A DNA stretch of 56,899 bases from a virus. Location of the stretch: the IMG/VR virus record IMGVR_UViG_3300021378_000028, positions 1-56,899 of that record, one strand, 5' to 3'. The notes under the pieces are model-generated. The model did not search any database. It saw only the letters and a list, made by a program, of their open reading frames with translations, and was not told the origin of the DNA. Shown piece by piece: positions 1-56,899 of this stretch. How positions within the stretch are numbered: the first letter of the stretch is position 1; each line of letters starts with the position of its first letter. A program made the translations under genes and the position numbers.

Positions 1-131
1 TGTTGTTGCCCAGCGCGAGCCACATCCGCCATAGCGGCGTCAATCACCGACTGCTCGTATGGGTTCATGTAATCGCCAATAGCTGACGGATCAAACTCTG
101 CCGCAGACCCTTGAAGGCCGGATATACCAGC
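1..131. repeat. Terminal overlap of circular assembly, left copy
   Basis: Bases 1-131 match 56769-56899 in direct orientation with a single difference (C at 127, G at 56895). The same reading frame runs through both copies, so this is most simply the overlap left when a circular or circularly permuted genome was assembled. A true 131-bp terminal repeat in the virion cannot be excluded. The unit genome is then 56,768 bp. Confidence 0.93.
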
Positions 132-1004
132 CTGTGCCGCGCTTAAACCAAACTGGCCTAGCTCGTCAGCCGCACTACCAGCCTTTAAAATGTTCTGCGC
201 GGTCTGCTGCCCTTGGCTTTCCATGCGCTGCCCGTATTCAGGCAACTGTTCCAATGCCCCAAGACCTACGCCCTCGGCCTTTCGACCTAAATTCATTACG
301 TCTGCGCCTGCACCCATACCTGCGCGTTGTGCTAACGCACCAATGTCTTGGATGTCAGAAGCCGATCCAGTCAAAGCAGATTGTCCTGCCCCAACCTGAC
401 CTAGAATATTTTGTGCGGTTTCCTGCCCAGCTTGTACGCCCATGTTTGAAGCGTCTGCTATTCCGCGAACTCCACCCGCCGCAGCAAGTTCACCACGTTG
501 CCCAGCTTCTATTACGCCTTGACGGCCTAGCGCAGCAACATCTACTCCGGCTTGAGCAGCCGCTTGTACTTCAGGAATTGCACCTTGTAATTGCTCAACA
601 GCAAAATCACGATAAGGAACAGCCCCAGTATATGAGTCCGTCACCATTTGCTGCGCCGCAGCTAACGGGTTGTACCCCTGCTGCATTGTTTGCAACGCAG
701 TACCAAGGCCCGTGACCCCCGCTCCTACGCTTCCGGCTCCCGCTTGTAGCATTGGCAAGTACGAACCAACCCCAGATTGCGCTAATTGCGTTGCTTGTGT
801 TTGAAGAGGAGTTCTGCCTGCAACCTGTCGGTTAGGCATTTGAAGGTCAGCAAGTTGTTGGTCGGTTAATTGTCCCGAACGAGCTTGGTACTGACGCATT
901 GCCTCGTCGAGAATCCCAGTATAGTTGGGATCCGCCGTAGACATATAGTTTTTCATCCAATCAGGAATATCCTGAATGCTTGTTTGTGTACTACCTTCGG
1001 CCAT
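1..1004 (-). CDS. Large Ala/Gly/Gln-rich virion protein, N-terminal part
   Basis: The frame is open from an ATG at 1004 to base 1 with no stop, and it continues in the same frame from 56899 to a stop at 55649. The rejoined product is about 707 aa. This part begins MAEGSTQTSIQDIPDWMK and is rich in Ala, Gly and Gln, with no transmembrane segment or enzymatic motif visible. The start codon overlaps the stop of the preceding gene (TAATG at 1006-1002). It lies directly between a tail-type gene and the two largest structural genes, so I infer an internal or tail-associated virion protein. The function is not recognised. Confidence 0.85.
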   Translation of the reverse strand, partial: MAEGSTQTSIQDIPDWMKNYMSTADPNYTGILDEAMRQYQARSGQLTDQQLADLQMPNRQVAGRTPLQTQATQLAQSGVGSYLPMLQAGAGSVGAGVTGLGTALQTMQQGYNPLAAAQQMVTDSYTGAVPYRDFAVEQLQGAIPEVQAAAQAGVDVAALGRQGVIEAGQRGELAAAGGVRGIADASNMGVQAGQETAQNILGQVGAGQSALTGSASDIQDIGALAQRAGMGAGADVMNLGRKAEGVGLGALEQLPEYGQRMESQGQQTAQNILKAGSAADELGQFGLSAAQAGISGLQGSAAEFDPSAIGDYMNPYEQSVIDAAMADVARAGQQ

Positions 1005-1810
1005 TATGCTGCACCTCGCTCAAAATCTCGCATCATGGCGTACATTTTAGCCGCGCCCTGCTCTCGATTACCGTTTCCTGCGCCTTTAACTGCGCGTTCT
1101 GTCATTACAAATTCACCATCAGACAACGCGGCGTCCTGCACAGGCTGTCCATCTTGGTATATCGTAGCCGGAATAGAATCGCTGCGCCCCGTCCCTGGGC
1201 CCTCGATGTATCCACCTTGGGCAAAACCATCAGAACGCGGAGGCAAGCCATCAGGGTATTCAAATTGATGCTTGCGCCTAAACATTTCTTCGTATTCGTC
1301 TCGGGCCTCTGGAGTGCTAAAGCGTCTTCCAGTATATCTATCGACATACAACTCTTGATTTAAACCGCTCTTTGGTTTCGTAAGCTCCTCAACCGCACCA
1401 AGGGCCGTGAGCCCCGTATAAAGCATCATCGGATTACCTCCGAGAACCTTGTCCATAATACCTTTTTCAGCAACCTTCTGTGAGCCTTGAGCTAAGAGGT
1501 TAGCTTGCGTTGTGCCTTGTATTGCTTGAGCCGCTGCTTGTTGAGTTGCCATCTGTTGCAAACCAGCCTGCGTACCTAAACCAAGAGATCCAAACCCTCC
1601 GGTAATTGCGCTTCCAATTCCAGAGCCTTGTATCGCAGGACCAAAGACCTTGGCTCCAACTCCAGCAATCAAAGCGTCTTTAATAGCGTCTTTAGGTTTC
1701 TTCTTATCAATGATTAAACCGCCCAAGCCGGATCCAATGGCCGAGGCTACCGCTCCACCGCCGGGAATTAATAACCCCGCTATGCCACCTAATATAGATC
1801 CTAAACTCAT
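1004..1810 (-). CDS. Tail-associated protein with tape-measure-like C-terminus
   Basis: This is a 268-aa protein. Residues 1-45 form a Gly/Ala-rich hydrophobic stretch (SILGGIAGLLIPGGG onward). The C-terminal third carries GPGTGRSDSIPA followed by LSDGEFVMTERAV. That SDSIPA...LSDGEFV pattern is familiar from the C-termini of phage tape-measure and tail-assembly proteins. At 268 aa it is far shorter than a tape measure of a long-tailed phage. Start and stop overlap neighbouring genes by one base (TAATG), so the genes look translationally coupled. I infer a tail or DNA-injection component; the exact role is unknown. Confidence 0.8.
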   Translation of the reverse strand: MSLGSILGGIAGLLIPGGGAVASAIGSGLGGLIIDKKKPKDAIKDALIAGVGAKVFGPAIQGSGIGSAITGGFGSLGLGTQAGLQQMATQQAAAQAIQGTTQANLLAQGSQKVAEKGIMDKVLGGNPMMLYTGLTALGAVEELTKPKSGLNQELYVDRYTGRRFSTPEARDEYEEMFRRKHQFEYPDGLPPRSDGFAQGGYIEGPGTGRSDSIPATIYQDGQPVQDAALSDGEFVMTERAVKGAGNGNREQGAAKMYAMMRDFERGAA

Positions 1811-2031
1811 TACGCTTCCCCTTTGATAGCTTCAGGCGCGGTCACAGTAATCATCGTGCTACGTTTTTCTGCGCCTGTCCAAGCCTGTCCACAATCGGGA
1901 CAATTACCATCAGGGTAGCTTGCAATTTCTTCCGGCGTGTCAACCGCGTTCGTACAGTTCACACAATGGACTGTATCAGAACTTGTCGAAGGTTTCCAGC
2001 GGGAGCCGTCTGGCATTATAATTACACTCAT
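1810..2031 (-). CDS. Small zinc-ribbon-like protein
   Basis: A 73-aa protein with two CxxC knuckles, CVNC and CPDC, about 20 residues apart, the layout of a zinc ribbon. It starts MSVIIMPDGSRWKP. The ATG overlaps the previous stop (ATGA) and its own stop overlaps the next ATG (TAATG). Embedded in the tail gene block, it may be a minor virion or assembly protein. A regulatory role is possible but unsupported. Confidence 0.75.
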   Translation of the reverse strand: MSVIIMPDGSRWKPSTSSDTVHCVNCTNAVDTPEEIASYPDGNCPDCGQAWTGAEKRSTMITVTAPEAIKGEA

Positions 2032-2321
2032 GTTGTCACCGTTACTGTTCCGACAGAGCCCGTAGCTTGTGAACCACGAACATACGGAGAATAAGCTAAG
2101 GGCACTCTAACATAACCATCATGGTTAAAGATAGCCCCCGGCTCCAGTCCGCTGTCATCTGTTTGAAGATTAGTAAATACCGCAAAAGTATTGCGCCCCT
2201 CCCCCGGGTTCTGCATCTGCTCCAAGTATACAGAAAACGCACGAACAATCTCTGCTAGATATTGCTGGTCATACTCTTTCGGAGCAACAGGAAAGAAAGG
2301 AAGGACAAGGTTACGAGACAT
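2028..2321 (-). CDS. Small structural protein ending in a VGTVTVTT strand motif
   Basis: The product is 97 aa from MSRNLVLPFFPVAP; I chose this start because its ATG overlaps the stop of the 716-aa gene (TAATG at 2321). An upstream in-frame start would overlap that gene by more than 50 bases. The C-terminus, ATGSVGTVTVTT, is nearly identical to the repeat unit of the 366-aa repeat protein at 9145-10245, and resembles the tail of the 99-aa protein at 11612. The function is not recognised; a tail or neck component is likely from context. Confidence 0.75.
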   Translation of the reverse strand: MSRNLVLPFFPVAPKEYDQQYLAEIVRAFSVYLEQMQNPGEGRNTFAVFTNLQTDDSGLEPGAIFNHDGYVRVPLAYSPYVRGSQATGSVGTVTVTT

Positions 2322-4471
2322 TAACGCATCCCGTCTGGCTGTATATCCACCCTCGGTGAACCCAGCCGCCACGTTGTGCCTGCATCCGTTGTTTCGATCT
2401 TAAAGGCAAACGATCTACCCCTTAGTCGAACATGCACTTGCTCAGTAAACTGCTCCACCGGAACAGTTGCAGTTTTCTCCACGACCTTTGCGTTAGTCTG
2501 CAAGTAATTACCACCAGGGAAATTACGAGTCTTGAGCGTCATCGTGGCCTGTGGAGTTTGATTGGTGCTGTCGCGGAATGTTAGGTCAGGAATCATACGA
2601 CGCAAGAATGCAAACTGATCCCCCTCGCCTAGATCCATCTGGCTACTCTCGATGTACGCACTGATACCACTAGCTGGGTTTGTACTACCGTCGTCAAAAC
2701 CCTGCTCCTGATAATACAAGACATGATCCGATGCCGCTGCAACGGGCAGATCCTCTACACCCCGATCCAACCAGCATGTACGGTTTAACGACCCATAATA
2801 CCAGATCTGCTGCTGGTAGTTGTACACAACGTAGCTGTCGTTTTCAGTGCTAGAAGCCGATGGATAGAACCACCAAACCTCAGAAAATGCTGTGTTCGTG
2901 CCCGCTGTAACTTTTTCAAGCTGATCGGAGTTAATGTTGCTAAACACATAGTCCCGAACAGTACACGGCAACCGCTGTACCGCACCGCCGTAGACATAAA
3001 ACTCTTCGGCGCCCATCCAATACACGTTGTCCTCAACCGCAATAGACGCCAACGGACCAGCAATCGTGATGTTTTCAGACACAGTATTGATACCAAAGGT
3101 AAATGGTGGCCCAAGGAACTGCATCGCATGCAGCGATACATCCGTAAATACCAGTACCTGCTGTCGTGTTTCAACAGCCGTAATGATCTCGGACCCAGAA
3201 CCGAGGCGCAAGTCCCCAGCCGTATTGGTCGCCGTAGCGTTCCACTCGGTTAAAGAAGCTTGGTCCGAGAACCGTATGAGCAACGGATCCTGAACCCCAG
3301 GATTAAGCTCACTGTCGCAACCAAACGCGATGATGTGCCGATCACGGTCCGAAACCAGAACCTTTTTAGCTATAATCGGAGTAGTGTTGGCACCTGTTAA
3401 CGAAGCAAGTTCCACGGCTCTTGTGCTTGTGCCGTTGGTTTTGTCCCAATAGAATAAATCGCCGTCGCGCACGTTTATAAGCAGATCCTCACCAAAGTTA
3501 TCATGCGACCAAATGCGAAGGGTTTGACCCGATGTGGTTAGGTTTGCAGCACTGTCCCAAGCTCCGCGACCCCACGTTCCCGCGCCCCAACCCGCGCCCG
3601 TAATTGTCGTGTCAAGGCCCGTGTTGATCTGGTATGCGCCCACGACACTAGAGCCGCCGTTCCCGCTGTCACTTGTTGACGCGAAAACAAAACCGCTAGA
3701 AACGACTCCTGTAACAGGGTCTGTAACGGTAGGAACCAAGCCTGATGAGGTAGTTATACTAGGGATGGTAGAAACCACTCGAGCTTCAATTAAGTAAGAA
3801 TTAACATTTAAAACAGACGTAATTTGATATTCTTGGTTTAAAATGGCGGCTGTTATATTGTCCCCCAACGTAACAGCACCTGAAAACGTTACAAAGTCGG
3901 ACTCTAAAGCGCCATGGGCAGCATCTGTTACTGTAATTGTTGCACATAAAACTGCGGCACCAGAACTGTGTGCTGCTGGTGTGGTGAGTGATTGGCCTCG
4001 TAAACAACCCTGTAATACGTTGCTTGATATAGCAGCATAAGTAATTATTTCGTTGTTTATTTTTATGCGTCCAGATTCTGGGAAACCTGTGGACGAAGAT
4101 AATGTGATCTCGTCGGCATCAATAGCCACATCCGCATTTAAAGTATTCGCCGCAGCAGAAAACGTCACATCTCCCGCAGACGTAGTGACTCGGATCGGAG
4201 TAATATCGTTATATCCACCGCCCTCGTTTATGTAATACTTTAAGTGCGTACCAACGCCCAAGTACCGCTCACCTTGGAGCGCGACCCATGGATGCAATGC
4301 ACGGCATGTACCTAAAAAGTAGGTGGAAGAACTAGGCTCCCACCCACCTATTTTTTCTGGAAAACCAAACCGAAACCTAACCTTATCCATATCAAACCAC
4401 CCGCCCTCATTAGAGTACGACGTAGTTTCACGGTTAATTCCTGGTCGGAACTGGAGCTTGGTCAGAGGCAT
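2321..4471 (-). CDS. 716-aa tail/neck structural protein
   Basis: The protein starts MPLTKLQFRPGINRETTSY, an N-terminus I recognise from a large tail/neck protein common in marine podovirus-like genomes. It is beta-rich, with no membrane segment. A WGAGTWGRGAWD patch near residue 290 resembles the GWGRGTWG start of the repeat protein at 9145-10245. From size and position among tail genes, a P22 gp10-like hub or tail-tube analogue is possible, but I see no decisive motif. The 3' end overlaps the next start by one base. Confidence 0.8.
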   Translation of the reverse strand: MPLTKLQFRPGINRETTSYSNEGGWFDMDKVRFRFGFPEKIGGWEPSSSTYFLGTCRALHPWVALQGERYLGVGTHLKYYINEGGGYNDITPIRVTTSAGDVTFSAAANTLNADVAIDADEITLSSSTGFPESGRIKINNEIITYAAISSNVLQGCLRGQSLTTPAAHSSGAAVLCATITVTDAAHGALESDFVTFSGAVTLGDNITAAILNQEYQITSVLNVNSYLIEARVVSTIPSITTSSGLVPTVTDPVTGVVSSGFVFASTSDSGNGGSSVVGAYQINTGLDTTITGAGWGAGTWGRGAWDSAANLTTSGQTLRIWSHDNFGEDLLINVRDGDLFYWDKTNGTSTRAVELASLTGANTTPIIAKKVLVSDRDRHIIAFGCDSELNPGVQDPLLIRFSDQASLTEWNATATNTAGDLRLGSGSEIITAVETRQQVLVFTDVSLHAMQFLGPPFTFGINTVSENITIAGPLASIAVEDNVYWMGAEEFYVYGGAVQRLPCTVRDYVFSNINSDQLEKVTAGTNTAFSEVWWFYPSASSTENDSYVVYNYQQQIWYYGSLNRTCWLDRGVEDLPVAAASDHVLYYQEQGFDDGSTNPASGISAYIESSQMDLGEGDQFAFLRRMIPDLTFRDSTNQTPQATMTLKTRNFPGGNYLQTNAKVVEKTATVPVEQFTEQVHVRLRGRSFAFKIETTDAGTTWRLGSPRVDIQPDGMR

Positions 4472-4488
4472 TCGGTACTCCCAGCATC

Positions 4489-4713
4489 TTATTCGGCGGC
4501 TACGTCCGTTGTATCATCTTCCAACGACGCTGTCAGCATATCCATAAAGGCTTGTTTGCCGACTTGCAGTTGGTCGAGGTTAAACTGCGCCGAACCCATT
4601 TTCCGGTCCAAGTCAGCGATGTGGTTAATCATCACCTTCTGTTGATCCGTCAGTTGGTCTTCAGTGTAGTCTGTGCCGTTGATCGAAATGGTTTTTGTTT
4701 GTTTCTCAGCCAT
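4489..4713 (-). CDS. Small acidic conserved phage protein
   Basis: A 74-aa, largely helical protein (MAEKQTKTISINGTDYTEDQ), with a central DQQKVMINHIADLDRKMG segment and an acidic C-terminus. A clear GGAG ribosome binding site precedes the ATG. Such small proteins often sit next to tail fibre genes in marine phages and may be assembly chaperones; that is inference. No catalytic residues are visible. Confidence 0.75.
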   Translation of the reverse strand: MAEKQTKTISINGTDYTEDQLTDQQKVMINHIADLDRKMGSAQFNLDQLQVGKQAFMDMLTASLEDDTTDVAAE

Positions 4714-4740
4714 CGTGATCTCCTTTAGTTTAAGTTAAAA

Positions 4741-5088
4741 TTAGCTCCAAGGAACCCCAGAAGCGGTGGTTGCAGCGCGGTCAATTTGGCCTTGTACTTT
4801 AGCAGTACGGTTGGCCTCAACGCGAGCTTTGGCTTCATCGGCGGTTTCATCACCTTCGATCAAGCTGTTGTAGACCCAACCAAGCACAGTGGCTTCTGTG
4901 AGGTCAGCGTATGGAACGAAGTCGGAGCTTGATGCGTCATATGTACAACGCAGCTTGCCGCCTTCTGTGGCGCTATAGGATGGCGTACCATCGCTTTGTG
5001 CGACCAGCGACCAGTAGACGAGGAATACACCACCGTCTGAGTCTTTATGCGTCATGTCATTGACGCTCCAAGTACAAGTAATAGCCAT
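4741..5088 (-). CDS. 115-aa conserved tail-region protein
   Basis: The start MAITCTWSVNDMTHKDSDGG is followed by a beta-rich half and a helical C-terminus ending ASGVPWS. It has a good ribosome binding site (GGAG upstream) and is spaced 27 bases from the next gene. Similar proteins lie next to fibre genes in environmental phages as I recall them. The first residues (MAIT.T) resemble the neighbour at 5136-5423. The function is unknown. Confidence 0.75.
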   Translation of the reverse strand: MAITCTWSVNDMTHKDSDGGVFLVYWSLVAQSDGTPSYSATEGGKLRCTYDASSSDFVPYADLTEATVLGWVYNSLIEGDETADEAKARVEANRTAKVQGQIDRAATTASGVPWS

Positions 5089-5135
5089 TGTTTGTTTCTC
5101 CTTTATGGCTGGGGGTTAAGCGTTTTTGAGTTCCG

Positions 5136-5423
5136 CTACACGGGAACTCGACCATCAAATTGTTCCGCATCACGTTCTACACGGGTTTGGTAATCATCTC
5201 TTGCTGTCACGAGCGCAATAAAATCAGCCTTGTTGCTGGGGATAGGGTCAGTAAAACTATCATCGTTCATAAGTTGCTGCGTCCAGTTTTGCTGCATACG
5301 CTTCCAACAGTTATTGGTCTTGCCATCAACTGCGCCCTGCACCCAGTCTTGAATGTCCCTTAAATCGTTTAACAGAACCTTTTCGTCTGTATCGTTTATC
5401 GTAATTGTTACTGTAATCGCCAT
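5136..5423 (-). CDS. 95-aa conserved tail-region protein
   Basis: MAITVTITINDTDEKVLL begins a short beta segment, followed by helices rich in Trp, Gln and Asn. It lies immediately downstream of the tail fibre gene with a GGAG-type ribosome binding site. No enzymatic motif is visible. It may help fibre folding or attachment, but that is inference from position alone. Confidence 0.72.
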   Translation of the reverse strand: MAITVTITINDTDEKVLLNDLRDIQDWVQGAVDGKTNNCWKRMQQNWTQQLMNDDSFTDPIPSNKADFIALVTARDDYQTRVERDAEQFDGRVPV

Positions 5424-5460
5424 TTTTGTCTCCTTTATGACAGGGTTATTTCACCCGTGG

Positions 5461-8400
5461 TTAAGCTATGAGTGTTCCAGAAAGCCATGTGCCTGTGCCT
5501 ATGTCTACTTGTACTGCGCCACCACCCAAAACCACTCGCAGAAAGCATTGATCCCCAGTTTCCATATCCGCAATGACAGACCCATTAAGAACCATGTATG
5601 TGGGGTCCGCCGTGAACTTAGGCGATATAATCGTATCATAGACCCTGTTGCTGGTAACTAATCGCAGTTCGGTGTAAGCCGCCGCTGTGTCTACGTTTTT
5701 TAAATATACTGAATAAGAAAACAAATATTTACCGTCCAAAGGCGCAACATATACGTTAGAACCAAAATCACTGCCTTGGTCAAAGCGTTCAGCATCTAAA
5801 ACAACGGTTACGTTTGTGCTGACGGCAATGTCATTTTGTTGCGCCGTGTTGTACCCAAGGAAACAAGTCGTATTAGGTTTTGAAACATTTCCATCTCCGT
5901 ACACGTTCAGCAATGTATTTGCGTTGCTTTGACTGGACACTCTAAAAGAAGTTACATCACCATTATCACCCGCTCGTACCTTTAAGCCGTAGCCGTTTGA
6001 GGTGTGGGTATTATAAAATTGCGATAACCAATCGCCAGACACTTCTGCTTCAACGTCAAGCGTGTAGTTTGGATCACCGCTGTGACCTACACCCAAATCG
6101 TTATAAACAATCATGTCACCCGAAGTGCTTATTTGTACGTTATCTTGCGTTGTACCGTCACCAGTAACCGTTGCGAAAGTGGTAGAGGCCATGCGATAGC
6201 TGCTTGGGTTGCCGCTAAAGCGGATTTGTGCGCCATAACCAGAAGTGTATCCAAATTGAATTGTCGCCCCAGAGCCGCTAGAGGTGCCACTGTTGCGTAG
6301 AAATAATGAGGTCGGCGCTCCTCCACCATCGTTGGCATGGACAGTAAGTCCAGAACCGTAATTAAAGGAGCTACTACCAATACTTACTTTGTTGGCACTG
6401 GAATCGACAAACAGCATGTGGTCGTTGCTGTCGCTCTCGACGCGGAAGTCTAGGTCTACTCCTGCTTCGTTAAATACTGAACCAGTAGTATCTATTTCTA
6501 AATTGTTCGTGAAGGATACTGTCGCTCCTGCGGAACCAGAACCTGCGGTGTAAAACTCAATTCCATTTGCAAAATCAATTTTTGCCGCTCTGTTTGCTAT
6601 GTCATATGTGCTGTTGGCGCTACCAGAAACAGAGTTTATGTTAGAGCCTATGTACGCTTGTCCGTTTGAGTTATTTGCTTGGAATCCAACTTTTCTGTTA
6701 GAAGCATTAAACCGCGCTGATATGATCGAATTTGTATTATTTTCTTGAGCGACATCTAAGAGAGAAGTCGGGGAAGACTGATTAATTCCAATTCGGTTAT
6801 TACCAGCATCCAAAAACAGCATATGTGTGCTGCCATCACTCTCGACGCGGAAGTCGGTGTCTGCGCTGCTATTGTTGAAAACAGTTTCAACCTCAGATAA
6901 TTCTAATCTACCAGTAGCATTAGTAGAAAAAACCATCCTATCATCATTATGCGTGTACTGAACCATTCCTCTATAACGATCAGCACCTGAATCCCCATCA
7001 GCAAACATAAGGTAATTTGTTCCAGTAGTGCTTGCAGTGTTTCTAATGGTGATACCGCCGTTATCACCCACAGCTAAAACAAGGTTGGGTGAGTAGTATG
7101 AATTAGGGTTAGATAGACCCATCCCCACGACATTATTCCCCGCATCCACAAACAGCGCATGGGTGCTGCTGTCACTCTCGACGCGGAAGTCACGGTCTGC
7201 ACTACCCTCGTTAAAAATAACACCATCTGCACCATTACTCATATTCATGATTTCTGTAGCGTTAGTAACACCACCTGTGTTACTACCATCTGCATAAGCA
7301 ATTCCAAGTTGAGAACCATTAGCATATATATAGTAATCTTTGTCCTGACCTGTATCAGAAATTGCTATTGATGGATTAATTGTATCCTCTACAAATAAAA
7401 CTGTTTGACCATTTGCAAAAGATATTGGAGCACTAGAGTTTATTCCAACACCGTCAGTTCCACCATCCACAAACAGAGCAGCAGGGTGAGCATTACTCTC
7501 GACGCGGAAGTCTACGTCAGCAGACTGCTCGTTGATCACAAGCTCTGTATTCGCACTGACATACGCAAGACGCGGGTTTCCATCACCGTCAGACAAGACG
7601 ATGTTGTTGTCACTATTACGAATATCTATGGTGTTTTGATTGCCGTCAAACCGACCTAGAATACTGTTCTTCGAACCGCCGACTATAACATCACCCGCTT
7701 GATGCCCGACAAACGTGTTGTAATTAGCGTTAGCCGAAGCCGTACCTGTTCCAGAACCAGCGCCCGTGGCTGTAAAAGAAACCCCAACACTATTCGAACC
7801 AGCGCCAATCAGGGTAAAGTCTGTCGTCCCAAGAGTTTGAATAGTGTAGTTTACCCCAGAAACAAGGGCGGTAGCTACGAGTACATCTCCAAGAACATTT
7901 CCTGCTTCATGACCAATAGCAGTGTTGTAAGCTGCACTAGCTAAATTTGTAAGCGAATCAGAACCTAAGCCAACGTTTTGAGAAGCAGAATTAACAGAAT
8001 TACCTAACGAACCAGAACCAACCCCGACATTGTCCGCTCCTGTTACATTATCAAGAGCATATGCTCCAACAGCAACGTTATCATCCCCTGTCACAAGAGC
8101 CGATAACGCGTTAGAACCAACAGCAACGTTTAAATTACCGCCCGAAGCAAGCGCGTCCCCCGCTGCATCCCCCAGAGCAACGTTGTTGGTTCCAGTAGGA
8201 TAATTCCCATCCAGCTTGATCGTGCCGCCATCGACGGACAGGTTGCCAGCTACAGTAACACCGTCTGATGTAACAGTTCCGTCCACGTTAAGTGAGGTAT
8301 TAAGGTCCACGGCTCCCGTAACTGTAAGAGCCGCTGTATCAATCGTCATAGCCGTAGACGCATCAATATCAACAGTCGGAGCAACAATCTCAATTTCAGT

Positions 8401-9135
8401 ATCCGCGTCAATGTCAAGCTTACCATCGGCAGAAGAGCTAATCTTTAAAGCAGTGTCGCGGAACTGAAGTTCATCAGTCGTTGTCATCTGGATGTTTGTG
8501 CCACCAGTCGTGTTGCCGTTAGCCAGAACCTCGGCAAGCGTATCCTGTGCCGCGGCCTTGTCATCAACATATTTCTTAATGGACTGCTGTGTCGCTAATG
8601 CAGTTGCGCTGTCGGAAGACATATTGTCTTCGTCTAAAATCGCAGTGACCGACACACCACCCAAGCGTAGGCTATCAAAAAACGCGTTGTTAAAGACGTT
8701 CGCCGCTACCGCGCCAGTTCCAGCCCCGTTGAAAAACACAACCGCTGTCGTACCCGCAGGCACCTCGTAATCATTACTCGCGCTATATGTTCCTTGAAAC
8801 AACAAGATGCTGCGCGAACCAGACAGGTTATTGCGCACATAAATAATCTTTTCCGCGTCATTCGGAGTAAGCTGCACAAACGCAGTGCCGCCCAAATCCC
8901 CGCCATCGCCAAAAATAACCAAACGATTACGTCCATTAGAAGACGCGCCATCGCTGATTGGCAACGTATTAGGAGAACCAGAAGACCCCGTTGAAGTCAG
9001 ACTTATCGATACCTGACCGTCAAGCGCGGTATCAACAAGTTGAAAGTTAATGTTTGTTGTATCGCCCCATGTGCCGGACTGTTCACCTGTGCCAATGAGC
9101 TCGATACCGTTATTTAATGTATATGTACTAGGCAT
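5461..9135 (-). CDS. Tail fibre / receptor-binding protein
   Basis: At 1224 aa this is the second largest gene. The N-terminus (MPSTYTLNNGIELIGTGEQS...WGDTTN) is of the type found on cyanophage and marine phage fibres and probably attaches to the tail. Residues about 320-480 carry short YadA-head-like repeats (NVAVGxxAL, NVGLGSDSL). Residues about 530-940 carry four FRVESD/FRVESN repeats followed by LFVDxGxNxxG. The last ~140 residues look C1q-like (APLDGKYLFSYSVYL ... GDQCFLRVVLGGG), a trimerising receptor-binding head. No intramolecular chaperone domain is seen at the end. Confidence 0.9.
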   Translation of the reverse strand: MPSTYTLNNGIELIGTGEQSGTWGDTTNINFQLVDTALDGQVSISLTSTGSSGSPNTLPISDGASSNGRNRLVIFGDGGDLGGTAFVQLTPNDAEKIIYVRNNLSGSRSILLFQGTYSASNDYEVPAGTTAVVFFNGAGTGAVAANVFNNAFFDSLRLGGVSVTAILDEDNMSSDSATALATQQSIKKYVDDKAAAQDTLAEVLANGNTTGGTNIQMTTTDELQFRDTALKISSSADGKLDIDADTEIEIVAPTVDIDASTAMTIDTAALTVTGAVDLNTSLNVDGTVTSDGVTVAGNLSVDGGTIKLDGNYPTGTNNVALGDAAGDALASGGNLNVAVGSNALSALVTGDDNVAVGAYALDNVTGADNVGVGSGSLGNSVNSASQNVGLGSDSLTNLASAAYNTAIGHEAGNVLGDVLVATALVSGVNYTIQTLGTTDFTLIGAGSNSVGVSFTATGAGSGTGTASANANYNTFVGHQAGDVIVGGSKNSILGRFDGNQNTIDIRNSDNNIVLSDGDGNPRLAYVSANTELVINEQSADVDFRVESNAHPAALFVDGGTDGVGINSSAPISFANGQTVLFVEDTINPSIAISDTGQDKDYYIYANGSQLGIAYADGSNTGGVTNATEIMNMSNGADGVIFNEGSADRDFRVESDSSTHALFVDAGNNVVGMGLSNPNSYYSPNLVLAVGDNGGITIRNTASTTGTNYLMFADGDSGADRYRGMVQYTHNDDRMVFSTNATGRLELSEVETVFNNSSADTDFRVESDGSTHMLFLDAGNNRIGINQSSPTSLLDVAQENNTNSIISARFNASNRKVGFQANNSNGQAYIGSNINSVSGSANSTYDIANRAAKIDFANGIEFYTAGSGSAGATVSFTNNLEIDTTGSVFNEAGVDLDFRVESDSNDHMLFVDSSANKVSIGSSSFNYGSGLTVHANDGGGAPTSLFLRNSGTSSGSGATIQFGYTSGYGAQIRFSGNPSSYRMASTTFATVTGDGTTQDNVQISTSGDMIVYNDLGVGHSGDPNYTLDVEAEVSGDWLSQFYNTHTSNGYGLKVRAGDNGDVTSFRVSSQSNANTLLNVYGDGNVSKPNTTCFLGYNTAQQNDIAVSTNVTVVLDAERFDQGSDFGSNVYVAPLDGKYLFSYSVYLKNVDTAAAYTELRLVTSNRVYDTIISPKFTADPTYMVLNGSVIADMETGDQCFLRVVLGGGAVQVDIGTGTWLSGTLIA

Positions 9136-9144
9136 GTTTTTATC

Positions 9145-10245
9145 CTATGCTGCTTTTCGGGTCCAACCTGGAGATTGCGAAGGAGTTTCGCTAGACCACC
9201 CAGGGGATTGTGTTGGTTGTTCGGGAGTATAACTCGGATTTTGATTTGGGACAATACGTCCGTAAACTAAGGGCGTTCCAACAACGCCCGTGGCGGCAAT
9301 TCCCGTAGGAGTAATGTTTGCTTTACCAGTCACCGACACTGATCCAACAGAACCTGTAGCGGCAACGCCAGTCACTTCAACGGCCGAGGCCGCGGTAACA
9401 GTGACAGAGCCAACACCTCCGGTTGCCTCTAAACCAGTAACGGGAACATTTGCCTTACCCACCACCGAAGCTGATCCAACAGAGCCTGCTCCTACTACAC
9501 CGGTCACAGGAATTGAAACGCCAAGAGAAAGCGTGACAGAACCAACAGAACCTGTTCCCGCCACACCTGTTACATCTACGTCAATTCCAAACTCAACCGT
9601 TACAGAACCAACGCCTCCGGTTGCCTCTAAACCCGTTGGAGATACGTCAGCATTAGCTGTAACCGTTACAGAACCAACAGAGCCCGTAGATTCAAGACCC
9701 GTGACAGGGACATTTGCGTCTGCCGCGGCGGTTGCCGTTCCAACCGCACCGGTTCCTTCAAGACCCGTAACTAAGACGTTTGCTTCACCGGTAGCGGCAA
9801 CACTACCTACTGCGCCAGCGGCCTCTAAACCCGTCGGAGATACATCAGCATTAGCTGTGACTGTAACAGAACCTACTGAAGCGGTAGACCCTAAACCTGT
9901 TACAGAAACATTAGAATCGGCGTTGACGATTGATGTGCCAACGGCTCCTGTTCCGGACACGCCGGTAGGGTAAACATTTGCGTTAGCAGTAACACTGGAT
10001 ATCGTCCCAACTTCACCAGTCGCTTCTAATCCTGTGGGAGATACATTTGCTTTCGCAACAACGGTTACCGAGCCAACGTTTCCTGTCGCTTGTAGGCCCG
10101 TAACCGGAATGGTAGCTTCGGCAACAACGGTTACCGAGCCAACTTGTCCTGATGCGCCGTCGTTTGTAAGGGAGCCTTCACCAAAAGTTAATTGACCCCA
10201 TGTCCCCCGACCCCAGCCAGAAAAGGGGACAATTACGTCCGACAT
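9145..10245 (-). CDS. Tandem-repeat beta protein (VTGLEATGSVGSVTV repeats)
   Basis: The 366-aa protein is about fifteen imperfect copies of a ~20-residue unit, VTGLEATGSVGSVTVTANADV-like, framed by a GWGRGTWGQ N-terminus and a C-terminus with two SPGW repeats. The regular VGSVTV strand every 20 residues suggests a repetitive beta fold, fitting a fibre or a capsid/tail adhesion protein. It sits immediately upstream of the tail fibre. A related unit ends the proteins at 2028-2321 and 11612-11911. No catalytic site is visible. Confidence 0.85.
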   Translation of the reverse strand: MSDVIVPFSGWGRGTWGQLTFGEGSLTNDGASGQVGSVTVVAEATIPVTGLQATGNVGSVTVVAKANVSPTGLEATGEVGTISSVTANANVYPTGVSGTGAVGTSIVNADSNVSVTGLGSTASVGSVTVTANADVSPTGLEAAGAVGSVAATGEANVLVTGLEGTGAVGTATAAADANVPVTGLESTGSVGSVTVTANADVSPTGLEATGGVGSVTVEFGIDVDVTGVAGTGSVGSVTLSLGVSIPVTGVVGAGSVGSASVVGKANVPVTGLEATGGVGSVTVTAASAVEVTGVAATGSVGSVSVTGKANITPTGIAATGVVGTPLVYGRIVPNQNPSYTPEQPTQSPGWSSETPSQSPGWTRKAA

Positions 10246-10679
10246 TACGCTATCCGAATAATCGCGTTACTGGCGTCCGCTGTCGGAAATACAATGGTAA
10301 AATCACCTGCGGTAGACGTTTTGTCCGCACCAAAGTCTAGCACCACAACAGAGGGATCACCTGATGCACTGTCATTAAAGATCAACGCACCACGAGCCGT
10401 AATTGTCGCTGTACTGAACGTCAGATCCGAAAAGTCAGTCAAGGCTGTTGTACCACTTGTGCTTGGATCAACACGGGTGAGAGCCGCACCTTTAGCAGTA
10501 TATCCTGTACCAGACACTTCGTTTGAAGCGGTGTATGCTGTTGTTGCAGCCGTAAACGATGCGCTGTTTGTGTAAAGCGCAAGGTTAAAGGTGCTACCAC
10601 CCGAGTTTTTAAAGTTGTGAACAGCCTCAAGAAGCTCTTTCTTAAAGCTGGTACACATGAAATTACCTGAAAAAGCCAT
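10245..10679 (-). CDS. 144-aa structural protein
   Basis: The N-terminus MAFSGNFMCTSFKKELLEAV is helical and the rest is Ser/Thr-rich beta sequence typical of virion proteins. The ATG has a strong GGAG site. The stop overlaps the next start by one base. I recall close relatives in many marine phage genomes annotated only as structural. It is probably a tail or head-completion component; the exact role is unknown. Confidence 0.78.
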   Translation of the reverse strand: MAFSGNFMCTSFKKELLEAVHNFKNSGGSTFNLALYTNSASFTAATTAYTASNEVSGTGYTAKGAALTRVDPSTSGTTALTDFSDLTFSTATITARGALIFNDSASGDPSVVVLDFGADKTSTAGDFTIVFPTADASNAIIRIA

Positions 10680-10680
10680 G

Positions 10681-10971
10681 TCACATTCTCCTTATAAGTT
10701 CAGCGAGGTCAGGGTGCCCCGCATCTTTAATTGCATTATATATCGTAGTTCTGTCACTTTTGATAGCTTCTCGTAAATAAAACTCTACGACCTTTACAAC
10801 CTGCTTTTTAAACGCATTTGCTTGCGCCTGTATCGCAGGATGCGAGCCATCCGAAACAGAAATAATTTTATCCGCACACCGTTCTGCGACTTCTTCCGGA
10901 GAAAAGCCTCGACCTTGAGTGGTGTGTACCTCTACCTTAAAGTCGTTTGATAATTCTAAACCTGGCATCAT
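10681..10971 (-). CDS. 96-aa helical conserved phage protein
   Basis: The sequence contains GRGFSPEEVAERCADKI followed by a helix-rich segment ending HPDLAELIRRM. It is of a kind repeatedly seen next to head-completion genes in marine podovirus-like genomes. An alternative start one codon later is possible. It overlaps the upstream gene by four bases (ATGA). No motif indicates catalysis; a minor structural or assembly role is inferred. Confidence 0.75.
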   Translation of the reverse strand: MMPGLELSNDFKVEVHTTQGRGFSPEEVAERCADKIISVSDGSHPAIQAQANAFKKQVVKVVEFYLREAIKSDRTTIYNAIKDAGHPDLAELIRRM

Positions 10972-11615
10972 GATCTAGGAGTCCTCAAAGTACCATAACG
11001 GTACTCGTCTATTGTCTCTTGAGCCTCGCCCAAGTTCTTCAGTCTGGAGACACCCTCGCCATAGCGTTGCATATACATCTGCATAAGGTTCGGATCCCCT
11101 TTCATAAATGTATACGCTTCTACCAACGATCCGTAAAGCAAAGCTATTTCAGCATTTGTACTCAACCAACTGGTGCCGCTGTCTGCCCCAGCAGTTAAAG
11201 AGGCTGGGCGATACAGATAATGTATGTCCACAGTGTAGTTAGCGTTAGGAGTTGGAGCCAAAATAAAGTTATCAACGTCGAACTGGGCGTAGTATCTCGG
11301 TTGTCCCGTTGTCGTCGGATCGGGGGTGTATGTCTGTACAAAGTCTAAGTCCTTAAATAATAGAAACTCAGCATCCCCACTCACATCAATGCTCAACGAA
11401 AACGGAGCAAGAAAATCAGACGGAGCAGCCAAATACTGATTTCCCGTCGTCATATTCCCCGCTTGATTCTTTTGAAACAGATTTAACTGCACACTTTTAA
11501 GTATGCGCTCCTCCGCCAACCTAATAAACAAAGGCAGGTTGTTCACAAACGTTGTCTCGTCGTTCTCGGTGTAATCCTGAATGGCTTGCTTCAGTTCGCC
11601 GTATGTCATTGTCAT
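10968..11615 (-). CDS. Putative head-tail adaptor protein
   Basis: A 215-aa protein starting MTMTYGELKQAIQDYTEND with FIRLAEERI and later YLYRPASLTAGAD. This pattern (helical N-terminus, beta middle, helical C-terminus) is that of the small adaptor found between portal ring and tail in several marine phages. It lies between two other putative connector genes with four-base overlaps. A T7 gp11-like or P22 gp4-like role is inferred by position and length. Confidence 0.72.
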   Translation of the reverse strand: MTMTYGELKQAIQDYTENDETTFVNNLPLFIRLAEERILKSVQLNLFQKNQAGNMTTGNQYLAAPSDFLAPFSLSIDVSGDAEFLLFKDLDFVQTYTPDPTTTGQPRYYAQFDVDNFILAPTPNANYTVDIHYLYRPASLTAGADSGTSWLSTNAEIALLYGSLVEAYTFMKGDPNLMQMYMQRYGEGVSRLKNLGEAQETIDEYRYGTLRTPRS

Positions 11616-11911
11616 GTTGTCACCGTCACTATGCCGACCTTACCTATCGCACGAATACGCTCCAATGTAGGCGATTCGACGGTCGGAGTGTCAACGTACA
11701 CCTGTAATGCTTCTGCTTGATCTGGTCGTGGATTACGAAGAGCCTGCGGATCTGGAGAAGCTTTAGGAGGAAATAATTGTGGGTGCTTGGGATCAAACTC
11801 GTCAGGACCTACTTTAGCGCCCGTCCACTCAACCTGCATCTCACGCAGACGGTAACGGCGACCAGACCGATCAGATATTCCCCATGCGTTTTTACCCGAT
11901 GCGTATGGCAT
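11612..11911 (-). CDS. Small connector-region protein ending VGIVTVTT
   Basis: The 99-aa protein begins MPYASGKNAWGISDRSGRRYR, and its middle reads FPPKASPDPQALRNPRPDQ, a Pro/Asp-rich linker. The last residues, KVGIVTVTT, resemble the repeat unit of the protein at 9145-10245. It overlaps neighbours by one and four bases. The N-terminal half looks like a short basic domain; function unrecognised. Confidence 0.72.
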   Translation of the reverse strand: MPYASGKNAWGISDRSGRRYRLREMQVEWTGAKVGPDEFDPKHPQLFPPKASPDPQALRNPRPDQAEALQVYVDTPTVESPTLERIRAIGKVGIVTVTT

Positions 11912-12576
11912 TAGACCCTCAAATAACGAATGCTAGGCTGCAACTTCAACGGAACTCGATCCTCGTCCTCGTCAGCAGCGCGTTGGAACTCTTCCTCGTA
12001 TACAGACTTTAGAAGCTGTAGACGCTCTGGAGCCCGCTTCATCGCAAGATAGTAAGCAAGACCAGCAACCATACAGGGGTAAAACCTAAAAGGCATGTCA
12101 GTAGTGTTGACAAGACTATCTGCGTCCTCAATCCGTTGCACATAGTAGTAGATAATTTGATCCGTAGAGTTCTCAGGAACAGCCCATAAGTTAATTACAG
12201 GATTAATCTGCCTATTGAACCAAAACTGACTAGGCCGACCCTGAGTCGTTTTGTTAGGCAAAGTAACGTAATCCCCACGACTGATCCGCTGGACTTCATA
12301 ATCCGTATTGTCCCTGCGAAGAACAATCTCCAAGACATCAACTACATCCGGCAGCAATGTTTCCGCTGCTTGACCTTGCGTAAGGGTGATTGTCCCCTGC
12401 TCAACGGTCCACATGTTGATCCCACGGTTTGCCCAATCCGCAAACATCAGGTTCAAGGACCGACGCGCTGTCCGCGCATCGTAGCCAGTGCGAACCTCTA
12501 GTCCGCACCGCTCATATGCTTCCTCGATTATCTCACCGACATCGAGATTAAAGTCTCTTGATCCTGAAGTTGCCAT
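11911..12576 (-). CDS. Putative tail accessory/adaptor protein (P22 gp4-like)
   Basis: At 221 aa it begins with MATSGSRDFNLDVGEIIEEAYERCG and contains ARTARRSLNLMFADWANRG, a pattern seen in head-completion factors that bind below the portal. The middle is beta-rich (QFWFNRQINPVINLW) and the end is helical and acidic. The family resemblance to tail accessory factor gp4 is from memory of the sequence pattern. It forms a connector cluster with the two following genes. Confidence 0.72.
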   Translation of the reverse strand: MATSGSRDFNLDVGEIIEEAYERCGLEVRTGYDARTARRSLNLMFADWANRGINMWTVEQGTITLTQGQAAETLLPDVVDVLEIVLRRDNTDYEVQRISRGDYVTLPNKTTQGRPSQFWFNRQINPVINLWAVPENSTDQIIYYYVQRIEDADSLVNTTDMPFRFYPCMVAGLAYYLAMKRAPERLQLLKSVYEEEFQRAADEDEDRVPLKLQPSIRYLRV

Positions 12577-12580
12577 ATCG

Positions 12581-12826
12581 TTAACTCATGTTTGTGTCAC
12601 GAACGCCGCGACCAGCCATTACACAACCACCGTTCATGTATCCGACTTTGCCTCCGCGCATCATGCCGTTTACTTTACCACCACGCATCATTTTTACAGG
12701 GCCTCCGCGCATCATGCCGTTTACTTTACCACCGCGCATCATGCCTTTAACTCCACGCCCTTTAAGAACGTCTGCCTGTGTTACCTTACCGTCTCCGGTT
12801 AAATCAGGAAAATCTTTACCTGGCAT
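12581..12826 (-). CDS. Small protein with a dockerin-like Ca2+ loop and MMRGG repeats
   Basis: The 81-aa protein begins MPGKDFPDLTGDGKVTQADV. The DLTGDGKVTQAD segment fits an EF-hand/dockerin calcium loop (D-x-x-x-D-G-x-x-x-x-x-D). The rest is four basic MMRGG(K/P)V repeats followed by MNGGCVMAGRGV. It is probably a virion protein; the repeats are methionine- and glycine-rich and positively charged, which would suit contact with DNA. Function is inferred only. Confidence 0.7.
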   Translation of the reverse strand: MPGKDFPDLTGDGKVTQADVLKGRGVKGMMRGGKVNGMMRGGPVKMMRGGKVNGMMRGGKVGYMNGGCVMAGRGVRDTNMS

Positions 12827-12827
12827 T

Positions 12828-13268
12828 TTATATACTCCTGTTTCTACGGCCTAAGATGTGCCGTTCATAATCTTGGGGATCATAGTTTGTATAATACCCT
12901 AGTTTTTCCAACTTTGCAGCAGCGTTTTCTAACTCAGACCAACGCTGTATAAAAACAATGGCATGCTCTCTCAAATACGCAAGCAGCCATATGTCAATTC
13001 CTACTGACGCAAAAAACTTGTTGAGCGCCATACATTCCTCTTCTAATCGATCATAGTCGTAATCGTAGTCATAATCAAAGACCATCGTAACTTTGTATCC
13101 AGTGTTGAAGAATTTAGATGTCTCGTGCAGAACATCCGACCACAATCCATCCGACACTAAAATCTTCACTTCATGGTTTTGAACCGCAGGCAAAGCAAAA
13201 GGACAGGCCGCTACACCGTTAGTATGCGCGGTGGGCCTTGATAGTTCTTCTGCCCATTCTCGTATCAA
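12828..13268 (-). CDS. 146-aa conserved phage protein with a DYDYDYDYD tract
   Basis: Begins MIREWAEELSRPTAHTNGVAACPFALPA and contains an acidic tract (FDYDYDYDYDRLEEEC) near residue 70, then DIWLLAYL and FIQRWSELENAAAKLEKLGYY. Proteins with CPFA near the N-terminus and the LLAY...IQRW...L pattern occur in several marine phages and bacteria, function unknown. The DY tract reflects a short tandem repeat in the DNA (13056-13078). Stop and start overlap those of neighbours or are spaced by one base. Confidence 0.75.
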   Translation of the reverse strand: MIREWAEELSRPTAHTNGVAACPFALPAVQNHEVKILVSDGLWSDVLHETSKFFNTGYKVTMVFDYDYDYDYDRLEEECMALNKFFASVGIDIWLLAYLREHAIVFIQRWSELENAAAKLEKLGYYTNYDPQDYERHILGRRNRSI

Positions 13269-13501
13269 TACACTCTCACCAATCCGCCATCAGCTTTCTT
13301 GTTCTTCCAACTTATTCTCTTTGACGACTTTTTCTTCTTAGAAGCAGACGTACATTGCGCCATAGTAGGCCGACACGCTGGGTAACTTTTTCTCTTCTCA
13401 CCCTTTTTACGACCACAAGGCTTTCCTGTTTTACAATCAACCCAGCCCTTACCGTCGTTCTGAGAAAACCATTCCCGCAAAGAGTTTTTCTTCTTCGCCA
13501 T
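13265..13501 (-). CDS. Small basic Lys-rich protein
   Basis: A 78-aa, strongly basic protein containing SLREWFSQNDGKGWVDCKTG and four cysteines (VDCKTGKPCG, YPACRP, AQC). The pattern SLRxWF...WVD...G KPCGR...YPxCxP is familiar from many marine phages. It may be a minor capsid or DNA-associated protein; not proven. It overlaps the next gene by four bases and abuts the previous one. Confidence 0.75.
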   Translation of the reverse strand: MAKKKNSLREWFSQNDGKGWVDCKTGKPCGRKKGEKRKSYPACRPTMAQCTSASKKKKSSKRISWKNKKADGGLVRVY

Positions 13502-13788
13502 CAGAAATGCCTCGTACTTTTACGCTTGCCTTCTTCTACGCAGCCACAACCCGAAGCAATTATACCGCCCCCTTTATACCGATTCTTTGCTGGACGTTTG
13601 GGGTTGTCAACTGAAGCAATTAATCCGCCGTCGGCCTTCTTGTTCTTTTTAGTAGAGTTTCCCCAGTTTGCGGCCCCTACCTTTCGACATTTCGACAGGG
13701 CCCCCGAAGCGTAGGCGCTGGGCCACACCTTGTACCGGGCTTTTACCTTTCGGTAACACGCGTCCTTTTTTGTCTTTTTTTCTGCCAT
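13501..13788 (-). CDS. Small basic Cys-containing protein
   Basis: A 95-aa protein with CYRKVKARYKVWPSAYASGA and LSKCRKVGAANWG, a pattern I recognise in marine phage genomes as a small basic protein of unknown function. The C-terminus has GCGCVEEGKRK. Like its neighbours at 13265 and 14027 it is Lys-rich with paired cysteines, so these three may bind DNA or metal. No direct evidence of function. Confidence 0.78.
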   Translation of the reverse strand: MAEKKTKKDACYRKVKARYKVWPSAYASGALSKCRKVGAANWGNSTKKNKKADGGLIASVDNPKRPAKNRYKGGGIIASGCGCVEEGKRKSTRHF

Positions 13789-14033
13789 TACTGATTTCCT
13801 CTGGAGGCTTGGATACCTGGAACGGAATTGATGTTCTGCTGATGCTCATTATACCGTGCGCTCCTTACTAAAAAATCCTGCCACATAGGCTTGATCATAT
13901 CGTAGTTTTCACCGACCCGATAAGTGATTACCGCTGTTTCAGCTTTGAGTTGATAAAGCTGCAATGCGCCCCAACTCAGAAGTCCAACAGTCAGAATTGA
14001 CGCAACGTTATTAAAATCAACCCTCATCACCAC
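13788..14033 (-). CDS. Small membrane-anchored protein
   Basis: An 81-aa protein with one hydrophobic segment near the N-terminus (VASILTVGLLSWGALQLY, residues about 9-26), then a polar helical tail. Topology looks like a single-pass anchor. It is sandwiched between basic small proteins of the capsid region. It might be a minor virion or lysis accessory protein. No recognised family. Confidence 0.72.
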   Translation of the reverse strand: MVMRVDFNNVASILTVGLLSWGALQLYQLKAETAVITYRVGENYDMIKPMWQDFLVRSARYNEHQQNINSVPGIQASRGNQ

Positions 14034-14272
14034 GCCTTACACGACCAATACTTGGCCTTTAGTTTATCCAAAGTTCCCTTGTCACAACCGTGACGAGCTC
14101 GAAAAGACTTTCTGCGTTTAGGGTTGTCCTTCTTAATGGTCATATTGGCATCGCCAAATCGAATTATTTTTTCTTTACCTTTAGCACAAGCTTTAACAAC
14201 CGACTTTTTTCCACCAGATATCTGGCGCTTAGGCTTGTTGCATTTCATCTTGGACTTGTCGATCTTTGCCAT
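14027..14272 (-). CDS. Small basic Cys-rich protein
   Basis: An 81-aa protein with MKCNKPKR, VKACAKGKEKIIRFGDANM, RRKSFRARHGCD and KAKYWSCKAW. This KxxRRKSFRARHxC...KYWSCKxW pattern is widespread in environmental phages as a basic protein next to capsid genes. The four cysteines could bind zinc. Function remains unknown; a DNA-condensing or capsid-internal role is inferred from charge and position. Confidence 0.8.
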   Translation of the reverse strand: MAKIDKSKMKCNKPKRQISGGKKSVVKACAKGKEKIIRFGDANMTIKKDNPKRRKSFRARHGCDKGTLDKLKAKYWSCKAW

Positions 14273-14274
14273 AA

Positions 14275-14559
14275 CTACTCCACAATCACTGATATGGTGG
14301 TATTGGCGGGAATCGAAGCGTACACACCTTTTTTAGCTAGTATACCATCCCCAGGGAGAAATATCTCGTCCATACCTTGAGAAGTTTCATCGACTCTGAG
14401 TAATACTTTTCCTGACGCTTCTGACGCGTTGTCATAAAGTACGACATTCCCAGTGGCTCCAGACTCATAGGTCAAAAGCACACCTTGTAGCCGACAGCGC
14501 CGTTGAACCAACGCTGCCGAAGTTTGTGAGTAAAACGATGTTACCTCACTACCAACCAT
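14275..14559 (-). CDS. Small beta-rich structural protein A
   Basis: The 94-aa protein resembles the next gene upstream (14568-14849): both have RxRLxxVxxTY/IYxxxAxG, an acid-containing middle, DDGI/GDGILA..GVY and a final hydrophobic strand. These are likely paralogues. Small, beta-rich and placed just after capsid genes, they fit decoration or head-associated proteins. This is inference; no published function is recognised. Confidence 0.78.
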   Translation of the reverse strand: MVGSEVTSFYSQTSAALVQRRCRLQGVLLTYESGATGNVVLYDNASEASGKVLLRVDETSQGMDEIFLPGDGILAKKGVYASIPANTTISVIVE

Positions 14560-14567
14560 CTCGCCAC

Positions 14568-14849
14568 CTACGACAAGATAATCGTGAGTTGGTTTGCAGA
14601 ACCCGTGAATGCAGCTATGTACACTCCCGCGCTGGCTACGATGCCATCATCCGGAATGTTCATAACGTGATGACCCACGGGAAATGTTTGCGTAAGCAGA
14701 ACATCTCCACTGGCGTCCCCGTTCTTGATCGTAAACGCACCCGCGGCAGCAGCGTAAATAACTACTTGACGGAGTCGAGAACGAGTCGGGCCAACAATCG
14801 CTGCCGTTGTTCCTTGAACCCAATTATATGCTGTTACTGGACCAGCCAT
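14568..14849 (-). CDS. Small beta-rich structural protein B
   Basis: The 93-aa protein is the likely paralogue of 14275-14559 (RSRLRQVVIYAAAAGAF, IPDDGIVASAGVYIAAF). It has its own ribosome binding site nine bases from the downstream gene. Context suggests a capsid decoration or vertex protein made in high copy after the major capsid protein. No enzymatic motif. Confidence 0.78.
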   Translation of the reverse strand: MAGPVTAYNWVQGTTAAIVGPTRSRLRQVVIYAAAAGAFTIKNGDASGDVLLTQTFPVGHHVMNIPDDGIVASAGVYIAAFTGSANQLTIILS

Positions 14850-14861
14850 AAAAGTCTCCTA

Positions 14862-15332
14862 TTAAGGTTGAATAGCCGTATTAAACGCTTGAGCATACAT
14901 CACTGTTATAACAACTGATCCCGCATTCGTACCTGCGCTTGAGGTAGCTGTTAATTTCAAATCAGATGTACCAGTGTTTTTCCATGTAAGTGTACCACCG
15001 CCAGAAGCACCTAACGCTTTAATGCCTACGGTAGTTCCAGAAGCAACCGCATTAACGAGAGTTGCTGCGCCGCCTACAGTATCACCAACACTAATATTTG
15101 TTGTGGTGTTAGCCGCCACTTCTAAATCAATAATTATATCTACGATTTTTGAGTTGGCAGGGATTACTACATTTGTGGCTTCTGCTGCGACAGCGCCGCC
15201 AGAAATATCCATTACATGTTGTTGAGTCATTACAACATAACCTACGTTTGCTATGTCTGACCCAACAGTAGTGCCCGTTGTGTTGCGAATGTTACCAGCC
15301 CGAATAGGACCTGAAAAAGTTGTCGTACCCAT
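14862..15332 (-). CDS. Putative capsid-associated structural protein
   Basis: The 156-aa protein is Ala/Gly/Thr/Ser-rich with long beta stretches (GTTTFSGPIRAGNIRNTTGT and AAEATNVVIPANSKIVDIII). It lies first after the major capsid terminator, with a clear GGAG site. The sequence is typical of decoration or head-fibre-type proteins, which I infer; no signature is decisive. Confidence 0.72.
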   Translation of the reverse strand: MGTTTFSGPIRAGNIRNTTGTTVGSDIANVGYVVMTQQHVMDISGGAVAAEATNVVIPANSKIVDIIIDLEVAANTTTNISVGDTVGGAATLVNAVASGTTVGIKALGASGGGTLTWKNTGTSDLKLTATSSAGTNAGSVVITVMYAQAFNTAIQP

Positions 15333-15403
15333 GTTGATCTCCTGTCTGGGTTAGTCAGCCACACCATGCGACTGTCAGGGATACTAAAACAATACATGAG
15401 ATC

Positions 15404-15469
15404 TATACAAAAAGAAAGGGGCTACCGAAGTAGCCCCCAGTTTGGGAGGAGGTCATATGAAACCCTCCC
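15404..15469 (-). terminator. Terminator after the major capsid gene
   Basis: On the minus strand GGGGCTAC-TTCG-GTAGCCCC (15437 to 15418) is a perfect 8-bp stem with a TTCG tetraloop, followed by TTTCTTTTTG. Just before it, GGGAGG (15469-15464) pairs with CCTCCC (15449-15444) as a second hairpin. It is placed to end or attenuate transcription from the capsid gene into the following block. A likely function is to raise capsid mRNA relative to downstream genes. Confidence 0.85.
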
Positions 15470-15484
15470 GAACTATAGCACGTT

Positions 15485-16396
15485 TTACGCTCCGGGGGAA
15501 CCGAATACGCAACGTGGGTCGCTAAAGCCGAAGCTGTAACGCTCACGCGCTTTAAAGCGCATGTTACCTGTGTCGAAGTCTGCTTCCATGTTGGTAGACA
15601 GAGGAGTACGCTCAAAGTGGATCATTCCACGAGGCGCATCCGTCATGATGAAGAACGCATCAGGGTCCGTTAGGAAGTCGTTAACGGCATAACCGTTAGG
15701 CAACATTCCCATAGAACGAATCGCGTTCGTATCATTGTCTGCTGTTCCAACACGAAGGTTTGAAACCATCAAGCGTTCTGCAATAAATTGCAGTTGACGC
15801 GGGATGAGTAGTTTTGTGCCACGAAGTGCAACTTTCAAACCACGCTCATCAACAAAACCTGCGATATTGATAAGGGCATCTTCAAGAGATGTCTCGTTCA
15901 AATCCGCAGCTACTGCTGGTTCGTTGGCAAAAGTACCACCGTTAGTTAACGGGTGGTCTGTCGCACAAAGCGCAACACCGTCACCGCCAGCAGAAGCGCC
16001 AGCAGTAAATGCGTTGTTAAGAACCGCTGCGGCCTTAACTTGCTTTGTGTGAGCCATTGAACGAGCCAACGCACGAGTATAACGCGAACCAAGACGATCA
16101 TACAGATTGTCTTCGATAGCTTCCTCAGTGATTGAGAATGCCAGCGCAATAGTTTCGTGGTTGTAACGAGCAGTGTAGGCCTCGTTAGCGTCGTCAAAGT
16201 TGACAGAGGAACCTTCCGATTTGGTAGGTGCCGCTCCGAACCCACTCAACATAACTTCCTCTTCGAATGCTCGATCAGAAGATTCTGTTGTGTAGATCTC
16301 CGCGTGTTGGTTTTCGTACCGATTGTACTCCATACCAAACAACGCGTTGAGGCCCGGTTCTAGCTCTTTCGCTAGTTGTGCGCGAGAAATAGCCAT
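15485..16396 (-). CDS. Major capsid protein
   Basis: A 303-aa protein beginning MAISRAQLAKELEPGLNALF, with EIYTTESSDRAFEEEVMLSG and ALNNAF/ATDHPLTNGGTFAN-type segments found in Mu-like (gpT-type) and HK97-fold capsid proteins. Length is ordinary for this family. It follows the scaffold and decoration genes and precedes a strong terminator, the expected position for a high-expression capsid gene. HK97 fold is inferred from resemblance; no other gene in the block fits better. Confidence 0.85.
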   Translation of the reverse strand: MAISRAQLAKELEPGLNALFGMEYNRYENQHAEIYTTESSDRAFEEEVMLSGFGAAPTKSEGSSVNFDDANEAYTARYNHETIALAFSITEEAIEDNLYDRLGSRYTRALARSMAHTKQVKAAAVLNNAFTAGASAGGDGVALCATDHPLTNGGTFANEPAVAADLNETSLEDALINIAGFVDERGLKVALRGTKLLIPRQLQFIAERLMVSNLRVGTADNDTNAIRSMGMLPNGYAVNDFLTDPDAFFIMTDAPRGMIHFERTPLSTNMEADFDTGNMRFKARERYSFGFSDPRCVFGSPGA

Positions 16397-16409
16397 TCTT
16401 TAGACCTCC

Positions 16410-17045
16410 TTAAACGCCAGTAGTCGATGGAGTACCAGCAACAATCGCGCCGTTGGCGGAGTTGAAACTGTTATTCAATCGAACAATTACAGGGATACCA
16501 GCCGCAGTAAAGTCTGCATTTTCTGGGTCATTTTGAATACCCATAATACGCAGTTGCAATGCTGCCGTGGCGGCGATTGTGCTAACACCCAACTTAGCAG
16601 ATGAGATACCTGTGGTTGAAGAACCAGAAGCACCAGCCGCAAAGTTTGCGTTTGCGAACACATGACCCCGCGCAGTTGCTTCGCTAGTTAGTGAAGCGTC
16701 TGAGCAGATAACAAATGTCTGCATTGGGTTGTCATACACGAAGGCTTTGACGGGATGATTAGAATCCGCGCCAGAACCGGGCCAGCTATTTGAGAAAATA
16801 GTCTCACCAGTGGTGGACGATACATATTCGCATCCCCAGAACACACCAAGTAGACCTACCGTTCCACCAGCAGCCGCGCCAACAATATCAATAAAGCCTG
16901 TTGACAGCGGAATTACGGGTGAACCTTGGTAAATCGCGTTAGTGTTTCCAGAGGCGATACGATACTCGGTCGCACCAGTGGTGTTTGTAGCCTGACCGAC
17001 TACACCAATCGGACGAAGTCCGAAAGCACCGTTACTGTTTGCCAT
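16410..17045 (-). CDS. Putative capsid decoration / minor head protein
   Basis: A 211-aa protein beginning MANSNGAFGLRPIGVVGQATN, with NAIYQGSPVIPLSTGF and ASLTSEATARGHVFAN. The sequence is beta-rich with many Ala, Gly, Ser and Asn. It lies just upstream of the capsid gene, which fits a head decoration or vertex protein. I have no motif for assignment beyond the structural context. Confidence 0.75.
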   Translation of the reverse strand: MANSNGAFGLRPIGVVGQATNTTGATEYRIASGNTNAIYQGSPVIPLSTGFIDIVGAAAGGTVGLLGVFWGCEYVSSTTGETIFSNSWPGSGADSNHPVKAFVYDNPMQTFVICSDASLTSEATARGHVFANANFAAGASGSSTTGISSAKLGVSTIAATAALQLRIMGIQNDPENADFTAAGIPVIVRLNNSFNSANGAIVAGTPSTTGV

Positions 17046-17064
17046 TGTAGCAATCCTCTTTCAA

Positions 17065-17523
17065 TTAGTCGGAGTCTCTACGAGAACCTCCGAACGATAC
17101 ACGACTTTGCCGACTATTACTTATCGGCATAGAAGGATGTTGTTCCTTCATAAGGTCCTGATCTACAGCAGTCATTTGTTCGCGGGTTCTGCCCCCGTAA
17201 TATGCAGTTCTTTCTGCTACTGTTTCAACAGGTATACGGCACAGCATCAGTCCGCCTTGTCCTATTACACCCTCGTAACGACCATCGTCGATAACGGGAG
17301 CTTCATAGTTTGGATATTCATCTTTCCGGACAGGTTCCCATCCTTCTCGTAGCTTGGCATTGACATTCATTTTGTCTTCCTCACCACGCATTGCAACTCG
17401 TATCCAACGATGCACAAACCCCTCTGGGGCATCAGGTGCTGCAAGGTGACTGGGCGGCGCCCAGGGTTTTCTGCGCGAGTCTAGTTCGCGTGTTTCGCTT
17501 GCGCGAGATTTTCTGTCAGTCAT
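17065..17523 (-). CDS. 152-aa conserved capsid-region protein
   Basis: Starts MTDRKSRASETRELDSRRKPWAPP and carries GFVHRWIRVAMRGEEDKMNV and GGLMLCRIPVETVAERTAYY. Proteins of this pattern accompany the scaffold and capsid genes in many marine phages. It is basic and partly disordered at both ends (a Ser/Arg-rich tail). It might be a capsid assembly or minor head factor. Function unknown. Confidence 0.78.
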   Translation of the reverse strand: MTDRKSRASETRELDSRRKPWAPPSHLAAPDAPEGFVHRWIRVAMRGEEDKMNVNAKLREGWEPVRKDEYPNYEAPVIDDGRYEGVIGQGGLMLCRIPVETVAERTAYYGGRTREQMTAVDQDLMKEQHPSMPISNSRQSRVSFGGSRRDSD

Positions 17524-17527
17524 ATCA

Positions 17528-18436
17528 TTACTCCTTCACATATTTTGCATATTCTTCAAGCGGTACGTTCAGACGTTTCGCCATCGCAATTTGTGATGGT
17601 GATAGTTTCACCGACCTGCGCCCTGATTTTGCTGTACTGCGAGTTGCTGAAGCGCCAGCAGGTGCGACCTGTGCTCCACTCGATTTCGACGTTTTGAACT
17701 TGTGCGGAAACTCCGAACGCATTCTACGATCAACTTCAGTATAATACTCATCGGCTGTCGGGTCAAACCCTTCTTCTTCAACTAGCTTGCGATGAATACC
17801 AAACGCCGCATAAGTCATGACCTCGTCAGTCCCAAACCAATCGTTCTTTTCCGCCCAACCTTGGGCTTTCGGATCGGCTTTAGGGGCTGGCTGCTGTTGC
17901 TGTTGCTGCTGCGGGGCCATTTGTTGCTGCGGTACTTCTTGTTGCGGAGGAGGAGTTCTATCAGACCTTTGCTTGGCTAATCTCAAACGCTCCTGCTCAA
18001 TAGACATCTTAGACAAAGACTCTTGAGCTTCCAACATCTTCTCGGTGTCACCACCGTCATACGCCTCACGGTAAAGCTTCTTTGCCGCCGCAATCTGCGT
18101 GTCCAGACGAGTGCCATACTCAGCAAGATAACCCTTGTCCAAGTTCTGCATGCGGGTCTTGAGGTTGGTGTTTTCGCTTAAAAGCTGCTGCGCCATGCGT
18201 ACAGCTTCTTCCCGATCACGTTCCTCTTTACGGTACTTTTCCGTCAGTTTCTTAATTCGATTCTGGACCTTACTACTGTAATTCTCCAGTTCATCGTCTC
18301 CACCACTCTCGTTCTCGTTCTCGTTCTCAACTTGAACTTTCGCAGCGGCTTCTTCTTTTTCGGGTTCTGTAGATTCAATCTCTACTTCAACGCCAGTGTC
18401 CTCATCATCAAGGACCTCTTCATTTTCCTGTGACAT
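17528..18436 (-). CDS. Capsid scaffolding protein
   Basis: A 302-aa, highly charged protein: acidic N-terminus (EENEEVLDDEDTGVEVEIES), a long coiled coil (about 60-135, with KKLTEKYRKEERDREEAVR), a Gln/Pro-rich segment (about 160-185) and a basic C-terminus (SAKSGRRSVKLSPSQ). This layout, and the position immediately before the capsid genes, is that of scaffolding proteins. No protease domain is visible, so scaffold removal probably uses exit or another protease. Confidence 0.82.
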   Translation of the reverse strand: MSQENEEVLDDEDTGVEVEIESTEPEKEEAAAKVQVENENENESGGDDELENYSSKVQNRIKKLTEKYRKEERDREEAVRMAQQLLSENTNLKTRMQNLDKGYLAEYGTRLDTQIAAAKKLYREAYDGGDTEKMLEAQESLSKMSIEQERLRLAKQRSDRTPPPQQEVPQQQMAPQQQQQQQPAPKADPKAQGWAEKNDWFGTDEVMTYAAFGIHRKLVEEEGFDPTADEYYTEVDRRMRSEFPHKFKTSKSSGAQVAPAGASATRSTAKSGRRSVKLSPSQIAMAKRLNVPLEEYAKYVKE

Positions 18437-18445
18437 ATATTTCTC

Positions 18446-18934
18446 CTAAACGTGCTTAATGTCGTCAGGCTCTAAAATTGTGGCAATCACTTCGTCATCA
18501 TTTATAATGCGAACCTCTCCACCATCAATCTTGAACCTGGATCCGGCGTACCGACCAATACATACCCACGCACCCTCTTTGCACCAAGGCTCACACTCCG
18601 GTCCAAATTTATTAGGGTCTTGATATGCTAGGGGGCCAACCTTGAGAACGTATGCTACAACCGTAGCAACCGCTTCTCGGTCCCGAACCTCATCAGGAAT
18701 ATATATACCACCCTGCGTCTTGGTTGCGCCCTGATAAGGCATCACCAACACACGCCAGCCTGTAGGCTGTGGTAGTCGTTCTGTAAGGGGTTTATCCAAA
18801 AGAGAAGGGTCAAGCACCTTTTCTTTGGCATCTACATATGCGCTTTCAACAGGACTAGAGTCGGCAGAAGCCTCCTTCTTTTCCTTGTTCATTTTCTGCG
18901 CGACATGTTCAGGAAGATATAAAGTCTTCGACAT
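18446..18934 (-). CDS. GroES-like co-chaperonin
   Basis: The 162-aa product has a charged N-terminal extension (about 1-57), then RVLVMPYQGATKTQGGIYIP, EAVATVVAYVLKVGP, VCIGRYAGSRFKID and INDDEVIATI. These match the order of GroES/Cpn10: first beta strand, mobile loop (KTQGGIYIP), GxV and lid elements. E. coli GroES is 97 aa, so the extension is extra. Placed directly upstream of scaffold and capsid genes, it probably replaces host GroES in folding the capsid protein, as T4 gp31 does. Confidence 0.85.
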   Translation of the reverse strand: MSKTLYLPEHVAQKMNKEKKEASADSSPVESAYVDAKEKVLDPSLLDKPLTERLPQPTGWRVLVMPYQGATKTQGGIYIPDEVRDREAVATVVAYVLKVGPLAYQDPNKFGPECEPWCKEGAWVCIGRYAGSRFKIDGGEVRIINDDEVIATILEPDDIKHV

Positions 18935-19121
18935 CGTCAGCGTGTTTCTCCAGCAGGGCTTTTAATTCCTCACGAGCGTAGGTCAGGCCCCGTATCTCAC
19001 CTACCATGAGTTTATAGTGCTCCCAGTCTTTGGCAGCATCCATTCCCAAAGCACTTGCAATATCTTGTTCGCGCTCTCGTAGTAGCTTATACATATATTT
19101 CGCGAAATCAACACCGTCCAT
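18909..19121 (-). CDS. 70-aa helical protein
   Basis: MDGVDFAKYMYKLLREREQD begins an all-helical protein with an acidic C-terminus (HADDVEDFISS). It overlaps the start of the GroES-like gene by 26 bases and abuts the Cys-rich gene upstream. Short helical proteins of this sort are common beside phage head genes. I cannot assign a role. Confidence 0.72.
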   Translation of the reverse strand: MDGVDFAKYMYKLLREREQDIASALGMDAAKDWEHYKLMVGEIRGLTYAREELKALLEKHADDVEDFISS

Positions 19122-19501
19122 TAAAGAATATCTCTTTCTGAACCTTCGGCGTTAGCTGTTATCGGTCCGCCAGACACCCAATCTTCACAGGTATGATCCG
19201 CGCTGCACATAAATTTGTATATTTGACAGTAACCTGTGTCACCAGATTCGTCCCCAATACACTCCATCATGTCTTCGGTTTGATTATACGCACCGCAGTT
19301 TCCGCAAATCTCTGTCAGCATAAATCCGCCGTCATCCGCGGGATCACGATAACTTGCTTCATCCACAGCATACATCTTGTTAACGTCGTTAACCTCAATG
19401 TCCTGCGTAGCTACTGGGCAGCTAGGACCATCGTCGTCACCGCCCTGCATCTTATCTACCGGAATACCGTCCGGTAGAATGCTGATCGAAATAATTGGCA
19501 T
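19121..19501 (-). CDS. Cys-rich HiPIP-like protein
   Basis: Read from MPIISISILPDGIPVDKM (ATG at 19501 overlapping the preceding stop, TGATG), the product is 126 aa and acidic. Its C-terminal half holds Cys66, Cys69, Cys81, Cys92 and Cys99, Cys105 in ICGNCGAYN ... MECIG ... GYCQIY ... CSADHTCEDW. The CxxC...C...GYC spacing resembles high-potential iron-sulfur proteins. It could bind an Fe-S cluster or zinc; the extra cysteines argue for caution. Neighbours are co-chaperonin and lysis genes. Confidence 0.72.
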   Translation of the reverse strand: MPIISISILPDGIPVDKMQGGDDDGPSCPVATQDIEVNDVNKMYAVDEASYRDPADDGGFMLTEICGNCGAYNQTEDMMECIGDESGDTGYCQIYKFMCSADHTCEDWVSGGPITANAEGSERDIL

Positions 19502-19926
19502 CAGTACAATTTCCCGCCGCCAAAGCCACTTGTCTGGGCTGCTCCGCATCCGCGAGCTTTAACTTCCCCTCCTAGTGCAAACTTTTTAGTAAGATTCTCT
19601 CTAGTAGAGCCAGACTCAAAGCGCCTGATGTCGGTTGCCCCCAATCCGCGAGTTGACCCCTCCGACATGTTAACCTGCTCATCAGCTAGAGTGTTTGTTC
19701 TTGTAAGAACCTTACTTTTACTGTCTTGATACGGAGTCGTAGGATCCGAAGGTATAGCAGGCGTCGCGGGCAGTTTCTTCTTCTTCTTTTTAGCTTTTCT
19801 GCCGTACTTTGCCGTATTGTTGCGACCCTTCTGCGTATTGTAACGCGAAGTGGGGTTTTTCTTATCATCGCTTGCAGCTTCAGACACCGCGTCTTCTATT
19901 GCCTTTTCTGTGTTTTTCGAGATCAT
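19501..19926 (-). CDS. 141-aa low-complexity basic protein
   Basis: Ser/Thr/Lys/Asn-rich sequence (TSRYNTQKGRNNTAKYGRKA, then KKKKKKL) with a C-terminal KARGCGAAQTSGFGGGKLY. It shows no membrane segment or known domain. GCG near the C-terminus and GGKLY-like ends recur in the small basic structural genes of this phage. It is likely a minor structural protein. Confidence 0.68.
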   Translation of the reverse strand: MISKNTEKAIEDAVSEAASDDKKNPTSRYNTQKGRNNTAKYGRKAKKKKKKLPATPAIPSDPTTPYQDSKSKVLTRTNTLADEQVNMSEGSTRGLGATDIRRFESGSTRENLTKKFALGGEVKARGCGAAQTSGFGGGKLY

Positions 19927-19935
19927 AACACGCTC

Positions 19936-20412
19936 CTAATCTATTAGTTCAAAATGTGGACCATCGATAAACGGACGACGCCCCTGTGATCTGCGCAAGT
20001 CTATATACGCATTCATTGCTTCTTCCATTGTACCTCCCCACTTGCGAATGTCCATTGGATACGACATCTCAGGTGTGCCCCACGCTGCACCCCAACAAAT
20101 AGGAACGTTTAGCTGTATCGCCGCTTCTTTGATAGCGTCAGCAAGATCATCATAGACAGAGAGTTCCCAACTCGCTCTCCCATTTATGAAGGCCATAATA
20201 TCGAAAGCCTTACCCTCAAGGTGCTTAGACTTCATCGTCTGACTAGCCCCTTTAGCAACAAGCTCTTTCTGCTGCTCAATGGTTCTCATCCCCTGAACCA
20301 CTCCGAAATCGGTCTTGGTCATGGTTATCGCCATCTTGATCACCGCTTGTAGTCGATCATCAATGCCCTCAAGCCGATCAAGGCTGCGCCTACTTAACTT
20401 AAACTCGCTCAT
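19936..20412 (-). CDS. M15 peptidase endolysin
   Basis: From MSEFKLSRRSLDRLEGID the product is 158 aa. It has the VanY/M15 L-alanyl-D-glutamate endopeptidase signature: SKHLEGKAFDI with His64 and Asp71, and GPHFEL with His153, the three zinc ligands expected. An R43TIEQQ segment matches the substrate groove. The enzyme would cut peptidoglycan peptides at lysis. The holin gene lies directly upstream, with a one-base gap. Confidence 0.9.
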   Translation of the reverse strand: MSEFKLSRRSLDRLEGIDDRLQAVIKMAITMTKTDFGVVQGMRTIEQQKELVAKGASQTMKSKHLEGKAFDIMAFINGRASWELSVYDDLADAIKEAAIQLNVPICWGAAWGTPEMSYPMDIRKWGGTMEEAMNAYIDLRRSQGRRPFIDGPHFELID

Positions 20413-20413
20413 G

Positions 20414-20803
20414 TTACTTCCTCTTAAAAAAGGCTTGCGCCCCGCGCACACCGAAACTCGCTGAAATTGCAATTCCAAGGCTGTAAAAATACCAGTCCGG
20501 CGCCTTGGAAAGCTGCGCAAAACCACGGTCAACCCAACCTTCAGCACCCGGAATCCAACATAAAATCAATGGGATAGACAAGATTACTACGAACCACTCA
20601 TCCTTCCAGCTTGATTTTGCGCCCTCCGCCATAATGCGCTCCCAGTCGGCAACGCTTGTCTTTTCAGACAAAAGTATCTGCGCCTTAGCCTTGGCCTCTG
20701 TGAGCTTTAGCTCCGCAGCCGCAGCATTCTTATCAGCCTTACCCTGTAGCCACGATCCCGCAAGGTTGGCTATCGGCCCTAATGCCGCGGTGAAGATACT
20801 CAT
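20414..20803 (-). CDS. 3-TM holin of the gene-transfer-agent type
   Basis: A 129-aa protein with an amphipathic N-terminal helix, then SSWKDEWFVVILSIPLILCW and YFYSLGIAISASFGVRGAQAF as membrane segments. The SWKDEW...PLxxxxxP...FGVR pattern is that of the GTA-associated holins seen in alphaproteobacteria and their phages. Paired with the endolysin, it would form the inner membrane lesion that releases it. Confidence 0.82.
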   Translation of the reverse strand: MSIFTAALGPIANLAGSWLQGKADKNAAAAELKLTEAKAKAQILLSEKTSVADWERIMAEGAKSSWKDEWFVVILSIPLILCWIPGAEGWVDRGFAQLSKAPDWYFYSLGIAISASFGVRGAQAFFKRK

Positions 20804-20988
20804 TTCTCAGACCCCAGCCATATGGCGAAAGCTCCGCTCATGGCCCCTGTTACAACTGATATTAAGCCCGCTTGTTGCGTTGATAAATCTGGCTGGCTTA
20901 ACGCCCACTCGATGCAGCGTATATACATCACAGTCATCACCAGCATCATCAGACGCGGCATGATCTTCCAAGCAAGTATCTTTTCCAT
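20800..20988 (-). CDS. Small two-TM protein of the lysis cluster
   Basis: A 62-aa product with two hydrophobic stretches: MPRLMMLVMTVMYIRCIEW and GLISVVTGAMSGAFAIWLG. The start overlaps the holin start region (ATGA). Small TM proteins next to GTA-type holins are common. It might be a second holin or antiholin; the sequence does not tell which. Confidence 0.75.
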   Translation of the reverse strand: MEKILAWKIMPRLMMLVMTVMYIRCIEWALSQPDLSTQQAGLISVVTGAMSGAFAIWLGSEK

Positions 20989-20989
20989 G

Positions 20990-21244
20990 TCAAACCTCTA
21001 TGTTTAACTTCGTTCCCTGCGGCCTATCCGCATTGGTCTTGCGGCCAAACCTATCATAAGTTTCCTGTAAGTCCAATCTTTGCTTTACAAGGCCCTCTAA
21101 ATGCGCGTGATTAGCCCTATGTTCTTTTTCTACACGTTGCTCCGCTAAATGCGTCTCTATACGCTCACGCGCCCTCGTTTGCGCGTGTATGTCGCTTCCC
21201 ACATTAAACGGCGCGTTGCCTATACCAGACACACCGTCAGCCAT
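20990..21244 (-). CDS. Helical protein of the lysis cluster
   Basis: Started at MADGVSGIGNAPFNVGSD (ATG 21244, overlapping the upstream stop), the product is 84 aa. It is strongly helical and charged (TRARERIETHLAEQRVEKEH ...), a possible coiled coil. It lacks a signal peptide or TM segment. Position between membrane proteins of the lysis cassette suggests an accessory role; not a proven spanin. Confidence 0.68.
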   Translation of the reverse strand: MADGVSGIGNAPFNVGSDIHAQTRARERIETHLAEQRVEKEHRANHAHLEGLVKQRLDLQETYDRFGRKTNADRPQGTKLNIEV

Positions 21245-21704
21245 TAGCCAATTTATCCACGCCCCAGACCATTGCCGCGGTTCCTCCCAAGAAAATTGTA
21301 ACACCTATCGCCAATGAAATACCCCAAAACAATCTATCCCTAGCTGCGGCTTGGGCTTCCAGGGCTTGTTTCTGGCGTTTTCTTGCTTCTGCCTGTTCAC
21401 GCACAACCAAGTCCCACATGCCTGGGGGCCCATATAAGCGGCAATGGCTGCGAAGCGTCTCCATAGCTTCTTTGTGCGCCATTTTAGCTTGCGCTATAGC
21501 AAAACCTTCCTCTTCACTGGAAGTCAATCTTCCGAGTGGCCCCTTGTGCTTGCCCGATTCTGCAACAGCTATGTCGGCTTCTAATTTCGCCAGCTTTCCA
21601 AAATGAGGCAGAATAGAGTTCATATCCTTGCCAGCTTGCACGGCACTACTAATCCCGCCAGCTATCTTAGTGACAGCCCCAGCCAATGCTAAAACTTCTA
21701 TCAT
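21237..21704 (-). CDS. Single-TM protein of the lysis cluster
   Basis: The 155-aa protein has a weak hydrophobic N-terminus, a helical middle (EGFAIAQAKMAHKEAMETLR) and a C-terminal transmembrane segment (LFWGISLAIGVTIFLGGTAA). It resembles small conserved proteins in marine phages that I cannot name. It could be a minor virion or inner-membrane lysis protein. The ATG overlaps a 58-aa gene upstream. Confidence 0.72.
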   Translation of the reverse strand: MIEVLALAGAVTKIAGGISSAVQAGKDMNSILPHFGKLAKLEADIAVAESGKHKGPLGRLTSSEEEGFAIAQAKMAHKEAMETLRSHCRLYGPPGMWDLVVREQAEARKRQKQALEAQAAARDRLFWGISLAIGVTIFLGGTAAMVWGVDKLANG

Positions 21705-21877
21705 AAAACCTTACCCACTCTGGCTACAGGAGGACACCGATAGTCATACGGTATCCGCACAATGTACGGGTAATGATAGTAAAAATGAGATAGTTCCCTT
21801 GGACAACGGTACACACACGCCTTGTGCATGTCTCCGCCCGACATCCCCACCAACACTGCGGTGAGAGCGCACAACAC
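21701..21877 (-). CDS. 58-aa secreted-like Cys protein (short gene)
   Basis: A GTG at 21877 overlaps the stop of the gene upstream (TAGTG), and the TGA at 21703-21701 overlaps the ATG of the next gene (ATGA), so the frame fits the operon exactly. The product is 58 aa: hydrophobic start LCALTAVLVGMSGGD, then HKACVYRCPRELSHFYYHYP and IPYDYRCPPVARV. It looks exported and rich in Tyr, Cys and Pro. The pattern would suit a small periplasmic or outer-membrane lysis factor, with no lipobox seen. An internal ATG at 21841 is an alternative start. Confidence 0.55.
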   Translation of the reverse strand: MLCALTAVLVGMSGGDMHKACVYRCPRELSHFYYHYPYIVRIPYDYRCPPVARVGKVL

Positions 21878-22074
21878 TAGAACTCTCCGACAAACCTCTG
21901 TGGTCGGGCTATCGGACTAAACCGCTTGTTAACCATACCGCCAGAAGAATATTTACTTTTACCCGCTTTGCTCAACGCAATAGCAACCGCTTGATCTTGC
22001 GGTTTTCCAGCAGCCATTTCTGTCTTGATGTTCTGGCTGATAACACCCTGTGATTTACCCTCCTTGAGAGGCAT
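21877..22074 (-). CDS. 65-aa conserved basic protein
   Basis: Read from [20 protein letters not shown]; start chosen because this ATG-based N-terminus matches a common marine phage protein with [16 protein letters not shown]. It overlaps the portal 3' end by 20 bases. It is basic and soluble. Function unknown; its near-invariable place by portal genes hints at a structural or packaging role. Confidence 0.75.
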
Positions 22075-24616
22075 TTCTTTGCTCCACAGCTTGACGTTGC
22101 ACATCTATGCGCTCGCGGTTCACATCAGTCCGATCATCCGCAATCTGCTCCTGCAACTCTAATCGAGCCGCGTCCGTTACCGCCCGCTGCTCAACCTTCA
22201 TTCCTTCCAGTTCCAATTTGGCTTGATCAATCGCCGCCTTGTGATTGGCTTCCATCTCCTTGATCGAAAGCTCCTTCATGCGAATATCCACTAAAGGATC
22301 TTCGTTGCCTTCATCCGCGCCCTTGTACGTCATCAACGGCGTTATTTCCTTAATCAACTCAGCCTCAACCTGAGCAACTCGTGCCTCAACCTGATCAGGT
22401 TCAAACTGCGTCTGCAACTGGGCCGGAGCCTGTTGTTGTGCCTGCATCATCATTTGCTGCGCCGACGCAGGATCTAATGCCCCCGTCTGAACTAACAACT
22501 GAATCTGTTGCATCTGCTCCTGCTGAGACTGCTGGTTCATACCCTGCTCCTCGTTCAGAGCCGCTATCTCCGCATCAACCATCTCACGAGCCTTCATACT
22601 AACATGCTGCAAGATATGCGCGAATAACGATGCCAACACAGGCGGAGCGTTCTGTAAAACAGATAACTCAAGCAAAGCCAAGTGTGACTGAATATGCGCG
22701 TCGTGATCCTGTTGCGGAAACGGCTGCGGTTTCTGACCATTGATTATCAACCCGTTCTCTACCGCCGGATCCGCTGGCTGCGGAGGAGGTGGAGGCGGGG
22801 GCAGAATTTCGTCTATGTTCTGCACCTCTAACGCTTGATACATTCTGCGATACGCCGCATGCAGATTGTGCATCTGCGGATTGGATTGCGCCAACTGAAG
22901 TTGGGTCTGAGCCAGCGTAACCCGTTGCGACATTGAGAATATATTCGGATCTGAGACTGGGAGGACATCTATCCGAGCGTCAAAGTCTTGCGCCTTAACC
23001 TGAGAAGGTGCACCCGCCACCTCGTAGGGGTACTCCGGAGGCAGGTTTTCCGCGAAGATACGCGCCAGCAGTCTAAATTCTGCCTTCTGCGCGTAGTGCA
23101 GCCGTTTGTGAATGGCCGACATAACCTTCATTCCACGCTCCAACATGGCAACCGTAGTTCCCACAGGCGTTTCCTGATTCATGTCCGACATCTGCTGATC
23201 AGCTAACGCAACAAACCTACGTCCATCACTAACCAATCCACCAAGCATTTGTGCCAACGTCGCTGACGGCTCCTTGTAGGGCAGAGGCACAATAGCGTCT
23301 CTGATGCTCCCACCTGGGGCGTCAATGTCCCTAAACTCTCCGGGCTGTAACGGCTCATCGTCATTGCGTACACGCACTCCACGGGCCTTAAATCCAGCGG
23401 GAAGGTTGGCTAACGTACCAGCGTCGATCAACTGACGTAACAAACTCGTAGCTGCGCGGCCTAAACCACCAATCATATGCACCAAACCAAAGCCGTAAAA
23501 GCCCAGACCCGGAGTAAATTTGTAGTGAACAAAGTATTGGCGCTTGCGCTTAACTAAGTCTTCCATCGCATAGTTGCGGCGGATCGCCAAGATCTCTCCA
23601 GACGTATCGTCTATCGTAACAATATACGGAAGCTTAATACCAGTAGGCTCACCAGTCATAGGATCCGTATCCTCGAATCCCTCAATGTCCAGATCAGCAT
23701 GCATTTCCAGAATTGTCAGAACATCATCGCTGTAGTTCTTAGACAAACCCTCAAGCTCGTTGACCTTCTGACGAACGGAATCCTCCTCCATGTCCGAAGA
23801 ACCCTGCAAGTCCACATCACGGTACATTCCCGCAACCTGCATCTTACGAACATCGTTCTCGTCCATGCGTAAAACATGCGTCACACGAGTCGCCGTCATC
23901 AAATCAGACGCCGAATACGGTACAACCAAATCCTGCGCCGGAATAAACTTAGACACCGCCCGCTGTCTGGTCGGATCAAAGTAAACCTTCTTAAAGGTAG
24001 AGCCACTCAACGGGAGATAATACAGCAGCTGATCCATATCCGGATCATACTCTTCCATCACCTCAGTAATCTGGTAGTTCATAAAGTCCTTAACACGCGT
24101 AGCCTGCTGCTCACGCTCAGGCGTCTTGGCTCCAAGCACACCTGTGCGAACCGGACCACCAGAAGGCAGTAACTCTTTATACGCCTGCGCTTGAAACTGC
24201 GTAACACTCTCAGCAACCATCGGATGCGTTATGCCACTTGCGCCCTCAAACGGAGTCGTCCGCTCCTCAGTCTTCAAACCAAGTAGGTCAAGTCCTTTGA
24301 CATAAGTCTCTTCCCACTCGGATCTGGAATCCAAATCCTCTTCGTACAAAGCCCTCAAGTCACTCGACAACTCGCCCAGAGTCCCGTCATCCAAGAAATC
24401 AGCAAGGTTTGCGTCAAACGGAATCAACTCCTCCTGAGTGGGCAACTGCCCCGCCTCAGACAACGCTTGAATAATCGCGCCGCCCTGACCGTCGTCAATA
24501 ACCTCTGCACCCCCAGGGAACTGCATCGGCTCATCTACCGGAATCTCTACATCTGGAAGTCCCGCTGTGTCATCGAGGTCAAGCCCCGGTGCGACCATGT
24601 TAGGTGGTAAAGCCAT
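22055..24616 (-). CDS. Portal protein
   Basis: The 853-aa protein carries portal-type segments, for example [20 protein letters not shown] and [20 protein letters not shown], a [13 protein letters not shown] tunnel-like region, and a long helical Gln-rich C-terminus. The length and the location after terminase resemble large portal proteins of P22-like marine phages (P22 gp1 is about 725 aa). The longer C-terminus ([20 protein letters not shown]) could be a barrel. Forms the dodecameric DNA entry vertex. Confidence 0.85.
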
Positions 24617-24885
24617 TAGAACGTTCCTCTAAACTTGGTCCCTTGTACTTGACCGCCGTCTTTAAAACCCTCTCGCATATTTCCCTCATCATCGAAAGGA
24701 TACCCCATAAAATCGGCTGCTTTGTCATACCCCACGCCTTTTAAAAGATATGGAGCAATCGTGTAACTACCAACTTTTTTAGCTGCTTGTGTTATTTTCT
24801 TACCAACCTTTTTTCTTTTCTTCTTTCGTTTTTCTCTTGCCTCTCTAAGGGCTTTTCTTGCTTCTTCTTCTTTATCAGACATCAA
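24616..24885 (-). CDS. 89-aa Lys/Arg-rich protein
   Basis: Strongly basic helical N-terminus (KEEEARKALREAREKRKKKR) followed by YTIAPYLLKGVGYDKAADF and GFKDGGQVQGTKF. Starting at the second Met is also possible. It lies between terminase and portal with four- and one-base overlaps. A DNA-binding or assembly role is inferred from charge; not recognised. Confidence 0.72.
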   Translation of the reverse strand: MMSDKEEEARKALREAREKRKKKRKKVGKKITQAAKKVGSYTIAPYLLKGVGYDKAADFMGYPFDDEGNMREGFKDGGQVQGTKFRGTF

Positions 24886-26348
24886 TAATACTCCCTCTTA
24901 CGGGGCCTCCATTCTAAGCCGCCCTCGTCCTCACCATGCAGCGAAATAAATCCGCCTTGACGAAAACGCATCAGTGCTAGGGTCATACTATCACAAAAGT
25001 CATCATGATCGCCATTAGGAAATGAAACTACTTCCTCAACGACCTCGTCAGCAAACTTTTCGTGCATAGGGGCCCACACAATTTCTGCTTCAAACAGAGG
25101 CGCAACCATGTGCATTCTCGTTACCTTATCACTACCTTTGCCCGGTGAGAAGCCCAAGGCTGGAATACCACGAAGCCGCAACTCGTCAATAAGTGGCGTT
25201 CCCGTCGCTTTCGCTTCGACCAACACCATATCCGGCTCCCAATATTCGTGCTCCTCATAGGCAATCTCCTTTAGTTCAGGAAAGTTCCAACGACCCCTGC
25301 GGGCGTCCATAAGTATGATATGATCAGGACCACCGTCCTCGGGCTTGAATACCCCCCAAGTCGTGATCGCACTGTAATCCGCTGTTTCCTTCTTAGAAAA
25401 CGCCGTGTCATAAGCCTGCAAAACATAATCCAAACGAGGAATCTTTTCCTTGTCCCAGTCCTGCCACCACTCTCTCTTGATAATCGCACTCTCAGATGCA
25501 GTAGGCTGCTGCTGCCACTGCGCGTTCCATTTGCCAACAGGCAAAGACGCCTTGATCGACAACAACGTATCTTTGTCCCAGAACTCCGGCCATAACGGCT
25601 TGTCGCTGGGCATAATCGCAGGAAACTCCACGACCTCCCACTGATCCGCCATCTTATCGCCAGTCTGAGCCTGCAATAAACGACCAGTAAGATCCTTCTT
25701 ACCCCAGCGAGTCATAACCAGAATAATAGAACCCCCCGGCTGCAAACGCTGCCGTGGACCAGATGTGTACCACTCATACGCGTTGTCGAACGCGCTCTCG
25801 CTTAACGCATCCTGTTCCGAATGCGGGTCATCAATGATGAGTAAATCCGCACCACGGCCCGTAATGGCCGCTCCAACACCCGCCGCAAAGTATTCAGCAC
25901 CCTTGTCAGTGCCCCACTTACCCGCGCCCTTGTTATCTTCCTTGAGGTTAGTCTCTGGAAAAACCTCTTTATACGCTGGATCATCAATCAAATCCCTTAC
26001 TTTTCTACCAAACCGTACCGCCAACTCAGTGTTGTGCGTGGCCTGAATGATTTTTAATTTCGGGTTTCTACCTAGAAACCAAGCAGGCATCAAGTAGCTT
26101 GCGAACTCCGACTTCGAATGCCGAGGAGGCATGTTAATAATTAATCGCTTGAGCTCCCCTCGTGCAACACGTTCAAGTTTTTCCGCAATAATCCGGTGAT
26201 GCCGACCCTCAATGAAGTTTTCATACACATGATGCGCAAACGGCATAAACCGTTCGGAAGCCTCCTCCCGTAAATCCAGCGTCTTTTTGGCTTCCGTTAA
26301 CGCCAGTATCTCTTTTAACGCGTCTTCCGGTAAAGCCTGTAGATTCAT
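24882..26348 (-). CDS. terL: Large terminase subunit
   Basis: The 488-aa protein has the ATPase core: atypical Walker A MPPRHSKSE (73-81), a VRFGRKVRDL segment, Walker B LLIIDDP (169-175) with the acidic pair, and LVMTRWGKKD (coupling motif). The C-terminal half has YDTAFSKK and DHDDFCDSM acidic residues expected of the RNase-H-like nuclease. It packages DNA into the prohead with the portal. The small subunit is not adjacent (33512-34186). Confidence 0.93.
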   Translation of the reverse strand: MNLQALPEDALKEILALTEAKKTLDLREEASERFMPFAHHVYENFIEGRHHRIIAEKLERVARGELKRLIINMPPRHSKSEFASYLMPAWFLGRNPKLKIIQATHNTELAVRFGRKVRDLIDDPAYKEVFPETNLKEDNKGAGKWGTDKGAEYFAAGVGAAITGRGADLLIIDDPHSEQDALSESAFDNAYEWYTSGPRQRLQPGGSIILVMTRWGKKDLTGRLLQAQTGDKMADQWEVVEFPAIMPSDKPLWPEFWDKDTLLSIKASLPVGKWNAQWQQQPTASESAIIKREWWQDWDKEKIPRLDYVLQAYDTAFSKKETADYSAITTWGVFKPEDGGPDHIILMDARRGRWNFPELKEIAYEEHEYWEPDMVLVEAKATGTPLIDELRLRGIPALGFSPGKGSDKVTRMHMVAPLFEAEIVWAPMHEKFADEVVEEVVSFPNGDHDDFCDSMTLALMRFRQGGFISLHGEDEGGLEWRPRKREYY

Positions 26349-27307
26349 CGACGTACCTGCATAATCCCCGTATTAGCTCCAGCCAAACCGGACTGCTGCC
26401 GTTGCTGCTGTGGGCCGCGCATCATCTGATTCATCTGCGTTAATTGCTGCTGAATTGGATTTGGAGCCATGGGTTGTAACGGAGTTGGTATAAAATTGCC
26501 TATAGGTTGTGTGTAACCAGGGTTTCCACCCGGCGTCACGTTCATCGGATCAGGTAACTCATACGTCGGAGCAGACGGCGAATCAGGAAGTAACCCAGTA
26601 TCAGGATCAATCACACACATCATCTGATCTTCGTCGTACACATACCCATCAGGACATGGATCCGCGGGCCCAGCAGCTTCCATCGGGGCAGGAGAATCAT
26701 CATCCCCACTACCCATACCAGCCATAATCGACTCGCGCTTCTGAACCTGCATTGGATCCTCGTCCAACGTGTTCTCGTCCTTCGTATTGTACGACATGCC
26801 CAACGCGTTATACGAATACGTCCGACCCTCAGAATCTCGATACACAGGCTTGCCGTCAATAATATTCACAATCGGATCATCCGACCGCGCACCGCCAAGA
26901 TACCCAAGCGTCCTCTGAGGAGCACTCGTCAGAATCGCAGATAGACCTTCCTGCTTTGCCGCTGGTAAAGTTAAAAAATCCGAAGAGTATTCATCCGTCC
27001 GACCAGAAGATACCGCTGGATAAAGCTGCTCAAACGTGGGCTTGTTACCCTCAGAATAACTAAAACCCGTAATCTTCCCTTTGTCATCCCGCTCAACAAT
27101 ATCAGGCCGAGCTAGAGGACGAACAGTAGCCGTTTTAGGCAATCCCGTAGAACCTGAGTCCGAACCCGAAGGCGGATTGTTCGCCGTATACCTATCCGCT
27201 GCGGCCTGCCCTTGATTATTCGCAATCGTACTAGCTGTACGCTCGTGGTACGCGTCGTCCTTTTTCCTAAGTCCAAGGCCCATGGTTATATCGTCGTATA
27301 AACTCAT
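26345..27307 (-). CDS. 320-aa low-complexity virion protein
   Basis: The protein is polar and disordered-looking: SSGRTDEYSSDFLTLPAAKQ, then a DPCPDGYVYDEDQMMCV cysteine segment, and a Gln/Met/Pro-rich C-terminus (NPIQQQLTQMNQMMRGPQQQ). The CPDGYVYD..MMC box resembles short EGF- or chitin-binding-like loops but has too few cysteines to call. It is likely a structural protein; the gene is between two other low-complexity genes at the start of the late arm. Confidence 0.7.
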   Translation of the reverse strand: MSLYDDITMGLGLRKKDDAYHERTASTIANNQGQAAADRYTANNPPSGSDSGSTGLPKTATVRPLARPDIVERDDKGKITGFSYSEGNKPTFEQLYPAVSSGRTDEYSSDFLTLPAAKQEGLSAILTSAPQRTLGYLGGARSDDPIVNIIDGKPVYRDSEGRTYSYNALGMSYNTKDENTLDEDPMQVQKRESIMAGMGSGDDDSPAPMEAAGPADPCPDGYVYDEDQMMCVIDPDTGLLPDSPSAPTYELPDPMNVTPGGNPGYTQPIGNFIPTPLQPMAPNPIQQQLTQMNQMMRGPQQQRQQSGLAGANTGIMQVRR

Positions 27308-29205
27308 TATTTTACCCCTCCTATGGCCGGAAGTCCGTAGCTGGCAGAGGGTATTTCTACCCCATATTCAGCGTTTAAAGCATCAAAATAGGGGTTAAAT
27401 GACTGATTTAAGTCAAATCCACCCTGTGACATCCCCATCTGAGGACCCGCAAATATATCAGTGTAATCCGTCGTACCATACGCATCAGGCCCCATCTGAC
27501 CACCCATCGGAGTAGGCTGGAAAACATTCGGATCAAATCCACCCGTGAAATCTATAGGCTTCAAGCTATACTGCCCAGGATCAAGGGCCGTGGAACTCAA
27601 AGCATCCATCGCCTGCGTATAAGCTGGCTGCGTAGGCGCCTGTATAGAGCCCAATCCAGACGAAATCCGCTTCTCACGGTCCGCTGCGTTATCTGCCAAG
27701 AACGCACGAGACTGAACACCTCGAGCATCCCGACGTAAACCCTCCGCAACACCACGTTCAGCGTCCAAATCAGCCAACGTCTTCGTCTGAGTACCCGTCA
27801 ACGTAGCAAAATCATCGCTCAACGTGTCATAATCCGTGCTCAAAGTACCGTAATTACCAAATAACTCGTCATACGTCCCTTTTAACGCAGTCTTATCCTT
27901 GTCCAACTGGTCGTAATTATCCTGCAACGTACCCAAATTACCAATCGCAGTGTTGTAATCCGTGGTCATCGTTCCGTAATTAGACGTAAGCGTGTCATAC
28001 AACCCACTTAACGTGTCATACTCACCAGCCTTCGCATCCAAATCCGCCTTGGTCGTGCCCTGTAACTCCTCAAGAGTCCCATATTGACCGCTCAACGTGT
28101 CATAAGTGCCCTGCAACGTACCATAATCCGTGGTCAACGAACCGTAATCCCCGAACAAAGTATCAAACTCGCCCTGCAAATCGCCCATCTCACCAACAGT
28201 GGAGTTGTACGTCCCCTCTAAAACACCATACGCGTCCTCCGCAGCCTTCAACTTCTCCTTGGTGTCCTCAATCGCTACAGCCTGATTGTAGTTGTAACCC
28301 AAACTTGTCGAATCATCCGACGTATCGTAATCATAACCCATCTCATCCAACAGATTTTTATAACGATCACGCTCGCGAACCTCGGCCAACAAATCAACCA
28401 ACTGACCAGAAGTCATACTCGAGTCATAAGTGGACCCATAACCAAGATCCGAAATCGCCGTCGCCGCGTTGCTACGATCCCGAGCCTCAATGTACTGATT
28501 CAAGTAGCTGTTTATATCAGCGTCATCCCCAGGCAACAAATTGTCGTACCCAAGACCCGAAATCCGATTCTGAAACTCCCCGTACAACTCGTTGTTGTAA
28601 TCGTCCTGAGTCCGATAAGAACGACCCGTGTAATCAATAGTCTGCTGACCACCAAACGTATCGTTGAAACTGTAAATCTGATCAGAACCTGGAGTGTAAA
28701 TCCCCGGATCATACGAACTAAACGTCGTATATGAAGAATCATCCTCACCCATCCAATCAGGCCGCTGATTCAATATCGCATTCGTCTGGCTCTTGTACCG
28801 CTGATATTGAGATCCGTAACCCGCGTTCTTTACATCATCACTCTCATTAGACAACCAACTGTCAAAATCCGTCGTACCCTCACGAAGACGCTGGTCATAA
28901 AACGAACGATCATCGTTCTTCATATCCGCGTCAGTAGCGTGAATCTTCTGCGTATAACCAGATACAACATGCTCCGGTATATACGAACCACGCTCCTCCG
29001 CCGTTAATCCAAACTGATCCTCGTTTAAATAATTTACATAACTACCAAACTTGTCATTAAAATCAGCGTCCGGCTTGTTCGCAGCACTCCATGTCGCAAA
29101 ATCATCAGGAGTCGGTATTACAGGAGCCGCCGCTTTTTTACCGCCGCCACCAAAAACCTCTTTTAATATCGCTCCGCCAATAACCGCCGCAAAGAAATTA
29201 AACAT
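27307..29205 (-). CDS. 632-aa protein with (YGTL/YDTL) heptad repeats
   Basis: Started at MFNFFAAVIGGAILKEVFGG (ATG at 29205 with CGGAG nine bases upstream); the upstream TTG is weaker. A hydrophobic N-terminus is followed by a Tyr/Asp-rich region and, at about 340-490, a long run of ~7-residue repeats (YGTLxxxYDTLxxxYGTL). The repeats should form a long coiled coil or rod. C-terminal ~120 residues are Gly/Pro-rich. An internal virion or injection protein is likely; not recognised. Confidence 0.72.
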   Translation of the reverse strand: MFNFFAAVIGGAILKEVFGGGGKKAAAPVIPTPDDFATWSAANKPDADFNDKFGSYVNYLNEDQFGLTAEERGSYIPEHVVSGYTQKIHATDADMKNDDRSFYDQRLREGTTDFDSWLSNESDDVKNAGYGSQYQRYKSQTNAILNQRPDWMGEDDSSYTTFSSYDPGIYTPGSDQIYSFNDTFGGQQTIDYTGRSYRTQDDYNNELYGEFQNRISGLGYDNLLPGDDADINSYLNQYIEARDRSNAATAISDLGYGSTYDSSMTSGQLVDLLAEVRERDRYKNLLDEMGYDYDTSDDSTSLGYNYNQAVAIEDTKEKLKAAEDAYGVLEGTYNSTVGEMGDLQGEFDTLFGDYGSLTTDYGTLQGTYDTLSGQYGTLEELQGTTKADLDAKAGEYDTLSGLYDTLTSNYGTMTTDYNTAIGNLGTLQDNYDQLDKDKTALKGTYDELFGNYGTLSTDYDTLSDDFATLTGTQTKTLADLDAERGVAEGLRRDARGVQSRAFLADNAADREKRISSGLGSIQAPTQPAYTQAMDALSSTALDPGQYSLKPIDFTGGFDPNVFQPTPMGGQMGPDAYGTTDYTDIFAGPQMGMSQGGFDLNQSFNPYFDALNAEYGVEIPSASYGLPAIGGVK

Positions 29206-29284
29206 CAGATAAAACTCCGGTCCACACTCCAACTGTTAAACGCTTCTAACATACGTCCACCAACAAATCTACCTCGCTCCTCGG

Positions 29285-29941
29285 TCAAGCGTAATACCCA
29301 CGAGCAGCACCACCAAACGGACTAGCCTGCTGAGGTTGAGCATAAACCTGCTGCTGCCTGTTCTGAGGTTGAGCCGCACCCAACTGATTAATATATCCAC
29401 CACGGTTAGCCGTCGGACCCTCAAAAGTAGCCTGACCAACACTCGGCATCACTCCAAACTGCCTCTGAGGCATCTGACCATAAGCCTGCTGAGAACCATA
29501 ACCACCACCCATCTGCTGCATCCCGCCACCACCAGCAAAAGCCTGCGATAACAAAGCAACCAACATCTGCATCGTGTTGTTCCCCATCTGCTGATGACCA
29601 AAACCACCACCATAACCACCCTGCTGCATCGGATGACGCATCATCGGAACCTGCCGCTGCATCTGCATAGGTGCCTGACCCATGATCCCACGCTGCTGCT
29701 GACGCATCATCTGCATCATCTGCTGACGTTGCTGCTGCTCCTGCTGATGACTCTGATACGCATCACTCGACGTAAACGCAGTCTGTAACTCATTCAAACG
29801 AGCTAACTCATCCTCAGTAGGACCCAAACTCCGCTGATACTCCTGTAAAGCCATGTAATCAGCATTGTCCGCAAACGGATTCGCAGGACGCTGCGGCGCA
29901 GCCATCAAACCACCCATCTGATTTATCTGTGCAAAAGACAT
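29285..29941 (-). CDS. 218-aa Gln/Met-rich virion protein, first gene of late arm
   Basis: Sequence is heavily Gln, Met, Gly and Tyr (QQEQQQRQQMMQMMRQQQRG, then GGYGGGFGHQQMG). The ATG has a GGAGCGAGG site. It is the most upstream gene of the leftward arm, so the first made. The composition looks like a low-complexity, possibly condensate-forming or adhesive structural protein. No family is recognised. Confidence 0.7.
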   Translation of the reverse strand: MSFAQINQMGGLMAAPQRPANPFADNADYMALQEYQRSLGPTEDELARLNELQTAFTSSDAYQSHQQEQQQRQQMMQMMRQQQRGIMGQAPMQMQRQVPMMRHPMQQGGYGGGFGHQQMGNNTMQMLVALLSQAFAGGGGMQQMGGGYGSQQAYGQMPQRQFGVMPSVGQATFEGPTANRGGYINQLGAAQPQNRQQQVYAQPQQASPFGGAARGYYA

Positions 29942-30097
29942 GATCCTCGCTCCTCGGTTGTTGAATGCAGTTTATAACAAACCCAAATGAAAATATAGGG
30001 GCGATTTTTCTCGGTACTTGTGCACTGGATACAAGTCCAATGAAATTACCCCCGAATGATTTTACAAAACCATGTATATAAGTCGCATATAGCAGCA

Positions 30098-30158
30098 GCA
30101 CCCCCCTAAAAGGGGGGTGCGGGGGTCGGCGCCCGCGTCGCGGGCGGGCGCGGGCGGG
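30098..30158 (+). other. GC tract with G-quadruplex motif
   Basis: After the GCACCCCCC-TAAAA-GGGGGGTGC hairpin comes a tract nearly all G and C. GGGCGGGCGCGGGCGGG at 30142-30158 has four G triplets with loops of 1, 3 and 1 base, a canonical quadruplex pattern on the plus strand. Nothing else in the window looks like this. It may pause polymerases or helicases in the control region; the effect is inferred. Confidence 0.6.
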
Positions 30159-30233
30159 CGGAGTAACACCCAAAGATGGCGCCGGATGGATGAAATTAAT
30201 TGATAAAAATTGTAATTAATTGCGTTTTAGGTG

Positions 30234-30272
30234 TTGACTATCTGATATCTATGCCCTACATCTATAGATGTA
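30234..30272 (+). promoter_or_regulatory. Early promoter candidate with operator palindrome
   Basis: TTGACT (30234-30239) lies 17 bases before TACATC, and the TACATCTATAGATGTA palindrome (30257-30272) is a perfect 16-mer overlapping the expected -10 position and start site. The gene at 30306 starts 33 bases later with GGAAAG. A repressor dimer binding here would block early transcription. The -10 match is weak, so this may be a phage-specific promoter. Confidence 0.5.
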
Positions 30273-30305
30273 GCAAGGACGCTACGGTCAATAAAGGAAA
30301 GAAAG

Positions 30306-30536
30306 ATGGACAAGATTGAAACACTCGGACGGATCGCGGAGCTCGAAGCTCAGATCAAAACGGCCACCAAAGAACGCGATGAGCTGCGCGTCACAGCAGT
30401 AGCCAATAGCTGGGCTACATGGTCATACACGGTTCGGATGAGCGCACCATCGCTGGCATGGTGGAAAGAGAACCGCCCAACAGTGTGGAAGAAATACGCT
30501 AAGGAAACATCTGTTAAGAAGTTCACACTGGTATAA
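30306..30536 (+). CDS. 76-aa first early gene product
   Basis: MDKIETLGRIAELEAQIKTA begins a helical, likely coiled-coil segment; the C-terminal half has WATWSYTVRMSAPSLAWWKE with many Trp. It is the first gene of the early arm, preceded by GGAAAGAAAG. First-transcribed early genes often act against host functions, but nothing specific is visible. Confidence 0.75.
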   Translation: MDKIETLGRIAELEAQIKTATKERDELRVTAVANSWATWSYTVRMSAPSLAWWKENRPTVWKKYAKETSVKKFTLV

Positions 30537-30542
30537 TTCAAC

Positions 30543-30560
30543 GGGGGGCGGTTGCCCCCC
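30543..30560 (+). terminator. Hairpin between early genes (possible attenuator)
   Basis: GGGGGGC-GGTT-GCCCCCC forms a perfect 7-bp stem with a 4-base loop just after the stop at 30536. There is no U-run after it, so it is better seen as an attenuator or mRNA-stabilising structure than a classic terminator. Confidence 0.5.
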
Positions 30561-30582
30561 ACATTCAACAAAGGAAAGAAAG

Positions 30583-30753
30583 ATGGACAATAAAACTAAA
30601 ACAATCAAACCCCACGGGTTTTTCAACACTCCAGAGTCATTTGATGTGATCGAGGATTGGATCAATCGGCACCCCAAAGAGGATCGAATCCACTTGATGA
30701 CAGCTGCGATGATGACTTGGAACTATGCCTGCAAAGTAGCAAACGACGAATAA
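30583..30753 (+). CDS. 56-aa early protein
   Basis: The frame opens at an ATG after GGAAAGAAAG, whose leader and first codons are almost identical to those at 30306 (see findings). The product, MDNKTKTIKPHGFFNTPESF..., ends TWNYACKVANDE and contains a central EDWINRHPKEDR. It is small and soluble, with no motif for a function. The layout is clean between two hairpins, supporting a real gene. Confidence 0.7.
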   Translation: MDNKTKTIKPHGFFNTPESFDVIEDWINRHPKEDRIHLMTAAMMTWNYACKVANDE

Positions 30754-30761
30754 ACAGACTT

Positions 30762-30785
30762 GTAGCCCAGTACCATCTGGGCTAC
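30762..30785 (+). terminator. Strong 9-bp hairpin after the 56-aa gene
   Basis: GTAGCCCAG-TACCAT-CTGGGCTAC is a perfect 9-bp stem. The downstream sequence ACTCTACTTGTTC is not a clean U-run, so termination may be partial. It sits between stop at 30753 and the start at 30819. Confidence 0.55.
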
Positions 30786-30818
30786 ACTCTACTTGTTCAA
30801 TTAGGAAAGGAAAGAACA

Positions 30819-31046
30819 ATGACTAGATCAATCAACACGATTGCAAAAGAGATTAGCGCAGACTGGAAGAAAGTCTACTTCGGCGCAGCGCCTTATCTGG
30901 ACGCGATGCACTCCCTTAACAGCATAGAAGACAATTACATCTATGATAGCGGCAAATCAGTCGTGCGTTACTTTCTGGCGAACGCTGGAACATGGCGCGG
31001 AGACACCGCCCGTCGCGTCAAGACTGAATTAAAGGCTATGCTCTAA
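30819..31046 (+). CDS. 75-aa early protein
   Basis: Started at MTRSINTIAKEISADWKKVY; the GGAAAGGAAAG leader precedes this ATG, whereas longer in-frame starts have none. The product contains VYFGAAPYLDAMHSLNSIED and ends RRVKTELKAML. It is a compact helical protein of a type seen in roseophage-like genomes. Function unknown. Confidence 0.72.
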   Translation: MTRSINTIAKEISADWKKVYFGAAPYLDAMHSLNSIEDNYIYDSGKSVVRYFLANAGTWRGDTARRVKTELKAML

Positions 31047-31055
31047 TCAAACCCC

Positions 31056-31103
31056 GCCCCTGGCTGCTCCGATATCTGGAGTCTACGCGCCAGGGGCTTT
31101 TCT
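31056..31103 (+). terminator. Branched terminator
   Basis: GCCCCTGG (31056-31063) pairs with CCAGGGGC (31090-31097), with an internal hairpin CTCC...GGAG inside the loop, followed by TTTTCT. It lies after the stop at 31046 and shortly before the next gene. Confidence 0.7.
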
Positions 31104-31121
31104 ATAAGGAAGGAAAGAACA

Positions 31122-31214
31122 ATGGAAACTATATGGAACATCACGCTGGGCTTTGTCATGGGCTTGATCATTGCAACCGTGCTCTTCGGGCCCATCATCA
31201 TGGGCTGGATATAA
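31122..31214 (+). CDS. 30-aa single-TM peptide
   Basis: The frame reads METIWNITLGFVMGLIIATV followed by LFGPIIMGWI, nearly all hydrophobic: a one-pass membrane peptide. The GGAAGGAAAG leader precedes the ATG, the same as other early genes. It is too small to detect homology by eye. It could modify the host membrane, for example superinfection exclusion; that is inference. Confidence 0.6.
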   Translation: METIWNITLGFVMGLIIATVLFGPIIMGWI

Positions 31215-31218
31215 CGCC

Positions 31219-31524
31219 ATGAAAATCACAAGCACAATCGAAAGCGGATGGCGCTACGTTTATGACGAAGACTACCAGCGAGCACAATCATATGCGGATG
31301 ATCTGGTTACCGCTGCGAGCCTTAATCAATGGCATGACAATCGAGGCACACGAGGCTGGCCCCGGGTATCACTACCCTGGGAACGAAAAGAAGATAACTT
31401 GCTGCTGCGACTACTGCGCGAGTTCGATGGGCGAGGAAAGAAAAACGTCATCGAACTATGTATCGCCCAATCGCTAGGACGCACCCCAGTATCAGTTCGC
31501 ACTCGGATCAACGCTATTCGATAA
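31219..31524 (+). CDS. 101-aa HTH-like protein
   Basis: Started at MKITSTIESGWRYVYDEDYQ, five bases after the preceding stop. The C-terminal part, NVIELCIAQSLGRTPVSVRT followed by RINAIR, has the shape of a helix-turn-helix (LGRTPVSVRTRI), as in Myb/SANT-like or sigma-region motifs. A likely DNA-binding early regulator. Alternative starts upstream lack a leader and overlap the 30-aa gene. Confidence 0.68.
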   Translation: MKITSTIESGWRYVYDEDYQRAQSYADDLVTAASLNQWHDNRGTRGWPRVSLPWERKEDNLLLRLLREFDGRGKKNVIELCIAQSLGRTPVSVRTRINAIR

Positions 31525-31571
31525 CACATAAGAATCCCCTGGCTCTTGGGCTAATGAGCCTCTTTCCTTCG

Positions 31572-31599
31572 GGCCCAGGTGCGCAGCGCCTGGGCCTTT
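31572..31599 (+). terminator. Rho-independent terminator
   Basis: GGCCCAGG-TGCGCAGCG-CCTGGGCC is a perfect 8-bp stem with TTT after it. It closes the 31219 gene's transcript and precedes the first GCGCAGG repeat cluster. Confidence 0.65.
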
Positions 31600-31609
31600 G
31601 GCGTTCGGG

Positions 31610-31669
31610 CCGCAGGGCGCAAGGCGCAAGGCTCGCTCCGCTCGCAAAAAATATGTCAAGGCGCAGGAC
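31610..31669. repeat. GCGCAGG repeat cluster 1
   Basis: Repeated GCGCAGG/GCGCAAGG elements (CCGCAGGGCGCAAGGCGCAAGG, with CAAGGCGCAGGACC after a short A-rich gap) lie between genes. The same type of cluster recurs at 32293-32351 and 33183-33276. No coding frame is convincing here. Confidence 0.75.
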
Positions 31670-31670
31670 C

Positions 31671-31698
31671 GTTGCCACTTGGCAACCTTTGGCAAGTG
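31671..31698 (+). promoter_or_regulatory. Two mutually exclusive hairpins
   Basis: GTTGCC-ACTT-GGCAAC (31671-31686) and CACTTG (31676) pairing with CAAGTG (about 31693) share bases, so both cannot form at once. This gives a possible attenuator or binding-controlled switch just upstream of the candidate promoter at 31711. Confidence 0.35.
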
Positions 31699-31710
31699 AC
31701 AAATAACTTG

Positions 31711-31762
31711 TTGACAGCTTGTTTGCTATATGCGAAGATGGGTCATAGGCAATCAGGCCTAT
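31711..31762 (+). promoter_or_regulatory. Promoter candidate with leader hairpin
   Basis: TTGACA at 31711-31716 is a consensus -35 box. A TATATG follows ten bases later, too close for a standard -10; GCTATATGCGA (31724-31734) recurs in the divergent region. Further down, ATAGGC (31745) pairs with GCCTAT (31757) as a leader hairpin before the GGAAAG site of the 31782 gene. This is the best promoter-like site in the early arm. Confidence 0.45.
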
Positions 31763-31781
31763 CTCAACAAGGAAAGATGTT

Positions 31782-31997
31782 ATGAGAAAATCTTACGTTT
31801 CAGAAACTACCCTGAAGGTTCAAGTCGAAATCGATCTGGGCGAAATCGAAAACCTGATCAGCAGCTTGAGCGATCTGGACACCGCGGAAGGTAAAAACTA
31901 CCGCGCCAAAGAACTGGTAACAAAATTGCAAAAGCTCAAGCGCGAAGCAGCCGAGGAAGCGCGGCGCGGGTTTGAGCGGATGTTAGAGCAATCTTAA
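31782..31997 (+). CDS. 71-aa coiled-coil protein
   Basis: MRKSYVSETTLKVQVEIDLG starts a beta segment followed by a charged helix (YRAKELVTKLQKLKREAAEE), probably a coiled coil. Good ribosome binding site (AAGGAAAG). It is followed directly by a strong terminator, so it is a one-gene transcript. Function unknown. Confidence 0.72.
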   Translation: MRKSYVSETTLKVQVEIDLGEIENLISSLSDLDTAEGKNYRAKELVTKLQKLKREAAEEARRGFERMLEQS

Positions 31998-32005
31998 TTA
32001 GGGAG

Positions 32006-32033
32006 GGGCGGGCCAATAAGCCCGCCCATTTTT
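32006..32033 (+). terminator. Strong terminator
   Basis: GGGCGGGC-CAATAA-GCCCGCCC is a perfect 8-bp GC stem followed by ATTTTTT. It ends the transcript of the 31782 gene. The ATG of the next gene begins at 32035, within or at the end of the U-run. Confidence 0.88.
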
Positions 32034-32034
32034 T

Positions 32035-32229
32035 ATGGCACATGGAGATCCAGCAGATCGAGGCGGCGCCGATGCTTACTATGGCAGGCTAGTCGATCCG
32101 CATTACTGGCCCGAGGGAACGTACAACGGAACCCGGATCGAGCGAGACAAGATGACTAAAACCCAGATAGAAGACTATCTCAAAGCTTACGAAAAGCAGG
32201 ACTTCTTTAAAGACTGGGGATATGAATGA
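32035..32229 (+). CDS. 64-aa conserved phage protein
   Basis: MAHGDPADRGGADAYYGRLV..., with WPEGTYNGTRIERD and EDYLKAYEKQDFFKDWGYE. This pattern (GGADxYYGR...PH...GTY) matches a small conserved phage protein I recognise, which supports the frame. Its ATG starts two bases after the terminator at 32006-32033, so no Shine-Dalgarno fits and it may be translated as a leaderless or read-through mRNA. Confidence 0.65.
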   Translation: MAHGDPADRGGADAYYGRLVDPHYWPEGTYNGTRIERDKMTKTQIEDYLKAYEKQDFFKDWGYE

Positions 32230-32233
32230 CGCC

Positions 32234-32254
32234 AGGGCCCTTCGGGGCCCTTTC
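32234..32254 (+). terminator. TTCG-loop terminator
   Basis: AGGGCCC-TTCG-GGGCCCT (32234-32251) is a 7-bp stem, TTCG loop. It nests within a larger CGCCAGGGC/GCCCTGGCG pairing (32230-32270). It follows the stop at 32229 and precedes repeat cluster 2. Confidence 0.65.
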
Positions 32255-32292
32255 GCGTCGCGCCCTGGCGCTGCGACGTAAAACAGAAAAGA

Positions 32293-32351
32293 CAAGGCGC
32301 AGGGCGCAGGGCGCAAGGCGCAGGATCGACGCGCAGGACGCAAGGCGCAGG
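32293..32351. repeat. GCGCAGG repeat cluster 2
   Basis: Four to six copies of GGCGCAGG, GGCGCAAGG and GACGCAAGG in tandem, including TCGACGCGCAGGACGC (32326-32341), which is repeated exactly in cluster 3 at 33248-33263. It lies directly upstream of a promoter-like TTGCGG...TAAACT before the 32423 gene. Confidence 0.78.
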
Positions 32352-32422
32352 AAAAATAAAACTTGCGGACCACTTACAATCTGCTAAACTCTAAGCATTC
32401 AACAGAGAAGGAAACAAACACC

Positions 32423-33103
32423 ATGAAAAGCGCAATCATCTACAACGGGCCAAGCCTATTGGATGGAAAGCCAATCGTCGTTATCGCGACATATTCAAAC
32501 CGCAACACCAAAACGGGGACGGTCGTGCAAACTTACATCTTGTGCCGCGACACAAACCCGCTCGAAGCTTCAAAGACTGGCGCAGACTTTTCAATTTGCG
32601 GCGATTGCACCATGCGCGGCGAAGTAACAACGGACCCGCAACGCAAGCAAGCAAAAGGGCGCCGCTGTTATGTTAACTTAGGGCAAGGCGTCTTGATTGT
32701 TTGGAAAGCATTCCAGCGTGGCGTATATAAAGACGGGCCCGCTCGGGTCATGGGCCGCGGTCGTTTCGTTCGCGTCGGGACATACGGCGATCCCGCGGCG
32801 GTCCCGTCCCACGTTTGGGACGAGCTTCTAAGTGAAGCGGACACTTGGACCGCTTATAGCCACCAATCCGGATTCCGCCCCGACATCGCGATGCAATCCG
32901 CCGACGACCACGCGCAAGCGGTCGCGCATTGGAAACAAGGACACCGGACATTCCGAGTAATCGCGGATCTAGGCGACCTAGACAAGGCGAACGAGGCCCT
33001 TTGCCCCGCGTCAAAAGAAGCTGGACGCCGCGTCCAGTGCACAGCATGCAAATTGTGCAAGGGATCCAGCCTAGCAAAATCAATCGCGATTGTGGAACAC
33101 TAA
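32423..33103 (+). CDS. 226-aa protein with Cys pairs
   Basis: Started at MKSAIIYNGPSLLDGKPIVV after an AGGAAAC leader; an upstream start at 32363 would begin in the promoter. Cysteines occur as CGDCTMRG and CTACKLC, likely a split zinc site. GC content is visibly higher than in the neighbours (GGCGATCCCGCGGCGGTCCC), which suggests a different origin. Motifs such as VIVWKAFQRGVYKD and RVGTYGDPAAVPSHVW are familiar from phage genomes but of unknown function. Confidence 0.72.
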   Translation: MKSAIIYNGPSLLDGKPIVVIATYSNRNTKTGTVVQTYILCRDTNPLEASKTGADFSICGDCTMRGEVTTDPQRKQAKGRRCYVNLGQGVLIVWKAFQRGVYKDGPARVMGRGRFVRVGTYGDPAAVPSHVWDELLSEADTWTAYSHQSGFRPDIAMQSADDHAQAVAHWKQGHRTFRVIADLGDLDKANEALCPASKEAGRRVQCTACKLCKGSSLAKSIAIVEH

Positions 33104-33104
33104 C

Positions 33105-33128
33105 AAAAGGGGCTTCGGCCCCTTTTTT
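33105..33128 (+). terminator. Rho-independent terminator with TTCG loop
   Basis: AAAAGGGGC-TTCG-GCCCCTTTT followed by T-rich sequence: a near-ideal terminator directly after the stop at 33103. Confidence 0.9.
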
Positions 33129-33180
33129 ATTTGTCCAACGCGCCGCTGCGCCTTGCACCGCGGACCGCGGACCGATAACA

Positions 33181-33591
33181 TCAAGGCGCAGGGCGCAGGA
33201 TACCTTCCAAAACAGGGCGCAGGGCGCAGAACAAGGACGCAGGACTGTCGACGCGCAGGACGCAGGGCGCAAGGCACCCCTGCTCAAGGACCGCGGGCCC
33301 CTGATTCCCCCCAAATAAAAGTATATCACGCTCCTTGGCCCTCTTTACCAAGAAGAAATTCGCCCCGCCACGAGCCCAATATGCCATATTCCAAGCAACT
33401 TGATGAGGCGAGAGTTTTATTGCGTTGGAGTTCGCTACCTTCAATTCCATCCAGAAGGGTAAACCGTCCCATACCAAATGGACATCAGGCACCCCGCCAC
33501 CGTGCTTGTTTTCAATCCTTGTCGCGAAGCAGTTCTTCGGAAGGTTTGTCCTCAATGAGTTCCAAAAGTTCGCCTCCGGCCCCTTGCTCAT
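33181..33591 (-). CDS. PD-(D/E)XK resolvase-like nuclease
   Basis: The 136-aa protein has FWNSLRTNLPKN near residues 9-20, then GGGVPDVHLV (Pro35-Asp36) and FWMELKVA (Glu49, Lys51) followed by SPHQVAW (Gln64), the PD...ExK core of VRR-NUC and phage Holliday-junction resolvases. Residues from about 95 on (GPAVLEQGCLAPCVLRVDSP...) lie in repeat cluster 3 and look like read-through. It overlaps the small terminase 3' end by 80 bases. Likely resolves branched DNA before packaging. Confidence 0.8.
   Translation of the reverse strand: MSKGPEANFWNSLRTNLPKNCFATRIENKHGGGVPDVHLVWDGLPFWMELKVANSNAIKLSPHQVAWNMAYWARGGANFFLVKRAKERDILLFGGNQGPAVLEQGCLAPCVLRVDSPASLFCALRPVLEGILRPAP
33183..33276. repeat. GCGCAGG repeat cluster 3, overlapping a gene end
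   Basis: AAGGCGCAGGGCGCAGG, then AGGGCGCAGGGCGCAG, TCGACGCGCAGGACGC and GCAGGGCGCAAGGC in order. The cluster lies within the 3' end of the minus-strand resolvase gene and lengthens its reading frame. It sits downstream of a terminator like the other two. Confidence 0.78.
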
Positions 33592-34186
33592 CTGGTGTGA
33601 TATCCTTTGCTGTTCCTTCTATCACAAAAGCTTGCGGGTATTGCTTTTGCAACGCCGCCAAACGGGCAGTGATCTCATCCCGTGACATCTGGTCTATGGT
33701 GTTGATCTGCTCCCGCCTATCGACAGTCAAGCCACCCAACGCGGAGCGGATCTTCTCGGCATTGATAGCCGCAGAAAACTGGCCCGCCTCTTCGGCGCCC
33801 GCTGACAGTTGATACAGCCGTTGAAGCTGACCGATAGTGGAGACACCATAACGCCGCTGTCGCTCCTCTCGGAGCTCGGTTACATACTCCAAAACGTGCG
33901 GGTAGTCTCTTCCATTAAGAAGCTTGGACGCACTGGTGTTGGCAACCTCGGCAGAATAACCTGCCTTGCGGGCTGCTTCGGCGTTTGAGTATATGCCCTC
34001 GACAATGTGCCTTGCGAAGGTGCGTTGTCGGTTGGTCAGCGTCCGACCATGTTCCTCTTCGATCTTCTGTTCAAGCTTTCCCATGGTCACCCCGTTGTTG
34101 TTATCCAACAATCTATACCAAGTGATTGGCTCTTTCAACTTTCCTATATAGCGATTTTTTCCCAGCGAAGTGTCATCAGATGTCAT
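33512..34186 (-). CDS. terS: Small terminase subunit
   Basis: The 224-aa protein has an N-terminal HTH region: LTNRQRTFARHIVEGIYSNA (about 50-70), then EAARKAGYSAEVANTSASKL and SKLLNGRDYPHVLEYVTELR, the small-terminase pattern (LTxxQxxFxxxY...NAxxAAxxAGYS). The middle is helical and the C-terminus acidic. It recognises packaging sites and would recruit the large terminase (24882). It is on the minus strand within the early arm; its start codon lies inside the left arm of a repeat array (34171-34258). Confidence 0.85.
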   Translation of the reverse strand: MTSDDTSLGKNRYIGKLKEPITWYRLLDNNNGVTMGKLEQKIEEEHGRTLTNRQRTFARHIVEGIYSNAEAARKAGYSAEVANTSASKLLNGRDYPHVLEYVTELREERQRRYGVSTIGQLQRLYQLSAGAEEAGQFSAAINAEKIRSALGGLTVDRREQINTIDQMSRDEITARLAALQKQYPQAFVIEGTAKDITPDEQGAGGELLELIEDKPSEELLRDKD

Positions 34187-34258
34187 CAGGTGTCATCACT
34201 TCTGGGCTGTTTAAGCACTGTAAATAAGGGGGTGATGACAGTGATGACGGTGATGACA
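34171..34258. repeat. Six TGTCATCA/TGATGACA boxes in inverted arms
   Basis: The left arm has TGTCATCA at 34171, 34181 and 34191 (10-bp spacing). The right arm has TGATGACA at 34233, TGATGACG at 34242 and TGATGACA at 34251 (9-bp spacing). Together they make an inverted pair of triple direct repeats around a 34-bp AT-containing gap. It overlaps the small-terminase start. Likely a protein-binding site: pac site, origin or operator. Confidence 0.85.
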
Positions 34259-34271
34259 CCATATTTGAATG

Positions 34272-34293
34272 AAAAAAAAAAAAAAAAAAAAAA
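34272..34293 (+). other. 22-base poly(A) tract
   Basis: An uninterrupted run of 22 A residues follows 14 bases after the repeat arms. It may be intrinsically bent or easily melted DNA, as flanking an origin or pac site. Assembly length error is possible at such a homopolymer. Confidence 0.8.
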
Positions 34294-34348
34294 TCTCTGG
34301 GGAAGTGTCTATAGTGTAACTCGCGTAACCGCTGCTTGCAAAAAGTCC

Positions 34349-34377
34349 TTGACCCGAGGACCGAGGTGCAATAGCTT
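34349..34377 (+). promoter_or_regulatory. Promoter candidate before 34415
   Basis: TTGACC (34349-34354), 17-base spacer, then TAGCTT (34372-34377). The first box is near-consensus, the second weak. It lies 38 bases before a GGAAGGAAAG leader and the ATG at 34415, and downstream of the poly(A) tract. Confidence 0.45.
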
Positions 34378-34414
34378 GCATGTATTCAACAAGTAAACAA
34401 GGAAGGAAAGACTT

Positions 34415-34918
34415 ATGAAACTTGAATTAAAATCTATCAAGCATACTGCGTGGGCTTCTGAGGAGACTCATTGTTATCAGGCCAATCTATATGTGGATGG
34501 CAAGCCTGTTGCTGTTGTGAGTAATGATGGTCATGGTGGTTGTGACCGTGACTATGATCATCCTAAGTTCAAGGGTGACAGTCGTGATTACCGTTTGGTA
34601 ATGAAATCTATTGAAGAGTATTTTGAATCGTTGCCTCCTTCACCTTTTAGTTATGAGGACGCGTATGGTGTTATGGTTCATGATACTTTGCCTCAGACGT
34701 TGGAGTCGTGGTGTTGTGATCAAGTCAATGATTTTTTGACGGGTCGTGAATTGAAGCGCAAGCTGAAGAGCAACATTTTGTTTCAGAAGGAGGGTGAAGA
34801 TGGTGTGTATGGCTCCAAGTATTATCCTACTGTGACTGACGGCTCGTGGGTCAATGGCCGTCGGATCTTGAACGACATGCCGTTTGCTGATGCGTTAGAG
34901 ATTTGGAAGGCGACATAA
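34415..34918 (+). CDS. 167-aa conserved phage protein
   Basis: MKLELKSIKHTAWASEETHC starts a protein with YQANLYVDGKPVAVVSNDGH, GCDRDYDHPKF and ESWCCDQVNDFLTGRELKRK. No catalytic motif is clear. The GGAAGGAAAG leader is the same as other early genes. First gene of the methylase operon, its stop overlaps the next ATG (TAATG at 34916-34920). Function not recognised. Confidence 0.75.
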   Translation: MKLELKSIKHTAWASEETHCYQANLYVDGKPVAVVSNDGHGGCDRDYDHPKFKGDSRDYRLVMKSIEEYFESLPPSPFSYEDAYGVMVHDTLPQTLESWCCDQVNDFLTGRELKRKLKSNILFQKEGEDGVYGSKYYPTVTDGSWVNGRRILNDMPFADALEIWKAT

Positions 34919-35082
34919 TGGTTTTGCCAAATTTAGAGTTTGCAGTGTTGCGTGTTGCGATTGATCATATGATTGAGCATCTGGAGGATGTTTGGTTGGA
35001 CAGTGATGCGGAGCCTTGGGAGCATGAGGAGCTTCACAGTAGGTTGGAAGCCGCCAAGCGATTGAAGGAGCGGTTTTCATGA
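34918..35082 (+). CDS. 54-aa acidic helical protein
   Basis: MVLPNLEFAVLRVAIDHMIE, then DVWLDSDAEPWEHEELHSRL and [11 protein letters not shown]. The frame is coupled by TAATG at its start and ATGA at its end to both neighbours, a strong sign of a real gene. Mostly helical and acidic. No family recognised. Confidence 0.7.
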   Translation: MVLPNLEFAVLRVAIDHMIEHLEDVWLDSDAEPWEHEELHSRLEAAKRLKERFS

Positions 35083-36077
35083 GTGCTTATTACAATGAGA
35101 TCGATCCTTATGCGGCGTCATGGTTGCGGGAATTAATTAAGGCGGGCCACATTGCTGATGGTGTGGTTGACGAGAGGAGTATTAGTGATGTCAGACCAGA
35201 AGAACTTTTTGAATTTACTCAGTGTCACTTCTTCGCGGGGATTGGAATCTGGAGCCACGCGCTCCGCTCCGCGGGATGGGATGACGAGCGGCCTGTGTGG
35301 ACGGGCTCATGTCCCTGCCAACCTTTCAGCCAGAGCGGCACAAGAAAGGGGGTGCTTGACGAGCGGCACCTCTGGCCTCACTGGCACCACCTCATCGCGG
35401 AGTGCCGCCCTTCAACGATCTTTGGAGAGCAGGTTGCGAGCAAAGACGGGCTTGGTTGGCTCGACCTTGTACAAGCTGACATGGAAGGAGAGGACTACGC
35501 CTTCGGGGCTTTTGATTTGTGCTCTGCGGGCTTCGGCGCCCCGCACATCCGGCAACGGCTTTGGTTCGTGGCCGACGCCGACGACGCGGGATCACAAGGG
35601 CGGTTACATAGGGGGTCGGATACGCAACGGCAAGATCAGCACGGACACGTTGGATGTGGCGGCTCAGTTGGTGGGGTGGCCCACGCCGACAGCGAACAAC
35701 GCGACGAAGGATTGCAATCGGTATCGGGAGGATTTTCAGAACGGGTTGGGGGCGATAGCGTCTTTGACCACGGGGTGGACCACACCATCAGCCTCGGACG
35801 GGACGCGGGGCGGCAGTGGGATCACGGCCAAGATGTCGGGGAGCAGTTTGACTCAGATGTCGAAGATGGCGGGGCCGATAAGACTAACGGCTTCTGGGGA
35901 GATGTTGACTGGCTTGGATGCAGGGATGGAAAGTGGAGGCCAGTTAGATCCGGCTCATTCCCGTTGGTTAATGGGGCTACCTCCCGCGTGGGACGATTGC
36001 GCGCCTATGGCAACGCGATCACGGCGCAAGTCGCGCAAGGATTAATTGAAAGTTATATGGAGACAGCAGATGCCTAA
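35079..36077 (+). CDS. Cytosine-5 DNA methyltransferase
   Basis: The 332-aa protein has FFAGIGIW (51-58, motif I), GSCPCQPF (76-83, motif IV; catalytic Cys80), FGEQV (115-119, motif VI with Gln for Asn), IRQRLWFV (157-164, motif VIII) and [13 protein letters not shown] (308-320, motif X). The 165-300 stretch, which would hold target recognition, is Gly/Asp-rich and variable. It methylates phage DNA, perhaps to block restriction. No restriction partner is seen. A second gene is nested in it (35188-36045). Confidence 0.9.
35188..36045 (+). CDS. Nested +1-frame protein with WPTP repeats
   Basis: A 285-aa frame, [18 protein letters not shown]..., lies fully inside the methyltransferase gene in another frame. 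An AGGAG at 35175-35179 sits eight bases before its ATG. It is ordered, with [15 protein letters not shown] (126-139), [11 protein letters not shown] (161-171), [10 protein letters not shown] (196-205) and [20 protein letters not shown] (252-271). I recall proteins with WPTP...SRWLMGxPxxWDxCAP over or next to phage cytosine methylases. It is probably a real, dual-coded protein; function unknown. Confidence 0.75.
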
Positions 36078-36519
36078 TCATTGTTATCAAGGTGTGTACC
36101 TTCACGGGCCGACCCATTTGATCCAGCACTTACATGCTGCGTTATCGAAGGATGAGCCTGAGTTTTGTAGCACCATTGCACCCATGCCATTTGAGGTGTG
36201 GGCCAAGCAGACGCAGCCGGATCAGGTCATGCCTGATTGGTACGAGTGGAGAGCCAAGAACTGGGGTACGAAGTGGGATGTTTGTGATGCGGAGATCGAC
36301 GAGGATGGTCTTGAGTATTCAGATGACAAGAAGGTTGCGTGGTTCTCGTTCCGCTGTTGGACGGCATGGGGTGCGCCTATTCCGGTGTGGGATAGGTTGC
36401 ATGCGATGGGCATCGAGGTTCAGGCGGAGTATCAGGACGAGGGTGGTATGTTTGAGGGTGAGTATCATCATGGTGAGGATCGTTCGTGGGATCCTGAAGA
36501 TGTATTGGAGGAGGCGTGA
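36070..36519 (+). CDS. 149-aa ferredoxin-fold-like phage protein
   Basis: Start at [20 protein letters not shown], whose ATG overlaps the methylase stop (ATGCCTAA). Pattern MPNHC...NWGTKWDVCDAEID...WxAPIPVWDRLH matches the DUF1281/Api92-like (YubB ferredoxin-like) phage family as I recall it. The C-terminus is acidic. Role unknown, often near anti-defence and methylase genes. Confidence 0.75.
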   Translation: MPNHCYQGVYLHGPTHLIQHLHAALSKDEPEFCSTIAPMPFEVWAKQTQPDQVMPDWYEWRAKNWGTKWDVCDAEIDEDGLEYSDDKKVAWFSFRCWTAWGAPIPVWDRLHAMGIEVQAEYQDEGGMFEGEYHHGEDRSWDPEDVLEEA

Positions 36520-36605
36520 TGACAGCGCAGGACATGGAAGATATGTTGGATGCGGTATTTCGCAAAGTGTTTAGGAGTTTAACAGAAGAGGAGAAGAAGA
36601 AATGA
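36519..36605 (+). CDS. 28-aa charged peptide
   Basis: MTAQDMEDMLDAVFRKVFRS ends with LTEEEKKK. Its ATG overlaps the previous stop (TGATG) and its TGA overlaps the next ATG (ATGA), which argues for translation within the operon. A single amphipathic helix; function not recognised. Confidence 0.5.
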   Translation: MTAQDMEDMLDAVFRKVFRSLTEEEKKK

Positions 36606-36853
36606 TTAGAGAATTTTGGCAACGTCTGACGCGCAAGCGTCGGAGCAATAAGAAGTTGACGCGCAAGGAGCAGATCTTGGGTGAGTTGGACCGAGGAGCG
36701 GGGACTGCGAAGCAGTTGTCGGACCGCACGGGATTGAAGCTTACGATTGTTCGGGCGACGATGACTCAGTTACACAAGGCTGGTTTAATTGTGGACACTG
36801 GAAAGAAGTCTGGGCGCGAGGGCGTTTGGATTGTGAAAAAAGTTCTTGACTAA
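36602..36853 (+). CDS. Winged-helix DNA-binding regulator
   Basis: An 83-aa protein: basic N-terminus (RLTRKRRSNKKLTRKEQILG) and a winged-helix type sequence LDRGAGTAKQLSDRTGLKLT, then VRATMTQLHKAGLIVDTGKK. Layout matches a MarR/ArsR-like winged HTH with a wing at the end. Probably a regulator of the early arm. Autoregulation is possible; no operator was identified. Confidence 0.8.
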   Translation: MIREFWQRLTRKRRSNKKLTRKEQILGELDRGAGTAKQLSDRTGLKLTIVRATMTQLHKAGLIVDTGKKSGREGVWIVKKVLD

Positions 36854-36915
36854 CGCGCAGAGCGCATGTCACAAACAAGTTACTATCAACTAGAAGCCAA
36901 GTAAGGAGAAAACAC

Positions 36916-37692
36916 ATGGCAACGAAGAAAGCACCACAAGAGTCTGCATTGGAAATTCAACCATTGAAGCAGGGTCGCGTTAAACTTCGGATGATGGGCA
37001 CTACCCCGTTGTATTTCAACAGCATGAGCAGCAAGGCTATGCGTGATTTGTTGATTGGTGGGGGTCGCAAGACTGCGGCGCAGAAGAAAGAGATCAAGCA
37101 CAATCCTGAGCAGGAGTTTCGTGATTCGGTTTACAAGAAGTCTTTTGGGGATACGTTGTTATGTTTCCCTGCTCCAGGGGTCAAGGGCGCGATGGCTACG
37201 GCTGCGTTGGAGACTGATGGTATTACGAAGACGAGTGTGCAGCGGTTGATTTTTTTACCTCAGACGCATGTTCAGATATGGGGCAAGCCTCAGTTAAAGA
37301 TTGACATGGTTCGCTCTGCGGACATGAACAAGACGCCGGACATGCGGACGCGGGCTTACTTGCCTCGTTGGTGTGCGGAGGTTGACATTGCGTATGTACA
37401 ACCAACCCTGTCTGCGTATTCGATTGTGTCGTTATTGACGAATGCGGGATCGATTGTTGGGATTGGAGACTTCCGGCAGGAGAAGGGCCGAGGATCGTTT
37501 GGCACGTTCCAAGTTCTGACTGAGGACAGCATGGGTTCATTTCAGAGTGAGTGGGATGAGTTGATGTTGGAGGATCGAGCGGTTCAGCAGGATGCGATGG
37601 ACAACCCTGTGTTTGCGGATGAGCAGACTGAGGAGTTGATGCAGTTCATGGCGGAGGAGAGATCCCGTCGTGATATTACTTTAGTTGCGTAA
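36916..37692 (+). CDS. 258-aa conserved phage protein, RAMP-like
   Basis: After MATKKAPQESALEIQPLKQG come VKLRMMGTTPLYFN, FPAPGVKGAMATAALETDG, RLIFLPQTHVQIWGKPQLK, and near the C-terminus LLTNAGSIVGIGDFRQEKGR followed by GSFGTFQV. The PGVKGAM and GIGDFR.EKGRGSFG segments recall the PGSSLKGALR region and the glycine-rich loop of RAMP/Cas7-type RNA-binding proteins. Relatives are common in marine phages as I recall, with no known function. No catalytic residue stands out. The tandem array lies just downstream. Confidence 0.72.
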   Translation: MATKKAPQESALEIQPLKQGRVKLRMMGTTPLYFNSMSSKAMRDLLIGGGRKTAAQKKEIKHNPEQEFRDSVYKKSFGDTLLCFPAPGVKGAMATAALETDGITKTSVQRLIFLPQTHVQIWGKPQLKIDMVRSADMNKTPDMRTRAYLPRWCAEVDIAYVQPTLSAYSIVSLLTNAGSIVGIGDFRQEKGRGSFGTFQVLTEDSMGSFQSEWDELMLEDRAVQQDAMDNPVFADEQTEELMQFMAEERSRRDITLVA

Positions 37693-37695
37693 GAA

Positions 37696-37724
37696 GGATG
37701 GGGGCCGCGAGCCCCCATCCATTT
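37696..37724 (+). terminator. Terminator after the RAMP-like gene
   Basis: GGATGGGGGC-CGCGA-GCCCCCATCC is a perfect 10-bp stem, followed by ATTTGG. Weak U-run, strong stem. It separates the RAMP-like gene from the array. Confidence 0.75.
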
Positions 37725-38262
37725 GGTCAAGGTTACACGGTCTGGGTGAGGTGCGGTCGAGCACGTTCGGTTAGGGCGGGGTACGGTCCGGTTGGGTCAG
37801 GCGGTCGAGGTGTGACAAGGTCGGTTATGGCAAGTCGGGTTAAGACGGTCGGGGCACGGTCCGGTTTGGACGGGTTCGTTGAGTTGGGGCGCGGCACAGG
37901 CATGGCCCGTTTTGGTTAGGCGGTCGGGGTCCGGTAAGACATGGTTGGTCGTGGAGAGTTACGGTGCAGCAAGGCGGTCGGGGTCACTCTAGGTGAGGTG
38001 TGATGTGTTCGGTTAAGTTATGGTCACGGTACGGCGGTCATGGAATGATAAGTTGAGGTATGTCGGGTTCTGTCAGGTCGTGTCATGGCGGTCGGGGCGA
38101 GATGTGTTTCGGTTTTATTGGTTTTGGTATTGTTTGTTAAGGCGGTCGAGGCGCGGTATGACGAGTTACGTTGCGGTCAGTCGGGTCGCGGTCACGGTAC
38201 GGCGGTCATGGCGCGGGGAGGCGGCGAACGGTAAGTTACGTCGGGGCAAGGCGCGGCGGTCA
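37722..38262 (+). repeat. Periodic GGCGGTC array, non-coding
   Basis: A ~540-bp G/T-rich stretch without a convincing gene. GGCGGTC begins at 37919, 37973, 38033, 38087, 38141, 38201 and 38255, spaced 54, 60, 54, 54, 60 and 54, a superperiod of 168. Earlier, less regular copies start at 37800 and 37844 (GACGGTC). A 22-base block (38022-38043) recurs exactly at 38190-38211. Words GGTTA, GGTCA, CGGTAC fill the rest. Conserved part is only 7-11 bases per unit. No terminator-like hairpin or clear promoter is visible in it. Confidence 0.85.
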
Positions 38263-38290
38263 ATTAAACAGCTATATAAGGAGAAAAGAA

Positions 38291-38788
38291 ATGGCTGGTT
38301 TTCCAAAGAAAGAACGTCAAAGAATTATTGACGAATATCTAGCGGCATCTGGGAACAACATGTTTGTTCCGCATGAGTTTGTGGATTGGTTGGGTGGACA
38401 GCCTGAGCATGAGGCATATGATTGGTTCTATAGTCTGAATGATGCGGAAGCTGCGCGTCAACATCGGATCCAGTTGGCTCGTCAGATGGCGAGTGGTCTA
38501 AGGATCGTGGTTCAAGACACGACGACCAATGATCAGGTGGTTAGTTTATCGGTTCGTGAGTACCCTACGTTCATCAGTCCTGTGAGTTTACGCAAGAGTG
38601 GTGGTGGGTATGAGCGGTTTGATCCTGAGAGCAGTGATGCTCAACAAGAATTACGCAGACAGGCGGCGACGGCTATGGCATCTTGGTTATCAAGATATCG
38701 TGGGTGTGCTGAGAACATCGGTTTGGACATGGGTCCTTTGGAGGATATTGCTCAGACGTTGCGGGGTGTTGAGGAGGAAGTTGCGTGA
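38291..38788 (+). CDS. 165-aa conserved phage protein
   Basis: Started at MAGFPKKERQRIIDEYLAAS after AAGGAGAAAAG. It contains VPHEFVDWLGGQPEHEAYDW and VQDTTTNDQVVSLSVREYPT. I recall relatives in marine phages with no function. It overlaps the next gene by four bases (GTGA). Helical, soluble. First gene after the periodic array. Confidence 0.75.
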   Translation: MAGFPKKERQRIIDEYLAASGNNMFVPHEFVDWLGGQPEHEAYDWFYSLNDAEAARQHRIQLARQMASGLRIVVQDTTTNDQVVSLSVREYPTFISPVSLRKSGGGYERFDPESSDAQQELRRQAATAMASWLSRYRGCAENIGLDMGPLEDIAQTLRGVEEEVA

Positions 38789-39030
38789 TTGAATATTTTA
38801 CAGCGTTGGTCCTGCATTATGAGATGCAGGACCTTGAGATGGAGACGGTGGTTTGGTTTGAGAACGAGGCTCAATGTCAGTCGGTCATGGATCAGGACAT
38901 TGCGATGCCGTTGTACAATGAGCTTTATAGTTTGTACGGCAACAACATCATGATGTTTTGTGAGGTGACAGACAAGCCATCGAGGGTGGTACGACCGAGG
39001 CTTCGACCGGAGGGATTAGGCAATGGGTGA
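38785..39030 (+). CDS. 81-aa conserved protein, GTG start
   Basis: MIEYFTALVLHYEMQDLEME..., with AQCQSVMDQDIAMPLYNELY. GTG at 38785 overlaps the preceding TGA. C-terminus Arg-rich (RVVRPRLRPEGLGNG). Role unknown. Confidence 0.7.
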   Translation: MIEYFTALVLHYEMQDLEMETVVWFENEAQCQSVMDQDIAMPLYNELYSLYGNNIMMFCEVTDKPSRVVRPRLRPEGLGNG

Positions 39031-39211
39031 CAGTGATTTAACTAGATTCCAAGCGGCTCAGTTGAACTGGCTCAAGCGTCAGGTTGATGCGTTACAGGAG
39101 GAGCGGTATCGCAGGGATGCGAGGCCCAATGTACAGCGTGAGTTATTCGCTGCGCGTGAGGAGCTTGATACATATGTTAAGAATCTTCGTGAATCGGGCA
39201 AGCAGATATGA
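39023..39211 (+). CDS. 62-aa helical protein
   Basis: MGDSDLTRFQAAQLNWLKRQ followed by VDALQEERYRRDARPNVQRE and LFAAREELDTYVKNLRESGK. Almost wholly charged alpha-helix, a possible coiled coil. Overlaps neighbours by eight and four bases. Function unrecognised. Confidence 0.7.
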   Translation: MGDSDLTRFQAAQLNWLKRQVDALQEERYRRDARPNVQRELFAAREELDTYVKNLRESGKQI

Positions 39212-39555
39212 CAGAGTTTGAGCGCATTAAGTACGAGGATTTGTACCGAGCAAAATGGTTGGAGCAGAACATCAAGGACGAGGCGGCGAACCCGCGTTGG
39301 AATGGTGGCATGTCCAACAGTGCTCGCAATGGATTCAAGAAGCATCCCTCTGTGAACAAGGGCGGGCGTCCAAAGTTGACGTTGTCCAAGGATGCGGTGA
39401 TGTTAAACAAGTTGCTGCAACGTGAGCTTTCTTTAACCGATGCGGCTGACATCATGGGCTTGACCGTTAAGTCTTTGCGTCAGATTAAATCAAGATACGG
39501 TTTACCAAGGAGCAAGGATGAAAAACCTTCTGACGTACATTCCAACGCGGATTAA
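39208..39555 (+). CDS. 115-aa HTH-containing protein
   Basis: Central SNSARNGFKKHPSVNKGGRP is basic; the C-terminal LLQRELSLTDAADIMGLTVK followed by SLRQIKSRYGL is a helix-turn-helix of the sigma/MerR-like sort. Probably a DNA-binding regulator. It overlaps the next short gene in another frame (39518-39688). Confidence 0.7.
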   Translation: MTEFERIKYEDLYRAKWLEQNIKDEAANPRWNGGMSNSARNGFKKHPSVNKGGRPKLTLSKDAVMLNKLLQRELSLTDAADIMGLTVKSLRQIKSRYGLPRSKDEKPSDVHSNAD

Positions 39556-39688
39556 AGAACTGAACCAAGAGATCGATGATATACTGTGGGAAGACACCGC
39601 GGATCCGAGGATCGAGCAGTTGGTAGAAGAACTCAATTATTTAAAGAGCCAAGAAGAGAAAGGAGAACTCTATGAGCCAGACTTTTGA
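39518..39688 (+). CDS. 56-aa acidic helical protein (overlapping start)
   Basis: MKNLLTYIPTRIKELNQEID, then DILWEDTADPRIEQLVEELN and YLKSQEEKGELYEPDF. It begins within the HTH gene after AAGGAGCAAGG and ends within the next gene. The consistent acidic-helix pattern and the ribosome binding site make a real gene likely. Function unknown. Confidence 0.6.
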   Translation: MKNLLTYIPTRIKELNQEIDDILWEDTADPRIEQLVEELNYLKSQEEKGELYEPDF

Positions 39689-39926
39689 GACGAAGAAAAA
39701 GTTCCAGTCGGAAGAGATGACTGTTTTGATAGAGGATCTAACTCATTCGGACAGTGCGTTCGGGGTGAATGAAGAGGGTGACGGGGTGTTCTTTGGCACC
39801 AGGATTGTTGAGAAGATGGAGATTGAACCTGGAGACGAGGTTACGGCGCACTGCATTCCTAATTATGTGGACAAGCGGGACGAGATTCCTTGGCGCTGCA
39901 TAAAGATTTCCCACAAGAACGATTAA
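39672..39926 (+). CDS. 84-aa conserved phage protein
   Basis: MSQTFETKKKFQSEEMTVLI, then EDLTHSDSAFGVNEEGDGVF and PGDEVTAHCIPNYVDKRDEI. This small beta-rich protein (HSDSAFGV...FFGTRI...HCIPNY) is one I recognise as common in marine phages. The AGGAGAAC leader fits the ATG. Function unknown. Confidence 0.78.
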   Translation: MSQTFETKKKFQSEEMTVLIEDLTHSDSAFGVNEEGDGVFFGTRIVEKMEIEPGDEVTAHCIPNYVDKRDEIPWRCIKISHKND

Positions 39927-39980
39927 CTTGCAACTTGTCCTCCAGTGGTTTAGAAGTAACCAACAAATGGAGGACAAGCT

Positions 39981-40151
39981 ATGGCTCGTAAGAAGATGAA
40001 AGAGAAAGACAAGCAGCAATTTCAGAATGTTGGCTTGATCAAAGAGGATCATGACCTGCTTCGCAAGTTGGCGGACGCAGAGCAGAGGTCCATGGCACGA
40101 CAACTATCTGTATTGATTAGAAAAGCTATTGCTGAATTAGAGACGGCTTGA
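39981..40151 (+). CDS. 56-aa ribbon-helix-helix repressor-like protein
   Basis: MARKKMKEKDKQQFQNVGLI is followed by KEDHDLLRKLADAEQRSMAR and QLSVLIRKAIAELETA. The pattern h..LxxLAxxEQRSMxRQLSxLIRxAI is that of Arc/CopG-type ribbon-helix-helix proteins. It is preceded by an AGGAC site. Likely regulates the early arm; the operator is not identified, although the 30257 palindrome is a possible target. Confidence 0.72.
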   Translation: MARKKMKEKDKQQFQNVGLIKEDHDLLRKLADAEQRSMARQLSVLIRKAIAELETA

Positions 40152-40211
40152 TATACTTTACTTACTGCTCGAATAGGTTCACGCCTGTGGCCTTATTTGC
40201 CCTCATCAACT

Positions 40212-40261
40212 AACCCCGACCCGGCTAGGATTCGCACTGCAACGGTTGGGGTTATTTTTTT
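40212..40261 (+). terminator. Terminator closing the early block
   Basis: AACCCCGACC (40212-40221) pairs with GGTTGGGGTT (40244-40253), one G-T wobble, followed by ATTTTTTT. Ends plus-strand transcription before the minus-strand SNF2 pair. It lies just beyond the stop of the converging 82-aa gene (40252). Confidence 0.82.
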
Positions 40262-40500
40262 GCCTCATTAGATTTGCCTTTTTTGCCTGCGATTTGGTAG
40301 GCCTTTTCTTTGGAGTACCCTCGGATCTGTGTGACGTTGGTGTAGGATTTATTCATTCCTTTGAGCAGGGCTTTTGCTACGTCATCCTCTAGGCCTGTTT
40401 GTTCGGCAAGGACCTTGGCCCCCGTATCGAGGGTCCGAAGTCCTTTCTTATAGTCCACCATGGTTTCGATTATTTCATCGTGGGTTTTAGACTTAGCCAT
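40252..40500 (-). CDS. 82-aa protein following the SNF2 gene
   Basis: MAKSKTHDEIIETMVDYKKG..., Lys-rich helical, with TGAKVLAEQTGLEDDVAKAL. Its 5' end overlaps the end of the SNF2 gene by 31 bases, suggesting coupling. Probably an accessory protein of the helicase or small nucleoid protein; not recognised. Confidence 0.72.
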   Translation of the reverse strand: MAKSKTHDEIIETMVDYKKGLRTLDTGAKVLAEQTGLEDDVAKALLKGMNKSYTNVTQIRGYSKEKAYQIAGKKGKSNEAKK

Positions 40501-41939
40501 TCCCTTGCTTCCTCTCCTAATACTTTGGCGCCGATATCGATCTTGGTTCGAAGGGCCTTAACTATGCGTTCATCGATGCTGCCTTCGCAGATCAGATCGA
40601 TGTATGTCACGTTGTTCTTTTGTCCGATCCGGTGTGCTCGATCCTCTGATTGGATCCGAGTTTCCAGATTGAAGTCGTTGGCATAGTATACCACGAGGTT
40701 TGCCTCGGTCAAAGTCAGACCGTATCCTGCGGTGGCGGGGTTGCCTACGAAGAATCGAAGTGGGTGGTTTGGATTCTGGAAGTTCTTGACGATGTCGTTT
40801 CGGTCGTCGTCGGTTGTGTCCCCGAAGTATGCCGCAGCGGATCCTTCTCCAAACTTATTGTTCAGCATTTGTGTGATCTGTTGGATGTCGTACCGGAAGC
40901 GGGACCAGATGATAGCTTTGCCGTCGTGCTCGTCCATGATCTCGGTCAGTGCGTCCATGCGTTTGGATGGGAAGTACAGCATCTCACCGTCGTCGGTCTT
41001 CAGATGGCCGGACATGATCTGTTGGAGCCGCAGCATCTGCGTGATTACTGCTGGTGCGGTGACCAACTCACCGTCATCGAGCAGCACCATGGCATGGCGG
41101 CGCACATCCTCGTACATCTTGAACTGTTCGGAGGTCATGCCGACATACCTGGCGGTGTAGATTTTGTCGGGAAGATCGAGGCAGTCCTTCTTTAATACGC
41201 GGAAGGAGAACATATCGATCTTGTTGGTGAGCTCGTCGAGATTCTTGAACCCAATGATTTGCTGAAAGGCTGCTTGACCCATGGTCTTGCGTTGCACTAC
41301 GGCGTAGCGTCCTTGGAACGCGTAGTACGAATCATATCCCAAGAGCCCAGGGCGGAGGAACTCGCACTGCGAATAGATATCCATTGGGCTTTTTGTTATG
41401 GGTGAGCCTGTCAAGAGTCTTCTATACTTGAACCCCGCAGCGATTTTCATTAGAGCTTTGGTGCGCTTGGCCTTATGGTTTTTGATGGTGGTTGATTCGT
41501 CGATTGCGATCATACCGTTTGAGCCCAGCGCACGAGCCATCCATTCCCCTGCATTTTTACCTTTAAGAGATGAGAATGATTCGACGTTCATGACAAAGAT
41601 GGTCAGGCCGTTGAACTTATCTTTGACTGAGCGCATCTCTTCGGTTTGTTTTTTGTTTGGACTAGACACCCAACGTATGACGCGATGGGGTATATCATCG
41701 GACATATGTTCTGGGATTTCTTTGGCTACCCAGTTGCGATACACGCCTTTGGGTGCGATGACCAAGGCAAAGTTGATCAGCCCTGATTGATACAGCATGC
41801 CCATGTTGTCGATTAGAACTTTGGATTTACCCGTCCCCATCTCCATGAACAAACCAAACTCGATTCGATCCCACCCGTCATCCAAGGCTTCGGCCTGGTG
41901 ATTAAACGGTGGTAATTTATATTTGTAGTTGACAACCAT
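40470..41939 (-). CDS. SNF2-family DNA helicase/translocase
   Basis: A 489-aa SF2 protein. Walker A is MEMGTGKSKV (32-41); the motif II box reads IDEST at about 145 instead of DEAH; TGSPI follows (motif III); the C-terminal domain has AIIWSRFRYDIQQ, AGYGLTLTEANLVVY and EDRAHRIGQ (motifs IV-VI). Such phage translocases remodel DNA in replication or recombination. It is on the minus strand, divergent from the replication genes. Confidence 0.9.
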   Translation of the reverse strand: MVVNYKYKLPPFNHQAEALDDGWDRIEFGLFMEMGTGKSKVLIDNMGMLYQSGLINFALVIAPKGVYRNWVAKEIPEHMSDDIPHRVIRWVSSPNKKQTEEMRSVKDKFNGLTIFVMNVESFSSLKGKNAGEWMARALGSNGMIAIDESTTIKNHKAKRTKALMKIAAGFKYRRLLTGSPITKSPMDIYSQCEFLRPGLLGYDSYYAFQGRYAVVQRKTMGQAAFQQIIGFKNLDELTNKIDMFSFRVLKKDCLDLPDKIYTARYVGMTSEQFKMYEDVRRHAMVLLDDGELVTAPAVITQMLRLQQIMSGHLKTDDGEMLYFPSKRMDALTEIMDEHDGKAIIWSRFRYDIQQITQMLNNKFGEGSAAAYFGDTTDDDRNDIVKNFQNPNHPLRFFVGNPATAGYGLTLTEANLVVYYANDFNLETRIQSEDRAHRIGQKNNVTYIDLICEGSIDERIVKALRTKIDIGAKVLGEEAREWLSLKPTMK

Positions 41940-42015
41940 TATATACCTCCACTATTGTCCACTAACGGATAGCATGGTGCTACCGGATAAATCAACCCTG
42001 AAGAGGAAAAACTTT
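41940..42015. promoter_or_regulatory. Divergent control region
   Basis: Only 76 bp between the SNF2 start and the 42016 gene. It holds a palindrome-like TAGCA-TGG-TGCTA (41970-41982) with outer imperfect pairing, and AGGAAAA before the plus start. The two starts are close enough to share a regulator. Confidence 0.4.
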
Positions 42016-42573
42016 ATGAGCGATATATTTGAAGACTTATACGACGAATCGGAGGCGCTCGCGTCTGTCGATACTGGAACCGGAAAGAAGTTAAGTCAAC
42101 TGGTTCGTAAACTTCGCGCTGTTGAGAAAGAGATCAGCGATGCGGAGGACCACATTAAAGCTATGAAGCAAGAGAAGCACAAGCTTTCGGTCGAGAACAT
42201 CCCCGCCTTAATGGATGAGATGGGCGTCGAGCGTTTGGATGTGGACGGCTCTGTTGTGGAGCGCAAGATGATTGTTGCTGCGTCGATACCTGCGGCAAAC
42301 AAAGAGGCCGCGTTTGATTGGCTTCGGTCCAATGGCTTGGATGACATCATCAAGAATGACATCACCGTGTCCTTTGGTAAGGGCGAGGATAATGTAGCGG
42401 GCGACGTTGTCGGACTGCTGCAAGAGCGTGGCTTCGATCCGAAGACCAAGACCCACGTTCACCCTTCTACACTCAAAGCCTTCGTTAAGGAGCGCGTGAT
42501 AGAAGGTAAGCCGATTGATCTCGATTTGTTCGGGGCTTTCATTTCCAATACAGCACAAATCCGGAGGAAGTAA
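42016..42573 (+). CDS. 185-aa coiled-coil protein of the replication cassette
   Basis: From MSDIFEDLYDESEALASVDT (AGAGGAAAA leader). Residues about 30-65, LRAVEKEISDAEDHIKAMKQ followed by EKHKL, form a coiled coil; the rest is mixed with VGLLQERGFDPKTKTHVHPS. I recall conserved relatives adjacent to phage SSB and SNF2 genes without an assigned function. First gene of the replication operon. Confidence 0.72.
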   Translation: MSDIFEDLYDESEALASVDTGTGKKLSQLVRKLRAVEKEISDAEDHIKAMKQEKHKLSVENIPALMDEMGVERLDVDGSVVERKMIVAASIPAANKEAAFDWLRSNGLDDIIKNDITVSFGKGEDNVAGDVVGLLQERGFDPKTKTHVHPSTLKAFVKERVIEGKPIDLDLFGAFISNTAQIRRK

Positions 42574-42574
42574 T

Positions 42575-43366
42575 ATGGGTGCCGTAGCTAAGAAAAAAAG
42601 TGCAGAGTTAAGCACAGATGTCATGGATGACATCCTAGAGTTTGCTGGAGAGGGCGCCGCCTTTGACAGTTCTGAAATGCAGATCCCGTTTGTTCGTATC
42701 CTGCAAGCGATGTCCCCGCAGCTAAACAAGCGCGAGGCCAGTCACATCAAGGGTTCGGAGCAAGGTGATTTGTTTAACAACGTCACCATGGAACTGTTCA
42801 CAGGAGAGGACGGGGTCACTGTGATCCCCTGCTACCAGACTGTTAAGTACCTGGAGTTCGTTCCTCGGGATCAAGGTGGTGGTTTCCAAGGAGAGATTGC
42901 TGCAACCGATCCTGTGTTGCAACAGACTTCGCGCTCGGGATCCAAGGAGATCCTGCCCAACGGCAATGAGTTGGTCAAATCTGATCAGCACTTCTGCTTA
43001 CTGATTGGTGAGGACGGGATCACGCAACCTGTTGTGATCGACATGAAGTCTAGCCAGTTAAAGGTCAGCCGTCGTTGGAAGACCCAGATTGCGATGCAAA
43101 AGGTTAAGCATCCAAAGACAGGGCAGATGGTTCTGCCACCCCTGTTTGCTACGATCTGGAAGTTCAGCACTGTTGAAGAGAGCAATGACCAAGGTACATG
43201 GTTCAACTATCAGATCGAGAAGGTCGGGTTGGTTGATAGCCGTGATCTAATGCTTGAGGCCAAAGCCTTCCGCGACAGTGTCGCTGCGGGCGAAGTGAAA
43301 GCTGCACCGGAGGAAGGGGCTTCCACTCCCACTCCTCCGTTGAAGGATGATGAAATCCCCTTCTAG
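42575..43366 (+). CDS. Single-stranded DNA-binding protein (SSB-like)
   Basis: From MGAVAKKKSAELSTDVMDDI, one base after the previous stop, 263 aa. The C-terminus is acidic and Pro/Asp-rich and ends DDEIPF, nearly the E. coli SSB tip DDDIPF that recruits replication partners. The core (EMQIPFVRILQAMSPQLNKR, VIPCYQTVKYLEFV) is beta-rich as in phage ssDNA-binding proteins. It would coat DNA at forks with the following primase. Confidence 0.8.
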   Translation: MGAVAKKKSAELSTDVMDDILEFAGEGAAFDSSEMQIPFVRILQAMSPQLNKREASHIKGSEQGDLFNNVTMELFTGEDGVTVIPCYQTVKYLEFVPRDQGGGFQGEIAATDPVLQQTSRSGSKEILPNGNELVKSDQHFCLLIGEDGITQPVVIDMKSSQLKVSRRWKTQIAMQKVKHPKTGQMVLPPLFATIWKFSTVEESNDQGTWFNYQIEKVGLVDSRDLMLEAKAFRDSVAAGEVKAAPEEGASTPTPPLKDDEIPF

Positions 43367-43374
43367 CAGCCTTG

Positions 43375-43404
43375 GGGAGGCGGACGGGTATCCGCCTCCC
43401 TTTT
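43375..43404 (+). terminator. Terminator/attenuator after SSB
   Basis: GGGAGGCGGA-CGGGTA-TCCGCCTCCC, a perfect 10-bp stem, with TTTTC after it. Placed between the SSB-like and primase genes, it may lower downstream expression. Confidence 0.8.
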
Positions 43405-43420
43405 CACTTGGGAGCAGTAA

Positions 43421-44947
43421 ATGTCACAATCTAAAAAACTGCTTGCCGCGTTTGCCGGAGCCAAGAATGCTCACGGCACGACATCCGTAGGTCGGATAGG
43501 TCGGAACGGTAAGGCAGACTCAAAGAGTAAGATCATACGAGAGCCGCTGACAGATGCGCTAGTCAAAGCGCACATCAAGGGCGAGCAGGGGGTCGGGGCC
43601 ATTCCGATCAACGAAGACAACCAATGTCGGTTCGGTGCTATAGATGTGGATGTCTATGATCTGAACCAGAAAGAAATGCAGGACAAGATCCAGAAGCTCA
43701 AGCTTCCGTTGCTGCATTGCAGATCTAAGTCCGGAGGCGCCCATCTCTATTTGTTTCTCAAGGAGTGGGAGCAAGCAGCCGTGGTCCGAGAATACCTGAC
43801 CGAGATGTCGATCATGCTTGGGCACAGTGGCGTTGAGATTTTTCCAAAGCAGGACACGATCATTGCCGAGCGCGGTGATGTTGGCAACTTTATAAACATG
43901 CCGTACTTCAATGCGGAAACTCCGCAGCGGTATTGCTACAATCCCAATGGCGAGGCCATGGAACTGGATGAGTTCTTGGATGCGGTGGAGAAGAACCGGG
44001 TTGAGTTGGCTGACTTGGAAGCTTTGCGCAGCACGACCAAGGTTCGCAAGCACTTCGACGATGGGCCTCCCTGCATACGCAACATCTTTTCGGACGGGCC
44101 ACAGAGCGAGCCGAGGAACAAGCTTTTGTTTTTCATAGGTGTGTACTGCAAGAAGAAGTTTCCGGATAGTTGGCAAGCCTCCCTGGAGGAATACAACCGA
44201 ACGTTATTCTCTCCACCCCTTCCATCCTCAGAAGTGCTGACCGTAATCAAACAGCACGAGAAGAAAGACTGGGGGTACACCTGTAAGGACGAGCCGTTCA
44301 AGTCATACTGCGATCCATCTCTGTGCGTCTTGGCAAAGCACGGGATCAGCGATGATGCGCCTGATGCACCGCAGGTTGGCGGGCTGACGATCATGTTGTC
44401 TGAGCCTCGGTTGTATTTCATGGATGTAAACGGGTTGCGGATTCAGTTGAGCTCAGAGCAGTTGCAGAATCAAACGCTCTGGCAGCGAGCTTGCATGGAG
44501 CAGTGTAACTTTATGCCGCCGACTACTAAGCCACAGAAGTGGCAGCAGATGGTCAACAGTTTGATGAGCCAAGCAACGTACATCGATGTGCCGTATGAGG
44601 AGACGATTGCGGGTCAATTCAAGGAGCACTTGTTTGCCTACTGCACCAGTCACATTCGTGCCATGGCTCCAGAAGAAATCGAGATGAATAAACCGTGGAC
44701 CGATGGTGGTGTGACGAAGTTTAAGTTGGAAGGCCTGTTGGAGTATCTGCACCATCGAAGGTTTGTTGGTCAGACCCGAGCGCACATTATTCAGATGATA
44801 CGGGACATGGGCGGCGACAATGGAGTGCAGAATATAGTAAAAGCCAAAGGGAAGCGGACAAACATCCGATGTTGGTACGTCCCTGCTTTTGAAGAAGATG
44901 AAACCGAATTGCCTGTGAAGGAGATATCAAATGACATCCCATTCTAA
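43421..44947 (+). CDS. AEP-type DNA primase
   Basis: 508 aa. Motif I is FGAIDVDVY (Asp75, Asp77) and motif II SKSGGAHLYLF (His108), the catalytic core of archaeo-eukaryotic primases such as PrimPol and TOTE primases. VEIFPKQ supplies the third acidic site. A Cys-containing segment near residue 290-310 (YTCKDEPFKSYCDPSLC) may bind zinc. It ends KEISNDIPF, an SSB-tail-like tip. The C-terminal ~200 aa may be a helicase-loading region; not defined. Confidence 0.85.
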   Translation: MSQSKKLLAAFAGAKNAHGTTSVGRIGRNGKADSKSKIIREPLTDALVKAHIKGEQGVGAIPINEDNQCRFGAIDVDVYDLNQKEMQDKIQKLKLPLLHCRSKSGGAHLYLFLKEWEQAAVVREYLTEMSIMLGHSGVEIFPKQDTIIAERGDVGNFINMPYFNAETPQRYCYNPNGEAMELDEFLDAVEKNRVELADLEALRSTTKVRKHFDDGPPCIRNIFSDGPQSEPRNKLLFFIGVYCKKKFPDSWQASLEEYNRTLFSPPLPSSEVLTVIKQHEKKDWGYTCKDEPFKSYCDPSLCVLAKHGISDDAPDAPQVGGLTIMLSEPRLYFMDVNGLRIQLSSEQLQNQTLWQRACMEQCNFMPPTTKPQKWQQMVNSLMSQATYIDVPYEETIAGQFKEHLFAYCTSHIRAMAPEEIEMNKPWTDGGVTKFKLEGLLEYLHHRRFVGQTRAHIIQMIRDMGGDNGVQNIVKAKGKRTNIRCWYVPAFEEDETELPVKEISNDIPF

Positions 44948-45152
44948 TCGCTTGCTCCGAGTGGGGGAAGTTGCGGACCTATTGGGTGTGTCGCGATCCT
45001 ACGTCTACAAGTTAGCGCAGACTACAGACAACTTTCCGAAGCCCATTGTTCTGGGGGACGAAACAAACAAGCGGTCCTCTAGCCGTTGGGTTCTGTCCGA
45101 GGTTGAAGATTGGGTAAACTCAAGACCAAGAGGCAAAGAGTATGATACCTAA
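44931..45152 (+). CDS. AlpA/excisionase-like regulator
   Basis: A 73-aa protein MTSHSNRLLRVGEVADLLGV..., with VADLLGVSRSYVYKLAQTTD followed by NFPKPIVLG and SSRWVLSEVEDWVNSR. This is the AlpA/MerR-type winged HTH typical of excisionases and prophage regulators. No integrase is present, so excision is unlikely; more likely a regulator of replication genes. Overlaps the primase end by 17 bases. Confidence 0.8.
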   Translation: MTSHSNRLLRVGEVADLLGVSRSYVYKLAQTTDNFPKPIVLGDETNKRSSSRWVLSEVEDWVNSRPRGKEYDT

Positions 45153-46671
45153 AGCGGAACTGGTGCTTGGCCCTCCAGGGACAGGCAAGACCTACTACCT
45201 GATACAGCAGATCAAAGCGGCGTTGGAAAAAGGAACGCACCCGTCAAGGATCGGCGTGATTTCGTTTACGCGTAAAGCCATCGAGGAGATGGTTGCTCGG
45301 GCCTGTGCTGAGTTTAACCTGGAGCCAAAAGACTTTCCGTTTATGAAGACAAGCCACTCGTTCGGGTTCCATGGACTAGGGTTGCAGCCTCAAGACATCA
45401 TGACCAAGGAAGATTACGACAACATAGGACGGGAGCTCGGCCTGACGTTTGAAGGTAAGATGCGTATGTCGCTAGAGGATGGCTTGTCTTTGCCCACGAT
45501 TGGAGGATCAGGGTCCAAGTATCTGCAACTGGAGCACCGAGCTCGGCTGCGTATGATTGATCTGGAACGTGAGTTCAACGATGCGGGGGACCGTGATTTG
45601 TTTTTCCCGAAGCTTGTGCAGTTGTCCAAGCAGATCGAAGAGTACAAGGCGGCGACTAACAAGTTTGACTTTGTGGACATGATCGAGAAGTACATTCCGT
45701 TGGGGGAAGCGCCGAGCCTAGACTTCTTGTTTATTGATGAGGCCCAAGACTTTACTCCGCTGCAATGGCAGATGGCTGAGAAGATAGCGGACAATGCCGA
45801 TCAGGTGTTTATTGCAGGGGATGATGACCAAGCTATTCACAGGTGGACGGGCGTTGATGTTGATTTGTTTAACGAGAGCTCGAACAATGTAAAAGTTCTG
45901 GAGAAATCCTACCGTATTCCCAAGGCCGTGCATCGTTTGGCAAACAGTATATCCGAACGTATATCCGGACGGCACGAGAAGGAGTTTGATTCGCGTGACG
46001 AGGAGGGAAAGGTCGAGTTTGTTTATCACTTGGATGACATCCCGTTGTACGAGGGGTCGTGGACAATCATGGCTCGGACCAACAGCTATGTTACGGACTT
46101 GGCGGACCACATAAAGAAGGCGGGGTTTAAATACTCCATCAAGGGACGGCCCAGTGTGTCTCCTACCTTGGTTGCAAACATCTTTACTTGGCAGGATCTT
46201 TGCGCGGACAAGACGGTGTCTCTGCAAAGGATCAAGGACTTCTATTCGTCGGTCCCAAAGCAGGGGCAGAACGCTGTTGTCAAACGAGGATCCACTCAGA
46301 TGCTAGATACTTTAGCGTCGGATGCGGAGCTCACCATGGAGCAACTGCAAAAAGATTATGGGTTGTTGGTGGGAGCCGAACAGTCTGCGTCGGAAGTATT
46401 AAGGATTGGCAAAGCTGAGAGAGAGTATATCGTAGCTATGATGCGAAGGGGTGACGATCTACTGTCCGAGCCACGCATTAAGTTATCCACCTTCCATGCT
46501 ATGAAGGGCGGGGAAGATGATAACTGCGTCGTATATACGGCGTCCACCGCAGCGTGTGTGAACAGTGACCACCCAGACGATGAGCATCGAGCGTTCTATG
46601 TCGGGGTGACCAGAGCAAGGCACACGTTGTACATTCTACAGAGCAGCAACAAATACAGGTACACGCTATGA
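45142..46671 (+). CDS. UvrD/Rep-like SF1 DNA helicase
   Basis: A 509-aa SF1A helicase: GPPGTGKT (10-17), FIDEAQDFTPLQW (motif II), GDDDQAIHRWTG (motif III), EKSYRIP (motif IV) and LSTFHAMKGGEDDNCVVYTA, ending with GVTRARHTLYIL (motif VI). The start ATG overlaps the AlpA-like stop. Likely the replicative or recombination helicase that works with the primase. Confidence 0.9.
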   Translation: MIPKAELVLGPPGTGKTYYLIQQIKAALEKGTHPSRIGVISFTRKAIEEMVARACAEFNLEPKDFPFMKTSHSFGFHGLGLQPQDIMTKEDYDNIGRELGLTFEGKMRMSLEDGLSLPTIGGSGSKYLQLEHRARLRMIDLEREFNDAGDRDLFFPKLVQLSKQIEEYKAATNKFDFVDMIEKYIPLGEAPSLDFLFIDEAQDFTPLQWQMAEKIADNADQVFIAGDDDQAIHRWTGVDVDLFNESSNNVKVLEKSYRIPKAVHRLANSISERISGRHEKEFDSRDEEGKVEFVYHLDDIPLYEGSWTIMARTNSYVTDLADHIKKAGFKYSIKGRPSVSPTLVANIFTWQDLCADKTVSLQRIKDFYSSVPKQGQNAVVKRGSTQMLDTLASDAELTMEQLQKDYGLLVGAEQSASEVLRIGKAEREYIVAMMRRGDDLLSEPRIKLSTFHAMKGGEDDNCVVYTASTAACVNSDHPDDEHRAFYVGVTRARHTLYILQSSNKYRYTL

Positions 46672-47027
46672 AACGAGATGAAGTCTTAGACAAAGCCAAA
46701 GAGTTGATCAACGGTCAGAGGGCCAAGGATTACGGTGATGCGTACCACAATCATGGCAGGATTGCGGAGGGGTGGAACATTATTATCAGCGGAGCGTTAA
46801 AGAGTCACGGCCATGTAACCGCTGCGCATGTCGCGTTGATGATGGACTGGGTAAAGAGTGCGCGTTTGGTTGAGAACATCGACCACGAGGATTCTTGGGT
46901 GGACAAGGCCGGGTATAGTGCCTTGGGCTCGGAGCACATAGACCGGGATAAGAAAGACGTACCGTCTCTTTTATTACCTCGGCACAAAGAAATCATCCAA
47001 AGGATGCGTGAAAAGAATGCAAGATAA
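46668..47027 (+). CDS. 119-aa MazG-like/DUF6378-type phage protein
   Basis: MKRDEVLDKAKELINGQRAK..., then DYGDAYHNHGRIAEGWNII, MMDWVKSARLVENIDHEDSW and VDKAGYSALG. The DYGD...W...MxxWKxAR...DSWxDxAGY pattern is a small helical family widespread in phages, sometimes compared with MazG. A nucleotide-related function is possible only. It overlaps the polymerase start. Confidence 0.78.
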   Translation: MKRDEVLDKAKELINGQRAKDYGDAYHNHGRIAEGWNIIISGALKSHGHVTAAHVALMMDWVKSARLVENIDHEDSWVDKAGYSALGSEHIDRDKKDVPSLLLPRHKEIIQRMREKNAR

Positions 47028-48918
47028 TCTCTTTGGCAGTGCGTTGCACCACCAGATTAAGAACGAGTTGAATCTGATAGATGCTGACTGGAACATTCCT
47101 CCGGACTATCCTGACCTAACAGGGTACAAGAATGTGGCCGTGGATTTGGAAACCTATGATCCCAACATCAAGACTCTTGGCCCAGGGTGGGCCCGTAAGG
47201 ACGGCCACATCATAGGTATTGCGGTGGCAGCGGGAGAATACCAAGGATATTTTCCTATCCGGCACGAGAACGCTCACAACCTAGACCCCAAGTTTACCCT
47301 GCGGTGGCTCAAGAAACAGATGTCTGTGCCTGACATGAACGTGATTATGCACAACGCAATCTACGATGCGGGTTGGCTGAGAGCCGAGGGCATAGAAATC
47401 AAGGGTAGGATTATCGACACGATGATCTCAGGGGCACTGGTGGATGAAAACCGTTGGTCCTTTGGTCTTGATTCCATGGCTCGGGACTTTGTGTCCATGC
47501 GTAAGAACGAACGGCTTCTGCAAGCAGCGGCCAAGGAGTGGGGCGTTGATCCTAAGTCAGGGATGTACAAGCTTCCGCCCAAATATGTGGGGGCCTACGC
47601 CGAGCAGGACGCGGTTGCTACGCTCAAACTGTGGGACGCATTAAAGGCACGGTTAGAGGAAGAAGAACTCTGGCACATCTGGGACATTGAGAACGGGTTG
47701 ATACCCTGCATGTTGGACATGCGTACCAACGGTGTGCGCGTTGATCTGGACAAGGCAGAGCAAAACAAGAAGCTGATTCGTAAGCAGTCGAAACTCTTGA
47801 GAACTAAGATTGAGAAAGAAGCGGGGATGGAAGTGGACATCTGGGCATCCGCTTCGATCCAGAAGATGTTTGACAAGCTAGGTATGGAATACCTTACCAC
47901 GGAGAAAGGTGCGCCGTCCTTTACCAAGTCATTTCTGAACGATCACCCGGCTGAGATATGCCAATCACTGGTTAAGCTGCGTGAGTTTGACAAGGCAGAC
48001 GCTACGTTTATTGATAGCATTCTGCGCCACGAGCATAATGGACGTATTCATACGGAGCTCCACTCTACCCGTAGGGATGAGGGCGGCACGGTTACGGGTA
48101 GGTTTTCGTCATCCAACCCTAATCTACAGCAGATTCCTGCTCGTGATCCGGACATCAAGAAGATGATCCGCGGATTGTTTATTCCAGAAGAGGGGATGAA
48201 ATGGGGATCGTTCGACTACTCAAGCCAAGAACCGAGGCTCTTGGTTCACTTCGCAGCGAGCGTTCCATCTGAGTTACGCAGTCATGTGGTGGATGATGTG
48301 GTGGATGAGTTCAACAGTGGCGATGTTGATTTGCACCAGATGGTGGCGGACCTTGCTGGGATCACGCGTAAGCAAGCCAAGACTGTGAACCTGGGGATTA
48401 TGTACGGCATGGGCGTAGCCAAACTGGCCGATCAGCTAGGCATTGCTTCGGACGACGCCAAGGATTTAATCAAGCGGCACCGCAGTAAGGTTCCGTTTGT
48501 TAAGCAGCTTGCGGACATGGCAACCAAGAGGGCTGACCAGAACGGTCATATACGCACTCTGCTAGGCCGTAAGTGCAGGTTTCCCTTGTGGGAGCCTAAG
48601 AAGTTCGGAGTGGGCAAAGCCATGTCTCACGACGATGCACAGAAGGAGTACGGATCGGACATCAAACGAGCGTTTACTTACAAGGCGCTCAACCGTTTGA
48701 TCCAGGGATCAGCAGCCGACCAAACAAAACAGGCGATGCTTGATTGTTACAACGAGGGACTTACTCCTATGCTCACGGTTCATGATGAGTTATGCTTTAA
48801 CATAGAGAGCCAAGAACAGGCTGCTAAGATAAAAGACATCATGGAAACAGGTATACCGCTCAAGGTCCCTTCTAAAATTGACGTAGATATTAAAGATGAT
48901 TGGGGAGAAATCGAATGA
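47017..48918 (+). CDS. Family A DNA polymerase with 3'-5' exonuclease
   Basis: From ATG 47017 the product is 633 aa; a GTG at 47008 would add three. The exonuclease motif VAVDLETYD is near residue 43. The polymerase has DYSSQEPRLL (motif A), KQAKTVNLGIMYGMG (motif B) and VHDELCF (motif C). The motif B residue equal to E. coli Phe762 is Leu. No 5' nuclease domain is present. It ends in an ATGA overlap with the next gene. Main replicative polymerase. Confidence 0.93.
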   Translation: MQDNLFGSALHHQIKNELNLIDADWNIPPDYPDLTGYKNVAVDLETYDPNIKTLGPGWARKDGHIIGIAVAAGEYQGYFPIRHENAHNLDPKFTLRWLKKQMSVPDMNVIMHNAIYDAGWLRAEGIEIKGRIIDTMISGALVDENRWSFGLDSMARDFVSMRKNERLLQAAAKEWGVDPKSGMYKLPPKYVGAYAEQDAVATLKLWDALKARLEEEELWHIWDIENGLIPCMLDMRTNGVRVDLDKAEQNKKLIRKQSKLLRTKIEKEAGMEVDIWASASIQKMFDKLGMEYLTTEKGAPSFTKSFLNDHPAEICQSLVKLREFDKADATFIDSILRHEHNGRIHTELHSTRRDEGGTVTGRFSSSNPNLQQIPARDPDIKKMIRGLFIPEEGMKWGSFDYSSQEPRLLVHFAASVPSELRSHVVDDVVDEFNSGDVDLHQMVADLAGITRKQAKTVNLGIMYGMGVAKLADQLGIASDDAKDLIKRHRSKVPFVKQLADMATKRADQNGHIRTLLGRKCRFPLWEPKKFGVGKAMSHDDAQKEYGSDIKRAFTYKALNRLIQGSAADQTKQAMLDCYNEGLTPMLTVHDELCFNIESQEQAAKIKDIMETGIPLKVPSKIDVDIKDDWGEIE

Positions 48919-49121
48919 TTGAAGATGACATGCCGACACTAGGACTGAAACAAATGCACCCGTTACAGGTTCACGCGTTGATGGACTTCGTAGGAGAGGC
49001 GCTGAACCTAGCCGCCTTGACCGACGACGAAGAGATTCTCAAAGAAGTAGAGTCTTCAGCCGATGAACTGGTACGGTTGTTTGGCGGCAACGGTGTTAAG
49101 GTAACCGTCGAAGCTTACTGA
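48915..49121 (+). CDS. 68-aa acidic protein at the end of the early arm
   Basis: From ATG 48915 (overlaps the polymerase stop), MIEDDMPTLGLKQMHPLQVH..., then GEALNLAALTDDEEILKEVE. Acidic, helical. It converges on the 1374-aa minus gene and the two stops overlap by seven bases with no terminator. Function unknown. Confidence 0.72.
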   Translation: MIEDDMPTLGLKQMHPLQVHALMDFVGEALNLAALTDDEEILKEVESSADELVRLFGGNGVKVTVEAY

Positions 49122-52100
49122 CGTTGTTGGCGGCGTAGGATTTCTTCGTTAGCAGCTTGCGCCGCCGGATCACTGCCCAAGACTGACGGAGCCAGAGACT
49201 GAGCTCGCTGCAATAAGCTTGTTGCGCCAGTCGTTGCTCGATCCGCTAATCCGCTAATCGTATCCGTCGCTTGCCCTACAAAGGTTTCACTAGGTTGAGG
49301 TTGTGGGACCACGGGTTGAGAAACCACGGGACCCAAGGGCTCCGGAGGAACATAAGTAGGTTGTTGAGTCCCGACTATCTCAGTGTTCATTAGAGATCTA
49401 CGAACTTCATTTATCTCTTTTTTAGGAACGCGTTGAAGAATCCTGTTTTCTTTTTTGACGTTCACCTCTCGGGCGACCTCCCTAATCAATGACCGACTGA
49501 CTTTTATTGGCTCAAACTTGTTCTGTAGAATTTTATTAAGCTCTGAGTTTGAAACACCCGTGTTCTTGAATGCTTGTTTAATCTGTGCTCGGCTCATACC
49601 TGCGTCCATTGCAGCATCTATTTTACTTTTTAAGACAGCTTGATGCCGACGTTTTGCCGTGTTTGCTTGAACATACGCATCCAGAATGCTTTCTACTGTA
49701 GCGTCGTTGTCGTCCGCAACCTTCGTAAAGATCTGAACCGCACTGGACCTGTCCGCGGAGTATGCACCAGCATCGTATCCCAAGCTTCGACCAATGTTAA
49801 TCTTCAAGGGACGAAGACCCGTAAGCATGGTGCCCGCTTCTTCCGCCACCGTAAATGGATCACCAGTCTTTCCGGGCTCACCTGTGATTGCGCGGTTTAA
49901 TCTGCCAGAAACAATCTCACCACCTTTGACGGTGTAAGCCTGCTCCACGATCCCAGGGACAAAGGCCCCTGCTACATGGACCAAGGACTTAGATAGTTTG
50001 TCCCCCCAAAGTTCACCGGGCTCATAGATCTCGGCGCCAGTCTGGGTCTTACCGTCTCGGAGAGTAACATCAACAAGACGTTCCGTTGCCAAAGCCTCTG
50101 ATGCAAACGGCTCCGAAAACTTCTTGAACGCTTCAATCGCAGCGAAACCAATTTGCTCTGCCTCGTTGGCCCCGATCTCACCCTTCTGTTGGTAGACTTC
50201 CGCAGCGGCTCGTGCAGGAGCCAGCATAAACTCATAAGGAAGCATGTATGACAGATCGACAACCTCTGCGTTCAGGTCCTCGTCTGGTTTCTCCAAGAAC
50301 ATCATCGTGTTACCAACAGACCAGAACGGCTTGTTCTTTTCCAGAAGATCCTCTTCTGCTTCTGTAATGCCCAAGATGTTATGCGCTGCATCCCGCATTG
50401 CAACAGGTGCAACCGTAGCCATAGAGATATAACCCGTAAGACGCTCGGCCCCAATGCCACGCACCTGACGAGCGAACGCTCTAGCTTGCTGTTCACCCAT
50501 GGCTTGAATCATTTCAGGGGTAGCCTTAAACCCTAGTTCCTTGACCGCTCGGTTTACAATGTTGCCAGAAGTACGAATGATCTCCGCAGGGAACGCCATA
50601 AAGTTACCCATAACAGGGATTCGACGTAGGGATTTAATGACTTCAGGAACCATAGAATATGTAGGCATGGTCTGCTTGACCAAGTCTGTTGCCAGCATGT
50701 TGCCAAAGTCTGTGCCTGCGATAGACGTACTCCGCTGCGCTAACCCAGCTTGCTGGAACGCATCTTGAATCAATGGGTCAACATTCTCTATGTCAATACC
50801 AGCCTTGCGCATTGCCGCGCCATAGCGAGCTTTCTCGCCAAGAGCACCCACCACCTTCCAATAGTCGTCACCTAACTGGTAAGTTTTTTCCATAAACTTT
50901 ACCCCAGTGCCAATGACAGGGGTCTTGCGAACTAAACTGCCGCCTTTAGTAAGAAGAGAGGATACACCTTCTTCAGTCTGCTCCTGCATCAACTTTTTAA
51001 GTTCGTTGAGTTGGATGTTCTGACCGATGGCGCCTTCGTCTTGCATAGCCTTGAGCAACCGGAACTGTTCTGGGCTGTCCACCGCGTTAGCTACCAGCAC
51101 TTGCCCGCTCTCAAAGATGCCCATGTTGCGGCCAAGCAATCCGTTTGCCCCCACAACAAAGGTGTTCGACAAGAAGTTACGAACCTGTGACAACGGATTA
51201 AGAACCGTCTTCGTCATCTGGGACAGACCCTTGAGTTGCAAGGATACAGCAAGGGCATCCTGCACAAAAGACTGTGATCGACTTGGTGTAGTCAAACTAT
51301 TAGCAATCTCGGTCGGAACGTAGTTGCCAGACAAAGATCCATACTTGCCACCAAACACGTTCTCCGAATCAAACTCACCCATCTTGGTATAGTTCAACTC
51401 TTCCGTAAGAACTTTGACCTGATCATCAGTCAGGTTGTTTCCGTTGATGGCAAAGGGCCGACCGCCTGCGTTCATCTTTTGAACGGCCTCGTCAAAGAAC
51501 TGAACCTGCCCTGGGGTCGAGGCCGACTGTGCGGTGTTGCTGATCGAGTCAAACAATCTTTGCGAGGCCATCGTAGTAGACATGTTGTCCACTGTGCGTA
51601 GGAACGCCTCCTTTGGATTACGAACCTCGCCCATCATTTCCCGCAGCACAGGAGCTTGTTCCAAGAACGCCGACCGATCTTTTAACATTCCGTCTGCCAA
51701 CTTAAACAGCGAGGTACGCCCTACCACTTCCTTCGCGCCTTTCGCCACCCCAGAACCAGCCTGTCTAGCTGCCGCCTCCGGCGTCAAACCAAAGGAGTTG
51801 ACTGAAGACTTGTTAAATATGTCGTTGATAAACTGCGTGGCTTGTTGGTCCGCGGTCTGAGTATCAATGGTCGGGGTCCGAGTTTGGATGACATTTATAA
51901 TTTGTTGCTTGGCCTCTTTGTACTGAGGCATGGACGCTGGGTTTACGTCTTGAAACTTCTTTGGGTCCAAGTGTAGCTCGTACAGCCGTCGGATGTATGT
52001 CCCCTGATTGTTCTGGAACTGCTGTAAGAGTTCATCCTGTCGGGCAGGATCAAGGTTTGGAGCAGAGCGAACAGAGGTTTCAAACTCTACGCTTAGATCA

Positions 52101-53239
52101 TCGATCTTACTGCGCATGTTATCCACAGCAGTCCGGGCCTTGGCACCATAAACCTTAGTAAAGTCATCCTTACTCATGTTGCCTGTGAGAAAGTCCATCG
52201 TGTCGTTGTACGCTCGTTGCGTGGCGGACTTGCCCCGACCTGTAAGACGTTGCAGGCGAATAGCTTTGCTGATTGCAGACTCATACTCGCGTAAAAGTTT
52301 AGATGCCGCTGCTTCTTGAGCCTCGGTCATGCCTTCCGCGGTACGAACAGCGGTGGTTATTTCGTTGGGTGCCAGCCCATCCGCGGTAAAGTTCTTCTTT
52401 AAAAAGTCCGCAGATTTAGGAAACAAACCTTTTGCTTTATCCCCTAAGTAATTCATTCCAGCCGACAGGCCACGAGCCAAAGTCGGAACGCCAGATAATT
52501 CTGTGCGGCCAATGCCTTGAATCACGGCCCCCGCTACAGGCAGCACAACTTCCCCTGCAAGGTTAAAGCCCGCGCCTTCTATACCAAGCCGGAACTTGTT
52601 TCTCAGCCGTACCGCTGCGAGCTCCTTTCCCGTTAGACCGAACTCATCTTCTGTTCTCATAAGATCTGGCATAGCGTCCCAGCTATCTGCCAAGGTGGTC
52701 ATGGTGCTAGGAGACACCAACACATCTGCTATGCCTGTCCCCGCCGTGGTCAGAGCAGCGCGACCCGCTCTTGTTTGGGTCAAAGCTTTGGGTGCAGTTC
52801 TTCCAAACGATTGCGCGGCCTTACCGAACCATGTTCGAGCAGCGGGAATCGCGGTCCCTGATTGCAAAGCTTTACGGGCCTTGTCCGCTTTGGAAACAAG
52901 ACTAAACACCCCTAACCCAGGGGTTGCGTATGTCGTAATAACTTCTGCGACTTTACCTGCGGAGCGTTCTGGCACTAGGCCCAGACTGTCCTTCACGCCC
53001 TCAAAGGTTTCGGTGACTTTCTGTTGGGCCCCGTCTTCTATTAGATCAGCAGACGCTAGACCCGCCGCTCCAAGTTCTGTCAAACCTTGACCGATGTTTA
53101 CGATACCCGCACCAGCGCCACGGGCTATCGACCCGATGACCGTTTGATCCGACTCTTCGTCTATAGGTCCTAAAGGTTCCGGAGGAATGTATTCGTTTAC
53201 TGGTCCTAGCGGTTCCGGAGGAATGTATTCTTCGGCCAT
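49115..53239 (-). CDS. 1374-aa internal virion/injection protein
   Basis: Largest gene. It opens with two EYIPPEPLGP copies and closes near TYVPPEPLGPV. Long helical, Ala/Gly-rich stretches (ARGAGAGIVNIGQGLTELGA, FLRTVDNMSTTMASQRLF) resemble internal virion (gp16-like) proteins. A 3' Gln-rich end (AANEEILRRQQRQ) follows. Probably ejected into the cell to aid DNA entry. No lytic transglycosylase motif is evident to me. It lies next to the 794-aa gene with a fifteen-base gap. Confidence 0.78.
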   Translation of the reverse strand: MAEEYIPPEPLGPVNEYIPPEPLGPIDEESDQTVIGSIARGAGAGIVNIGQGLTELGAAGLASADLIEDGAQQKVTETFEGVKDSLGLVPERSAGKVAEVITTYATPGLGVFSLVSKADKARKALQSGTAIPAARTWFGKAAQSFGRTAPKALTQTRAGRAALTTAGTGIADVLVSPSTMTTLADSWDAMPDLMRTEDEFGLTGKELAAVRLRNKFRLGIEGAGFNLAGEVVLPVAGAVIQGIGRTELSGVPTLARGLSAGMNYLGDKAKGLFPKSADFLKKNFTADGLAPNEITTAVRTAEGMTEAQEAAASKLLREYESAISKAIRLQRLTGRGKSATQRAYNDTMDFLTGNMSKDDFTKVYGAKARTAVDNMRSKIDDLSVEFETSVRSAPNLDPARQDELLQQFQNNQGTYIRRLYELHLDPKKFQDVNPASMPQYKEAKQQIINVIQTRTPTIDTQTADQQATQFINDIFNKSSVNSFGLTPEAAARQAGSGVAKGAKEVVGRTSLFKLADGMLKDRSAFLEQAPVLREMMGEVRNPKEAFLRTVDNMSTTMASQRLFDSISNTAQSASTPGQVQFFDEAVQKMNAGGRPFAINGNNLTDDQVKVLTEELNYTKMGEFDSENVFGGKYGSLSGNYVPTEIANSLTTPSRSQSFVQDALAVSLQLKGLSQMTKTVLNPLSQVRNFLSNTFVVGANGLLGRNMGIFESGQVLVANAVDSPEQFRLLKAMQDEGAIGQNIQLNELKKLMQEQTEEGVSSLLTKGGSLVRKTPVIGTGVKFMEKTYQLGDDYWKVVGALGEKARYGAAMRKAGIDIENVDPLIQDAFQQAGLAQRSTSIAGTDFGNMLATDLVKQTMPTYSMVPEVIKSLRRIPVMGNFMAFPAEIIRTSGNIVNRAVKELGFKATPEMIQAMGEQQARAFARQVRGIGAERLTGYISMATVAPVAMRDAAHNILGITEAEEDLLEKNKPFWSVGNTMMFLEKPDEDLNAEVVDLSYMLPYEFMLAPARAAAEVYQQKGEIGANEAEQIGFAAIEAFKKFSEPFASEALATERLVDVTLRDGKTQTGAEIYEPGELWGDKLSKSLVHVAGAFVPGIVEQAYTVKGGEIVSGRLNRAITGEPGKTGDPFTVAEEAGTMLTGLRPLKINIGRSLGYDAGAYSADRSSAVQIFTKVADDNDATVESILDAYVQANTAKRRHQAVLKSKIDAAMDAGMSRAQIKQAFKNTGVSNSELNKILQNKFEPIKVSRSLIREVAREVNVKKENRILQRVPKKEINEVRRSLMNTEIVGTQQPTYVPPEPLGPVVSQPVVPQPQPSETFVGQATDTISGLADRATTGATSLLQRAQSLAPSVLGSDPAAQAANEEILRRQQRQ

Positions 53240-53254
53240 TGTTTTTCCTCTCTA

Positions 53255-55639
53255 CTAACGAACGGGATACCGTTGTCCTCCAAATACAAACTCTGATTTC
53301 CCTGCCGCTTTCGCCGCTGCTTCCGTTTCTTGCATTGTTAATTGTCGAGTGCCGCCCCCAGCCAAAGACGAAAAGTTGCTCATGTCAACGCCCATAGCCT
53401 CATAAATAGGAGTTACCCGGCTTATAGCTACACTTTGAACCGTCTCTCCCGGTTTAAGTTCTAATGTACCATCATCAATTTCTTTGGCTACTTGAGTTTC
53501 TGCGGCCTGAATTGCATCGATAGGAGATTTAAAATCTCGCATTCCGACCGCGTCCCCTGTTGCCCGCATACCTGCAACCGTTCGAGCGTTTCGAAGTCTC
53601 GCCTCTAGTCTGCGATCCTCGTTGGCCTCGGACAATGCCAACATGTTAATTTTATCTTTACGCGCTTGCTCGGATGCTCGATCCTGCTTCATCATCTTCG
53701 TGCCCGCAAGCAGCCCGTTGGCTATGTTGGACAGAGCATTGGGGCTTTCGCCCGCGGCTATAGCAAATCCAATCATTGCCATGTTGTGCCACATTTCTTT
53801 CTCAGCGTCTTTGTCTTTCATGCCTAGCATTTCGCTAAACATTTTCTCATACGCCTTGACCGATTCTTTGGGAGACAAGTTAACTTCTTGGCCCGTGAGC
53901 CCAGTAAAGATTTGATTGGACGTTTTATCTGATTTTTCCTCTGGGGTTAGATCTGGATCGTTAGCAATCTCTACAATAGGTTCAAGGTTCGAGGGCCCAG
54001 ATCTACCCGCATTCTCCGCCGCTTCTCTTCGTTGTTCTGGGGTTACATCAGGAATCGCTTGTTCATCATCTGCGTCCTCCGTTTCGACTTCCACAACCGC
54101 GGGTTTCGCTGCGGCTTCGGGTTCGACTTCCGTTTCCACAACCTCGGGTTTTGCTGCGGCTTCCGCCTTTTGGAGTTGTTGAGCCTCAATCTCATCCAGT
54201 GCATAGGGCACTTCTTTAAATGGTTTAGTCCTACTAAGAACTTGATCCACCGCAGAGGGTGGAGCCACGGGTTCTTTGGCCGCAATCTCACGAGCGTCTC
54301 TCGCAGCCTTCGCTGCTAGATCTAAAAACTCTCCAGATCCTGTTTCTTCGAACCTTTGCTGCGCATCCTCGGCAACACGTTCAGCTTCCATTTGAGGCTG
54401 TACGTTCGTGTCGAAGTTGTACTGATCTATAACCATCTTCTGCACGTTAGCTTCTGCTTTTGATCCGCCTCCTAGCATGATCTCCGCATTGCCCCCGCGT
54501 GGGCGGATGGCCCCTGTTTTTGGGTTGTAGTCAAAGACAGACATACCCATCGTGCCCTGATTTAAGGTCACTGGAACAAAACCGTCGTCCTCCGCAGCTG
54601 CGGCTAGTTCTTCGGAAGCAAGTTGATTTGCGTCCAATAATGGGGAATCAGGGCCCAGAGCATTGGCTATCGTTCCTTGCGTGTCTCCACTGTCAATACG
54701 AGCATTAGCTTCATCAGACAAAAGCGCCCGAGCTTGAGCCAATATCTCATCGTTTGGATCTGGAGCGGGTCCTTGTTGCGCCGCCAACATAAGCTCTGTT
54801 GCCAAGCCCGCACTCGGAGGTTGCGCCGTGGCGTTGCGAACAGCCGGAGTATTGAGTTCCGTCGCGCCGATAGTAGGTGGAATAAACCCTTCTGTCTGTA
54901 CATCCTGTTGAGGAACAAAAGCCTTAGACAACTCTCCAGGGAACATTACAGAGTCTTGAGAAGTCATCCCAGCCAACGCCGCCGCGGCTTCCCCCATGGG
55001 ACCACCTTGGTTTTCAGCAATAGAGCGGGCGGCAATTATATCTTCCATCGTAGGCGCCGCTGGAGCAGTAGGCTCAAACCCATCTGCCATAGGCATGCCA
55101 GTGCCACGCATTAACTCACCCATGCCTAGTCTAGGATCGGCTGTAAATTCAGGGGTGGTTACCGGATCCATTGTTTCAGGAACGGGTTGTGTGAACACAC
55201 GAGGTTGTCCCTGCGGGACAGGCATAGCCATAGCCATGTCCTCTTCCGCAATCCGCTCGCCTTGAGTAAGAATCTCCCGCTTCAAGGAAGGCTCTTCTAT
55301 CTCAACACCTGATTCTTCGTGAAATATCTTGTCTCGAATAACTCTAAAGGTATTACCTAAGAACCGAAATATAGACCCTTCAACCGCATCATGCGCAGCG
55401 TGAACCCGAGCGCCTAAGTTACGATCAAGTGCCCGAAAATCCATAGGAGTTCGACTGGAAGAAGCAAGTTGGTCCAAGGCTCCCTCGCCAGAGATTGCTC
55501 TTTCTCGAACGGTGCCACCACGCTCAAACTTCTGCACCTCATTCATTAACGGCTCGGACGAAGTCATGATACCGCTCATCTGGGACAAGCGGTTTCTTGC
55601 GCCTCGATTCGAAAAGAGCTTTCTGTCGTTTACGTTCAT
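53255..55639 (-). CDS. 794-aa low-complexity virion protein
   Basis: MNVNDRKLFSNRGARNRLSQ starts a protein with Pro/Glu/Val-rich repeats in the middle (VVETEVEPEAAAKPAVVEVE) and helical segments such as EEKSDKTSNQIFTGLTG. The C-terminal ~150 residues (AKAAGKSEFVFGGQRYPVR) are more folded. It looks like an internal or neck virion protein with the neighbours. Not recognised. Confidence 0.75.
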   Translation of the reverse strand: MNVNDRKLFSNRGARNRLSQMSGIMTSSEPLMNEVQKFERGGTVRERAISGEGALDQLASSSRTPMDFRALDRNLGARVHAAHDAVEGSIFRFLGNTFRVIRDKIFHEESGVEIEEPSLKREILTQGERIAEEDMAMAMPVPQGQPRVFTQPVPETMDPVTTPEFTADPRLGMGELMRGTGMPMADGFEPTAPAAPTMEDIIAARSIAENQGGPMGEAAAALAGMTSQDSVMFPGELSKAFVPQQDVQTEGFIPPTIGATELNTPAVRNATAQPPSAGLATELMLAAQQGPAPDPNDEILAQARALLSDEANARIDSGDTQGTIANALGPDSPLLDANQLASEELAAAAEDDGFVPVTLNQGTMGMSVFDYNPKTGAIRPRGGNAEIMLGGGSKAEANVQKMVIDQYNFDTNVQPQMEAERVAEDAQQRFEETGSGEFLDLAAKAARDAREIAAKEPVAPPSAVDQVLSRTKPFKEVPYALDEIEAQQLQKAEAAAKPEVVETEVEPEAAAKPAVVEVETEDADDEQAIPDVTPEQRREAAENAGRSGPSNLEPIVEIANDPDLTPEEKSDKTSNQIFTGLTGQEVNLSPKESVKAYEKMFSEMLGMKDKDAEKEMWHNMAMIGFAIAAGESPNALSNIANGLLAGTKMMKQDRASEQARKDKINMLALSEANEDRRLEARLRNARTVAGMRATGDAVGMRDFKSPIDAIQAAETQVAKEIDDGTLELKPGETVQSVAISRVTPIYEAMGVDMSNFSSLAGGGTRQLTMQETEAAAKAAGKSEFVFGGQRYPVR

Positions 55640-55648
55640 AGTAACTCC

Positions 55649-56899
55649 TTACTGTCCTGCGCGGTACATACCGTAAAGTCCGGTGGCTAACCCGCCAGCC
55701 TGTGACATGAAACTTGGGCTCGGCGTAGAAGCCTGCGTGAAACTTGACTGACCAATCGGCATACCTTGGTAAATATCTGAGTAGAAACCAAGCTCCTGCA
55801 TCGGCTGTTGATACTGTTGATACTGGTTTGCGAACTGCGCGTCCAGAATTGCCTGCTGTTGCTGCTGCTCCTGACCACCGATGTTCATCAAAGTATTCAT
55901 ATCGTTTAGGTTCAGACCCTGTTGCGCCTCGCCAAGCTGCGCTTGCTGCATGCCCAAGGATCCTAGACCCTGACCAACACCCGCAATACCCGATCCCAAC
56001 TGTCCGTACTGACCAGCAATCGCGCCCATCTGACCTGCGCCCGCCAGTCCCATTTGACCGTACTGCTGACCCATCTGACCAACTTGAGCACCCAAACCTG
56101 CCGCCTGACCTGCGCCCTGCATACCCATCTGTGCGCCCTGCATGCCAAGTCCAGCACCTTGGCCCTGCGTTCCCGCCGCCATTTGTGCACCCGCCAGTCC
56201 CATTTGACCCGCGGATTGTGCGCCCTGCATTCCCATTTGTGCACCTTGCATCTGAGCCTGACCCGCTTGCTGTGCCGCGCCCATGCCCATCTGCGCTGAT
56301 TGCGCTCCCATGGCTCCGGCTTGACCCGCTGCCTGCATGCCCTGCCCAGTGCCAGCAAGATTAAGTTGTCCGCTCGTGGCACGGTTTGCTGCGGCCTGAC
56401 CAAGGCCCGCCAGCCCAAGCTGCGTAGCCTGTGCCGCGGTGTTCGCACCCGCTTGTGTACCTTGCATAGCCGCTTGTCCGGCTTGACCTGCTGCCGACAT
56501 ACCCGTCTGCGTAGCTTGCAAACCTGTGCCCGCACCCGCTTGACCAAGTTGACCCATAAGCCCTGCTGCTGATTGCTGCCGACCTTTGGCCGCTTCGTAT
56601 GCAGCTTGAGCTCGTTGAGACGCGCTCTCATATCCAGCCTGACGCATTCCCGCAGCAGTCTTAGCCTGCTGGTCTAACACGTTTCGACTAATCTCCGCGC
56701 CTTCAATACCCTGGCGCGAGCCACCAAAGGCCCCCGCACCAACGGCTGTTGCACCAAGTTGATTCTGTTGTTGTTGCCCAGCGCGAGCCACATCCGCCAT
56801 AGCGGCGTCAATCACCGACTGCTCGTATGGGTTCATGTAATCGCCAATAGCTGACGGATCAAACTCTGCCGCAGACCCTTGAAGGCCGGATATAGCAGC
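55649..56899 (-). CDS. Large Ala/Gly/Gln-rich virion protein, C-terminal part
   Basis: Continuation of the frame that starts at 1004 on the other side of the junction; the full product is about 707 aa. From residue ~310 on it is dominated by QAGxxGMQGAQMGMQGAxxAG-type repeats of about 11 residues, Ala/Gly/Gln/Met rich. The end SPSFMSQAGGLATGLYGMYR may be membrane-associated. Likely an internal virion protein. Its start is not in this window segment, and a Met at 56836 is internal. Confidence 0.85.
   Translation of the reverse strand, partial: AAISGLQGSAAEFDPSAIGDYMNPYEQSVIDAAMADVARAGQQQQNQLGATAVGAGAFGGSRQGIEGAEISRNVLDQQAKTAAGMRQAGYESASQRAQAAYEAAKGRQQSAAGLMGQLGQAGAGTGLQATQTGMSAAGQAGQAAMQGTQAGANTAAQATQLGLAGLGQAAANRATSGQLNLAGTGQGMQAAGQAGAMGAQSAQMGMGAAQQAGQAQMQGAQMGMQGAQSAGQMGLAGAQMAAGTQGQGAGLGMQGAQMGMQGAGQAAGLGAQVGQMGQQYGQMGLAGAGQMGAIAGQYGQLGSGIAGVGQGLGSLGMQQAQLGEAQQGLNLNDMNTLMNIGGQEQQQQQAILDAQFANQYQQYQQPMQELGFYSDIYQGMPIGQSSFTQASTPSPSFMSQAGGLATGLYGMYRAGQ
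56769..56899. repeat. Terminal overlap of circular assembly, right copy
   Basis: Direct copy of 1-131 (see left copy), one mismatch at 56895. It changes the encoded residue from Gly to Ala in the shared reading frame, so it could be a read-end error or population variant. Confidence 0.93.

Follow-up and report, generated by a model that had tools for sequence, protein, structure and literature searches.

One-way tandem heptamer arrays beside promoters and hairpins in marine phages related to HTVC023P: candidate cassettes for small, exchangeable transcription units

PeSL elements are said to be intergenic cassettes of a promoter and a stem-loop that recur ahead of different genes within a variable region, and modular shuffling has reportedly been proposed for them. 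REP elements and BIMEs sit after terminators, between convergent genes. In the sources consulted, PeSL elements are described as composite promoter-terminator motifs of T4-like phages (PMC4503421), heptameric repeats as intergenic elements of bacteria, such as GGGAATC in Xanthomonas, GGGGA(T/C)T in Nostoc and TAACTGA in Beggiatoaceae (PMC4692102, PMC4679880), and SARP-type regulators as proteins that bind heptameric direct repeats at Streptomyces promoters (PMC5930380). Have repeats of this kind been noticed in phages? A literature search on intergenic tandem or heptanucleotide repeats of pelagiphages or phage genomes found no report, the excerpts retrieved on heptameric repeats at phage promoters held nothing on phage arrays, and the sections of PMC9599517 that were checked make no mention of intergenic repeats.

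The window, that is, the whole stretch of DNA analysed here, is a 56,899-base virus record of IMG/VR with genes for a terminase large subunit, a portal protein, a Mu-gpT-like capsid protein, a family A DNA polymerase, a primase and helicases. The named relatives nearest to its terminase are 023Pt_psg01, the Pelagibacter phages HTVC027P and HTVC023P, and DSL-LC04. The relatives of its terminase and capsid are of the HTVC023P type and not T4-like, and by its protein relatives we place the window phage with the HTVC023P type and its neighbours; phages of this type are described as widespread viruses of ocean bacteria (PMC9599517). The array-bearing lineage, judged in the same way, comprises marine phages of about 57–60 kb that are kin of the HTVC023P type. 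The sign of the GC skew of the window switches near 30–34 kb.

A preliminary description of the window had pointed out three repeat clusters. They lie where it placed them and are more frequent than chance: each is an imperfect tandem array whose 7-bp unit has the core CGCA[A/G]G on the + strand, and the window contains 13 copies of GGCGCAGG where 2.07 are expected, 8 of these copies, all on the + strand, being inside the clusters. Array 1 (31610..31669, +) consists of three tandem CGCA[A/G]GG units (31611–31632) and a lone unit at 31660. It is preceded by a terminator-like hairpin, T1 (31571..31605, +; fold of 31560–31605, −25.6 kcal/mol), and followed by a candidate promoter, proposed from sequence (31711..31739, +; TTGACA, 17 nt, weak −10 GAAGAT), of a 71-aa ORF (31782..31997, +) for which family searches gave no match. 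Array 2 (32293..32352, +), with 7–8 imperfect heptamer units, comes after hairpin T2 (32230..32271, +; fold of 32229–32275, −25.0 kcal/mol) and ends 10 bp before the −35 box of a predicted promoter (32363..32390, +; TTGCGG, 16 nt, extended −10 TGCTAAACT) that is kept among relatives in the alignment of upstream regions; this promoter would serve the 226-aa slot gene (32423..33103, +), which is phrog_2554/DUF7227-like. At arrays 1 and 2 the order is thus hairpin, array, sigma-70-like promoter. Array 3 (33183..33276, +; 7 units) follows the terminator of the slot gene, T3 (33105..33126, +; −13.6 kcal/mol), and covers the 3′ end of the convergent gene for a 136-aa Hjc/VRR_NUC-like PD-(D/E)XK nuclease (33181..33591, −); nearly all of its units are in the coding end of this gene and antisense to it. 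The nuclease start overlaps the terminase small subunit gene (33512..34186, −) by 80 nt.

The claim that a hairpin precedes each cluster is borne out by three strong folds, of which only T3 is listed by the consensus terminator scan of the window, T1 and T2 being absent from it. The clusters were also said to share units, and clusters 2 and 3 an exact 16-mer; the sharing holds, but the longest stretch common to these two is 18 nt, as it is for clusters 1 and 2. The repeat search found no inverted arms inside any single array, so the units are not palindromic. Copy number varies in the intergenic arrays 1 and 2, and the mostly coding array 3 is the exception.

The explanation we prefer, with slightly better than even confidence, is that array-promoter-terminator cassettes set the expression of, and allow the exchange of, small transcription units. 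As far as sequence comparison can establish them, the position, strand and period 7 of the arrays, their contact with promoters and hairpins, their likeness within a genome, their reuse and the exchange of ORFs are established. A cassette would run from a hairpin or terminator through a one-way tandem heptamer array to a sigma-70-like promoter, and the cassettes would bound small, independently transcribed units that are inserted, in antisense orientation, where the genes for terminase small subunit and nuclease give way to the structural genes. A common trans-acting factor may read the heptamers and set timing. In the pelagiphages the array extends over the −35 box of a promoter close to consensus, which would make repression, insulation or timed shut-off a more probable action of this factor than activation. 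The shared arrays may in addition supply homology for ORF swapping, so that recombination could be a second role. The preliminary description had considered sites for a DNA-binding protein, and the arrays are compatible with this in that they are alike within a genome, abut promoters and mark a separate expression class, but no factor binding the heptamers was found, which also counts against the explanation preferred here. A bolder version, which we regard as possible but doubtful, is that one lineage-specific heptamer word, co-evolving with a putative factor, reserves an expression window of its own for a set of exchangeable cargo genes, whatever gene comes to lie between arrays acquiring that timing and the word being written even into codons of the resolvase, the nuclease encoded over array 3.

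How far is the arrangement kept among related phages? Scans with the nuclease protein kept 80 of 528 loci for the window group, 80 of 98 for HTVC027P-type pelagiphages and 80 of 210 for DSL-LC04-type freshwater phages, and 81 stretches matched a 20-base array pattern in a second scan; pooling both scans, 18 of 154 loci had no nuclease match, of which at least 5 still hold other genes of the family. Arrays beside the nuclease were counted in all nuclease-found loci whose sequence continues for 1 kb or more past the nuclease 3′ end (64 of 80 in the window group). On this basis, a period-7 array lies 3′ of the nuclease in 42 of the 64 usable loci of the window group (any array in 51) and in 57 of 65 pelagiphage loci, period 7 accounting for 62 of 76 and 128 of 136 arrays, respectively, while dinucleotide-shuffled copies yielded 0 arrays in both groups. 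The remainder of the loci held 1 period-7 array in 301 kb (window group) and 4 in 351 kb (pelagiphages). Arrays are strongly biased to one strand, with ratios of 163:2, 160:1 and 53:5 in the window group and 335:0, 302:3 and 209:36 in the pelagiphages, and their boundaries and orientation are unchanged down to 39% nuclease identity, most pattern matches falling within one phage family. The pelagiphage word is GCTTGNN on the nuclease strand, at a place equivalent to that of the window group. Taken from hand-picked lists of 55 and 49 loci, the first of which also held loci found by the motif itself, the nuclease-strand words are CYTGCGC in the window group and CTTGNNG in the pelagiphages, with the common core C[C/T]TG. 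A G-quadruplex as the common property was set aside, the pelagiphage unit GCTTGNN not being G-tract DNA.

Since relatives carry arrays at identical sites and in identical orientation, the earlier picture of expanding or mobile repeats is not upheld. The same sites in relatives together with a full-length resolvase, which the preliminary description took to imply fixed coding sequence, is nearly what was found, but fixed coding sequence itself does not apply, as both the sequence and the copy number of the intergenic arrays evolve quickly among relatives. Two observations limit the reach of the arrangement. None of 68 loci of the freshwater DSL-LC04-type phages has a period-7 array beside the nuclease, which counts against our preferred explanation; their 40 period-7 arrays are elsewhere and have words such as ATCACGG. 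The HTVC023P genome contains no array of the window or pelagiphage kind, its three period-7 calls being A/T-rich; a diverged nuclease is present there, and GP88 and P2554, two proteins of the slot discussed below, have no match.

Contact with promoters differs between the two array-bearing groups. The upstream regions of the 226-aa gene have in common the promoter ACTTGYR...TGnTAnnnT, with the array about 8–20 bp upstream in most; the spacing between array and promoter is not fixed in the window group, which speaks against a classical activator site. The final heptamer of the pelagiphage arrays usually merges with TTGACA, the −35 box, and a sub-branch (such as L224–L240) has a different promoter. 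The composite (CAAGCNN)3-TTGACA was found at no fewer than 142 sites in at least 120 viral stretches. Among the matches listed, 121 composite sites have a downstream ORF; these ORFs fall into 27 gene families, with 60 being GP88, and each of the 13 loci with two composite sites has two different gene families. In the window group, at least 4 gene families stand behind arrays with a recognisable promoter; the scan there for CGCARG...ATAAAACTTG used a pattern that proved too loose (13 composite sites with at least 3 units versus 107 without, among the matches listed).

Again among the matches listed, TTGACA stands within 75 nt of the array at 52 of 240 pelagiphage sites versus 0 of 285 bacterial sites: the composite of array and TTGACA is tied to phages. 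This contrast bears on the main rival, neutral slippage, which we rate as a tentative possibility and according to which heptamers persist as spacers tolerate them, sites resembling one another through occasional recombination. Slippage is conceivable given that bacteria favour heptamers among long repeats: GCTTGNN arrays do occur in at least 118 bacterial stretches, bacterial intergenic DNA is described as over-rich in heptameric repeats, with polymerase slippage proposed as the cause (PMC4692102, PMC4679880), and higher-order tandem copies of 20–22 bp in some arrays (e.g. in L028 and L105) are slippage-like. It accounts poorly for boundaries and strand that stay constant across nucleases of 39% identity, for the fusion of array and −35 box ahead of 27 gene families, for the near absence of period-7 arrays elsewhere in the loci, and for a promoter array and a coding array that are alike in motif within one genome.

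This last likeness was measured with k-mer spectra in 31 dereplicated of 70 loci of the window group, motif-found loci included, and in 40 dereplicated of 51 pelagiphage loci, each comparison using only the loci with enough units at both sites (n). With P values that take the loci as independent though they are related, the promoter array and the nuclease-coding array of the window group scored 0.728 within and 0.589 between genomes (n = 28, P = 0.0002), and arrays 1 and 2 scored 0.716 and 0.492 (n = 14, P = 0.0002). Between the promoter array and the intergenic stretch of array 3 no significant excess within genomes was seen (0.663/0.640, n = 12, P = 0.22), a result that counts against the preferred explanation; the intergenic and coding parts of array 3 showed no excess likeness (0.658/0.634, n = 13, P = 0.19), and array 1 could be set against intergenic array 3 in only two loci (n = 2). 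The three pelagiphage comparisons gave 0.496/0.350, 0.445/0.273 and 0.562/0.476 within and between genomes (n = 25 each). A composition control on two array-free genes, run with the pelagiphage test, also reached P = 0.0002, which is a further point against, with a much smaller difference (0.327/0.308). Shared descent alone cannot make site 2 resemble site 3 in one genome, whereas a common reader or gene conversion can.

The slot between the arrays is occupied by P2554 (phrog_2554/DUF7227-like), by GP88 (PF17338) or by a third protein that matches GP88 weakly. Four loci with 82–92% identity in the nuclease/terminase region carry different genes here, GP88 in L097 and L129, the third protein in L153 and P2554 in L112; the block of array and promoter is homologous up to about the start codon, the block of hairpin and array is homologous after the stop, and the ORFs are unlike. 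Unlike ORFs between homologous array-bearing flanks, and 27 families behind one composite among the matches listed, could also be had if the arrays were purely recombination boundaries, short homology for ORF swapping with no expression role, as has reportedly been proposed for PeSL. We think this unlikely: a fixed contact between array and promoter is unnecessary for recombination, the exchange of P2554 alleles in L003/L004 has its breakpoints within the gene and not at the arrays, and the genes gp33 and gp34 of HTVC027P form a separate expression class. The breakpoints of this recent L003/L004 exchange are also a point against the preferred cassettes, as is the finding that only 3 of 42 loci carry duplicate blocks of array and promoter at two genes of a single genome. 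In L003/L004, alleles of P2554 were not seen to recombine at arrays. The array is not a property of the slot gene family, as 6 of 6 other phages with a relative of the slot protein (L160, L444–L448) have no array, another point against the preferred explanation. The slot protein as the binding factor found no support: its model (pLDDT 87) has no Foldseek match at E ≤ 0.001, and a second look with VIA gave Z of about 4, too weak, with radical-SAM enzymes (QueE, pyruvate formate-lyase activating enzyme) on top.

For the expression of genes bounded by arrays, HTVC027P is informative. The only period-7 arrays of its genome are at 16497–16646 and 17391–17440, with three more units before gp34, and they flank gp33 and gp34 only. 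In the infection transcriptome, as described, these two genes alone form 'extra cluster 2', high at 6–9 h, and the early genes of this phage have no known role (PMC12753301). Two further copies of their core promoter TTGACA-N-TATAGGAT, at 388 and 19224, have no array beside them. The link between arrays and expression involves one phage and two genes, which counts against our preferred explanation.

Could the arrays instead be iterons of a replication origin, or a site that the neighbouring terminase small subunit recognises for packaging? They do adjoin the terminase small subunit and nuclease genes, and the change in GC-skew sign falls near them, at 30–34 kb. We consider this very improbable, as there are three arrays spread over 1.7 kb, two of which are linked to a promoter, the composite precedes many genes, and HTVC023P lacks such an array despite its terminase and nuclease. 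Family and structure searches placed the slot protein in no recognised replication-initiator family.

Cluster 3 is indeed read by the 3′ end of the resolvase, as had been noted: it lies inside the ORF 33181–33591 (−) and encodes approximately residues 107–135. The supposed 'about 40 aberrant residues', in turn, are the family's normal C-terminus. This stretch of the Hjc/RecU/VRR_NUC-like nuclease is modelled as helix-strand-helix with pLDDT of about 90–96 up to residue 130, and relatives poor in arrays, which have retained a comparable LFxALR helix, can be aligned with it. The comparison of resolvase lengths among homologues revealed no damage, the resolvase being full length, and a frameshifted tail was found in L077 only, among 137 loci. 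A damaged nuclease is thus ruled out by its length, its alignment with relatives and its confident C-terminal fold, and on the model the tail encoded by array 3 is an ordinary nuclease C-terminus. Codons of the repeat word are favoured in the nuclease end (Leu CTG 38% vs 11%, Arg CGC 43% vs 15%, Ala GCC 39% vs 18%, Cys TGC 91% vs 71%), with the exception of Pro CCC (27% vs 27%), and the 3′ end of the gene may have taken up the array word inside a working C-terminal helix-strand-helix. A mobile REP-like element that spreads through the genome and damages the resolvase, suggested by shared units and an intergenic position after hairpins, is the least credible of all, ruled out by positional conservation and at odds with the lack of spread beyond the sites, the lack of a palindrome and the intact, folded nuclease tail. 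The preliminary interpretation as a whole is partly supported.

Should the arrays define an expression class of their own, they would offer a sequence tag with which to find cargo genes in many uncultured genomes, as well as a testable role for heptameric repeats, long noted in bacteria with no function assigned to them. In array 3, a DNA signal and a conserved protein end would use the same bases.

How do the phage arrays compare with the systems described so far? With REP elements, to which the preliminary description likened them, and BIMEs they share their position, intergenic, after terminators and between convergent genes, but they lack the palindrome. SARP sites, compared by description only, are likewise heptameric direct repeats at promoters; the phage arrays differ in being contiguous, with up to many units, and no SARP protein was found. 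The bacterial heptameric repeats have in common with them tandem 7-bp units, intergenic location and variable copy number, whereas the phage arrays occupy few fixed sites, keep a strict strand, are fused to promoters, show concerted likeness and include one array in a conserved coding end. PeSL elements come close in design: by sequence, promoter and stem-loop lie here too in one intergenic element, and this element is reused before different genes. PeSL elements belong to a T4-like lineage, and the shared part here is a tandem heptamer array with a lineage-specific word. What we describe is neither a spreading repeat nor a broken resolvase but heptameric repeats combined with a PeSL-like promoter-terminator cassette.

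The 226-aa product of 32423-33103 (plus strand), a DUF7227-like protein, has a predicted structure with a pLDDT of 87, which gave only weak, radical-SAM-like matches to known structures (Z ~4), and its sequence contains Cys-x-x-Cys motifs. DUF7227 and GP88, an alternative occupant of this slot in relatives, may be distantly related.

On the minus strand, the terminase small subunit and the adjoining nuclease share an 80-nt frame overlap (33512-33591). Where the terminase small subunit gene and a 167-aa ORF diverge, the stretch 34166-34258 carries another repeat word, with direct repeats of TGTCATCAGA at 34171-34198 and GTGATGACA, inverted relative to them, at 34232-34258. This region appears operator-like. 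Elsewhere, the window contains an Rfam Mu-gpT-DE RNA (15330-15380) directly 5′ of a small capsid-region ORF, a Pam3 gp34-like protein (42515-43366) and an AEP-TOTE-type primase domain (43421-44947).

Period-7 arrays are also present in the freshwater group of DSL-LC04-type phages (L243-L318), with the words ATCACGG / CCGTGGA; they lie either on the upstream side of the nuclease, at a distance of ~1.3 kb, or several kb away on its downstream side. Among the matches listed, arrays of four GCTTGNN units, the pelagiphage unit, occur in many bacterial genomes (L321-L438), frequently those of Pseudomonas, Stutzerimonas and Halomonas. Also among the matches listed, small proteins downstream of the pelagiphage composite, in which heptamers run into a promoter −35 box, bear KQAASCKRQAAS-like C-terminal tails (L520, L526, L506 and L490). 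These tails are apparently encoded by arrays at the 3′ ends of their own genes, an arrangement like that of the array at 33183-33276 in the window's nuclease.
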